Made by a program: the position numbers and the translations under genes. Below the pieces are notes generated by a model. It had not been told where the DNA came from and did no database searches. It was given only the letters and a program-made list of their open reading frames with translations. Positions 1-44,267 of a stretch of DNA of 44,267 nt are shown here, in pieces. The number at the start of each line of letters is the position of its first letter. Within the stretch, counting starts at the first letter, position 1. The stretch is from assembly GCA_949293325.1 (NCBI GenBank), contig CASFCZ010000093.1, positions 1-44,267 on the forward strand, given 5' to 3'. This stretch comes from an uncultured Eubacteriales bacterium (GTDB taxonomy: Bacteria > Bacillota > Clostridia > Lachnospirales > CAG-274).

Positions 1-2
1 AT

Positions 3-1754
3 CTGGGATTAAGGGTAGGCATGACCGTTTCCGCCTCCATACCTGCAGCTGTAATATCAATGGGCATAATACGTATTATTCTACGGCGTAATTCCGTACT
101 TGAAAACAATATGGTACAAACCATAGGTTCTGCCGGTGAATCCGTTGCAGCAGGCTCAATTTTTACAATACCGGCGCTTTTCATGTGGGCAGCCGAATGG
201 GAGCAATCCCCACCATCCCTGCTGGAAATATTCCTTATTGCCCTTTGTGGCGGTATGCTTGGAGTACTGTTTATGATACCATTACGGCGTGCCCTTATAG
301 TAAAGGAAAAGGACAACCTTCCCTATCCTGAAGGTATGGCTTGTGCAGAGGTTCTCCTTGCAGGAGAAAAGGGTGGCAGTTCCGCCTCTACAGTATTTAA
401 GGGGTTGGGACTGTCTGCCCTGTATAAATTTGTATCAGACGGGCTCAGACTTTTCCCATCTGAACTCCATTGGGAGCTTCCGTTTTATAAGGGCGCAGGT
501 GTGGGATTATCAGCATTACCAGCACTTACGGGAGTGGGCTATATATGTGGTTTTAAGATAGCCGTATATATGTTCAGCGGCGGTATACTTGCCTGGCTTG
601 TACTTATGCCACTTATATCTTTTTTTGGTGGGGATAATATCATTTTTCCGGCCACGGTAGCCGCCGGAGAACTCAGTTCAAATGAAATATGGTCACAATA
701 CATCAGGTACATTGGTGCAGGAGCCGTTGCAGCCGGAGGTATCATCAGCCTGATTAAATCTCTGCCCCTTATTTTTGATACCTTTATAAAAACCTTAAAA
801 AGTTATGATAGAAATGCGACTCAGGCTCAGAACCCACAGGACTGCGATCTGTCATACAGATTCATTCTTATAGGTGTACTGATTCTTATGATGGTCATAT
901 GGCTTGCACCTGTAATACCCGTCACCATTATAGGTGCTCTCATGATAGTTCTTTTCGGTTTTTTCTTTACTGCTGTATCCTCAAGGCTTGTAGGACTTGT
1001 AGGCAGTTCAAACAATCCCGTATCAGGCATGACCATAGCCACACTTCTTATCTCCACCCTGATACTCAAGCTGACGGGAACAACTGCCTTTGAGGGAATG
1101 ACAGGATCAATAGCCATCGGCTCTGTAATATGTATTATAGCCTCTGTGGCAGGTGATACCTCCCAGGATCTGAAAACTGGATATATACTCGGTGCAACCC
1201 CAAAAAGGCAGCAAATTGCAGAATTTTTTGGTGTGACAGCCTCCGCACTGGTAATAGGCTCTGTGCTTTATTTAATGAACAGAGCCTGGGGATATGGATC
1301 AGCAGAACTACCTGCTCCCCAGGCTACTCTGATGAAACTTGTGGTAGAGGGTGTTATGGGAGATTCACTTCCATGGACTCTTGTGGCAACAGGAGGATTT
1401 ATAGCGATATGTGCCGAACTTATCGGAATACCTGTTCTTCCCTTTTGTATAGGTTTATATCTGCCTATATCCCTTAGTGCAGGTATAATGTCCGGAGGCA
1501 TTATACGTCTTATTTTTGACAAGACCAAAGCTAGTAAGGAAGGGGTAAACAAAGGTATATTATACTGTTCAGGATTAATAGCCGGTGAAGGTATCACAGG
1601 TATAGGACTTGCCGTACTTGCAGTTATACCAATAGGCGCCGCCACACTTCATGACTATATTAATCTTTCCGAAACAGTATCCTTAGGCACAGTTGGTACA
1701 ATAATTATTTTTCTCTTACTGCTACTTTCACTTTTACGCTGTAGAAAAGCATAA
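3..1754 (+). CDS. OPT family oligopeptide transporter, 5'-truncated by the window edge
   Basis: Integral membrane transporter of the oligopeptide transporter (OPT) family, which takes up short peptides or metal chelates by proton symport. The frame is open from base 3. The first ATG, at 21, lies inside the conserved stretch that reads VGMTVSASIPAAV, so the true start is upstream of the window and the visible 577 residues are the C-terminal bulk. The protein is hydrophobic throughout, with roughly a dozen membrane segments, and has the acidic/polar loop containing GDTSQDLKTGYILGATP that is typical of bacterial OPT proteins. It ends about 95 bases before the 3' end of a convergent tRNA gene. 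The family call is firm; the substrate cannot be read from the sequence. Confidence 0.9.
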   Translation: MGLRVGMTVSASIPAAVISMGIIRIILRRNSVLENNMVQTIGSAGESVAAGSIFTIPALFMWAAEWEQSPPSLLEIFLIALCGGMLGVLFMIPLRRALIVKEKDNLPYPEGMACAEVLLAGEKGGSSASTVFKGLGLSALYKFVSDGLRLFPSELHWELPFYKGAGVGLSALPALTGVGYICGFKIAVYMFSGGILAWLVLMPLISFFGGDNIIFPATVAAGELSSNEIWSQYIRYIGAGAVAAGGIISLIKSLPLIFDTFIKTLKSYDRNATQAQNPQDCDLSYRFILIGVLILMMVIWLAPVIPVTIIGALMIVLFGFFFTAVSSRLVGLVGSSNNPVSGMTIATLLISTLILKLTGTTAFEGMTGSIAIGSVICIIASVAGDTSQDLKTGYILGATPKRQQIAEFFGVTASALVIGSVLYLMNRAWGYGSAELPAPQATLMKLVVEGVMGDSLPWTLVATGGFIAICAELIGIPVLPFCIGLYLPISLSAGIMSGGIIRLIFDKTKASKEGVNKGILYCSGLIAGEGITGIGLAVLAVIPIGAATLHDYINLSETVSLGTVGTIIIFLLLLLSLLRCRKA

Positions 1755-1776
1755 ATATCGGTTTATCCGATATTTT
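1753..1776 (+). terminator. Probable terminator of the OPT gene
   Basis: A perfect 9-base inverted repeat AAATATCGG (1753-1761) and CCGATATTT (1767-1775) with a 5-base loop overlaps the OPT stop codon. The following T-run is short, so termination may be weak. Confidence 0.5.
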
Positions 1777-1807
1777 ACATATTATTTCACATAACTTGTA
1801 AAACTGC

Positions 1808-1836
1808 ATAAAAAAAGCTCTGCCATAGACAGAGAC
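1808..1836 (-). terminator. Rho-independent terminator of tRNA-Val
   Basis: On the minus strand CTCTG (1834-1830) and CAGAG (1822-1818) form a short stem with a 7-base loop, followed by C and a run of seven T. It lies 12 bases after the tRNA 3' end and could also stop read-through from divIC. Confidence 0.65.
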
Positions 1837-1847
1837 AAAATAAAAAG

Positions 1848-1920
1848 TGGGAACAATAGGGCTCGAACCTATGACCCTCTGCTTGTAAGGCAGATGCTCT
1901 CCCAGCTGAGCTATGCTCCC
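1848..1920 (-). tRNA. tRNA-Val (anticodon UAC)
   Basis: A full cloverleaf can be drawn on the minus strand. The acceptor stem GGGAGCA pairs with TGTTCCC (one G-T pair). The D arm is GCTC..GAGC, the anticodon stem TCTGC/GCAGA holds the loop CTTACAA, and the T arm is ATAGG-TTCGAGC-CCTAT. Loop positions 34-36 read TAC, so it decodes GUA valine codons. The discriminator base is A (1848) and CCA is not encoded. It has its own promoter and terminator. Confidence 0.96.
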
Positions 1921-1934
1921 ACAGAACGACTTAT

Positions 1935-1963
1935 ATAGTATCACATTATTCTTACATTGTCAA
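1935..1963 (-). promoter_or_regulatory. Sigma-A type promoter of tRNA-Val
   Basis: Minus-strand -35 TTGACA (1963-1958, perfect), 17-base spacer, -10 TACTAT (1940-1935, five of six). The spacing to the tRNA 5' end at 1920 fits a short leader. Confidence 0.8.
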
Positions 1964-1972
1964 GGACAAGTT

Positions 1973-2272
1973 TCATTTGTTTTTATCAACAAAAATAATT
2001 TCATCCGGCATAACCATATTAAGCTTTTCCCTGGCTATTTTTTCAACGTACTCATCTTCATCCCCATACTTAATCTGGTTTTGCAGTTCCTGATTATATT
2101 CCTCAGCATCACTGGTAAGGGACTGAACTTCAGCTATTTCCGCCTCAAGCTGAAATTTCTTTTCCGCACTACAATACATTGGCACAGCAAAAATACCTAT
2201 TATTAAAATAAGGCTGAAGGCGAATATTAAATTTTCTTTACTCTTTCCCTTCTTTTTTGCTTTGCTTTTCAA
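1973..2272 (-). CDS. divIC: Septum formation initiator, DivIC/FtsB family
   Basis: Small bitopic division protein that, in characterised relatives, joins FtsL and DivIB/FtsQ at the septum to control peptidoglycan synthesis. The sequence has a lysine-rich cytoplasmic head (about 13 residues), one membrane span (about residues 14-33), then a heptad-like acidic coiled coil and the terminal AREKLNMVMPDE segment, in which AREKL-x-M-x-x-x-x-E is typical of DivIC/FtsB. I chose TTG at 2272 because AGGAG stands 8 bases upstream; an in-frame GTG at 2281 abuts that site and is less likely. The start overlaps the end of yabQ by about 35 bases, which suggests coupling. The order yabP-yabQ-divIC is standard in Clostridia and Bacilli. 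Confidence 0.85.
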   Translation of the reverse strand: MKSKAKKKGKSKENLIFAFSLILIIGIFAVPMYCSAEKKFQLEAEIAEVQSLTSDAEEYNQELQNQIKYGDEDEYVEKIAREKLNMVMPDEIIFVDKNK

Positions 2273-2780
2273 GCCTGTCACTCCTACTATGTCCTTTATC
2301 CCGTAATTTAAATGCTGAAAATCTTATGTATATTTTCTCACATTTCAGTGTTTTTTTCAATAGGTTTTTAGCAATTTTGTTTATTTTTAACAGACAATTT
2401 TTTACAGGAAAGAGAATAATATCTTTTATAAGCCTTAAAGGTAAACATATTATATGTAAAATCATTGCAAAAAGCTTTCGTATAATACTGATTATCACCT
2501 CTGCCGGTCTTATTATGAAATCACTTATAAGGCAAAAATACAGTATCATCCCTATTACAGGTGCAATTATGGAAAAAAACCTCAAAACTCCGTTATTATC
2601 CCACAGCAAAATCAGCATAATAAATACAGACAAAATAATCCAGTACAGCAGATCCTCAATTTGTATCAATATAAGACCATGTCTTGCTATACGTCTTAAT
2701 ATACGTATAATATCATAAACAAATCCTGCCGCTATACCGGCTCCTATAAGAATAAAGAAAGTTCTTGCCTGTTCTGACAT
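2238..2780 (-). CDS. yabQ: Spore cortex biosynthesis protein YabQ
   Basis: Sporulation membrane protein which in Bacillus subtilis is needed for cortex formation and localises to the forespore membranes. About 180 residues: three hydrophobic spans near residues 7-24, 41-61 and 68-88, then an amphipathic region and a strongly basic tail. The N-terminus (MSEQARTFFILIGAGIAAGF, then YDI-x-R-x-x-RR) matches the YabQ pattern. ATG at 2780 is chosen by protein alignment. A TTG at 2792 has a better placed AGGTAGGT upstream and would add four residues. Longer in-frame starts would overlap yabP and lack family similarity. It sits between yabP and divIC. Confidence 0.85.
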   Translation of the reverse strand: MSEQARTFFILIGAGIAAGFVYDIIRILRRIARHGLILIQIEDLLYWIILSVFIMLILLWDNNGVLRFFSIIAPVIGMILYFCLISDFIIRPAEVIISIIRKLFAMILHIICLPLRLIKDIILFPVKNCLLKINKIAKNLLKKTLKCEKIYIRFSAFKLRDKGHSRSDRLEKQSKKEGKE

Positions 2781-2802
2781 AGATAAGATCAAGGGAACAC
2801 AC

Positions 2803-3087
2803 CTACCTAAACAATCGGCTGAACAGGGAAGCATGACCGCCTGTATAACCATCATTATCTTCATAGGATATACTGTAAATCATTCCCTCAAGAGAAAGAT
2901 CGCCCTTTTCAAGGTTTAAATTATCAATATGCAGATCCTCACCCTTAACTATAATGACCCCACAATCCGTATTTGCAGCAACGGTATCCTCATCAAAACT
3001 GATAACATCCAGAACACCTGTAATGGAAAGCTTATTTCTCTTTTCAAGCATAAGGGTATGCTTGCCATCTGCTCTCATCTCTGTCAT
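2803..3087 (-). CDS. yabP: Sporulation protein YabP
   Basis: Small soluble sporulation protein (94 residues) of the YabP/YqfC family, required together with YabQ for spore cortex assembly in B. subtilis. The order of features fits the family: a beta-rich core with KLSITGVLDVISFDEDTV, a GVIIVKGEDLHI strand pair, then LNLEKGDLSLEGMIYSISY, and a short basic C-terminus. ATG at 3087 has GGGTGG seven bases upstream. Its presence next to yabQ implies that the host forms spores, although sporulation-stage control cannot be seen directly. Confidence 0.9.
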   Translation of the reverse strand: MTEMRADGKHTLMLEKRNKLSITGVLDVISFDEDTVAANTDCGVIIVKGEDLHIDNLNLEKGDLSLEGMIYSISYEDNDGYTGGHASLFSRLFR

Positions 3088-3163
3088 ATAACCACCCTTT
3101 CATAATGTATTATGATATACTTTATGAAAGAAAAATTTTAAATATTCAGCAAACACATACCCA

Positions 3164-3403
3164 TTATACACTTTTGTACATAAGGGAAGCGTCATCCTTC
3201 TTTACAGTTTCCTTTACAGAAAGCACTTCTACTCTTGTTGTATTATTACCAAAACTAATTTCAATAACATCTCCGACTTTAACATCAAGGGAAGCCCTTG
3301 CTACCTTTCCGTTTACGCTTACTCTGCCTGCATCACAAGCCTCATTTGCCACCGTTCTTCTTTTAATTATTCTACTGACCTTGAGATATTTATCAAGTCT
3401 CAT
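3164..3403 (-). CDS. rqcP: S4-domain RNA-binding protein RqcP (YabO, Hsp15-like)
   Basis: 79-residue protein consisting almost wholly of an S4 RNA-binding fold: MRLDKYLKVSRIIKRRTVA, then the loop GRVSVNGKVARAS and DVKVGDVIEI. In B. subtilis RqcP binds obstructed 50S subunits and works with RqcH in C-terminal alanine tailing during ribosome quality control; Hsp15 is the proteobacterial relative. ATG at 3403 follows GGAGG by seven bases. It lies between HU and yabP, the usual place of yabO, so orthology is likely. The function is taken from the family. Confidence 0.88.
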   Translation of the reverse strand: MRLDKYLKVSRIIKRRTVANEACDAGRVSVNGKVARASLDVKVGDVIEISFGNNTTRVEVLSVKETVKKDDASLMYKSV

Positions 3404-3460
3404 GTTTTACCTCCGGATTCTGTTACTTCATTAATGTTCATATTGTTAATTGACCGAAAA

Positions 3461-3497
3461 TTAAAAATGCCCGGCTGCGCAAAAAACATACCGAGCA
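3461..3497 (-). terminator. Probable terminator downstream of HU
   Basis: On the minus strand TGCTCGG (3497-3491) pairs with CCGGGCA (3474-3468), one G-T pair, with a 16-base loop, and is followed by TTTTTAATTTT. It would separate the abundant HU transcript from rqcP-yabPQ-divIC. Confidence 0.5.
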
Positions 3498-3585
3498 CTT
3501 AATATTCACTATGTATGTGGAAACACATACAAAATCGCACCAAAATGATTTAAAACAATGCGCCCTGCTTTAAACAAGAATAAAA

Positions 3586-3861
3586 TTACTTGTTTACAGC
3601 ATCCTTAAGAGCCTTACCAACCTTAAATCTTGGAGCCTTAGAAGCAGCAATCATAATTTTTTCCTTAGTCTGTGGGTTAACGCCCTCATGAGCTGCTCTT
3701 TCCTTTACATCGAATGTGCCAAAGCCAACAAGTCTTACATCGCCGCCTGCAACAAGCTCTGCTGTAACTACGTCCTCAAAAGCCTTAAGTGCCTTCTCAG
3801 CATCCTTCTTGCTAAGTCCGGATGCGTCTGCCATCTTTGCAACTAACTCTGTCTTGTTCAT
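3586..3861 (-). CDS. hup: HU family nucleoid DNA-binding protein
   Basis: 91-residue histone-like protein that binds DNA as a dimer and bends and compacts it. The sequence is typical: N-terminal helices MNKTELVAKMADASGLSKKD, the saddle strand GDVRLVGFGTFDV, the DNA-binding arm with AAHEGVNPQTKEKI (containing the intercalating proline of the NPQT motif), and the C-terminal APRFKVGKALKDAV. ATG at 3861 has an ideal AAAGGAGG site. It is placed between mazG and rqcP, as in many Clostridia. The short distance to mazG (46 bases) suggests that its promoter lies in or near the mazG 3' end. Confidence 0.96.
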   Translation of the reverse strand: MNKTELVAKMADASGLSKKDAEKALKAFEDVVTAELVAGGDVRLVGFGTFDVKERAAHEGVNPQTKEKIMIAASKAPRFKVGKALKDAVNK

Positions 3862-3907
3862 TTAAAATTATCCTCCTTTAATTTTCATTTTAAAATACAG
3901 ACACTAC

Positions 3908-4648
3908 TCAAAACTGCGTATCCTCATTTACAATTCCATCGTTTTTGTCCGTATTTTCAATGTACTCAAATCTATTTATATACGTTTCTGAGGCATTTGT
4001 CAAGGCAAATTCAGGATTTATTTTGTTTTTTCTTGAAATATTTGTAATTATAAGGAGCAAATTTCCAATCTTATCCATGTTTGCCTCATTTAACATATTT
4101 TTTTCTTCTTTTAGCTCCTCAATCAATTTTAATACCTGGTTCCATTCTTCACCCATATCAGCCTGTCTTGCTCCGTTTTTTTCTGCCTTGGACAAAATTT
4201 TTTCCGCCCTTATCAATGCCGGCAAAGACTTTGGTATGCTTTTTAACTGCTGTGCAGCAGTAGTATACCCCTTTTCCTCCTTTTTTATTTCATCCCAGCT
4301 TTTTAATACTTCTTCTGGAGTATTGGCAGATACATCTCCGAAAATATGTCTGTGCCTGTTTATCATTTTTTTACTTACACCGTCTATTACATCATTTATG
4401 TCAAAAAGACCTTCTTTTTCTGCCAACAAAGCATGAAAAACCACCTGTAAAAGCACATCTCCCAATTCCTCACACAAATTTTCACTATCCCTGTTATTAA
4501 TTGCCTCTACAGTTTCGTAACACTCCTCAATCATATATCTTTTAAGACTTTCATGGGTCTGTACTCTGTCCCATGGGCAGCCATCAGGGGCAATAAGTTT
4601 TTCCATTATACCTATAAAATCTTCAAAATTATATCTAATATTTTCCAT
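3908..4648 (-). CDS. mazG: Nucleoside triphosphate pyrophosphohydrolase MazG
   Basis: House-cleaning enzyme that hydrolyses (d)NTPs, including damaged ones, to NMP and pyrophosphate. 246 residues, the length of a standard MazG. Visible signatures are the CPWD motif at residues 24-27 and the metal-binding sets E41, E42, E45 and E61, D64 (EExxE and ELGD), then RHxHIFGD and the linker TPEEVLKSWDEIKKEEKG. ATG at 4648 has AAAGGAGG upstream; an extra 28 in-frame residues upstream of it are AT-rich and were not accepted as coding. A divergent gene starts at 4860, so both promoters share the interval 4649-4859. Confidence 0.93.
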   Translation of the reverse strand: MENIRYNFEDFIGIMEKLIAPDGCPWDRVQTHESLKRYMIEECYETVEAINNRDSENLCEELGDVLLQVVFHALLAEKEGLFDINDVIDGVSKKMINRHRHIFGDVSANTPEEVLKSWDEIKKEEKGYTTAAQQLKSIPKSLPALIRAEKILSKAEKNGARQADMGEEWNQVLKLIEELKEEKNMLNEANMDKIGNLLLIITNISRKNKINPEFALTNASETYINRFEYIENTDKNDGIVNEDTQF

Positions 4649-4801
4649 CAGACAGCCTCCTTTGCATATATATAATACCATAATATCACATTTTTTCTTC
4701 AATTTAAATAAAAAAATCATCATATCAAACACCCTTTATCACCATCTAAAATGGTATAATAGGTGTAATAAAACCTTAATTTTTTTTTAATAAAATTAGC
4801 T

Positions 4802-4830
4802 TTGACATATAACTATTCAAATGATAACAT
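4802..4830 (+). promoter_or_regulatory. Sigma-A type promoter of the secreted stalk-domain gene
   Basis: -35 TTGACA (4802-4807, perfect), 17-base spacer, -10 TAACAT (4825-4830, four of six). It precedes an AAAGGAGG site and the ATG at 4860. Confidence 0.6.
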
Positions 4831-4859
4831 TTACTTAAGGATGATAAAGGAGGTATTTT

Positions 4860-6215
4860 ATGATAAAAAAACTGCTATTTTTAACTTTTTTAATAATAGG
4901 TGTTTTATCCACAGTCAGCTCTGTCAGCGCTGCATGTAGTATATGGAGATACAGAAGCGATGTGGAAACAGTCAGAGTCAACGAAACCATGAGCGGAGAT
5001 GATGCACCGGTAATAGCTATTGGATGGTCCAGAGATCATACTGAGGATATGTCATTTTATGTAGAACTTGACGGTGCCGAATGGACCTATAATGATAGAG
5101 GCGTTCTTCAGGAAGGTGTAACCTACGATAAATTAAATGATACCACACTTGAGCTTATTGTTGACGTTGGCACTGAAGAAGGTGAAATTAAATTTAATGC
5201 AGGTAAAAACATATATTTGCCGATTAATTGTAAAGTAACCGATGCTGGCGAAATAAGAGTTATTGTTGATGGTAACGAAACCACTGTTTCAAATGCAAAT
5301 ATACTTATTGCCAAGGCTATTGACGGCAGTCTTACTGTACATGGTAATAAAACTGCCATTAATCAGTCCGGCAAGCTAAAAAAAATAACCATTACCGATT
5401 CATCAACACAATCCTACAAGGCAAATCAAAAGTTTACACTTACTCTTGATACAGGATTTAAGTTTACAGGTGACATTACTCTCACCGGGACAGGTAAATT
5501 TGACGGATTGGTTAAGTTTGATGTAGATTCCGGTAATTCAAGTAAAGCATACATTACAATCACCGGCCAAACACCTGAGACTAAGGGTGAAATTATTATG
5601 GAGGGTATCGGTGTTACACGCAACTCCAGTGGAAAATTTTCAACAGTTTTACTGAACACTACTTTTACCGCCAGTATGGTGCCTTTAAACAGCAAATTAA
5701 GTGTTGCTTCCTATGACCCTGAAGCAGAAAGCAAAGAGACAACTACTGAAAGCACTACTGAAACCACTACAAAGGCAACAACCACTGAAACTACTACAGA
5801 AGTCACTACATCATCTGTAATTATGATACAGATAGGTGCAGCATCTTATACAATAGACAACAGGCTGTATCCTCTTGAGGTACCTGCATATATATCAGAA
5901 GGTTATTCCATGTTGCCCCTTCGTGCACTTGCTAATGCCATGGGAATCACCGATGATAATATACAGTATAATGCCCAGACAAAGACTGCTACCTTGACAT
6001 CTGCCTCTGGCACAAGTGTATCTATCACAGCAGGTCAAAGCAGTATTTCAATCTTTTCAGGAGGACTTACAGTTGATATGCCTATATCAGGCACAGCAGA
6101 AATAACCAACGGAAGACTTTTTCTTCCATTAAGAGCAATGGCAAATGCTCTTGGTGTTCCTGACAGTAATATATCATATGATGCTGTCACCAAAACAGTG
6201 ACAATACAAAAATAA
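4860..6215 (+). CDS. Secreted protein with Thr-rich linker and C-terminal copper amine oxidase-type stalk domain
   Basis: 451-residue exported protein of unknown role. A signal peptide covers residues 1-24 (basic MIKK, hydrophobic core, cleavage likely after SVSA). Residues 25-285 are a beta-rich region I cannot assign. Residues 287-320 are a linker almost entirely of Thr, Glu and Ser. The C-terminal 130 residues hold two copies of the stalk (copper amine oxidase N-terminal-like) motif: PLRALANAMGI with YNAQTKTATLT, and PLRAMANALGV with YDAVTKTVTI. Such domains are common on clostridial surface or secreted proteins and are thought to aid wall or protein attachment. An AAAGGAGG site precedes ATG 4860. 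The next gene starts 16 bases downstream and is probably cotranscribed. Confidence 0.85.
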   Translation: MIKKLLFLTFLIIGVLSTVSSVSAACSIWRYRSDVETVRVNETMSGDDAPVIAIGWSRDHTEDMSFYVELDGAEWTYNDRGVLQEGVTYDKLNDTTLELIVDVGTEEGEIKFNAGKNIYLPINCKVTDAGEIRVIVDGNETTVSNANILIAKAIDGSLTVHGNKTAINQSGKLKKITITDSSTQSYKANQKFTLTLDTGFKFTGDITLTGTGKFDGLVKFDVDSGNSSKAYITITGQTPETKGEIIMEGIGVTRNSSGKFSTVLLNTTFTASMVPLNSKLSVASYDPEAESKETTTESTTETTTKATTTETTTEVTTSSVIMIQIGAASYTIDNRLYPLEVPAYISEGYSMLPLRALANAMGITDDNIQYNAQTKTATLTSASGTSVSITAGQSSISIFSGGLTVDMPISGTAEITNGRLFLPLRAMANALGVPDSNISYDAVTKTVTIQK

Positions 6216-6231
6216 CAAAAGGACTGATATA

Positions 6232-6552
6232 ATGTATTGTAAATATTGCGGGCAAAAAATCGATGATGACTCTACCTTCTGTTCCGGATGTGGTGCCAAA
6301 ATCAGTATCGCTGTAAAACCTGTTAAAAGATCACAGGACAAAATTTTAAGAGAAAAGAAAGCAAAACATGTAACTGTTACTGAGGACGAATTTGAAAACT
6401 TTGAACCTACTTTTGGCAATATTATGGCTCAGTTCTCACCTATAGGAAAAATTGTCTTTATTTTATTATGTATATTAATGGTAATATGGGTTGCCTCATT
6501 AACTGTATATATTTTCTTTCCTGAGTTAACCAATTATTTATCCACATTATAA
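6232..6552 (+). CDS. Zinc-ribbon single-pass membrane protein
   Basis: 106 residues. An N-terminal zinc ribbon carries C3-x2-C6 and C17-x2-C20 (CKYCG and CSGCG), followed by a basic linker, an acidic patch around residues 50-58, and one membrane span at about 72-96 with a short tail outside. Small proteins of this design are frequent in Clostridia; their role is unknown. It starts 16 bases after the secreted protein gene and shares the terminator at 6562-6596, so a functional link is plausible but unproven. ATG is at 6232; the upstream AAAGGA is about 10 bases away. Confidence 0.75.
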   Translation: MYCKYCGQKIDDDSTFCSGCGAKISIAVKPVKRSQDKILREKKAKHVTVTEDEFENFEPTFGNIMAQFSPIGKIVFILLCILMVIWVASLTVYIFFPELTNYLSTL

Positions 6553-6561
6553 AGTTAATCT

Positions 6562-6596
6562 AAAAAATGTTGAGGTTTTTCCTCAACATTTTTTTA
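6562..6596 (+). terminator. Rho-independent terminator of the secreted protein / zinc-ribbon operon
   Basis: An 11-base perfect stem AAATGTTGAGG (6565-6575) and CCTCAACATTT (6581-6591) with a loop of five T is followed by more T. Confidence 0.9.
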
Positions 6597-7161
6597 TTTA
6601 CGCACATATAAGACAAACATCTATAAACCTGATATTTTAGCGCATGTCATTTTTCTTCATCTAATTCTTCTAATTAATACTGACAATAAATATTATTTGC
6701 CATTATTTGTCCTTTAAAGCAAAATATTTATCGTTTTTTGGGATAATACAATATTACTTACACCATTTTTAATTAATTAAATTTGACCATTTTATGAGCA
6801 ATATAGAGGTATATTTATAAATCAGCTTTAATTAAATAACCGTTTTGGTATACATATATAAAATTATTTTGTAAAATATTTATGTTCTTTCATATTGAAA
6901 ATAAAATTTTTGTCATTTAATATGATTTACCTTCCTTAAATAAATTTTTTAAACCTCTCTATTGCCCACCCATTGATACCACTTTTAAGTATACCTATTA
7001 GTTTAAGTTTTTTATTTCTATTAATTTTTACAATTAAAATTAGATTTAGTCAATTTATATACCTGGACCAATATATCAGTGCATTTACAAACAGGAATAG
7101 TATTCAACCACATAGCAGATAATTATTCATTTTTGGCATATACACATTCTCTGCTAACTAC
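6597..7161. other. AT-rich interval without recognisable genes
   Basis: About 565 bases, clearly richer in A and T than its neighbours and full of stop codons on both strands. I found no RNA gene, long inverted repeat or terminator here. It abuts the decayed transposase and may include its eroded right flank, but I could not find a right-end hairpin. Confidence 0.5.
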
Positions 7162-7633
7162 TCACAGGTGCTTTTTAATTTGCCCATCAGCCGTGTATCT
7201 TTTACCCATAAACTGGTCTTTCAGATCAAATATACTTAATTGATCATTTCCTTTATCTATTATTAATTGATTTTCTGTATATTCTTTTATTTCCTTTGTA
7301 TTTCCCCTACTGTACCTACATAATATTCTTTGCACCAAAATTTCATGTTACTGTACCTTTGATATATTATTAAACTACTTTTTCCTTCAAATATTCCATA
7401 AATCCTGATACTCTTGTTTTTGGTGGTATACTTACCAGCTTATGTATATGGTCTGGACATACTCCGCCTTTTTACTCCTTTCCATTGACATAAAATTCTC
7501 AATATATCTCTCATTGCTTCTGGTTTCTCTGAAAAAACGCTTTCCTTCTATATTTGGGTACCAACACTATATGATATTTGCATTTCCATTTTATATGTGA
7601 TAAACTATTTATGATATTATTTTTTTCTTTCAT
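7162..7633 (-). pseudogene. Decayed IS200/IS605-type transposase (TnpA, HUH/Y1 family)
   Basis: Reading the minus strand from ATG 7633 gives NSLSHIKWKCKYHIVLVPKY then RRKAFF, the conserved start of IS200 TnpA, but a stop follows in that frame. The rest appears in shifted frames: ILRILCQWKGV, CPDHIHKLVSIPPKTRVSGF, KSSLIIYQRYSNMKFWCKEY, and IKEYTENQLIIDKGNDQLSI ending at 7162. At least three or four frameshifts are therefore needed. The metal-binding HIH motif and the probable catalytic tyrosine (IKEY) are still readable. An intact family member has about 150 residues and transposes as single-stranded DNA. A good AGGAGG lies upstream of the ATG. No accessory TnpB remnant was seen. Confidence 0.85.
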
Positions 7634-7642
7634 TTTGATGTC

Positions 7643-7698
7643 CTCCTAATATGATATTTTTCTTTTTGACTGGCAGGTCATATTTATCATATTAGGAG
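7643..7698 (-). promoter_or_regulatory. Long hairpin sequestering the transposase ribosome binding site
   Basis: Perfect 14-base inverted repeat CTCCTAATATGATA (7643-7656) and TATCATATTAGGAG (7685-7698) with a 28-base loop. On the minus strand the 3' arm contains the AGGAG of the transposase, so the RNA would hide its own ribosome binding site. On the plus strand the stem is followed by six T (7699-7704), so it can also act as a terminator against incoming transcription. Both features are known for IS200 leaders. Confidence 0.7.
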
Positions 7699-7729
7699 TT
7701 TTTTACCCTATTATCGCTTAAGTTTTTTG

Positions 7730-7752
7730 AACCACGCAACTATCGCGCGGTT
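7730..7752. repeat. Possible left-end hairpin of the IS200 remnant
   Basis: AACCACGC (7730-7737) pairs with GCGCGGTT (7745-7752) with one mismatch that becomes a G-T pair on the minus strand; the loop is 7 bases. IS200/IS605 elements carry subterminal hairpins recognised by TnpA. The assignment rests only on position, outside the transposase leader. Confidence 0.35.
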
Positions 7753-7762
7753 TTCTTTATAC

Positions 7763-7798
7763 AAAAAAAATACCTCGGTAATTCCGAGGTATTTTTTT
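7763..7798 (-). terminator. Bidirectional terminator ending the sugar ABC transporter operon
   Basis: An 11-base perfect stem AAATACCTCGG (7768-7778) and CCGAGGTATTT (7784-7794) has T-runs on both strands. It lies 50 bases beyond the last permease stop codon. Confidence 0.9.
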
Positions 7799-7847
7799 CA
7801 CGTTGTTATGCACACCAACGTATAATTTGAAGTTAAGTCAAGAAGTA

Positions 7848-8711
7848 TTACTCCTTAACAGCACCCATAGTAACACCAGTCATAAAGTACTTCTGGCAGA
7901 ATGGGTAGATAAACATGAATGGTACAATAGATACGATAACCGCAGCACTTTGTAAGGTCTTCATATTGATTGTCATACCATCCATACTATCTGTCTTATC
8001 GGCAAACAGATCTCTCAGTCTGTACTGGAAGTTATACTTATCTACATCAGAGATATAAATAACGTAGTGGAAGTATTCGCTCCATGCAGCAACTGCAAAG
8101 AAAAGACCGATAGATGCAAGAGCAGCCTTTGAAAGTGGTAAAGCAATCCTTAAGAAAGTACCCATAGGAGTACAACCATCTATTTCGGCTGCCTCGAACA
8201 AACTCTCTGGGAGCTGTTCAAAGAAACTACGCATCAGAACGAAGTTGTAAACGTTAACTGATACAGTTAATATTACTGACCAGAGGGAGTCAATAAGACC
8301 TACCTGCTTGATAACAAGGTATGTAGGAATAAGACCACCGTTAAAGATCATGGTGAAAAGTAAGAGATAACCAAACACCTTAACACCCGGCATTTCCTTC
8401 TGGATAAGTACGTAAGCACTGATTGTAGAAAGTGCAAGACCTACAAAAGTAGTCATCAAAGTTGTATAAACAGATATAATCAATGGTGTTCTTAAGTAAG
8501 ATCTTGTAAAAATATACTGGTATGCGATCGGATCAAACTCATCTGGTATAAGCTGAAGACCATATACAGTCTTATTCATCAGAGAATCCGCCAAAACCTT
8601 AAGGATTGGCACAATCATGCAAACCATAAGGGCAATAAAGAACAGGGTATTGAAGATTACGAATACCGCACGAGCCCTATATCCTTTTTGAAAACTAAAT
8701 TTAGTACTCAT
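7848..8711 (-). CDS. Carbohydrate ABC transporter permease (LplC/YtcP type)
   Basis: 287-residue inner permease of a CUT1-family sugar importer, of the class with LplC and YtcP. About six membrane spans begin near residue 17. The cytoplasmic EAA loop that contacts the ATPase is at about 173-194 (EAAEIDGCTPMGTFLRIALP). The C-terminus, with FCQKYFMTGVTMGAVKE, is the standard ending of this class. It is the third gene of a three-gene operon and starts 17 bases after the first permease. No ATPase gene is present; in this class a shared MsmX-like ATPase encoded elsewhere usually powers several importers. The substrate is probably an oligosaccharide, not determinable here. Confidence 0.93.
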   Translation of the reverse strand: MSTKFSFQKGYRARAVFVIFNTLFFIALMVCMIVPILKVLADSLMNKTVYGLQLIPDEFDPIAYQYIFTRSYLRTPLIISVYTTLMTTFVGLALSTISAYVLIQKEMPGVKVFGYLLLFTMIFNGGLIPTYLVIKQVGLIDSLWSVILTVSVNVYNFVLMRSFFEQLPESLFEAAEIDGCTPMGTFLRIALPLSKAALASIGLFFAVAAWSEYFHYVIYISDVDKYNFQYRLRDLFADKTDSMDGMTINMKTLQSAAVIVSIVPFMFIYPFCQKYFMTGVTMGAVKE

Positions 8712-8728
8712 ACATCAAATCTCCTTTC

Positions 8729-9739
8729 TTATACAATACCCTGACCTCTAACCTTCTTGCTGACAATATCAGAAGCGGTTACAAGGATAAGAGATACAAC
8801 TGACTTGAACAAGCCGATAGCCGTTGAATATCCATAATCAGGAGCTGCAGAAGCAAGACCTACACGATATGTGTAGCACTGGATAACATCAGATACAGCA
8901 TATACAAGATCGTTGTAGAATACGAAGACTGATTCGAATACGTTCATAACCTTTGCAAGGTTAAGGATGAATACAATAAGAATAGTATTCGTAAGACTTG
9001 GAAGAGTAATATACCAAGTCTGCTTTAATCTACCTGCACCATCAATCTCAGCAGCTTCATAAAGATCTGGGCTGATACCTGAAAGAGCAGCAAGATAAAT
9101 AATAGTACCCCAACCTGTTTCCTTCCATCTGTTTGCTATGTACCAAACACCTCTCCAAGTCTTTGTACTTGACAGGAAAGCTACAGGCTCATCAATAATA
9201 CCAACTTTTAATAAAATAGCGTTGATAAAACCAACTGTTGTGCTGTCGGCACCTGTTGAGTCAGCACCTGCTGAAAGGAGCAGTGTGAAGATAGACGCTA
9301 CTACTACCCATGATAAGAAGTGAGGCAAGTAGAGAACTGTCTGAACAAACTTTTTACCCCATGCATGCTGAATTTCATTGATCATAAGAGCAATTACAAC
9401 TGAACATACCATGGAAAGCATAAGGTTTACCAAACTTAGGATCAGAGTATTCTTTAAAGACTGGATAAAGAATGAGTCTGAAATAAGTCTTTCAAAGTTT
9501 GCAAAACCTACAGAATAATCAGGTCCCTGACCTGAAGCAATCTGTCTAAGTCCGTACTGAGAAAACGCATATCTGATACCTAACATAGGCCAGTAATGGA
9601 AAACGAAAAGTACGGCAAGTACTGGTAATGACATTATGTAAAAATATCTGTATTTATATGCCCTTATCCAGAGGCTTGGTTTTTTAATTACGATACTATC
9701 GTAATCAACAGTGCCGGTTGTCTTAGACTCATCTGCCAT
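8729..9739 (-). CDS. Carbohydrate ABC transporter permease (LplB/YtcQ-partner type)
   Basis: 336-residue permease, partner of the following one in the heterodimeric channel. A polar N-terminus is followed by the first span (near residues 35-48), the HYWPMLGIRYAFSQY segment common to LplB-like proteins, and the EAA loop EAAEIDGAGRLKQTWYITLP at about 228-249. ATG at 9739 is preferred because AAAGGG stands eight bases before it; an in-frame GTG at 9748 is too close to that site. It lies between the lipoprotein gene and the second permease. A run of Ala, Asp, Ser and Thr near residues 158-168 (GADSTGADSTT) is a small tandem duplication in a loop. Confidence 0.93.
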   Translation of the reverse strand: MADESKTTGTVDYDSIVIKKPSLWIRAYKYRYFYIMSLPVLAVLFVFHYWPMLGIRYAFSQYGLRQIASGQGPDYSVGFANFERLISDSFFIQSLKNTLILSLVNLMLSMVCSVVIALMINEIQHAWGKKFVQTVLYLPHFLSWVVVASIFTLLLSAGADSTGADSTTVGFINAILLKVGIIDEPVAFLSSTKTWRGVWYIANRWKETGWGTIIYLAALSGISPDLYEAAEIDGAGRLKQTWYITLPSLTNTILIVFILNLAKVMNVFESVFVFYNDLVYAVSDVIQCYTYRVGLASAAPDYGYSTAIGLFKSVVSLILVTASDIVSKKVRGQGIV

Positions 9740-9834
9740 TGATTTCACCCTTTCAATAAATATTTGAGGGTGCTTTAAGTGCTTAAGCCCAAAGCACCCC
9801 GAAATTTAACAGATAAATTTAATAAAATTAAATA

Positions 9835-11313
9835 TTATTCACCGCCGTTAAGGTCAGCAAGGATAGCTTCTACATAACCGGAAGCCCTTGTATTATAATC
9901 CTCAAGACCTTCGTCTACAGATACGTTACCATGAACAACATTTGCAAGAACCTCACCCTTTACAGTGTTAAGGTTAGCAAGGTTTTCAGAGATAACATCT
10001 GATGTAAGTGGAAGTGGAGCAAATACTCTGTCAGCCTCAAATGTTGCAAGAGAAGAATAAATTCTCTCATCAAGCTGGATAGGATCATCCCACTGGGTAA
10101 TAGAAAGCTCAGGAGCATAGAATGACTTTTCAACAAGAGTTTCTGGGTTAGCCTTGTAACCAAGAGCCTCAACTGTACCATCTTCATTAACCTTGTAGTG
10201 TATATCCTCAACACCGTGAGTAAAGAGCATCTGACCCTCACCACCGTCATGTGAATACATTATAAAGTACTTAAAGATACCTGCTGGATTATCAGCAGCT
10301 GCAGTAATAACCATTGCGGTTGGAACACGCTCAATATACTTGCATTCTTCAATAGCAGGCATAGCAGTAAGCTTAGCATTAGCATCAGCATTCTGTACGT
10401 TATCCTCAAGCTTCTGAGCCCAAGAACCTGCCCAGTAGTTCATAACACCTACAAGACCTGAATAAAGTTTATCACGGCATGTAGAGGTCTTGTTTGTAAC
10501 GATCTCTGCATCAATAAGACCTTCCTGATATGCATCACGCATTCTCTGAAGAGCATCCTTAAAGTTTTCCTGTGCAAAACCATCAATATACTTACCTGAA
10601 GCTTCGTCATAAACAAAGTCAGGAGAAGCATCCTGATAGAACTCTCTTAAGTAAATCTCATAAGGAGTTTCGTTATTGTTCATGAAACCTGCAGCTGTAT
10701 AAGGGATAGTACCTTCTCCTCTGCTCTTGAAAGTTCTGAGCATGTTAATGAACTCATCATAATTTGTAGGAAGTGCAAGACCTGCTTCATCAAGCCAATC
10801 CTGTCTTACATAAGTAACTGTACCGTTACCCTTTGCCATAGGGAAACCATAGAGACGACCATCAATTCTGAGAGCGTCAACATAGTCCTCATCAATAATA
10901 TTCTTGCAGTTTTCAGTAGTCTGATCCCATGCATCTGTCATATCCCAAAGAACACCTGTATTAGCAAACTCAGGATAGTAAGTTGAACCAACTTCAATTA
11001 CGTTAGCAGGTGTACCACTTGCAAATGAAAGGGTAACCTTTTCGTAGTAGTTGTTGTGGTCAGGCTGTTCGATGGAAAGCTTAATGCCTGTGTTTTCCTC
11101 ATACTTATCAGCTACATCTGACTGACCATTTTCAGCTGTGATGATAGTATCCATCATAACTGTAATCTCTTCAGGCTTTTCAGGGTTTGCAAGATCAGCA
11201 GTATCTGTAGTTCCTCCCTGATCAGAAGAACCGCCACCACATGCAGCAATACCAGATACCATTACGATAGATAAGCTGAGAGCGGCAGCTTTTCTAACAA
11301 AATTTTTCTTCAT
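9835..11313 (-). CDS. Sugar ABC transporter substrate-binding lipoprotein
   Basis: 492-residue extracellular binding protein. The signal is of lipoprotein type: MKKNFVRKAA, a hydrophobic stretch, and lipobox SGIAA-C with the acylated cysteine at residue 25, then a GS/D-rich linker. The mature part begins with PEEITVMMDT and has the two-lobed pattern of CUT1 binding proteins (LYGFPMAKGNGTVTYVRQDW, FINMLRTFKSRGEG). The length fits the YtcQ/LipO group, which is larger than maltose-type proteins. ATG at 11313 has AAGGAGG seven bases upstream; the open frame continues to 11454 but the added residues lack any signal. First gene of the operon, so it is expected to be the most abundant product. Confidence 0.92.
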   Translation of the reverse strand: MKKNFVRKAAALSLSIVMVSGIAACGGGSSDQGGTTDTADLANPEKPEEITVMMDTIITAENGQSDVADKYEENTGIKLSIEQPDHNNYYEKVTLSFASGTPANVIEVGSTYYPEFANTGVLWDMTDAWDQTTENCKNIIDEDYVDALRIDGRLYGFPMAKGNGTVTYVRQDWLDEAGLALPTNYDEFINMLRTFKSRGEGTIPYTAAGFMNNNETPYEIYLREFYQDASPDFVYDEASGKYIDGFAQENFKDALQRMRDAYQEGLIDAEIVTNKTSTCRDKLYSGLVGVMNYWAGSWAQKLEDNVQNADANAKLTAMPAIEECKYIERVPTAMVITAAADNPAGIFKYFIMYSHDGGEGQMLFTHGVEDIHYKVNEDGTVEALGYKANPETLVEKSFYAPELSITQWDDPIQLDERIYSSLATFEADRVFAPLPLTSDVISENLANLNTVKGEVLANVVHGNVSVDEGLEDYNTRASGYVEAILADLNGGE

Positions 11314-11355
11314 GGAAATCCTCCTTCTTAAATAGGTTATATTGTATAGTTTTCT

Positions 11356-11383
11356 TTCGCACGAAAATGGTTTTTCTGTGCAA
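11356..11383. promoter_or_regulatory. Palindromic operator candidate in the sugar transporter leader
   Basis: Imperfect inverted repeat with arms GCACGAAAA (11359-11367) and TTTTCTGTGC (11372-11381), one unpaired base, extended by flanking TTCG/AAA. It begins about 18 bases downstream of the -10 at 11401-11406, a place where a bound repressor would block transcription. It could equally fold as an RNA hairpin in the leader. Confidence 0.4.
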
Positions 11384-11400
11384 ATGTTTAACCTAATAAT

Positions 11401-11429
11401 AGGATAACGTTTTTTTACCAATTTGTAAA
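11401..11429 (-). promoter_or_regulatory. Probable promoter of the sugar ABC operon (proximal)
   Basis: Minus-strand -35 TTTACA (11429-11424, five of six), 17-base spacer, -10 TATCCT (11406-11401, four of six). It gives a leader of about 80 bases. Confidence 0.5.
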
Positions 11430-11567
11430 GAGTATTTTTTGTGAAATCCGTCATTTTTTATGATTTTTTGTAAAAAAAAGCCGATTTTTCAGTAAAACTC
11501 TCGTCATTTTATTAAAAAAACATTAAAACTATTAAGAGATTAAAAAAAATTTATTAACCCTTGATTA

Positions 11568-11597
11568 ATTATAACACAAAACAACCTGTCTTTACAA
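11568..11597 (-). promoter_or_regulatory. Possible distal promoter of the sugar ABC operon
   Basis: Minus-strand -35 TTGTAA (11597-11592), 18-base spacer, -10 TATAAT (11573-11568, perfect). It would give a leader of about 250 bases. The rest of 11430-11720 is AT-rich with T-runs, and I see no gene or clear terminator in it. Confidence 0.4.
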
Positions 11598-11720
11598 GTG
11601 TTTTTTTTATTTTTATTAAGCATTTTTACCAATCAAACATAAATTACACTGTTAAAAACTTGGCAATATTTTCAGTAGTATAGGCACTATGCACAATTAT
11701 CAAGAAAACATCCCTTTGGT

Positions 11721-12989
11721 TTATTTTACCAATATATCTCTCCAACCTGTCACATTGCACTCTCCTTTGGCACCATTACCTACAGCAGATACGTTACCAT
11801 CACTTTTAAGAGCAAGGATATGATTTGCCCCACAGGTTATATACAGAGAATCCCGAAGATTGTCCGGGAGACTGCTTGTTGAAAGCACCTGTCCGTCTGC
11901 CTTGATTGCAACCACATAACAGTTGCCTGCTGCAATACTCCTGATTTGATCCCAGCTGTTAAATTCTTCTGATGTAATATCACCCGCCACCTTTACGGTA
12001 CCATCTTTACAAAGCCCACAAAGAGTGTATTGAGTTGCTGCCAGGTCTGAGATGTTCTGCCATTGTAAAACCTCAGAAAGCTTGTTTGTATTTCCTGTAA
12101 GCACGACACTGCCGTCGGATTTAAGGGCTGCAGCATATTCACCGCCTCCCACTATCTTAACTATATTGGTAAATCTGTCATTTGAAACATTACACTGACC
12201 ATAGGCATTATCTCCGGTGGCAACCACACTGCCGTCATCACGGATACCATAGCTGGTATTACCTGCTGCATAAATATATATAATATTATGCCAGTCCTCC
12301 ACATTACATTGTCCATATCCGTTATTGCCTGCTGCTACGACACTGCCGTCTTCACACAATCCCAAGGTATGGTTCGCTCCGGCACTTACAGATGTGATGC
12401 CGTTCCAATACTCAACATCACATTGTCCATAGGTATTGTCACCCACTGCAAGTACTCTCCCTATTGAATTGACTGCAATACTATGGCTGTTACCCGTTGA
12501 TATAAGTCCTTCACCGCTTCCTATATATCTATTTATAATATCGGTACTATCGCGGTAGTCTTTAATAGCACTATATTGTACCAGTGCAAGTCCCACTTTA
12601 TCGTCAGAAAGTAACTGCCCCGCCTTCCTGTATTGACATTCCTTTATCATTTCATCGGAATCCTTGTATCCTTTCATACTTTCAAATGAAGCAATGGCAT
12701 TGTCAAGCTGACCCTCTTCCATCATGTCCACAGCTGACGCATAGCTGTGCATAGGCTTAATAACCTTTACTGCTATAAATGAAGCCGAACATAGCACAAT
12801 CAAAACCAGAACAAACAGTAAATTTTCCAACTTACCTGTACGTTTCTTTTCACCTTCAGGTGTACTATCCGCAACAGCATTTGCAAGTATGTCTTCCTTA
12901 AGCTTTTCATTGTCCTTTATGACCTGCTCCATTTTTTCAAGTTCTTCAAGAGATTCCTTTCTCAGCTTTTCTCCGACATTTTCCTCCAT
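11721..12989 (-). CDS. Membrane-anchored protein with RCC1-type repeats
   Basis: 422 residues in three parts. Residues 1-54 are cytoplasmic, charged and predicted coiled coil. One membrane span covers about 55-75. Residues 80-155 hold two short helical repeats (MKGYKDSDEMIKECQYR and IKDYRDSTDIINRY) resembling the small TPR-like YKDS repeats of clostridial membrane proteins. From about 166 on there are repeated blades with motifs such as VLAVGDNTYGQC, VVAAGNNGYGQC and VVATGDNAYGQC, and the late degenerate VSAVGNGAKGEC, which match the RCC1/BNR-like beta-propeller. The propeller should face outside. It starts 13 bases after the 90-residue gene and closes the ruvAB operon. No function is known; RCC1 propellers usually bind proteins. 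No clear terminator follows. Confidence 0.8.
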   Translation of the reverse strand: MEENVGEKLRKESLEELEKMEQVIKDNEKLKEDILANAVADSTPEGEKKRTGKLENLLFVLVLIVLCSASFIAVKVIKPMHSYASAVDMMEEGQLDNAIASFESMKGYKDSDEMIKECQYRKAGQLLSDDKVGLALVQYSAIKDYRDSTDIINRYIGSGEGLISTGNSHSIAVNSIGRVLAVGDNTYGQCDVEYWNGITSVSAGANHTLGLCEDGSVVAAGNNGYGQCNVEDWHNIIYIYAAGNTSYGIRDDGSVVATGDNAYGQCNVSNDRFTNIVKIVGGGEYAAALKSDGSVVLTGNTNKLSEVLQWQNISDLAATQYTLCGLCKDGTVKVAGDITSEEFNSWDQIRSIAAGNCYVVAIKADGQVLSTSSLPDNLRDSLYITCGANHILALKSDGNVSAVGNGAKGECNVTGWRDILVK

Positions 12990-13001
12990 GTCAAATCCCC
13001 C

Positions 13002-13274
13002 TTAACGGAAGTTTTTCCAATATTCCTCTTCCTTATTGTTCTCAACTGCCTCAAGATACTCATCCACTATATCAAATACAGCACTTTCATCTTCTATGCA
13101 GTAGTAACATAACTTGCCCTTTTCAATAATATTAGGCTTTTTTATGGTTTTGTCCTTAATCCAGATATTAAATTTACGTTCCCATTCCTCTGCCTTGCTC
13201 TCTCCAAGCTGTTCATAACAGAGTATTTCCTCTTTAACCTCAAATACCAGTTCGTTAACACTCATTTTTATCAT
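13002..13274 (-). CDS. Small acidic protein of unknown function, coupled to ruvB
   Basis: 90 residues, soluble, rich in Glu and Lys, with no signal peptide or membrane span. One CYYC pair lies near the middle ([10 protein letters not shown]). I do not recognise a family. ATG at 13274 overlaps the ruvB stop (ATGA), and the site GGAGG lies nine bases upstream inside ruvB, so translation is very probably coupled. Codon use and the strong start signal support a real gene. It lies directly between ruvB and the RCC1-type protein. Confidence 0.7.
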
Positions 13275-14281
13275 TTGTCGTTACCTCCGAGATATTTTAA
13301 TCCAAAATGTTCATAGCCGGCCTCTGTCACTACTCTGCCCGTAGGTGTCCTTTTTATAAACCCAAGCTGTATTAAATATGGTTCATACACATCCTCTATG
13401 GTGTCAGGCTCCTCACCAATAGAAACAGAAAGTGTGTTAAGTCCCACCGGACCGCCTCCGAATTTTTCTATCATAGCAAGCAGCATGGTTCTGTCAGTCA
13501 TATCAAGGCCAAGTGAATCTATCTCAAGTATATCAAGACTTTCCTTTGCCACATTGCCTGTTATTACACCGCTGTGTCTGACCTGAGCAAAATCCCTAAC
13601 CCTCTTTAAAAGTCTGTTGGCTATACGTGGAGTACCCCTTGACCTTAAGGCAAGTTCATTTGCACCATCCTCATCAATAGGTATATTCAACACTCGTGCC
13701 GATCGGAAAATAATTTTTTTCAGATCCTCAGGAGTATACAATTCAAGCCTACTTATAACTCCGAACCTGTCCCTTAACGGAGCAGAAAGCAAGCCACTCC
13801 TTGTAGTTGCTCCCACAAGAGTAAACCTTGGCAGATCTATTCTTATACTTTTAGCTGCTGGTCCCTTTCCTATAACTATATCAAGGACAAAGTCCTCCAT
13901 CGCCGGATAAAGGACTTCTTCAACTAATTTACCCAGCCTGTGTATCTCATCAATAAACAATATGTCCCCTTCATTAAGATTATTCAGAACGGCAGCCATA
14001 TCCCCGGGGCGTTCTATTGCAGGTCCCGAAGTAACCTTAATACCGGCTCCCATTTCATTGGCTATTATATTTGATAAGGTTGTTTTTCCCAATCCCGGTG
14101 GTCCGTATAAAAGTACATGATCCAGCGGTTCTCCCCTTTTTTTTGCAGCCTCAATATACACCTTCAGGTTTTCCTTGACCTTAGTTTGTCCAATATAGCT
14201 GTCAAGGTTTTGGGGACGCAAAACAAGCTCATTATCCCTGTCCTCATTAAGGCTATCCGTAGTTATTATCCTGTCTGCCAT
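13271..14281 (-). CDS. ruvB: Holliday junction branch migration ATPase RuvB
   Basis: 336-residue AAA+ motor that pumps DNA through the RuvA-bound Holliday junction during recombinational repair. Walker [10 protein letters not shown] is at about 60-68, Walker B FIDEIH at 109-114, the sensor segment GATTRSGLL at 158-166, and the conserved arginine in PLRDRFG near 170. The C-terminal winged helix ends with the [12 protein letters not shown] segment usual for RuvB. ATG at 14281 (MADRI) follows AGGTGA, and is preferred over an upstream in-frame start that would run into ruvA. It follows ruvA by four bases. Confidence 0.97.
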
Positions 14282-14285
14282 TATT

Positions 14286-14885
14286 TCACCTGCCCAGTAC
14301 CTTGAGTGCAAGACTTATTGTTTTTTCCGCAGTCATACCATCAATATAAACAGCATCTACAGCCTTGACAGCCTCCGACTTGCTAAAGCCCAATACCTCA
14401 AGTGCCTGTACCGCCTCACCCTTTTCTCCACTATCCGATACGGATAATGAAATACCCAGGCTTTTCTCATCAATAGCTTGGGAGGAGTCAAGTTTATCCT
14501 TAAGCTCCAGAACTATACGTTGGGCTGTCTTTTTTCCTATTCCCGGTGCATTACTCAATGTCTTTATATCATCCGTCAACACTGCCATTACAAATTGAGA
14601 TGGACTCAGACTTCCCAGAATACCCAGAGCACCTTTAGGTCCGATACCGCTTACACCTATAATTGAATTAAACAGCTCAAGCTCCTCCATTGAAGCAAAG
14701 CCGTACAAAGCTATGCCGTTGTCACTTACACTCATATATGTATATATACACACTTCCTCACCTATACCCTGTAAGGAAGATGCAGTTTTTGGGGATACTG
14801 CTATATTATAGCCTATTCCGCCATTATCCACTATTATATACTCTTGGGAAATATATTTCAAGAGTCCGCTTATATAACTGATCAC
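14286..14885 (-). CDS. ruvA: Holliday junction DNA-binding protein RuvA
   Basis: 199 residues, normal RuvA length. The N-terminal OB fold (MISYISGLL, then [10 protein letters not shown]) is followed by two helix-hairpin-helix motifs, [14 protein letters not shown] (about 77-90) and [17 protein letters not shown] (about 112-128). A C-terminal three-helix domain ([19 protein letters not shown]) contacts RuvB. The tetramer holds the junction in a square-planar form for RuvB. The start is GTG at 14885 with AGGAGG seven bases before it, and it overlaps the stop of the Hsp70 gene (GTGA). RuvAB is thus translationally coupled to a chaperone gene, which is not its usual company (ruvC is absent). Confidence 0.97.
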
Positions 14886-16576
14886 AAGTAATCCTCCTCC
14901 AGAGTTCTCATAAGTGTATTAAGCTCCTTTAACGCCTCTCCCGTAAGTTCATCATCCCTCTTGTCAAGGGCATTTTCAAACTTGCGCACAGCAAGCTCCA
15001 GGCTAAAGCGTGCATCTCCTGTAAGCTCCTCATACAGTCTGTCTGCCTTTGCAAGTACAAGCCTGTTTGCCTCCTGCTCTCTTGGCGGTATTTTAAGGTA
15101 ACTGAGTTCTTTCATTCGTGCTGCGATTTCCTCATCTGTCATATCAAGCTCCTGACCTTTGATTATCTTTGACACCTTTTTACCTGTTGATACGGTCTTT
15201 ACCTCCACCTCGAGTATTGAATTTATATCATAAGTATAAGTAACGTCCACAGCCTCTTCCCCTGCCTTATTACGTGGTACGGTAATATTAAGTTCACCAA
15301 GCTTAACATTATTTTCCGCGTATCGGCTCTCACCCTGGAGTACATTTACACAAATACGACTTTGATTATCCCTTATGGTATACAATCTTTCGGTTCTGCT
15401 TGCAGGGATAACAGTATTCCGTTCAATAATAGGGCAGTAATGTCCCCCCTCAAAGAAGCCGCCGTCCGTTTCCACTGAAACCTCCGTACCCAAAGTAAAT
15501 GGGCAAACATCAGTAAGTACTATCTCACGTACATCATCATTTCTCTCCTTAATGGCACTTTGTATAGCAGCACCCAGTGCAACTGCCTCATCAGGATTGA
15601 CATCATTCCTGGGAAACTGTTCGAAAAGCCTTGTCATAAACCTTTGTATAACAGGCAGCCTTGTAGCACCTCCTACAGGTATGACCATATCTATATCCTT
15701 AAGGCGTATCCTGGCATCTGTAAGACTACGCCTTACCGGTTTTCTTATCCTTTCAAGGAGTTCCTTACAATTTTCTCCGTACTCATCCTCATCTATATCA
15801 CTTACATATTCCCTGCCGCCAATGGTACAGCTTATTCTGTGATCTCCTCCCCGGGAAAAACTGAGTTTACATCTTTCGGCACTACGTCTTAAAGCAGTCT
15901 TTTCCCTTATATCAAGATCATCCTCATTAAGAGAATGCTGATGAAGAAACATATCGGATAATACCCTTGTAAAATCCTCTCCACCAAGAAAATTATCCCC
16001 TGCAACAGCTCTGACCTCAATTATATTACCGCAAAGCTCCAGAACCGAAATATCAAAAGTTCCACCACCAAGATCAAACACAAGAAACTTTGTATTATCC
16101 TTCCTGTGATATATACCATAGGATATGGCAGCTGCCGTAGGCTCACTTATAATTCGTTCAACCTTAAGCCCCGCAAGCTCGCCTGCGCGTTTTACTGCAC
16201 GACGCCGTACGTCGTTAAAATATGCCGGCACACTTATAACAGCCTCCGTTACCTGCTGGCCAAGGTATGTTTCCGCATCCTCCTTAAGATATTTGAGTAC
16301 AAGTGCAGACAGATCCTCAGCAGTAAACTCTTTGTTGCCCAGTCTGAATTTCTTACCGCTGCCCATACTTCTTTTGAATACTGAGGAGGCTGTATCAGGA
16401 TACCTTTGCATACGTTCCCATGCCAGTTCTCCTACCAGTACCTCACCATTATCATCAATGGCAACCACCGACTTTGTAAGATAATCTCCCACTCTGTTTG
16501 GTATCAACTGTGGTTTGCCATTCATAAATATGGCAGCAAGGGAATTAGTAGTTCCCAAATCTATTCCTATTATCAT
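14882..16576 (-). CDS. Hsp70 family protein, HscC-like
   Basis: 564-residue Hsp70, shorter than DnaK (about 610-640). The ATPase domain has GIDLGTTNS near 4-12, SVPAYFND near 115-122, EPTAAA at 145-150, the second phosphate loop DLGGGTFD at 168-175 and VGGATRLP at 301-308. The substrate-binding domain starts at about 370; the C-terminal lid is short, without the GGMGG-type tail of DnaK. This matches the HscC subgroup, which in E. coli works with specialised J proteins rather than DnaJ/GrpE. It is directly downstream of a giant J-like/TPR protein (4-base gap), which is its likely partner. ATG is at 16576. Substrate unknown. Confidence 0.9.
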
Positions 16577-16580
16577 TCAA

Positions 16581-19500
16581 TCACATCTTTTCCTTAATTC
16601 TATCAAGTATTTTTTGTATAATATGGATATCATACTCCTCTGCAAGGACCTTTTCAAGGCATTCACAAGCCTTATTGTATTCTTTGTTTTTTTGGGCTAT
16701 AATTGCCTTGCCCACCATGGCCTCAACACAATAATTATAAGAACAGTTAATACAGTTCATACCCTGCTGCATCTCCTTAAAGAGCTTTACGGCCTCCTTA
16801 ATATTACCCATTAAATATGCGTTAATGGCAAGGGAATACAGTTTCATCTTTCTGTACTTTATATCCTTACGGGCATTTTTTAATCTTTTAGTCTTAAGCT
16901 CCTTTAAATAATCCGTCCGTTCGGATAAACAAAGAAACTTTTTTAAATTGAAATAATGCCCCAGTACAAATATAAATTCAGTTCTGTCCGCTAAGGCCTG
17001 CCACAGATCATCTTCATTGCTGTATCTGTTTTTAATGGCATATGTAACCGCCCTATCTGCATATTTATATGTATTTTTATAATCTCCTGCCATATAGCAA
17101 TAATACCTTGCCATATTCAGATTAACTGATACATCCTTGGGAGCCTTTTCAAAGGCAGCATATACCATATTATATGCCTCCTGTTGCATATTGCCTTTCT
17201 TATACATAATATCCAATATACTTCTGTCAACAGAGGCAGCCCTTTCTCCCTTAAGAGCAAAATTCCTTTTAAATTTAAGATAGATTTCCAGCGCAAGATT
17301 ATATTTACCCATCTTATTGTAAACCTCTGCAAGACGCTGCCATGGTTGTATCTCATCTGGATACAGCTGAGTAAGCTCCGTCAGCATCTCAACTGCCCTG
17401 TCATACTTCTTTGCAGCCTCACACCCCACAGCAAAATCAAATATGGGATAATAGCCCTTTTCACTGCCTGAAATGTCATAAGCCTCTTCATAAAACGTCA
17501 ATGCTTCATCATGCCTTTGGCTTATCCTTAACACATCACCCAGCCACTCAATGGCAACCGTATTTTCCGGCTCAATATCCATCGCCTGCCTGAAGTCTGC
17601 CTCTGCTTTATCCAGTTCACCTATTCCTACATACAACACTCCCCTGCTTATATATGCAGTGGCACTTTTATATTTTTCAACAGAGAGATCAGCATAATAG
17701 GTAGCCTGTCTTAAATCATCAGATTTAAACTTATCATTATATTTACGATGGTAGATTTCCTTAAGCCTTAAAAGTGTATCCCTGTAATCCGGATCAAGCT
17801 TTAAAATCTTCTTGTAAATTCTTATTGCCGCAGAACTGCCCTCATTTTCCGCAAGTTTTGCCTTTTCATACAATACAAAGGGATTATCAGGATACTGTTT
17901 TTCAAGTGCCTTTATGGTTGCAGACGCATCTTTGAATTTTCCGCTTTTTCTATATATATCAAGCTTAATCCTACAGCGGTCAAAACAATTTTCTTCAAGT
18001 CCAGTAAGCTTATCAATAGCAGCCTCTGCTTCATCCCACTCCTTCAAATCCATATATGCAAAACAGATTTCCTCATATATATCTATAAGCCTTTCATTAT
18101 CAATATCTATACGCTCATCAGAAGGCTTGGCGGCTATCTCAAGAAGTATGTCCAGTGACCTTCGGGTTTCATTTTCTTTTGTTGCCAGATATCTTAAGGC
18201 ACTTGCCCTTACATATTCTATATAATCACTTTTTGCACCGTTTTCATCGGCAAGCTTAATTATTTCCAACGCATCTTTATATCTTCCGTATATAACATAT
18301 ACATTAGCCGCTATGGCATAGGGTTTTGGCAGCTGTAAATCAGGTACTATATTAATAAGCCTGTGATAATCCTCAAAGACAGCCTCAGGACGTCTTAGCT
18401 CAAAATTTGCCTCCTGACGGATAAAATATGCAGGTATACAATACTCGTCACGATCAACTATTATACTGCAAAGATCACTTGCTTCATCATACTTTTTAAG
18501 CTCACAAAGGATATAACTCCTTTCCAGATAGAGCTGAAGCATAACATTTTGCTCCCCACATACAACACTTTCATTTGTTGCCTCAAGGGCCTCATGTAAA
18601 AGAACGTCATTCTTTTCAGCTGCAGCCATACACCTTAAACATCTTGCAAGGAAAAAGGCAGATAAAACAATACGTCTGCGTCTGTCATTTTCTTCCTTTT
18701 CATTATGACAGATCTGCCTGTTAAGTTCATTTCTCCACTTTCCTATACATTCCCTGGCCTCCCCGTATCTTTCAGCTATCATAAGAGCCCTGCTTCTGAG
18801 ATTGTAATACATTGCAAGATCCTTTTCATTCTCAGGCAAAAAGCTATCCATAAGCTCCATAAGCTTATCGTTCATCTCATTCTGATAATAACACCATCCA
18901 AGTTCTATTTTTTCCTCTGTGTTATGTGGGGTCATTTCACTTATTATCTTTTCATTTACACGCTGAAGATGTTCAAAAATCTCTTGGGTACTGTTTTCAT
19001 TATACAGTTCCTCGTATCCTTTTTTTGCTGCAAGATACTCTCCCTCTGACTCCTTTGCCCTAAGCCTGAGTAGCCTGTATTTGAGATTACCGGGATATTT
19101 TTTCTCAACAATATCACACAGTGCCAGAGACTTTTCCTTATCTCCCATTTCCATGTATGCCTCTGCACATCCTGCAAGGACATAGCCCTCACACTCAGCT
19201 ATATTTGTAAGCTCATCGAGTATCTTCTTTGCCTTATCATGTTCCCCATTTCTGGCATATTCCACTGCCAGATCCACCTCAAAGGAAGGAAGCCTGACAC
19301 CTGTGGCTATATATTTCTCCATTATTTCCTCAGTTGTCTCCTTGTCTCCCTCTCCTTTGGCACGGAGATAACTAAGCCATAATTCACACACCCTGTCAGC
19401 AAGTTTGCCATCCTCTGTATCTATAAGATCAACACGAATACCATTGCCTCCACGGAGAATAAAGGCAATATATCCCCGAGGCCAATCCTGCTCAAGTTCT

Positions 19501-19907
19501 TCCCTGTCTTCTTCAATGTTAAATCTGTCAGCTATCAGCTCAAAAATCTCATTTGGCAGAAAACAACAGTCATATAAAAAGCCAAGAAGAGCATTTCTTG
19601 CATCTGTAAATGTACCTATATCAGTACACACCTCATCCTCAAGAAGCTCTTCCCAGCACCATCTGTCACATCTTCTGCCCATGTCAAAGTAGCATTCCTT
19701 CACCCTATCAAGCCACATTCCTACAGGCGAAGTATCCTCCTTTTTATCAGAAAGGGATATTGCCTCATCATAGGCCTGCCTGAGCCTTTTAAACCCTTCC
19801 GGATCATCCTCCGGATTTGTAACTGCCAGCCTTGACATATAGGCTGACCTTATTTTCTCCTTATCCATAGTACTCTCAATACCAAGAATTTCAAAAATAT
19901 TATCCAT
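16581..19907 (-). CDS. Large J-like domain protein with tetratricopeptide repeats
   Basis: 1108-residue protein, no membrane span. The first about 50 residues look like a J domain: FEILGIESTMDKEKIRSAY at the start and FKRLRQAYDEA at the end, but the loop that normally holds HPD reads NPEDDPEGF. From about residue 190 to the C-terminus it is made of helical TPR-like repeats (for example YISRGVLYVGIGELDKAEAD and AIEWLGDVLRISQRHDEALT). A cysteine cluster NCINCSYNYC lies near the C-terminus. J proteins recruit Hsp70 and pass on clients; the Hsp70 gene follows by four bases, so this is likely its co-chaperone and client scaffold. ATG 19907 is chosen because AGGGGG has better spacing there than at ATG 19910. 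Confidence 0.8.
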   Translation of the reverse strand: MDNIFEILGIESTMDKEKIRSAYMSRLAVTNPEDDPEGFKRLRQAYDEAISLSDKKEDTSPVGMWLDRVKECYFDMGRRCDRWCWEELLEDEVCTDIGTFTDARNALLGFLYDCCFLPNEIFELIADRFNIEEDREELEQDWPRGYIAFILRGGNGIRVDLIDTEDGKLADRVCELWLSYLRAKGEGDKETTEEIMEKYIATGVRLPSFEVDLAVEYARNGEHDKAKKILDELTNIAECEGYVLAGCAEAYMEMGDKEKSLALCDIVEKKYPGNLKYRLLRLRAKESEGEYLAAKKGYEELYNENSTQEIFEHLQRVNEKIISEMTPHNTEEKIELGWCYYQNEMNDKLMELMDSFLPENEKDLAMYYNLRSRALMIAERYGEARECIGKWRNELNRQICHNEKEENDRRRRIVLSAFFLARCLRCMAAAEKNDVLLHEALEATNESVVCGEQNVMLQLYLERSYILCELKKYDEASDLCSIIVDRDEYCIPAYFIRQEANFELRRPEAVFEDYHRLINIVPDLQLPKPYAIAANVYVIYGRYKDALEIIKLADENGAKSDYIEYVRASALRYLATKENETRRSLDILLEIAAKPSDERIDIDNERLIDIYEEICFAYMDLKEWDEAEAAIDKLTGLEENCFDRCRIKLDIYRKSGKFKDASATIKALEKQYPDNPFVLYEKAKLAENEGSSAAIRIYKKILKLDPDYRDTLLRLKEIYHRKYNDKFKSDDLRQATYYADLSVEKYKSATAYISRGVLYVGIGELDKAEADFRQAMDIEPENTVAIEWLGDVLRISQRHDEALTFYEEAYDISGSEKGYYPIFDFAVGCEAAKKYDRAVEMLTELTQLYPDEIQPWQRLAEVYNKMGKYNLALEIYLKFKRNFALKGERAASVDRSILDIMYKKGNMQQEAYNMVYAAFEKAPKDVSVNLNMARYYCYMAGDYKNTYKYADRAVTYAIKNRYSNEDDLWQALADRTEFIFVLGHYFNLKKFLCLSERTDYLKELKTKRLKNARKDIKYRKMKLYSLAINAYLMGNIKEAVKLFKEMQQGMNCINCSYNYCVEAMVGKAIIAQKNKEYNKACECLEKVLAEEYDIHIIQKILDRIKEKM

Positions 19908-19916
19908 CATTTCCCC

Positions 19917-20762
19917 CTAAACGTACAGCAGCTTTGCCAGTATAGAGGCAACAGGCTCATCTGCACGTATTTCCGTATTTTCTGCTCCGTATTTTCTGCA
20001 CAGGTCAGACAATCTGCCCCTATGCACCTTAAGTGCTTTTATATATTTTTCTATTACATCATCTGTTATTTCAATACTGATTTTTTCATCGGTTTCAGCA
20101 TCCTTAAGCATTACCTCTCCGCTGAATCCCGGTGTATTTTCTTCCTCTCCCGTAAGCATAACAAAGGTAATATCCTGTTTTTTATAGTTAAGATATTTAA
20201 GGGCTTCCTCAACACTGTCAAGACTGTACATAAAGTCTGAAATCAATATAAATCTACCCTTTTCCTTAAAAGGCAGCTCTTTCACCCTATGGGACAGATC
20301 GAATATCCCATCATATACAGCAGCATCTGCAAAGTTAAGAAGTTTATTAAGCTCCTTTTTTGAAGAAAGGGTGATGGTATCATTCCCCATACAAAGCTTC
20401 GCCCTGTCACCGCCAGAAAGGGCAGCATAACAAAGAGATGCACCTATAAGTCCACCTGTATATGACTTTCCATAAAGATCCATTGAGGCAGAGCTGTCAA
20501 CCATAACCACAACCTCGGTCTGTTTTTCCTCATTATACAGCCTGATAAAAAGCTTGCCAAGTCGTGCATAGCTATTCCAATCAACATACCTTAGGCTGTC
20601 ACCGTCATTATAACTTCTGAAATCCGAAAACTCGTTGGAACTACCCTTTTCATTTGAACGTCTTACTCCACCGCTGACGCCACCAACCTGTCTTGAATAA
20701 CGCAGGTGCAGCCTGTCCAATCTTTCGATTAATTTACCGTTAAAGCCCTGGGAAACCTTCAT
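19917..20762 (-). CDS. DUF58 domain protein, von Willebrand-type partner of MoxR
   Basis: 281 residues. The DUF58 signature is clear at about 47-79 (DFRSYNDGDSLRYVDWNSYA, then LGKLFIRLYNEE), and is followed by a von Willebrand A-like fold with the metal-site motif DSSAS at 89-93. Unlike many DUF58 proteins it lacks N-terminal membrane spans, so it is probably cytosolic. Proteins of this type are regularly encoded next to MoxR ATPases and are thought to be their metal-dependent adaptors in protein or metal-cofactor maturation. ATG at 20762 overlaps the moxR stop by four bases and has GGGAG eight bases upstream. Confidence 0.9.
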   Translation of the reverse strand: MKVSQGFNGKLIERLDRLHLRYSRQVGGVSGGVRRSNEKGSSNEFSDFRSYNDGDSLRYVDWNSYARLGKLFIRLYNEEKQTEVVVMVDSSASMDLYGKSYTGGLIGASLCYAALSGGDRAKLCMGNDTITLSSKKELNKLLNFADAAVYDGIFDLSHRVKELPFKEKGRFILISDFMYSLDSVEEALKYLNYKKQDITFVMLTGEEENTPGFSGEVMLKDAETDEKISIEITDDVIEKYIKALKVHRGRLSDLCRKYGAENTEIRADEPVASILAKLLYV

Positions 20763-21736
20763 CGTTTTATCTCCCTGAGAATATCTGCTATAACATCATC
20801 CGCACTTATACCTTCACTTACAGCATCAAAATTAAGTATAAGTCTGTGCCTTAATACAAGTGCCGCCATGGCATTAATATCATCATAGGCAACATTATAT
20901 CTTCCCTCCAGAAGGGCATTTATTCTTGCAGCTGTAATTATAGCCTGTGCTCCTCTGGGGCCTGAGCCAAAGGCAATATACTTTTTAGCAGCCTGTGCCG
21001 CCGTATCCAGTTCAGAGTGACTCTTTACTATCAGTTCCATTGCATAGTCCGCAACGGCATCAGCCACCGGCACCTCTGAAGCAAGCCTTTTCATCTCCAG
21101 TATTCTACTGCCATTTACAACAGGTTGTGGCTGCTCCGCTCCCTCTGTGGTAGTAAGCTTAACTATCTGCTTAAGATCCTCTTTATCGGGAAAGTCCACC
21201 ATGAGTTTAAACATAAATCTATCAAGCTGTGCCTCAGGCAGTGGATATGTACCCTCTGTTTCAATAGGGTTTTGAGTTGCAAGTACAAAGAATGGTTGTG
21301 GAAGCTCATATGTATTTTTTCCTGCTGTAATATGCTTTTCCTGCATTGCCTCAAGGAGGGCACTTTGTGTCTTAGGGGTTGCTCTGTTTATCTCATCTGC
21401 CAGAAGAATATTGGCAAATACTGGGCCCTTTTGAAACTCAAACCGTCCCCTTCCATCATCTTCTCTTACAAATATATCCGTGCCTGTAATATCACTAGGC
21501 ATAAGATCAGGTGTAAACTGAATACGTGAAAAACTTATATCCATAACCTTGCCAAGGGTCTTTACAAGCTGTGTTTTACCTAGACCAGGCAGGCCCTCAA
21601 GCAAAACATTACCTCCTGCCACTATGCCTATAAGCACCATCCTTATAAGCTCCTTCTGTCCGATAATAGCCTTTGAGGTTTCCGTTTCTATCCTATGAAA
21701 ATCCTCTAAAAACTGTCTTACTTCATCTTCTTTCAT
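20759..21736 (-). CDS. MoxR family AAA+ ATPase
   Basis: 325 residues. Walker A GLPGLGKTQ lies at 48-56, Walker B with ILLADEINRATPKTQSALLE at about 110-129, then the MQEKHIT and FFVLATQNPIETEGTYPLPE segments, which are diagnostic of MoxR, and the AQLDRF arginine region. MoxR ATPases act as chaperones that activate partner proteins together with von Willebrand-domain proteins; some are involved in stress resistance or cell-envelope functions. ATG at 21736 has GGAGG nine bases upstream and overlaps the end of yihY by 14 bases. The target here is unknown. Confidence 0.95.
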   Translation of the reverse strand: MKEDEVRQFLEDFHRIETETSKAIIGQKELIRMVLIGIVAGGNVLLEGLPGLGKTQLVKTLGKVMDISFSRIQFTPDLMPSDITGTDIFVREDDGRGRFEFQKGPVFANILLADEINRATPKTQSALLEAMQEKHITAGKNTYELPQPFFVLATQNPIETEGTYPLPEAQLDRFMFKLMVDFPDKEDLKQIVKLTTTEGAEQPQPVVNGSRILEMKRLASEVPVADAVADYAMELIVKSHSELDTAAQAAKKYIAFGSGPRGAQAIITAARINALLEGRYNVAYDDINAMAALVLRHRLILNFDAVSEGISADDVIADILREIKR

Positions 21737-22574
21737 TTAACAAAACCTCCTTTATCCACCATTTGTCAGTCAAAATAGCATTGATCTGACCGCCTATAAG
21801 TATAACATACGAAAGCAGGTTGAGCCAAAGAGCAAATATAAACAAGGCACCTATGCTTCCGTAAATATTTGAGTATCTGGAAAAATTATTTACATAAATA
21901 TTGAATAACTTTGAGAGAGTAAGCCATGATGCCATTGTAAATATCGTACCTGGTATAAGCTGTTTAATTGAAGGTCTGTCAACCAATGCAAGCATATACA
22001 TAAGAACTATCATAATAAATATCAATGCCGCAGTAATGAGATAGCTCCTTAAATTAACAACAAGATGTAAGCCTGTTTGCTGTCCGAAAATAATCTCGTT
22101 AATCTTATCACTGAAAATACACACATACAAAGAAATAATAATAAGGATAGTAAATATTATAACAAGCAAAAGGCTTATAAACCTTTGAACAAAATAGCCC
22201 CGTCTTTCACTGGCATCATATGCTCTGTTAAGTCCCTTCATAAGAGTATACAGTCCTGAAGATGCACTGAATAATGTAAGGAGAAGGGATGATGAAAAAA
22301 GACTAACATGCTTTGTATCAAAGGTTTCGTTTATAAAATAGCTCAGTATCTGTCTTACTGTCTCAGGCACATCATCTGTCAAAGAAACAACTATATTGCT
22401 TACATCCAGATTAAACACGGCAACAGATGAGAGGATAAATATAATAAAGGGAAATATGGAAAGTATAAGCTTAAAGCTAAGGGCATTTGCCATATCAAAA
22501 AGCTCATTATTTTTCATACGCTTATATACCTCATGTCCAAAGACAATAAGCCTTATAGTCCACTTTTTTATCAT
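21723..22574 (-). CDS. YihY/BrkB family inner membrane protein
   Basis: 283-residue polytopic membrane protein with about six spans and the family landmarks: MANALSFKLILSIFPFIIFI near the start, the loop SASSGLYTLMKGLNRAYDA, and NIYGSIGALFIFALWLNLLS near the end. The family was once called ribonuclease BN by mistake; its role is uncertain (transport or envelope). ATG at 22574 has GGGAG eight bases upstream. It lies between the transglutaminase-like gene and moxR and overlaps moxR, so it is part of this operon. Confidence 0.9.
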   Translation of the reverse strand: MIKKWTIRLIVFGHEVYKRMKNNELFDMANALSFKLILSIFPFIIFILSSVAVFNLDVSNIVVSLTDDVPETVRQILSYFINETFDTKHVSLFSSSLLLTLFSASSGLYTLMKGLNRAYDASERRGYFVQRFISLLLVIIFTILIIISLYVCIFSDKINEIIFGQQTGLHLVVNLRSYLITAALIFIMIVLMYMLALVDRPSIKQLIPGTIFTMASWLTLSKLFNIYVNNFSRYSNIYGSIGALFIFALWLNLLSYVILIGGQINAILTDKWWIKEVLLNERR

Positions 22575-22636
22575 ATATCCATCTCCCTCACTCTATCAAT
22601 TATATGTCACACCCATACATTTATTTCTCTTTGAGA

Positions 22637-23938
22637 TCAGTTTATTACCAGCACCTCAGCAGTCAACCCCTTATATTCATCTGGGATTTCGCCTATTGCA
22701 CGGTTTTTTGCCGTGGTTTCTATATAATAATATCTTTCATTATTAAGTTCATAATAGGAACCTGCACCGCTTTCAACACTGCCCTTTATACCTACAGCCA
22801 TGTGCTCCGGCAACTTGATAAGAGCTACTCCATAACCCCTTGCTCTGAGTAAAGAAGCAAGGAGGATAGCCGTATCCTCGCAATCTCCACCTCCGTCACA
22901 CAGTGTTTCAATGGGATACTTTGGATATTCCTCCACATCTCCCTCCTGGGGTGTATCCGGTATATATTCAAGGCCCTGTACAAAACTTACCAAAAGTTCA
23001 AGCTGCTGAAACTCATCATATCCGCTTTCAGCTCCGTTTTCACACATGCTATCGGCTAAATTACTGATAAACTCATCATCTGAAGTATCCTCAACATAGA
23101 CTCTGTAGTCCATACCATTCATACTTCTGCGTTTGTTTTTATAATATTCATAACTGCGTCTGGAAATTTCCATACTTTGAGTCCACTGTGAAAAATTATA
23201 GTCCCATGTAAATTTTAGTTCCATCTTTTCATTATTAACAGCTGATTCGCTTAATACTCCCGGCAAAGTAATTGCCTTTTTATCATCATCTGAAGTATCA
23301 TCATATGAGTCCTGGGGATTTATTACTTCCCCTGCTTCATTTATACCATATGTACCATCATTTATTACAACCTGGCTCATACCTTCGGAAGTGCTTATCC
23401 TGTTATAGCCATAGGGAAAGAAAACTCCACTTGCCCAGATACCGCAAAGCAAGATAAGTGCAATAATAAAGGCTGCATTTCCGCTATGCCTTGGGGGATC
23501 AATCCTTTGTAATGGCTGGTACTCTCTGTAATCAATATCCGTGCCCCCCAGCAGTGTATCTCTGTCTGTCTTAAGTTGCCGCAAACAAACAGACATCTTT
23601 TCACATCGGTCATTAATTAAATCATATCTAACCTTTGCAACCCTGTATTTTCTCAAAAGCCTGTCCGATATAAGTGCAGGTATCAGAAAAGGAACGGCAC
23701 AGGAGCGAATTAATTCCAGACTGAGCAAACTTCTGCTTTTAATAAAAGCAACTAATATCACAAGTACAAAGGCACACAAAGCCAGAAATCGGCAACATAC
23801 CAGGAAGAGCCTTGTTCCCCTTGTTGAATCAAGCATGGAGGCAAGAGAAGTTCTTTCATTTTCACCGGTAATTAGATCCTGATAAAGTGCATCCATTGAC
23901 TTATTAATATTTTTGATTTTTTCCAATAAATTATCCAT
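22637..23938 (-). CDS. Membrane protein with a transglutaminase-like cysteine protease fold
   Basis: 433 residues. The N-terminal half has hydrophobic spans near 43-65, 80-91 and 154-174 separated by a charged coiled stretch. The external C-terminal domain has the transglutaminase-like core: GGGDCEDTAILLASLLRARG with the catalytic cysteine at 353, and the histidine at 379 in LPEHMAVGI. The usual third residue, often aspartate, appears as E407 in YYIETTA. Such proteins accompany MoxR and DUF58 genes in many bacteria. ATG at 23938 follows GGAGCAGG by five bases; the frame remains open upstream to 24067, but that part overlaps the ribF terminator. First gene of the operon. Confidence 0.85.
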   Translation of the reverse strand: MDNLLEKIKNINKSMDALYQDLITGENERTSLASMLDSTRGTRLFLVCCRFLALCAFVLVILVAFIKSRSLLSLELIRSCAVPFLIPALISDRLLRKYRVAKVRYDLINDRCEKMSVCLRQLKTDRDTLLGGTDIDYREYQPLQRIDPPRHSGNAAFIIALILLCGIWASGVFFPYGYNRISTSEGMSQVVINDGTYGINEAGEVINPQDSYDDTSDDDKKAITLPGVLSESAVNNEKMELKFTWDYNFSQWTQSMEISRRSYEYYKNKRRSMNGMDYRVYVEDTSDDEFISNLADSMCENGAESGYDEFQQLELLVSFVQGLEYIPDTPQEGDVEEYPKYPIETLCDGGGDCEDTAILLASLLRARGYGVALIKLPEHMAVGIKGSVESGAGSYYELNNERYYYIETTAKNRAIGEIPDEYKGLTAEVLVIN

Positions 23939-23969
23939 AAATACCTGCTCCAAATAAATACTTATTAAT

Positions 23970-23998
23970 ATAATAAAGCATATTTCAAATCTTGGCAA
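23970..23998 (-). promoter_or_regulatory. Sigma-A type promoter of the transglutaminase-moxR-hsp70-ruvAB operon
   Basis: Minus-strand -35 TTGCCA (23998-23993, five of six), 17-base spacer, -10 TATTAT (23975-23970, five of six), giving a leader of about 25 bases. From here to 11721 I see no strong internal terminator, and gene gaps are at most 62 bases. Confidence 0.7.
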
Positions 23999-24002
23999 TA
24001 GA

Positions 24003-24057
24003 TAAAAAACAAAGGACTGCAAAATAGCCAGATTTTTACAAAAGCATAGCAGTCCTT
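24003..24057 (-). terminator. Terminator of the rimP-infB-ribF operon
   Basis: On the minus strand AAGGACTGC (24057-24049) pairs perfectly with GCAGTCCTT (24020-24012) around a long loop, followed by TGTTTTTTAT. It lies directly after the ribF stop at 24064. Confidence 0.65.
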
Positions 24058-24063
24058 CATCCA

Positions 24064-25020
24064 TCAATATATATTAAACTTAAATTTATATTCAACATTC
24101 TTAATAGTGGCACTTAACTTAGTTGCTACAGTTCTATCCTTTTCAAGCTGGGCTTTAAGCTCCTTAACCGATGCAAAGCCCCGTTCCTCCCTGAGCCATT
24201 TGTAGAAACAGATTATTACATCCATACCATATACCACTTCATTAAAGTCAAAAATATTGGTTTCTACCCGTCTTTCATGACCATCAAAGGTCGGGCAGAC
24301 ACCTACATTTGTCATGCTTGTATAGAGTTTGCCGTCAAGGGCTACTCTTGTAAGGTACACACCATTGGGGGGAAGCAGTTTTTCCTTGGCCGTAATTACA
24401 TTAATGGTAGGGAAATCCAACAGCCTTCCTCTCTTTTCACCATCTGCAACTTTACCTATTACAAAATAAGGCTTGTCAAGCAGCTCAATAACCTTGTCCA
24501 TTTCGGCATTCCTTATAAGTCCCCTTACACGGCTGCTGCTTACTCTCTCTCCTCCCACCTCAATAGGAGGTATGGCAATAACAAGTATACCCTTTTCTTC
24601 ACCAAACTTCTGGAGAGTTTTATAATCGCCTGCCTTGTCCTTTCCAAAGAAATAGTTTTCTCCTACTACCAGCACTTTACAATGGGTTTTTTCCACCAAA
24701 AGGTCAAAAAACTCTCTTGGGGAAAGGGAAGCAAAATCAAGGGTAAATGGATACTGTACAAGTATATCCACACCCATATTATTAAGCACAAACTTCTTTT
24801 CCCTCGGATCAAGCATGGTACTGAAGTTTTGCTTTGTTTTAAACACAGTAACCGGATGGGGATAAAATGAAAAAACAACGCTTTTTAAATTATCCCTTTT
24901 TGCATACTCCTTCACCGTACTGATAAGCTTTTGATGTCCCAGATGGATTCCGTCAAAATTACCCAAGGTAACAGCCGTAGGTTCTTCTATTTTAAAATCA
25001 CAAGTCTCATAAACAATCAT
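24064..25020 (-). CDS. ribF: Bifunctional riboflavin kinase / FAD synthetase
   Basis: About 318 residues. It phosphorylates riboflavin to FMN and adenylates FMN to FAD. The N-terminal nucleotidyltransferase domain has TLGNFDGIHLGHQKLI with the HxGH motif, and VVGENYFFGKDKAG further on. The C-terminal kinase domain has GEKRGRLLDFPTINV and the conserved ERRVETNIFDFN. ATG at 25020 has AAGGTG nine bases upstream; earlier in-frame starts at 25029 and 25032 lie on that site. The 3' end of truB precedes it by 8 bases, so the two are probably coupled. It closes the translation operon, a normal place for ribF in Firmicutes. Confidence 0.95.
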   Translation of the reverse strand: MIVYETCDFKIEEPTAVTLGNFDGIHLGHQKLISTVKEYAKRDNLKSVVFSFYPHPVTVFKTKQNFSTMLDPREKKFVLNNMGVDILVQYPFTLDFASLSPREFFDLLVEKTHCKVLVVGENYFFGKDKAGDYKTLQKFGEEKGILVIAIPPIEVGGERVSSSRVRGLIRNAEMDKVIELLDKPYFVIGKVADGEKRGRLLDFPTINVITAKEKLLPPNGVYLTRVALDGKLYTSMTNVGVCPTFDGHERRVETNIFDFNEVVYGMDVIICFYKWLREERGFASVKELKAQLEKDRTVATKLSATIKNVEYKFKFNIY

Positions 25021-25028
25021 TTTAAACA

Positions 25029-25928
25029 TCACCTTAACATGGTTATTGGCTTAATACAGTCAGCCATAACCAGATATACCCCAACTATTTTATTATCTTC
25101 ATCAAAAACCGTAACCTGCTCACCCTCTGCAAGGGGTTTGTTACAATAATTCAAGCTTATTTTATTACCATTTGCAAGGTATTTTTCCGCAGCCCCGGAA
25201 ACTGTAACGGACTTATACTCCTTTAAAGCCTCCTCAGGCCGAAGCAATACCTCCTCAAGGCGTCCCTCTGCCACCAGATGCTTAAAATCATCCAGCTTTA
25301 TACTGTTATCCAGAGTAAACCTGCCTGAGGCAGTACGCACAAGGGCTGACATATGTGCACCACATCCCAGCTTTTCGCCTATATCCTTGCAAAGTGTCCT
25401 GATATATGTACCCTTTGAACAGGTAACAAGCATTTCCACAACATTATCGCCCTTAAATATAATATTATCTATGGCGTATATGTGGATGAGCCTTGTCTTT
25501 CTTTCTATTTCAACACCTTCACGGGCAAGTTCATAAAGTTTCTTACCATTTACCTTAACGGCAGAATACATAGGGGGCTTTTGATAATATTCACCGATAA
25601 AGGATCTTGCCGCCCTTTCCACATCCTCATGACTTGCATTGACCTGACAGATTTTTATAATTTCTCCTGTATGATCCTCAGTGGTAGTTGTCACTCCAAG
25701 CGTCATTTCCGCTTTGTATTGCTTGACTGATGCAGTTATATAATCAGCAAGCTTAGTGGACTTGCCCACACAAATAGGCAAAACCCCCTCCGCCTCAGGA
25801 TCAAGAGTACCTGTATGACCTGTTTTAATCCTGCCAAGGGTTTTACGTACCACATTGACTACATCATGGGATGTAAAGCCCTTTTCCTTATATATGTTGA
25901 TAATACCGGAAATATTACTGTCAACCAT
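25029..25928 (-). CDS. truB: tRNA pseudouridine-55 synthase TruB
   Basis: 299 residues. It converts U55 in the T loop of tRNAs to pseudouridine. The catalytic motif GHTGTLDPEAEGVLP carries the nucleophilic aspartate at 43. The N-terminus has the family's GIINIYKEKGFTSHDVV, followed by KQYKAEMTLGVTTTTEDHTG. The C-terminal PUA-like part contains the AEKYLANGNKISL segment. ATG at 25928 has GGAAGAAG upstream and overlaps the end of nrnA by eight bases. Confidence 0.97.
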   Translation of the reverse strand: MVDSNISGIINIYKEKGFTSHDVVNVVRKTLGRIKTGHTGTLDPEAEGVLPICVGKSTKLADYITASVKQYKAEMTLGVTTTTEDHTGEIIKICQVNASHEDVERAARSFIGEYYQKPPMYSAVKVNGKKLYELAREGVEIERKTRLIHIYAIDNIIFKGDNVVEMLVTCSKGTYIRTLCKDIGEKLGCGAHMSALVRTASGRFTLDNSIKLDDFKHLVAEGRLEEVLLRPEEALKEYKSVTVSGAAEKYLANGNKISLNYCNKPLAEGEQVTVFDEDNKIVGVYLVMADCIKPITMLR

Positions 25929-26871
25929 TAGTTTCTTCTTCCTTAATACGACTTATTAATTTATCAAGGGTTTCTTCCATAGGCAGATCTGAAGTAGCTC
26001 CTGCTGCCAGTATATGACCTCCGCCCCCAAAGGAGGATGCAACATTATTAACGTTGCATTTTTTAGACCTCAGGCTGATTTTTACCTTACCTCCATCTCT
26101 TTCGGTAAGCAGAGCCGAAACCTGAACACCATCAATATTAAGCAGATACTCAACTATTCCGTCTGTATCACCGCTTTTTGCACCGCACATATCAAGCTCT
26201 GTCTTTGTCAGAGTGGAATACGCTATATCACCAAACATCCTGAAATTATTGATAGCACAACCCATAACCTTAACCTGAGAGGCTGTATGCTCATAAAGGA
26301 CTTTAGAATGGATAAATGCTGTATCAACGCCCATTCCCACCAGCTCACCTGCTATTTCATGGGTTCTTTGAGAGGTGGAGTTGTGCTTAAAGCCCGATGT
26401 ATCAAATACTATACCGGAATATATCGCCTCTGCAATATCAGCAGTAATCTCACACTTATTTCTGATAATCTCATATACTACCTCAGAAGCCGATGAAGCC
26501 TTAGGATTGACGATATTATACTGTGCAAACATATTGTTACTGATATGGTGGTCGATATTATAGGTAATTTCAGCCCTGTCAAAGACCTTTGCAGCCTCCC
26601 CAAGTCGTTCCTTATCACCACAATCCAATGCAAAAAAGAACTTTGGCGAAAGTGACTCCTTATCACCCTTATAAAGATATTCTGCACCCCTGAGATAATT
26701 AAATCTGTCAGGATACTCCTCAAGGAGGATAAGAGGAATCACTCCATGCTGTGCAAGAGCCATTGAAAAGGCAAATACAGAACTGACAGCATCCCCATCA
26801 GGGGAAATGTGCCCTGCAACAGCAGCAACATCACCCCTGTTAAGGGTTTCAAAAACATTGTTTTCATACAT
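25921..26871 (-). CDS. nrnA: Bifunctional oligoribonuclease / PAP phosphatase NrnA (DHH family)
   Basis: 316 residues. It degrades nanoRNAs and dephosphorylates 3'-phosphoadenosine 5'-phosphate in characterised relatives. The DHH domain shows GHISPDGDAVSS near 20-31, ALDCGD, and NIDHHISN with DHH at 107-109. The C-terminal DHHA1 part has KISLRSK and FGGGGHILAAGA. ATG at 26871 has GAGGG nine bases upstream; a TTG at 26880 in the same frame is less well placed. Location between rbfA and truB is typical for Firmicutes. Confidence 0.94.
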   Translation of the reverse strand: MYENNVFETLNRGDVAAVAGHISPDGDAVSSVFAFSMALAQHGVIPLILLEEYPDRFNYLRGAEYLYKGDKESLSPKFFFALDCGDKERLGEAAKVFDRAEITYNIDHHISNNMFAQYNIVNPKASSASEVVYEIIRNKCEITADIAEAIYSGIVFDTSGFKHNSTSQRTHEIAGELVGMGVDTAFIHSKVLYEHTASQVKVMGCAINNFRMFGDIAYSTLTKTELDMCGAKSGDTDGIVEYLLNIDGVQVSALLTERDGGKVKISLRSKKCNVNNVASSFGGGGHILAAGATSDLPMEETLDKLISRIKEEETNG

Positions 26872-26876
26872 GAAAA

Positions 26877-27239
26877 TCAACCCTCTTGTTTCTTATTAAT
26901 ATCCTTTATTATTTTATCTATCTTAAAGCTATATTCCATGGAGTCATCAAGAATGAAGGTAAGCTCGGGAGTAATACGCAGGTTAATCCGGTTTGCAATA
27001 AGAGATCTGATAAAACCTGTCGCACTTTTAAGCACAGAAATAACCTCCTGCTTCTTTTCATCATCACCCAGAACACTTACATATACCTTACAGTACTTAA
27101 GGTCATTTGTAGTATCCACCTTAAGGACACTTGTAATAACTCCTATCCTTGGGTCTTTAAGATCTGAACGTATAATTTCGGAAATTTCCTTTTGTATTTC
27201 GTCATTAATACGTATCATCCTGTTGCTGTTTTTTTTCAT
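26877..27239 (-). CDS. rbfA: 30S ribosome-binding factor RbfA
   Basis: 120 residues with a type-II KH fold. It binds immature 30S subunits and helps 16S rRNA 5'-end maturation. Visible family segments are NDEIQKEISEIIRSDLKDPR followed by IGVITS, the strand CKVYVSVLGDDEKK and the RSLIANRINLRITPELTFI region. ATG at 27239 shares one base with the infB stop (TAATG), so translation is coupled to initiation factor 2. Confidence 0.97.
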   Translation of the reverse strand: MKKNSNRMIRINDEIQKEISEIIRSDLKDPRIGVITSVLKVDTTNDLKYCKVYVSVLGDDEKKQEVISVLKSATGFIRSLIANRINLRITPELTFILDDSMEYSFKIDKIIKDINKKQEG

Positions 27240-29587
27240 TACTGTTTAATTTCCTCCATAACAAAGGCTTCTATGATATCGCCCTCTTTAATATCATTAA
27301 ACTTATTAAGAACGATACCACATTCAAAACCTGTAGCTACTTCCTTTACATCGTCTTTAAAACGTCTTAAGGTAGCAAGCTCACCCTCATGCACAACAAT
27401 ACCGTCTCTTACAACACGTACCCTTGCATTACGCTGAAGCTTACCCTCCTTAACATAAGCACCACCAATGGTACCTACACCGGAAGCCTTAAAGAGCTGT
27501 CTTATCTCTGCATGACCGATTATCTTTTCTTCATAAACAGGATCAAGCATACCCTTCATAGCTTCTGTAATATCTTCTATTGCGTTATAGATAACTCTGT
27601 AAAGTCTGATATCTACCTTTTGATCATCGGCAACACTCTTTGCAGATGCCTCCGGACGTACATTAAAGCCTATAATGATTGCGTTTGATGCACTTGCAAG
27701 CATAACATCCGACTCAGTAATAGCACCTACACCACCATGGATAGTTCTTATCCTTACCTCGTCATTTGAAAGCTTCTCAAGGCTTGCCCTTACAGCTTCA
27801 ACAGAACCCTGTACATCTGCCTTAATAACAATGTTAAGCTCCTTTATATTACCGCTTTGAATCTGGCTGAAGAGATCATCAAGGGAAACCTTCTGAGGTG
27901 TATCCTTGATAAGATCCTCCCTGTTCTTTGCTGCAACAGACTCTGCAACCTGTCTTGCGTGCTTTTCGCTTTGTGCAACATAGAACATATCTCCTGCCCT
28001 AGGCACCTCATTAAGGCCAAGAATCTCAACAGGCATAGATGGGCCTGCCTTCTTTACCTTCTGACCCTTATCATTCATCATTGCACGTATACGGCCGTAG
28101 GTAGAACCTGCAACTACAGGGTCACCTACATTAAGGGTACCGTTCTGGACAAGTACGGTGGCAACAGCACCTCTACCCTTATCAAGCTGTGCCTCAATTA
28201 TGCTGCCCCTTGCCTTCTTATTAGGATTTGCCTTAAGTTCCTTCATCTCTGCTACAAGAATGATCATTTCAAGGAGGTGATCAATACCCTCCTTAGTGGT
28301 TGCTGAAACAGGAACACATATAGTATCACCGCCCCAGTCCTCGGATATAAGTCCGTATTCTACAAGCTCCTGCTTAACACGTTCCGGATTGGCGCTTGGT
28401 TTATCTATCTTGTTTATAGCTACTATAATTTCTACACCTGCTGCCTTAGCATGATTGATAGCCTCAATAGTCTGTGGCATAACACCATCATCGGCTGCTA
28501 CAACAAGTACAGCAATATCAGTTACCTGTGCACCTCTCATTCTCATGGCTGTAAATGCCTCATGGCCAGGAGTATCAAGGAATGTAATAGGCTTACCGTC
28601 TATGGCAACCGTATAAGCACCTATGTGCTGTGTAATACCACCTGCTTCCCTTGTGGTAACATTTGAATGTCTGATGGCATCAAGAAGGGAAGTTTTACCA
28701 TGGTCAACATGACCCATAACAACTACAACAGGTGGTCTTTCAACAAGATCTTCCTCATTATCCTCTTCTTCTCTGAATTCCTCTTCAAGAAGGTCTATTT
28801 CCTCAGCTTTTTCGGCAATTACATCAAATTCATCACAGATAGCCTCAGCAAGTTCAAACTCGATTTCCTGATTAACGCTTGCCATAACGTTTTTCTTCAT
28901 AAGGCGCATAACTATATCCGCAGAGTTTTTGCCAAGCTTATCTGCAAGATCCTTGACTGTAATAGTATTACCGATCTGAATTATTTTAATATCGTCCTCT
29001 GTCTCCACCGGAACCTCCTGGATGGGAGTTTCTTCCCTCTTTAACCTGTTCTTTTTATTTTTCTTATTCTTTTTATTTATATGACCCTGGGCATTGATAT
29101 TAGGCTTTGGCCTTGTAAAATTAGAGCCCTTATTGGCATCATCGTTCTTATTTTTATTGTTCTGAACAGCCTTATTTTTACCACCTGCATTCTGAACAGA
29201 CCTGTTTTTACCGTTCTGACCAGGTCTAGAACTATCAGGCTGTCTGTCATTACGATCATTTTTAGCTACTTTATTACCCTTAACGGCTGTCTGTTGTCTT
29301 TCGGCAGCAGGCTGCTGTCTTGTTTTTTTATGGACAGGAGCATTGGCAGGCTTTTTTTCTGCCTCATTTCCTGACTTTGGCTTGGCTGATACCTCAGCTT
29401 TCTGATTTTGTGCCGGCTTTGGGCTGTCGTCCTTAGCATAGAGCTTTTTAACCTTAGCCACTGTTTCCTCATCGACACCACTTGAATGGGATTTAACCTC
29501 AACCCCCATTTCATTAAGTTTGCCGATAAGCTCCTTATTAGTCATATTTAATATTTTGGCAAGTTCATATACTCTCATCTTCGACAA
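27239..29587 (-). CDS. infB: Translation initiation factor IF-2
   Basis: About 782 residues. GTPase that brings initiator tRNA to the 30S subunit. An N-terminal IF2N helix ([20 protein letters not shown]) is followed by a Lys/Asn/Gln-rich linker of about 130 residues and a second IF2N-like segment ([19 protein letters not shown]). The G domain has [12 protein letters not shown] near 292-303, DTPGHEAF and NKIDKP, and then come the C-terminal beta barrels. I take TTG at 29587 as start: GGAGGTGA lies six bases before it, and the first in-frame ATG further upstream (29602) is part of that very site. The nearest downstream ATG (29578) is 17 bases from it. Confidence 0.96.
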
Positions 29588-29680
29588 ATCTATCACCTCC
29601 ATAATTATTCAAGAATATTCGGTACTGCTACTACGGAATCATTCCATAATACTCCGAAAGACATCCTTATTTACTCCCGA

Positions 29681-29986
29681 TTACACCGAAAGCTCTGTCT
29701 TGATCCTTTGCGCAAAACCCATATCAGTAACTGCAAACACCGTTCTGTTATACATACCTACCGCAGAGCTAAGCTCCTCTCTGGATCCTGTAACGATATA
29801 TTCCGTCCCCTGTCCTTCAGCACGTCCGATTATTTTTTTCTTAGTGTTGTCCGAGGCATCTTCGGCTATGATCACAAGGACACACATCCTGTCCCTTATA
29901 GCCATAGAAACCGTATCCTCACCGCTTATAAGCTTTCCTGCACGTTTTGCAAGGGAAAGCATTGATGTAGCCCTTCTGCTTATCAA
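29681..29986 (-). CDS. ylxQ: L7Ae-family ribosomal-type protein YlxQ
   Basis: 101 residues with the L7Ae/L30e/Gadd45 fold: SMLSLAKRAGKLISGEDTV, then CVLVIIAEDASDNTKKKI and AVTDMGFAQRI. Members bind kink-turn RNA; the exact role of YlxQ is unclear. The start is TTG at 29986, overlapping the ylxR stop (TTGA), with AAAGGAG 11 bases upstream. Always found between ylxR and infB in this operon type. Confidence 0.92.
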   Translation of the reverse strand: MISRRATSMLSLAKRAGKLISGEDTVSMAIRDRMCVLVIIAEDASDNTKKKIIGRAEGQGTEYIVTGSREELSSAVGMYNRTVFAVTDMGFAQRIKTELSV

Positions 29987-30249
29987 GGCTCTGTCAGCTC
30001 CTTTTTAAGTTCCTCATACACGCTTTGTGGTACTGCCGTCTTAAACGAGCGTTCCAATCCACGTGATTTATGAGCCTTCTCAAGACAATCAGCATTTGGG
30101 CATATATATGCGCCTCTGCCCTGCATCTTTCCTGTAGAGTCAAGTTTAAATTCCCCTTCGTCGGTTTTAACTATACGTATAAGTTCCTTTTTAGGTTTCA
30201 TTTCCTGACATCCTGTACATTTTCTAAGTGGAACCTTCTTTTTGATCAC
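29983..30249 (-). CDS. rnpM: RNA-binding protein YlxR (RnpM, RNase P modulator)
   Basis: 88-residue basic protein with the YlxR family pattern: PLRKCTGCQEMKPKKELIRI with C11 and C14, GRGAYICPNADC with C50 and C55, and ARG-like LERSFKTAVP. B. subtilis YlxR has been reported to bind and modulate RNase P RNA. The start is GTG at 30249 with only a weak GGTGAA upstream. It sits between nusA and ylxQ, its standard place. Confidence 0.93.
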   Translation of the reverse strand: MIKKKVPLRKCTGCQEMKPKKELIRIVKTDEGEFKLDSTGKMQGRGAYICPNADCLEKAHKSRGLERSFKTAVPQSVYEELKKELTEP

Positions 30250-30282
30250 CGTTTCACCAACCTTTCGGCATATCCGTCGGGA

Positions 30283-31380
30283 TTACTCCTCAACGTCTTC
30301 CTCCTCAGTGTCTGTATCCAGGTTTACAAAGCCTGTAAGCCTTGCCTGTGACTCGCTTTTAATATCAATTTTCCAGCCGGTAAGTCTTGCAGCAAGCCTT
30401 ACATTCTGGCCTTCCTTACCGATTGCAAGTGAAAGCTGACTATCCGGTACCACTACCCTTGCACACTGCTCGCCTTCATCTTCATTTATTTCAACTGCAA
30501 TTACCTTTGCAGGATTAAGTGCAGAAGCAATAAGTTTTTTAGGATCCTCATCCCAAGGCACAATATCTATCTTTTCGCCCTTAAGTTCATTTACAATTAC
30601 ATTTACTCTGTTTCCGTTAGGACCTACACAAGCTCCTACCGCATCAACATCAGGATTTTTGGAATAAACAGCCATTTTTGTTCTGGAGCCTGCCTCCCTT
30701 GAAATAGCCTTTATCTCAACTGTACCATCCATAACTTCAGGTACTTCAAGCTCAAAAAGTCTTTTAACAAGACCTACATGAGTCCTTGATACATTAACAA
30801 TAGGTCCCTTTGATGTCTGCTTTACCTCATAAATGTACACCTTAATCCTGTCATTAAAATTATAGGTTTCACCGGGAATCTGTTCCTGTGCAGGAAGCAT
30901 AGCATCCATCTTACCAAGGGAAACAATAACATTTTTCTTTTCGGTACGCTGAACTATAGCCGTGTCTATATCCTTATCCTTCTTAAGATACTCGTTGTAA
31001 AGCTTTTCCCTTTCAGCCTCTCTGAACTTTTGAACAACAACCTGTTTAGCTGTCTGGGCAGAAATACGTCCAAAGTTCTTAGGAGTTATTTCATACTCAA
31101 CTATGTCACCATACTCGTACTTAGGGTCTATCTTTCTTGCATCCTCAAGAGAAACCTCAAGGAATGCATCATAAACATCCTCTGTAACTTCCTTCTGGGC
31201 AAAGACCTTGATTTCACCGGTCTCTCTGTTAATATCAACACGGATATTCTGAGAGGTACCGTAGTTTTTCTTGCAGGCAGTTTCAAGAGATGTCTTGATG
31301 GCATCAAAAATAACTTCCTTATCAATACCCTTTTCCTTTTCAATTAAATTTAAAGCTTCAATAAGCTCATGGCTGTCCAT
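30283..31380 (-). CDS. nusA: Transcription termination/antitermination factor NusA
   Basis: 365 residues. It binds RNA polymerase and nascent RNA, affecting pausing and termination. The N-terminal domain (LIEALNLIEKEKGIDKEVIF) is followed by an S1 motif and two KH domains (VDAVGACVGPNGNRVNVIVN and LSLAIGKEGQNVRLAARLTG). It ends soon after the second KH domain with an acidic tail (TDTEEEDVEE), so it lacks the C-terminal acidic repeats of E. coli NusA, as usual in Firmicutes. ATG at 31380 has GGAGG nine bases upstream. It follows rimP by 36 bases. Confidence 0.97.
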   Translation of the reverse strand: MDSHELIEALNLIEKEKGIDKEVIFDAIKTSLETACKKNYGTSQNIRVDINRETGEIKVFAQKEVTEDVYDAFLEVSLEDARKIDPKYEYGDIVEYEITPKNFGRISAQTAKQVVVQKFREAEREKLYNEYLKKDKDIDTAIVQRTEKKNVIVSLGKMDAMLPAQEQIPGETYNFNDRIKVYIYEVKQTSKGPIVNVSRTHVGLVKRLFELEVPEVMDGTVEIKAISREAGSRTKMAVYSKNPDVDAVGACVGPNGNRVNVIVNELKGEKIDIVPWDEDPKKLIASALNPAKVIAVEINEDEGEQCARVVVPDSQLSLAIGKEGQNVRLAARLTGWKIDIKSESQARLTGFVNLDTDTEEEDVEE

Positions 31381-31416
31381 TTGCCTTATCCTCCTTAAAA
31401 AACATCTTATCTTAAA

Positions 31417-31878
31417 TTAAAAAATTACAGCAAGCCTTGTTGAGGCAACCTCTTTACGGGGAAACGAAAGTTCCTTACCCTCCTCTGACTCAATGACCAC
31501 ATTATCATCCTTAAGTCCCAGCAGAGTGCCTCTGAATTCTTTTTGTCCTTCAAGTGCTTTAAAGAGCTTTACATCCACAAGTTTACCCTTATATTTAACA
31601 TACTCATGGTCTCTCTTAAGTATACGGTCAATACCTGGCGAGCTTACCTCCAGTATATATGGCTCATCGGTAATATCATCACTAAGCTGTTCATCCAGTG
31701 CCCTGGATACAAGTTCGCAATCATCTATTGTAATGCCGCCTTCCTTATCCACGTACACCCTTAGATACTTATTAGGCCCTTCCTTAACAAACTCAGCATC
31801 CACAAACTCAAAACCATTTTGTTCAATAATAGGCATAGCCAGCTCTTCTGCAAGCTTAACTATATCCTTTGCCTGCAT
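31417..31878 (-). CDS. rimP: Ribosome maturation factor RimP
   Basis: 153 residues. It assists assembly of the 30S subunit. Family segments are IIEQNGFEFVDAEFVKEGPN, LRVYVDKEGGITIDDCELVS, the DEPYILEVSSPGIDRIL motif and a C-terminal small barrel (FRGTLLGLKDDNVVIE). ATG at 31878 lies six bases after GGAGGGTGA; a TTG just upstream is also in frame. Its A is shared with the TGA of a short upstream frame (31878-31997), a sign of coupled translation. Confidence 0.95.
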   Translation of the reverse strand: MQAKDIVKLAEELAMPIIEQNGFEFVDAEFVKEGPNKYLRVYVDKEGGITIDDCELVSRALDEQLSDDITDEPYILEVSSPGIDRILKRDHEYVKYKGKLVDVKLFKALEGQKEFRGTLLGLKDDNVVIESEEGKELSFPRKEVASTRLAVIF

Positions 31879-31997
31879 CAACCATCACCCTCCTTGTTGT
31901 ATTTAAGCAGAAAAATAGGAGCTGTAGCCACAGCCCCATTTGCGTCCTCGTCAAAAAAAACTCCGTACCTGCCGAACATATCGGCATGGGTCTGCAT
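31878..31997 (-). CDS. Short open frame in the rimP leader, possible leader peptide
   Basis: 39 codons from ATG 31997 (or 55 codons from GTG 32045) to a TGA that overlaps the rimP ATG (TGATG). The predicted peptide contains ADMFGRYGVFFDEDANGAVA and ends with LLKYNKEGDG. Its composition looks protein-like, with mixed charged and aromatic residues, rather than the low-complexity product of noncoding DNA. The rimP ribosome binding site lies in its last codons. No good ribosome binding site precedes either start, so it could be noncoding leader. I do not recognise the peptide. Confidence 0.35.
   Translation of the reverse strand: MQTHADMFGRYGVFFDEDANGAVATAPIFLLKYNKEGDG
31911..31937 (-). terminator. 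Terminator-like hairpin just before rimP
   Basis: On the minus strand GGGGCTGT (31937-31930) pairs with ACAGCTCC (31925-31918), one G-T pair, four-base loop, and is followed by TATTTTT. It lies about 20 bases upstream of the rimP ribosome binding site, so it could attenuate the operon. It also lies inside the short leader frame. Confidence 0.45.
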
Positions 31998-32027
31998 CCA
32001 AGCCCAAAACAGGCTGAAGATAAAACA

Positions 32028-32048
32028 AGAGTGGGCAGAACCCACTCT
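32028..32048 (-). promoter_or_regulatory. Hairpin at the start of the rimP leader
   Basis: AGAGTGGG (32028-32035) and CCCACTCT (32041-32048) form a perfect 8-base stem with a 5-base loop about 20 bases after the predicted transcription start. The following T-run is interrupted (TGTTTTAT), so it is a weak terminator or a structural leader element. Confidence 0.5.
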
Positions 32049-32073
32049 CTAATCAACAACAGTCACTGGAAAC

Positions 32074-32102
32074 ATTATATCATCAAAACATTTCCATTGC
32101 AA
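32074..32102 (-). promoter_or_regulatory. Sigma-A type promoter of the rimP-nusA-infB operon
   Basis: Minus-strand -35 TTGCAA (32102-32097, four of six), 17-base spacer, -10 TATAAT (32079-32074, perfect). It gives a leader of nearly 190 bases before rimP. Confidence 0.7.
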
Positions 32103-32163
32103 GCATTTTTATACTTTTCAATAAATTTTATACGCCCTTGTTTGAAATATATAAATCAGAATA

Positions 32164-32198
32164 TAAAAAAAGCCGGGGAGAATCTCTCTCCCACAGCC
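32164..32198 (-). terminator. Rho-independent terminator of the liv operon
   Basis: On the minus strand GCTGTGGGAGA pairs with TCTCCCCGGC (GGGAGA/TCTCCC perfect core, 5-base loop), followed by seven T. It lies 14 bases after the livF stop. Confidence 0.85.
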
Positions 32199-32211
32199 TC
32201 TGTAATACGTA

Positions 32212-32916
32212 TCAACCGCCAAGATATGCTTTTTTGACACTTTCATCGCCCATAAGCTTACTGGCTGTATCTGATTTAACAATATTTCCTGTTTCAAGTA
32301 CATATGCACGATCAGATATAGACAAAGCCATATTGGCATTCTGTTCAACAAGGAGTATTGTAACACCGTCATTGTTACATTCCTTGATAATACTGAATAT
32401 TTCCTTTACAAGGATGGGTGCAAGACCCATTGAAGGCTCATCCATAAGGAGCATACGGGGTTTACCCATAAGAGCCCTTCCGATTGCAAGCATCTGCTGC
32501 TCTCCGCCTGAAAGGGTACCTGCCAGCTGCTTCCTACGCTCACCAAGGCGTGGAAAAAGCTCCATAACACGATTATACTCCTTGGCAATAAAATCCTTAT
32601 CCTTTACAGAAAATGCACCTAACTCCAGATTTTCCTGAACTGTAAGATCCTGAAATACCCTTCTGCCCTCCGGAACATGTCCAAGGCCAAGACGCATTAT
32701 CCTGTCAGCAGTCATACCGCCTATTTGCTTATCCATAAAGAAAACACGTCCGCTGGATGGCTTAATAAGACCTGAAACGCTGTGCAGTGTTGTAGTTTTA
32801 CCTGCACCGTTTGCACCGATAAGTGAAACTATTTCACCTTCGTTAACTTCAAAGCTGATACCCTTGATAGCATGGATGGCGCCATAGTATACATGAAGAT
32901 CTTCTACCTTTAACAA
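32212..32916 (-). CDS. livF: Branched-chain amino acid ABC transporter ATPase LivF
   Basis: 234-residue ATPase. Walker A GANGAGKTT is at 34-42, the signature LSGGEQQMLAIGRAL near 135-149, and Walker B LLMDEPSMGLAP follows. Length and the ending (KLMGDESVKKAYLGG) match LivF. The frame begins with TTG at 32916; AAGGCGGG lies about seven bases upstream. It is 16 bases after livG. Together with LivG it should power the LivHM channel from the cytoplasmic side. Confidence 0.95.
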   Translation of the reverse strand: MLKVEDLHVYYGAIHAIKGISFEVNEGEIVSLIGANGAGKTTTLHSVSGLIKPSSGRVFFMDKQIGGMTADRIMRLGLGHVPEGRRVFQDLTVQENLELGAFSVKDKDFIAKEYNRVMELFPRLGERRKQLAGTLSGGEQQMLAIGRALMGKPRMLLMDEPSMGLAPILVKEIFSIIKECNNDGVTILLVEQNANMALSISDRAYVLETGNIVKSDTASKLMGDESVKKAYLGG

Positions 32917-32932
32917 CTATATCCCGCCTTTC

Positions 32933-33691
32933 CTACTCGCCAAGGTATGCCGCTATAACACGAGGATTTGACTTGACCTCATCGGCAGTACCGTTTGCAA
33001 TTATCTTACCATACTCCAGTACAACAATCTTTTCACATATGCCCATTACAAGTCCCATATCATGTTCAATAAGAAGAATAGATATATTAAATTTATTTCT
33101 TATCAAAGCAATGGTATCCATAAGCTCTGCCGTTTCGTTGGGGTTCATACCTGCCGCAGGCTCATCCAGTAAAAGGAGCTTAGGATTAGTTGCAAGGGCT
33201 CTAGCTATTTCCAGTTTACGCTGTTTTCCATAAGGAAGATTTGAAGACTTAAAGCTTGCCTCCTTGTCAAGATCAAAGACCTTAAGGAGTTCCATGGCCA
33301 TCTCATTCATTTCCTTTTCCTGTTTAAAATAAGAAGGAAGACGAAAAATTCCTGAGATCAGTCCGTAGTTTTCCCTGTTATGAAGACCAACCTTAACATT
33401 ATCAAGTACAGACATATCACCAAAAAGCCTGATATTCTGAAATGTTCTGGCTATACCTGCCTTATTTATTTCAATAGGATTTTTACCTACCATTTCCTTA
33501 CCGTCAAACATGAAGCTTCCATCTGTAGGCTTATATACACCTGTAAGAAGGTTAAATGCCGTAGTTTTTCCTGCACCGTTGGGGCCTATAAGTCCATAGA
33601 GCTGCCCATTGTCAATGGTCAGATTAAAATCATCTACGGCACGCAAACCTCCGAAGGATATGCCCAAATTTTTTACTTCCAACAAAGCCAT
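32933..33691 (-). CDS. livG: Branched-chain amino acid ABC transporter ATPase LivG
   Basis: 252-residue ATPase. Walker A GPNGAGKTT is at 36-44. The signature region reads LPYGKQRKLEIARAL, the usual LivG variant of LSGGQ. Walker B LLLDEPAAGMNPNE and the switch histidine in LIEHDMG follow. The C-terminus (GTADEVKSNPRVIAAYLGE) is typical of LivG. ATG at 33691 follows AAGGGG by ten bases, immediately after the livM stop. Confidence 0.96.
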   Translation of the reverse strand: MALLEVKNLGISFGGLRAVDDFNLTIDNGQLYGLIGPNGAGKTTAFNLLTGVYKPTDGSFMFDGKEMVGKNPIEINKAGIARTFQNIRLFGDMSVLDNVKVGLHNRENYGLISGIFRLPSYFKQEKEMNEMAMELLKVFDLDKEASFKSSNLPYGKQRKLEIARALATNPKLLLLDEPAAGMNPNETAELMDTIALIRNKFNISILLIEHDMGLVMGICEKIVVLEYGKIIANGTADEVKSNPRVIAAYLGE

Positions 33692-33693
33692 AA

Positions 33694-34665
33694 TTATTCA
33701 ACCCCTTTCATATTCTTCTTGAGTTGAAACTTTGACTCAATACGTTTTCTGAAGGCACTTATGCGAGGATTGGAATTTATAAGCATCATTGCTATAAGTA
33801 CAACAGCATAAATAAGCATTCTGTAATCGTCAAGGCCACGAAGAACCTCAGGCAATACAGTAATAATAATAGCTGCCACAACTGAACCTGTGATACTTCC
33901 CATACCACCTAATACTACGATAACAAGTATCTCTATTGACTTGTTGAAGTCAAAGGTAGCTGGCTTAAGAATACCCAGATTATGTCCATAAAGGACACCT
34001 GCAACGCCTGCAAAGAATGCAGCCACAACAAAAGCAAGAAGCTTGTAATAAACTACATTAATACCAACAGCCTCTGCTGCAATAACATTGTCTCTGATAG
34101 CACAAATAGCCCTGCCATGACGGGAATTAATAAGATTTGCAATAACAATTATAGTTACAAGCACCGCTATAAATATCATGGTAAAATTTGTAGTCTTTTC
34201 AATACCCTTAAGTCCTCCTGAGCCTCCTGTAATATCCATATTAATAATAACAGATTTAATAATTTCTCCGAAAGCCAGTGTTACAATAGCAAGGTAATCG
34301 CCCTTAAGTCTGAGGGCAGGTACACCGATAATAATACCGAAAGCGGCAGCAACAAGGCCGCCTATAAGGATAGCCAAAGGAAACTCTATGTATGTAGGAA
34401 GATCCATAAACACGGTAAACATACATCCGGAATATGCACCAACGGACATAAAGCCTGCATGGCCCAAGGTAAGTTCGCCCAGAAAGCCTACAGTAAGGTT
34501 AAGGGATACCGCAAGCATTATATTGATGCCTACAGGAATAAGTAAGCGTGAAAACTGCCTTGAAAGCTTACCAGTAGCATCAAGATAAAAAATCAATGCA
34601 TATACGGCAATAGCAACAATAAGCCATATTATATTTTTAAGCTTTATCTTCTTTATCTTTTTCAT
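33694..34665 (-). CDS. livM: Branched-chain amino acid ABC transporter permease LivM
   Basis: About 323 residues with eight or more membrane spans. Family landmarks are LTVGFLGELTLGHAGFMSVG near the start, PALRLKGDYLAIVTLAFGEI and the C-terminal NKSIEILVIVVLGGMGSITG. I start it at ATG 34665, eight bases after TAGG; an in-frame GTG at 34674 would add three residues. Pairs with LivH to form the channel. Confidence 0.95.
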   Translation of the reverse strand: MKKIKKIKLKNIIWLIVAIAVYALIFYLDATGKLSRQFSRLLIPVGINIMLAVSLNLTVGFLGELTLGHAGFMSVGAYSGCMFTVFMDLPTYIEFPLAILIGGLVAAAFGIIIGVPALRLKGDYLAIVTLAFGEIIKSVIINMDITGGSGGLKGIEKTTNFTMIFIAVLVTIIVIANLINSRHGRAICAIRDNVIAAEAVGINVVYYKLLAFVVAAFFAGVAGVLYGHNLGILKPATFDFNKSIEILVIVVLGGMGSITGSVVAAIIITVLPEVLRGLDDYRMLIYAVVLIAMMLINSNPRISAFRKRIESKFQLKKNMKGVE

Positions 34666-34678
34666 GTCATTCACCTAC

Positions 34679-35554
34679 TTATACCTTAGTAACTCTCTGT
34701 TTTCCAAGCAATCCGGAAGGCTTAAATAACAGCACCAGTATCAAAACACCAAATACGATTGCATCGGAAAGCTGTGTAGAGATATATGCCTTTGACAAAC
34801 TCTCTATTATACCAAGGAGGATACCACCAAGCATGGCCCCCGGCACACTGCCTATACCTCCAAGTACAGCTGCAACAAAGGCCTTGATACCCGGAAGTGC
34901 ACCTGTGTAAGGGTCCACAAAGCCATAAGAGCTTACAAAAAGTGCTCCTGCAACAGCAGCAAGGAATGATCCGATTGCAAATGTAAGTGAAATAGTATTA
35001 TTTACATTAATACCCATCAGCTCAGCTGCTCCTCTGTCCTCAGATACTGCAAGCATAGCCTTACCGACTTTAGTCTTATTGATGAAAAGCACAAGAAGGA
35101 TCATAATAACAATGGTAGCACCAAGGGTAACAACTGACTCACCGGTAAGTGTAATGCCTCCTATGGTCACAGGATCAACATTTATAACCGATGCCACCCT
35201 CTGGGACTTTGAGCCAAAAATAAGGAGTGCAACGCTCTGTAAAAGATAACTTACACCTATTGCTGTAATAAGCACTGTAAGGGGAGATGCCAGACGAAGG
35301 GGTTTATAGGCCACCTTTTCTATAACAACACCAAGGACAGTACATACAAGCATACTGATCAGCACAGAAAGAGCCGGTGAAAGGCCCAAGTTTGTAGTTG
35401 CTACCGAAATACTATAAGCACCTACCATAATTATATCACCATGAGCAAAGTTAAGCATCTTTGCAATGCCGTAAACCATGGTATAACCGAGTGCCATAAG
35501 GGCATAGATACTACCCAGGTTTAACCCGTTTATAAATTGTTCGATAATTACCAT
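34679..35554 (-). CDS. livH: Branched-chain amino acid ABC transporter permease LivH
   Basis: 291 residues, about eight membrane spans. Starts with the conserved FINGLNLGSIYALMALGYTM followed by VYGIAKMLNFAHGD. It also has YKPLRLASPLTVLITAIGVS and, near the end, PGIKAFVAAVLGGIGSVPGA. ATG at 35554 has GGAG eight bases upstream. An 80-base gap with a strong hairpin separates it from the binding-protein gene. Confidence 0.96.
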   Translation of the reverse strand: MVIIEQFINGLNLGSIYALMALGYTMVYGIAKMLNFAHGDIIMVGAYSISVATTNLGLSPALSVLISMLVCTVLGVVIEKVAYKPLRLASPLTVLITAIGVSYLLQSVALLIFGSKSQRVASVINVDPVTIGGITLTGESVVTLGATIVIMILLVLFINKTKVGKAMLAVSEDRGAAELMGINVNNTISLTFAIGSFLAAVAGALFVSSYGFVDPYTGALPGIKAFVAAVLGGIGSVPGAMLGGILLGIIESLSKAYISTQLSDAIVFGVLILVLLFKPSGLLGKQRVTKV

Positions 35555-35585
35555 AAATTCAACTCCATATATCAGCCTTAAGCAA

Positions 35586-35618
35586 CTAAAGCATTGGGGG
35601 ATATCCTCAATGCTTTAG
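35586..35618 (-). promoter_or_regulatory. Intercistronic hairpin between livJ and livH
   Basis: Perfect 11-base arms CTAAAGCATTG (35586-35596) and CAATGCTTTAG (35608-35618), extended by two further pairs, without a clear T-run on the minus strand. Such stems often protect the upstream mRNA segment or partly stop transcription, raising binding-protein level relative to the permeases. Confidence 0.6.
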
Positions 35619-35634
35619 TAACACAGATCGTTAA

Positions 35635-36807
35635 TTATTGAGCAACGTACTGACCATTTTCAATAGTAGCAACAAGTGCTTCTTTTTCAGGCTCACCGTT
35701 CTCATCAAATGTCATATGGCCTGTAAGACCATCAACTTCGATCTCAGTCATTGCAGCTATAAGAGCCTCATTTGAGATATCTCCACCTGTCTGCTCGATA
35801 GCTGCTTTAATAGCGTAAACGCCATCATAAGCATCTGCAGCAAACTGATCGGGAGTTTCGCCAAACTGCTCCTGATATGTTGCAACAAAAGCCTTAACCT
35901 TTTCATCTTCGGAAGTAGCAACAAAAGGTGTAAGGAAAGTAGCTCCCTCAATATTTGTCGTATCTCCCTGAAGCTGATCAATAACACCATCCCAGCCATC
36001 GCAGCCAAAGTATGGAAGACTAACACCTACTGTAGCAGCCTGCTCTGAAATATAACCAACCTCTGTATAGTAAATAGGTAAGAAAAGGCAATCAGCACCT
36101 GATGACTTAATCTTTGTAAGCTGTGACTTAAAGTCAACATCTCCTGTGTTAAATGACTCATCAGCTACGATTTCCATACCGAGCTCTCCTGCCTTAGCAA
36201 CAAAAGCATCATTGATACCCTTACTATAGTCATTACCTACATCATAAATGATAGCTACTTTGCTATAGCCCTGACCTGAAATATATTCAGCCATTGTTTC
36301 ACCCTGAAGTGGGTCAGTAAAGCAAATTCTGAAATTGTTATCATACTTTGTACAATCCTGTGCAGAACCACTTGGTGTAACGGTAAGTATACCGTCTGCC
36401 TGTGCCTCCTCAATCATAGCTATACAGCAACCGCTTGTAACGGCACCAAGTATTGCATTTGCGCCCTCATCCATTACCATATTGTAAGCATTAACAGCCT
36501 TTTCCTCGTCGTTTTCATCATCTTCGAAAACAAGATCAAGGGTATATCCGGCTACACCACCTGCGGCGTTGATTTCATCAATAGCTATCTGTGCACCATT
36601 CTGTACAGATGTACCATAGCTTGCTGCATCACCGGTAAGTGGTCCCATGCCGCCAATAATAAAAGTTTTTCCTTCGTCAGATGTACCAGAGTTTTCCCCT
36701 GTATCGGCTGTATTTTCTCCATCACCTGTAGAGGATGATGTACAGCCTGCAAATGAAAGTACCATAGCTCCCGCAAGTACGGATGCTAAAACTCTTTTAA
36801 ATTTCAT
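35635..36807 (-). CDS. livJ: Branched-chain amino acid type ABC transporter substrate-binding lipoprotein
   Basis: 390 residues. Lipoprotein signal: MKFKRVLASVLAGAMVLS, then FAG-C with the acylated cysteine at 22, followed by a Ser/Thr/Gly/Glu-rich linker. The mature protein starts with GGMGPLTGDAASYGTSVQNG and contains INAAGGVAGYTLDLVFEDDE, both characteristic of the LivJ/BraC (PBP1) family. ATG at 36807 has AGGAGGG upstream; the frame is open to 36843 but the extra residues precede the ribosome binding site. Ligand specificity (Leu/Ile/Val or another compound) is not certain from sequence. Confidence 0.94.
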   Translation of the reverse strand: MKFKRVLASVLAGAMVLSFAGCTSSSTGDGENTADTGENSGTSDEGKTFIIGGMGPLTGDAASYGTSVQNGAQIAIDEINAAGGVAGYTLDLVFEDDENDEEKAVNAYNMVMDEGANAILGAVTSGCCIAMIEEAQADGILTVTPSGSAQDCTKYDNNFRICFTDPLQGETMAEYISGQGYSKVAIIYDVGNDYSKGINDAFVAKAGELGMEIVADESFNTGDVDFKSQLTKIKSSGADCLFLPIYYTEVGYISEQAATVGVSLPYFGCDGWDGVIDQLQGDTTNIEGATFLTPFVATSEDEKVKAFVATYQEQFGETPDQFAADAYDGVYAIKAAIEQTGGDISNEALIAAMTEIEVDGLTGHMTFDENGEPEKEALVATIENGQYVAQ

Positions 36808-36880
36808 AGAATAATCCCTCCTGTATATCATTAAAATATACATATTAACCCAATTAAAACCGGGCTACCTTTCTATTTAC

Positions 36881-36914
36881 AAAAAAAACAGGACAGACAG
36901 ATGCCTGTCCTGTT
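36881..36914 (-). terminator. Rho-independent terminator of the ispH-rpsA transcript
   Basis: On the minus strand AACAGGACAG (36914-36905) pairs perfectly with CTGTCCTGTT (36896-36887), 8-base loop, followed by eight T. It isolates the liv operon from ispH-rpsA; the liv promoter must lie in 36808-36880, where I see no convincing -35. Confidence 0.92.
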
Positions 36915-36925
36915 ATAAAACTAAA

Positions 36926-38872
36926 TTATTCCTCTTCAGCTGTTTCCTCAGCCTGATCTGCATTTGCAGTTGCCTCAGGCTTTGGAAGAGTTTCCTTGAT
37001 ACTAAGGCTGATCTTCTTGTTCTCAAGATCAAGATCAGTTACCTTTGCAGAAATCTCCTGTCCGATAGTAAGCTCGTCCTCAGGCTTTTCTACATGCTTA
37101 TGAGCGATCTGTGAAATGTGTACAAGACCATCTACACCATCCTCAAGCTCAACGAAAGCGCCAAAGCTTGTCATTCTTACTACCTTACCTGTTACAATAT
37201 TGCCTACTGCATACTTTTCAGCAGCATTCTTCCATGGATCTGCATCCATATCCTTAAGTGAAAGGGAAATCTTACCCTTTTCAGGATCAACACCCAGTAC
37301 AGTTACAGTAACAGTCTGTCCTTCCTTAAGAACATCGCTTACCTTTTTAACTCTGCCCCAGCTCATCTCTGAAATATGGATAAGTCCATCAACGCCGCCA
37401 AGGTCAACGAAAGCACCAAAATCAACAATACGGCTTACTGTGCCCTCTATCTTGTCACCAACTTTGATTGAGTCAAATACCTGCTTTCTCTTTTCGTCAA
37501 TTTCCTTCTGTGCAAGAGCCTTACGTCCTATAACTATACGTGGTCTTGCCTTTTCTGTATTGTACTCAAGTACTTCAAAGTCGTACTCCTTACCAACAAA
37601 AGCAGAAAGATCCTCAACATATCTGTTAGAGATCTGTGAAGAAGGTACAAATACCTTGATACCGTTTACAAGAGCCATAAGACCACCCTTAACGGTTTCA
37701 ACTACCTTACCCTTAACAGTCTGCTTCTCATTATAAGCCTTCTCAATTTCATCATATCCCTTAACAGCATCAACCTTCTTCTTTGAAAGAAGAACATTGC
37801 CGTCACCATCATTGACTCTGATAACAAATACGTTTATCTCATCGCCGGGCTTAACAACGTCAGCAGGCTCCACATTAGGATCATCAGAGAACTCAGCCTT
37901 GGTAATGATACCATCAGACTTGTAACCAAGGTCAACATAAACCGAACCTGTATCACTGACATTGATAACCTTACCCTTTACCACCTGACCAGTATGTAAG
38001 GATACAAAGGTTGCGTCAACCATCTCCATAAAATTGTTTGTTTCACTCATAGCATTAACAGCCTCCTTTATTATCACCGGCGGCGTAGATGCACCGGCAG
38101 TTATACCAATTTTAACATCAATTGAAGAAATATTCAACTGTAAATCTTCAATTGACTCACATAAAAATGTATTTTTACAAAATTTTTTGCTTATTTCGTA
38201 TAATTTTCGGGTATTTGAACTTTTTTTATCACCCAAAACTATCATATAATCCACCTGTTTTGCAATTTCAACAGCCTCTGCCTGTCTTTCGGCAGTTGCA
38301 TTACAGATGGTATTATAAAGCTTAAGATCCTCAAAATCATCTCCAAGGATAGCAAGTATTTCCTTAAAAACATCCATCTGGAAGGTGGTCTGGACAACCA
38401 AAGCCCATTTTTTGCTTTTATCAGGCTTAAAAGCTGCTGCCTCCTCAACGGAATTGATTATAACAGCAGTATCTGAACACCAGCCGTTTATACCAATAAC
38501 CTCCGGATGATTGCCATTACCTATTATTATAATACTTCTTTGCTCATCTTCATAGCTTTTTTTTACAATATTGTGAATTTTTTTTACGAAGGGACAGGTA
38601 CAGTCAGTGTATTTAAGTCCCTTTGCCTCAATTTCATCATAAATATGAGGAGGCACACCATGGGAACGGATAATAACTTCACCCTCTCCTGCCTCATTCA
38701 GATCTTCAATAACCCTGACACCATGTTTTTCAAGGTCAGATATTACCTGCTTATTATGAATAATAGGTCCGTAGGTATATATTTTACCGCTGTCAAGCTT
38801 ATCATATACACAATCCACTGCCCTTTTTACACCAAAACAGAAGCCTGCACTTTTAGCCAGTATTACACTCAC
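36926..38872 (-). CDS. ispH: Fusion of HMBPP reductase (IspH) and ribosomal protein S1
   Basis: 648 residues. Residues 1 to about 282 are IspH, the iron-sulphur enzyme that makes IPP and DMAPP in the last step of the MEP pathway. Its three cluster cysteines are visible at C12 ([10 protein letters not shown]), C93 (CTCPFV) and C190 ([14 protein letters not shown]). From about 295 there are four S1 RNA-binding repeats (for example [60 protein letters not shown]) and an acidic Ala/Glu-rich tail. The same fusion is known from many Clostridia. The start is GTG at 38872 with GGGATG upstream. It follows the cmk fusion gene by 13 bases. Confidence 0.95.
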
Positions 38873-38885
38873 AAATGCACATCCC

Positions 38886-39923
38886 TTAACCTTTTATTTT
38901 ATTTTCGATAAGCTTGCCTATGGCATCCCTTACCTCTTCGATACTCATTTCCGTAGTATCAATTATAACCGCATCAGGAGCAACTGTCAACGGATTACAC
39001 TGTCTGTTTTTATCATTTTTATCCCGTTGCTCTATTTCCTGCTCGATTTTTGTTTTATCGGCCACTATTCCCTTTTCGGCAAGCTCATGACAGCGTCTTT
39101 CCGCACGTTCCCCTACGGCAGCATCAAGATACACCTTTACCTGAGCATCCTTAAGGACATTTGAACCTATATCTCTGCCATCCATAACAACGCTTTGCTT
39201 TTCCGCAAGTGAACGCTGAAGTTCAACAAGGGCACTGCGTACAGCCGGGATAGCCGCCACCTTTGAAGCATACTCCGCCGCCTTTTGTGTCCTTATGGCA
39301 TCGGTAACGTCCCTCTCTGCAAGGTAAATACGCTGCATACCCTCACTGTTTTCAAGACGTATATCAATATCCTCAAGCACCTGTGCAACTGCATCGGCAG
39401 AATCTGCATCAATATTGTTTTCAAGGCAATAAAGACCAACAGCCCTGTACATTGCACCTGTATCTACATATACAAGAGAATATTTTTTGGCAAGAAGTTT
39501 TGCCACCGTGCTTTTTCCCGAACCAGCCGGTCCGTCTATAGCAACTGCTAATTTAGAGTTTTTTTTTACAATATCAGGTCTTAAGGCTTTGGCACCCTCA
39601 AGATAAACATGATTCATTTCACTTTGTGCCTTATCACTTTCAATGCTGACCATAACCCTTATACATTTTCTTAAACTGCCTTCGATATACAGTTCCTGCA
39701 CACACATAAGGGCGGCATCAACTATGCCTATTGCCCTTGCTGCCACTGCAGGATACACGGACTTTATATCATCTGTGGCAGTAAAGATAATTGAGGATAT
39801 ATCCTCTATCTTAATGTTATTCTGTGCAATAATTTCTCTGAGCATCCGCTCTGTTCCCGCAAGGACCGCCGTTCTGTCATCTGCCTCGACAGTAATAGCG
39901 CCTCTGATACAACGTGTTGCCAT
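38886..39923 (-). CDS. cmk: Fusion of AroH-type chorismate mutase and cytidylate kinase
   Basis: 345 residues. The first about 120 residues match B. subtilis-type chorismate mutase AroH (chorismate to prephenate, aromatic amino acid pathway). The residues known to form the AroH active site fall in nearly the same places: R7, C74, E77, R89 and Y107 (CIRGA, CVQE, KCIRVM, HVYLEGA). Residues from about 124 are a normal CMP/dCMP kinase: GPAGSGKST at 131-139, [23 protein letters not shown] and RCHELAEKG. Both halves look intact. ATG at 39923 is six bases after GGAGG; ATG 39926 is the alternative. The gene lies between a flavoprotein gene and ispH-rpsA, the usual neighbourhood of clostridial cmk. 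Confidence 0.93.
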
Positions 39924-39948
39924 CATAAACCTCCATATATTAAAATCC

Positions 39949-41169
39949 CTAACAATTACTTCCTGCCAGGTGACCTGTTGCAAAAGCTATCTGTAGATTA
40001 AATCCCCCCGTATAGGCGTCAACATCTATAACCTCGCCTGCAAAGAAAAGTCCTTTAACAAGCTTTGACTCCATAGTGGAAGGATCAATCTCGTCCACAT
40101 CGACTCCTCCTGTTGTAACCACCGCCTCATTATATCCCGAGGTAGCTGTTACAGTAAGCTTAAGTCCCTTAATAAGCTTAAGGAGAGTAAGCCTTTCCTC
40201 CTTAGTAATGCTATTTACCTTTTTATCCGGAGAAATACCAGAAAGCTTGATAATAACAGGTATAAGCTTCATCGGAAGTAAATCGTCAAGGGCATTTTTA
40301 AAGTCCTTATTCACATATTTGGCAAAATCCCTTAAAAGCCTGTTGTCCAGTTCCTTATCTGAAAGGGCAGGTTTAAGGTCTATATATGCCTCAATTTTTT
40401 TGTCTGTTTTATCCGTTACATATCGGCTTGCTGTAAGAACAAGGGGACCCGAAATACCATAGTGTGTAAAAAGCATCTCTCCGAAATCGGAATATACCTG
40501 CTTTCCATCAATTTTAACAGTAAGCCTTACATTCTTTAAGCTAAGCCCCATAAGAGAGGAAACCCATTTTTCCTTAGTAATAAGGGGTACAAGAGATGGA
40601 TACAAAGCAGTTACCCTGTGTCCCATTTTTTTTGCAAAGCGATAGCCATCACCATCTGAACCCGTTATAGGATAGGAAAGTCCCCCTGTAGCAATTATAA
40701 CACTATCACAGGGGATTATCTTACCTCCGGATTTTACTCCTGTTACCCTGCCTCCCTCAGAAATAATACCATCCGCCTTTGTATTCAGCCTTATTTCAAC
40801 CCCACTTTTTTTTGCAAAGCGTTCAAGAGCACGTACTATATCACCTGATTTATCTGAAACAGGAAAAACCCGATTTCCCCTTTCCACCTTCACCTTGACA
40901 CCCAGCCCTTCAAAAAATGACATTGTGTCCTGAGCTGTAAAGCCATAAAATGCACTGTACATAAAGTAGGGATTTCCCGGAGTGTTAGCTATAAGATTCT
41001 CAGGATCGGTATCATTTGTAAGATTACACCTGCCCTTACCTGTAATAAAAAGTTTCCTTCCACAGCGATCTTTTTTTTCAAGCAATATAACCTTAAGTCC
41101 TCTGCCTGCCGCAACACCTGCAGCCATCATACCTGCAGGACCTCCGCCGATAACAATAACCGTCTTCAT
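39949..41169 (-). CDS. FAD-dependent oxidoreductase, YhiN/HI0933 family
   Basis: 406 residues. An N-terminal dinucleotide-binding motif (VIGGGPAGMMAAGVAAGRG) is followed by the family's GRKLFITGKGRCNLTN, the VIIATGGLSYPITGSDGDGY segment and the C-terminal GLFFAGEVIDVDAYTGGFNL and QIAFATGHLAG. These flavoproteins are widespread and their physiological reaction is unknown. ATG at 41169 has GGGGAGG about seven bases upstream. It precedes the cmk fusion by 25 bases and is probably cotranscribed with it. Confidence 0.93.
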   Translation of the reverse strand: MKTVIVIGGGPAGMMAAGVAAGRGLKVILLEKKDRCGRKLFITGKGRCNLTNDTDPENLIANTPGNPYFMYSAFYGFTAQDTMSFFEGLGVKVKVERGNRVFPVSDKSGDIVRALERFAKKSGVEIRLNTKADGIISEGGRVTGVKSGGKIIPCDSVIIATGGLSYPITGSDGDGYRFAKKMGHRVTALYPSLVPLITKEKWVSSLMGLSLKNVRLTVKIDGKQVYSDFGEMLFTHYGISGPLVLTASRYVTDKTDKKIEAYIDLKPALSDKELDNRLLRDFAKYVNKDFKNALDDLLPMKLIPVIIKLSGISPDKKVNSITKEERLTLLKLIKGLKLTVTATSGYNEAVVTTGGVDVDEIDPSTMESKLVKGLFFAGEVIDVDAYTGGFNLQIAFATGHLAGSNC

Positions 41170-41184
41170 TTGGGAAACCTCCCC

Positions 41185-42072
41185 TTACAGATATTTTTTT
41201 GTAGGCTGTGAAGTATATACCTGGTATTCGTTCCAGAGCTTTTCAAGCTTGTCCAGACTTCTGTCCAGTTCTTCACGCTTATTAATACTTATTGCCACAA
41301 GCAAGGCATTTATCACACTTAAAGGTGCCACAAGGGAGTCAATAAAACTTACCATATCACTTCTGGCCGTCAGGCAACAGGTAGCATAGCCTGCAAGTGG
41401 CGACTTATCCGTATCTGTCAGTGCAATGGTAGTCGCGCCCTTTGTATAGGCATATTCCATAGCCTTAATGGTACGCTGACTGTATCTGGGAAAACTTATG
41501 CCTACAAACACATCTCCCCTGTCAACCCTGAATATCTGTTCAAAGAGTTCTGTTGCCCCTGCATGACCTACATTAATAACATTTGGCCGCATAAGGTTAA
41601 GATAAAAGGAAAAAAAAGAAGAAAGAGGAGCCGCACTTCTGCCTCCCACAAGATAGACAGTTTTTGCCTCAATGAGTTTATTGACAGCCTCATCAAAAAC
41701 AGACTTATCTATATCTGCCAGAGTAGAATATATCCTGTCTGCATCCCTTTCAAGGACAGTATTTAAAATATGTTTGTCATTGCGTGAGATTCTGTCATAG
41801 GATACACGCATACGCTGACTTGCCGTCAGCTTGTTTTTAACTACCTCTTCAAGTGCATCCTGTAGACCCGGGTATCCGTCAAAACCCAGCTCAATTGCAA
41901 ATCTGACTACAGTAGACTCGCTTACGCCGGCTATTTCACCAAGCTTTGCCGCAGTAAGGTATACAGCCTTGTCGTAATGCTCTATAAGGAAATTTGCAAT
42001 ACGCTTTTGTCCCTTGCTGAACTCAGGCATTTTATCCTGCATAATAGTCAAAAGATCCCGCATTTCTTCCAT
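41185..42072 (-). CDS. MurR/RpiR family transcriptional regulator
   Basis: About 295 residues. An N-terminal HTH_6 domain (residues 1-75) has KGQKRIANFLIEHYDKAVYL and SESTVVRFAIELGFDGYPGL. A SIS sugar-phosphate-binding domain (about 120-245) contains VYLVGGRSAAPL and GDVFVGISFPRYSQRTIKAM. Family members sense phosphosugars; the ligand is unknown. ATG at 42072 has GAGG seven bases upstream; ATG 42078 abuts it. It is the first gene of the operon with the flavoprotein, cmk and ispH-rpsA genes, so it may affect them, but no operator could be identified. Confidence 0.92.
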   Translation of the reverse strand: MEEMRDLLTIMQDKMPEFSKGQKRIANFLIEHYDKAVYLTAAKLGEIAGVSESTVVRFAIELGFDGYPGLQDALEEVVKNKLTASQRMRVSYDRISRNDKHILNTVLERDADRIYSTLADIDKSVFDEAVNKLIEAKTVYLVGGRSAAPLSSFFSFYLNLMRPNVINVGHAGATELFEQIFRVDRGDVFVGISFPRYSQRTIKAMEYAYTKGATTIALTDTDKSPLAGYATCCLTARSDMVSFIDSLVAPLSVINALLVAISINKREELDRSLDKLEKLWNEYQVYTSQPTKKYL

Positions 42073-42103
42073 TTTCATACCTCGAAACCATATATAATAT
42101 CGT

Positions 42104-42132
42104 ATTTTAACATATTAAAGCTAACTCGTCAA
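42104..42132 (-). promoter_or_regulatory. Sigma-A type promoter upstream of the RpiR-type regulator
   Basis: Minus-strand -35 TTGACG (42132-42127, five of six), 17-base spacer, -10 TAAAAT (42109-42104, five of six). Confidence 0.7.
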
Positions 42133-42179
42133 CAATCTGCAGGATATAATTTATCAGGCTGCAATTTTTTGACGGTTTA

Positions 42180-42208
42180 AAGGGAGCCCATATATATCAG
42201 GCTCCCTT
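42180..42208 (-). terminator. Terminator of pheT
   Basis: A perfect 9-base stem AAGGGAGCC (42180-42188) and GGCTCCCTT (42200-42208) lies 10 bases after the pheT stop. The T-run on the minus strand is short (TTTAAA), so strength is uncertain. Confidence 0.7.
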
Positions 42209-42218
42209 AATAATTGTA

Positions 42219-44267
42219 TTATTTATCCCTCAGCTGTGCTCCAAGCTTAGCCTCAAGTTCTGCTATTATCTTCTTCATAGGTGCATTTACTTCCTCATCT
42301 GTAAGGGTTCTGTCCTGAGCCCTGAAGGAAATATTATAAGCAACTGACTTATAACCCTCCTTGATCTGCTTACCCTTGTAAACATCAAAAAGCTGAACAT
42401 CTTCAAGGAGCTTGCCACCCTTTTCCTTAATGATACTTTCAATATCCTTAACGATAACACCGTCTTCAACAAGCATTGCTATATCCCTTTGTACAGCAGG
42501 GAACTTTGGTAATGGCTTAAATGACTTTTCAAAGGATGCGTTTTCAACAAGCATATCAATATCAAGTACTGCTACATATACCTTAGTATCTATATCGTAC
42601 TTAGCTGATGTATCCGGATGGATTTCACCCACGAAGCCAAGCTTCTTACCATCAATACATATAGCTGCAAGTCTGCCCGGATGCATATATGGCAAATCAC
42701 TGCTTGGTGACCATTCCACCTTTTTATCCATACCAAGCACAATGAAAAGTTCCTCACAAATGCCCTTGATGGTATAAAAGTCAACACCACCGCCATACAT
42801 ACCTATGGTAAGCATGGACTTTTCATCAGGCAGCTCAGTAAGAGGAAGTGCCTTTGGAATGTATACCTTACCTATTTCAAAAAGAGCTGCATCACTGTTT
42901 CTTCTGTTATAATTAGTAGCAAGAGATGTAAGCATACCATTCAAAGTCTGTGTACGCATTATACTGAAGTCCTCACCAAGAGGATTTGTAATTGTAACCG
43001 TGTCTCTTAATTTACTGTCAGCAGGAATGGAAAGCTTATCAAATACCTTTGGACTTTCAAATGAGAATATCTTTGCTTCATTCAATCCCATTGACACCAT
43101 TACAGAGGTAATCTTATCCTCCACCACCTGCTTATGGGTCTTTTTACCTACCGTAGGCGTACCTGCTGCAAGGGTAGTTTCAATATTGTCATATCCATAG
43201 AACCTTGCAATTTCCTCAGCCAGATCGGCCTCCGCCTCAAGATCGGGACGGAAAGTAGGGATAACAGCCTTGCTGCCATCTGCCTCTACCTCTACAAGCT
43301 TAAGTAAATCTATCATTTCCTGCTCGGTAAGCTTAGTACCAAGAAGTTTATTAATGCCATCAGTGCTGTAATCAACAGTCCATTTTTCTCTCTTGTTAGG
43401 GTAGCAGTCAACCATACCCTTGCAAACCTCACCACAGCCAAGCATTTCAACAAGCTGTACAGCCCTGTTTACCGCATCATAAGCAAGGTTAGGGTCAAGA
43501 CCCTTTTCATATTTTGCAGAAGCGTCTGTTCTTAAACCAATCTTTTTTGCAGTAATTCTTACATTTGGACCATTGAAATTGGCAGACTCAAAGAGGATTG
43601 CATGTGCATTTGGGCTTACCTTTGAGTTTTCTCCCCCCATTACACCTGCAATGGCAACTGCCTTATTGCAATCGGAAATAACCAGCATTGAGGAATCAAG
43701 ATTTCTCTGCTGTCCGTCAAGAGTAGTGATAACCTCTCCGTCCTTTGCATTTCTTACTATTATTTTTCTTTCGTCAATGGTATCAATATCAAATGCGTGC
43801 ATTGGCTTACCCAGTTCAAGCTTAACATAGTTTGTAATATCTACTATATTATTGATAGGTCTTACACCTGCTGCTGTGAGCCTGTGTCTTAACCAGAGAG
43901 GAGATGGTTCAACCTTTACATTTTTAACCACCCTTGCTATGTAGCGAGGGCAAAGGTCAGGATTTTGTATTTCAACATCAATCATATCTGCCGAATTACC
44001 TTCTCCTTCTTCCTTAACAGTAATTTCAGGATACTTGAATGGCAGTCTATAAGTAGCTGCTGTTTCCCTTGCAAGACCTATTATACTGAAGCAGTCCGGT
44101 CTGTTGGAGGTTATTTCAAACTCAACAACGTCATCCTCCATCATAAGAAGCTTTTTAACGTCAGCACCAAGCTCCACTTCATTCTGGAATATATAAATTC
44201 CGTTTTCGGGAGCTTCAGGATAATCATTCCTTGTAAAGCCAAGTTCCTCTATTGAACAAAGCATACC
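42219..44267 (-). CDS. pheT: Phenylalanyl-tRNA synthetase beta subunit, 5'-truncated by the window edge
   Basis: About 682 visible residues of a protein that is normally about 800 long. With PheS it charges tRNA-Phe. The frame is open through the window edge; the first visible residues GMLCSIEELG follow the N-terminal tRNA-binding domain, which lies outside. Visible parts are the B3/B4 editing domain (DDVVEFEITSNRPDCFSIIG, PMHAFDIDTI), the B5 domain (AVIPTFRPDLEAEADLAEEI), the catalytic-like core, and the C-terminal anticodon-binding domain (KPLPKFPAVQRDIAMLVEDG, SVAYNISFRAQDRTLTDEEV). The residue order is uninterrupted, so the gene is intact as far as seen. Confidence 0.97.
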   Translation of the reverse strand, partial: GMLCSIEELGFTRNDYPEAPENGIYIFQNEVELGADVKKLLMMEDDVVEFEITSNRPDCFSIIGLARETAATYRLPFKYPEITVKEEGEGNSADMIDVEIQNPDLCPRYIARVVKNVKVEPSPLWLRHRLTAAGVRPINNIVDITNYVKLELGKPMHAFDIDTIDERKIIVRNAKDGEVITTLDGQQRNLDSSMLVISDCNKAVAIAGVMGGENSKVSPNAHAILFESANFNGPNVRITAKKIGLRTDASAKYEKGLDPNLAYDAVNRAVQLVEMLGCGEVCKGMVDCYPNKREKWTVDYSTDGINKLLGTKLTEQEMIDLLKLVEVEADGSKAVIPTFRPDLEAEADLAEEIARFYGYDNIETTLAAGTPTVGKKTHKQVVEDKITSVMVSMGLNEAKIFSFESPKVFDKLSIPADSKLRDTVTITNPLGEDFSIMRTQTLNGMLTSLATNYNRRNSDAALFEIGKVYIPKALPLTELPDEKSMLTIGMYGGGVDFYTIKGICEELFIVLGMDKKVEWSPSSDLPYMHPGRLAAICIDGKKLGFVGEIHPDTSAKYDIDTKVYVAVLDIDMLVENASFEKSFKPLPKFPAVQRDIAMLVEDGVIVKDIESIIKEKGGKLLEDVQLFDVYKGKQIKEGYKSVAYNISFRAQDRTLTDEEVNAPMKKIIAELEAKLGAQLRDK

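Follow-up and report, generated by a model that had tools for sequence, protein, structure and literature searches.

Known regulation of the rimP operon

The closest described system is the rimP-leader (Naville and Gautheret, 2010), a terminator whose GGG..CCC stem is highly conserved and is followed by a T-stretch. It lies 4-130 nt before the gene and was reported in Firmicutes and Gammaproteobacteria upstream of rimP-nusA-infB (PMC2965389). NusA was proposed as its regulator; no larger conserved element was reported, and the tandem terminator found in some Gammaproteobacteria lies upstream (PMC2965389). According to a review, NusA of B. subtilis is autoregulated via NusA-stimulated termination in its leader (PMC12288461).

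We analysed a window of 44,267 nucleotides, the forward strand of contig CASFCZ010000093.1 from an uncultured Eubacteriales bacterium, in which the 5' leader of a rimP-nusA-infB operon is encoded on the minus strand. The first hairpin of this leader (hairpin 1) carries GGG on its G-rich 5' arm (GAGAGUGGG) and CCC on its 3' arm (CCCACUCUU), and is followed by an interrupted T-stretch (GTTTTATCTT). It matches the published rimP-leader terminator and is hence already known, both the rimP-leader (PMC2965389) and NusA autoregulation (PMC12288461) having been described. The locus also resembles the B. subtilis system in having a terminator with an interrupted U-tract in the 5' leader of the nusA operon (PMC12288461), and by analogy NusA may act here as well. 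Unlike the published rimP-leader (PMC2965389), the window contains an extra structured module and a second terminator-like hairpin downstream. The Rfam model for rimP (RF01770) gave no match in the leader and none above the cut-off in the genome, which means that this model misses the Bacillota form in this genome. No riboswitch, T-box or ribosomal-protein leader was matched in the leader at the Rfam gathering score; four permissive matches, the L20 leader included, lay far below the family cut-offs and were rejected.

Organisation of the rimP operon and its leader

On the minus strand, the promoter and leader are followed by rimP, nusA, ylxR, an L7Ae-family gene, infB, rbfA, a DHH/DHHA1 gene, truB and ribF, and Pfam supports RimP, NusA, YlxR, L7Ae-family, IF2, RbfA, DHH/DHHA1, TruB and RibF-type proteins in the same order. 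The elements flanking and opening the leader are:

32074..32102, minus strand: rimP operon promoter TTGCAA-17-TATAAT, found by sequence scan
32027..32049, minus strand: hairpin 1, the rimP-leader terminator, GAGAGUGGG-loop-CCCACUCUU, found by folding and scan; same kind of hairpin in 128/129 leaders
32017..32026, minus strand: interrupted U-tract behind hairpin 1, GUUUUAUCUU, found by scan; relatives also have a T-rich tail
31888..31895, minus strand: rimP ribosome-binding site AAGGAGGG, assigned by eye, within the 39-codon frame
31417..31878, minus strand: rimP, with Pfam RimP_N and the RimP C-terminal domain

The promoter and the leader of about 190 nt between it and rimP were present where the first-pass annotation of this DNA had placed them. 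The promoter matches 10 of the 12 hexamer positions and has TG ahead of the second hexamer, and transcription is expected to start near 32067, a position inferred from the promoter. The scan is weak on its own, since shuffles of the region yield 0.6 such sites. Likewise, promoter-like sites across leaders say little (≤80 nt in 125/128 rimP leaders), because shuffled A+T-rich sequence reaches 98.9/128. Terminator-like sites numbered three in the 381-base region, versus 0.2 in shuffles. A third terminator-like hairpin (32176-32192, minus strand) stands directly behind a livF-like gene and parts the transport operon from the rimP promoter.

Both hairpins of the earlier annotation were recovered. 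Hairpin 1, at the start of the leader, consists of 10 pairs and a 3-nt loop; when it was folded alone, its z-score was -4.5 and none of 200 shuffles equalled it. The terminator-like hairpin before rimP (hairpin 2, here P3) is present at 31937-31918 with a T-rich tail.

Conservation of hairpin 1 in Bacillota

A total of 130 rimP starts with upstream DNA were gathered from three collections (30 loci, the window included, plus 80 and 20); L011, with only 9 nt of upstream DNA, was unusable, leaving 129 leaders. Of these 129 Bacillota leaders, 128 contain, ahead of rimP, a GAGUGGG..CCCACUC-type hairpin followed by an interrupted U-tract, the sole exception being L090, in which the GAGUG-type hairpin is absent; many of the loci come from close relatives or one species, and the counts are of loci rather than independent events. 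When two flanking bases per side were counted, there were 82 distinct versions of the hairpin, and all seven core pairs are formed in every one of them. Double changes from G-C to A-U were found at one core pair in 4/82 versions and at the adjacent pair in 1/82, and G-U occurs at another core pair in 8/82. The cores of L035, L039, L120, L129 and L130 are altered but paired, four as GAGUGAG..CUCACUC and one as GAGUGGA..UCCACUC. The arms are 4-8 nt apart. Hairpin 1 precedes rimP by 25-358 nt (median 79); this distance is 150 nt in the window, outside the published range of 4-130 nt, which is no strict definition, and it also exceeds 130 nt in 21/128 leaders.

The motif is specific to rimP leaders. 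A scan of 61 genomes with the pattern GAGTGGGN{3,9}CCCACTC returned 47 places in 44 genomes, whereas the reversed control pattern was found in one genome. A by-hand comparison with RimP positions put 41 of the 47 places directly upstream of rimP, and two more (L174 and L175) are near contig ends with leader-like flanks. The remaining four lie away from rimP: L172 and three others (L170, L171 and L173), each of which is an inverted repeat that has a T-rich tail on either strand. In L172, GAGTGGGGAAATCCCCACTC is located at approximately 980-999 of the reverse strand, by eye between putative rpsO and pnp genes.

A genus-specific module between hairpin 1 and rimP

The remainder of the leader, approximately 32018-31911 (module 2), consists of the stems P1 and P2, the element ACGAGGACG and the second terminator-like stem:

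31998..32018, minus strand: P1, UUCAGCC / GGCUUGG; in G001 one pair altered on one side and one mismatch turned into a pair
31986..31995, minus strand: candidate antiterminator strand GCAGACCCAU, identical in G001, with a pairing energy inside the shuffle range
31970..31986, minus strand: P2, UGCCGA / UCGGCA; two double compensatory changes in G001
31932..31951, minus strand: genus-specific motif ACGAGGACGNAANNGGGGCU, in 3/344 genomes, once each
31918..31937, minus strand: P3 (hairpin 2), second terminator-like hairpin, GGGGCUGU / ACAGCUCC; one double compensatory change in G001
31908..31917, minus strand: U-tract behind P3, UAUUUUUCUG, kept in G001, UAUUUUA in G002

Module 2 was compared with that of the nearest relative (G001), the RimP of which is 93% identical to that of the window. 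Although 20 of the 118 aligned columns differ, no pair is broken among the 21 that make up P1, P2 and P3: three are changed on both sides and still paired, one is changed on one side only and kept, and one mismatch has become a pair. When the same number of substitutions was placed at random, 20 of 20000 trials reached at least three double changes, and 1 of 20000 did so with no pair broken; the stems were picked after both sequences had been seen, so the test leans towards them. G002, the third species of the genus, retains ACGAGGACG, the AA after it, GGGGCU and a P3 that contains mismatches and has UAUUUUA behind it, and its 5' part is longer and rebuilt. The whole module folds with a z-score of -2.75 (equalled by 1/200 shuffles). 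P3 has 8 pairs and an interrupted U-tract (tail TATTTTTCTG) and is modestly stable, with a z-score of -2.1 and 9/200 shuffles equal when it was folded alone as a piece without its first G.

Among 344 genomes of the order, the motif ACGAGGACGNAANNGGGGCT is present only in the three of this genus, once in each; the copy in the genome of the window (G000) is in its leader, and those of G001 and G002 are just upstream of their rimP. Module 2 is a genuine, if small, addition specific to this genus. Its interpretation as a repeat or mobile element was considered and rejected: in a DNA search of 116 genomes, full-length matches lay only at rimP of G000 and G001, and the other matches listed reached at most 40.1 bits and 42 bases, short matches of a kind present in 114/116 genomes at a loose E of 10. 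Six exact matches of the motif in viral contigs were also set aside as apparently due to chance, as they have no GAGTGGG within 300 nt upstream and flanks unlike module 2.

The compensated stems, the invariant ACGAGGACG between them, the terminator-like end and the fold of the whole module are what would be expected of a ligand- or protein-sensing RNA, riboswitch-like or of the ribosomal-protein leader type, with P3 as its expression platform. We regard this identity of module 2 as rather improbable, as it has no Rfam family match, is confined to three species, and its candidate switching helix is within the range of shuffled sequence. That helix would pair the 5' arm of P3 with the strand 31995-31986. 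The best duplexes with this arm have energies of -12.8 (window), -14.2 (G001) and -12.5 kcal/mol (G002, at a different site), which were equalled by 236, 102 and 354 of 1000 shuffled upstream regions, respectively. When folded up to the 5' arm of P3, the RNAs of G001 and G002 use pairing of this kind and that of the window does not. The antiterminator pairing, no stronger than expected from shuffles in any of the three species, is kept only as a hypothesis.

It is unlikely that P3 is no working terminator and that module 2 serves only to make the leader longer or more stable, or to modulate the accessibility of the ribosome-binding site, leaving regulation to hairpin 1 alone. The energy of P3 is modest (-11.4 kcal/mol in the window and -7.6 kcal/mol in G002), its U-tract is interrupted, and the module is missing from the other inspected leaders of the family, most of which contain nothing beyond hairpin 1 and a short gap. 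Against this stand the compensated stem, with a T-rich tract directly after it in all three species of the genus, and the excess of second terminator-like hairpins over chance in other rimP leaders. By eye, a CUCCU in the 3' arm of P3 might mask the ribosome-binding site in the window and in G001; G002 has no CUCCU there.

Second terminator-like hairpins in other rimP leaders

Of 124 distinct spacers separating hairpin 1 from rimP, 11 held a further terminator-like hairpin under a strict definition, compared with a mean of 0.3 and a maximum of 1 over 20 shuffle rounds. Seven of them (L049, L054, L073, L084, L087, L092 and L101, Bacillaceae by record titles) share a CCCUGC..GCAGGG hairpin; of the other four, two belong to the genus of the window, and L042 and L105 are single cases. 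A folding-based definition gave a second hairpin in 10/107, against 0-2 per round in five shuffle rounds, and the two lists overlap partly. P3 resembles the Bacillaceae hairpin in its location between the rimP-leader hairpin and rimP. In contrast, the Bacillaceae hairpin is of unrelated sequence with a C-rich 5' arm, and ACGAGGACG is absent from the sequences compared. In the open literature, the terms searched yielded no account of a second terminator located downstream in the rimP leaders of Bacillota.

Two long spacers were inspected by eye. L113 (229 nt between hairpin 1 and rimP) carries an insert with inverted repeats (CAATGACCAATC..GATTGGTCATT) that its close relatives L111 and L116 lack and that could be a small mobile element. 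In L024 (259 nt), a stretch starting with AAATCAATTAAGATATGACTTAATTTT is present twice as a direct repeat.

The 39-codon open frame

The first-pass annotation had regarded the leader as a candidate attenuator in which translation of a short frame could open the terminator and couple to rimP. The frame exists as described, passing through hairpin 2, enclosing the rimP ribosome-binding site and overlapping the rimP start codon:

31878..31997, minus strand: 39-codon open frame, judged to be no gene from comparison with relatives

It starts with ATG at 31997 and ends in TGA (31880-31878), the final A of which is common to the rimP ATG at 31878. An open frame that crosses P3 and ends on the rimP start codon would suit a leader peptide, during the synthesis of which ribosomes would unfold the second terminator and link translation to rimP. 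G001 also has a shifted frame with its own ATG, a similar 3' half and the same end point. However, the coding reading was rejected on comparison with the relatives. In G001, the frame of the window is interrupted by +2 and -1 indels, and its ATG is replaced by GTG. In the gap-free block of 26 codons, including the stop, eight codons differ, one synonymously and seven nonsynonymously, and the changes at codon positions 1/2/3 number 2/6/3; in rimP of the same pair of genomes, 55 differing codons are synonymous and 10 nonsynonymous (positions 7/2/63). The synonymous-site bias that would have pointed to coding is lacking in the aligned block. In G002, the register of the frame enters rimP without a stop. 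The substitutions argue against coding in the shifted frame of G001 as well. Judged from these alignments, the 39-codon frame does not look like a gene, and leader-peptide attenuation is very unlikely.

The annotation had named two observations that would tell against its own proposal, frameshifting indels in relatives and the lack of conserved stems. The indels were found, but the RNA structure of the stems is conserved. The attenuator itself stands, with hairpin 1 as the known rimP-leader terminator and hairpin 2 as a compensated terminator-like stem, and its translational part does not.

A DNA operator at hairpin 1, that is, an inverted repeat for a repressor dimer in place of an RNA element, is hardly credible: both arms are almost invariant, beyond the need of a plain terminator, but the gap between them varies, G-U pairs are tolerated, and in the transcript the T-rich tail lies 3' of the hairpin (mean of 7.1 T/12, versus 4.2 A/12 on the 5' side).

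Proposed regulation of the operon

Taken together, the leader is probably a two-step transcription attenuator of the rimP-nusA-infB operon, and our verdict is that of a known attenuator with a lineage-specific second checkpoint. In the first step, the strong GAGUGGG..CCCACUC hairpin and its interrupted U-tract would be transcribed early, and some polymerases would stop there. By analogy with B. subtilis, NusA, itself a product of the operon, would promote this stop and limit its own synthesis. In the second step, predicted for this genus only, transcripts that read through would fold P1, P2 and the ACGAGGACG element and end in the second intrinsic-terminator-like hairpin ahead of the rimP ribosome-binding site, which would act as a further checkpoint. 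The comparisons show that hairpin 1 is conserved and paired, that the stems of module 2 are compensated and that the frame is free of coding constraint; we infer termination at either site, a part for NusA and any switching with its signal. The second checkpoint may switch via pairing that competes for the 5' arm of P3, in response to a putative signal. The two-step model is limited by the occurrence of module 2 in three species only, with a rebuilt 5' part and a weaker P3 in G002.

A broader proposal is that module 2 is a new lineage-specific sensor RNA with a switchable terminator behind a NusA-responsive rimP-leader, giving two independent gates, and that Bacillota lineages repeatedly gained second gates of unrelated sequence; we advance it tentatively, as a possibility with the odds against it.

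Through NusA, IF2 and the pair RimP and RbfA, the operon ties together transcription elongation, translation initiation and 30S assembly, respectively. Regular addition of another terminator behind the NusA-responsive one would make the feedback on this operon layered and tuned by lineage, and the Bacillus relatives with a second hairpin would be a tractable place for testing such layered feedback.
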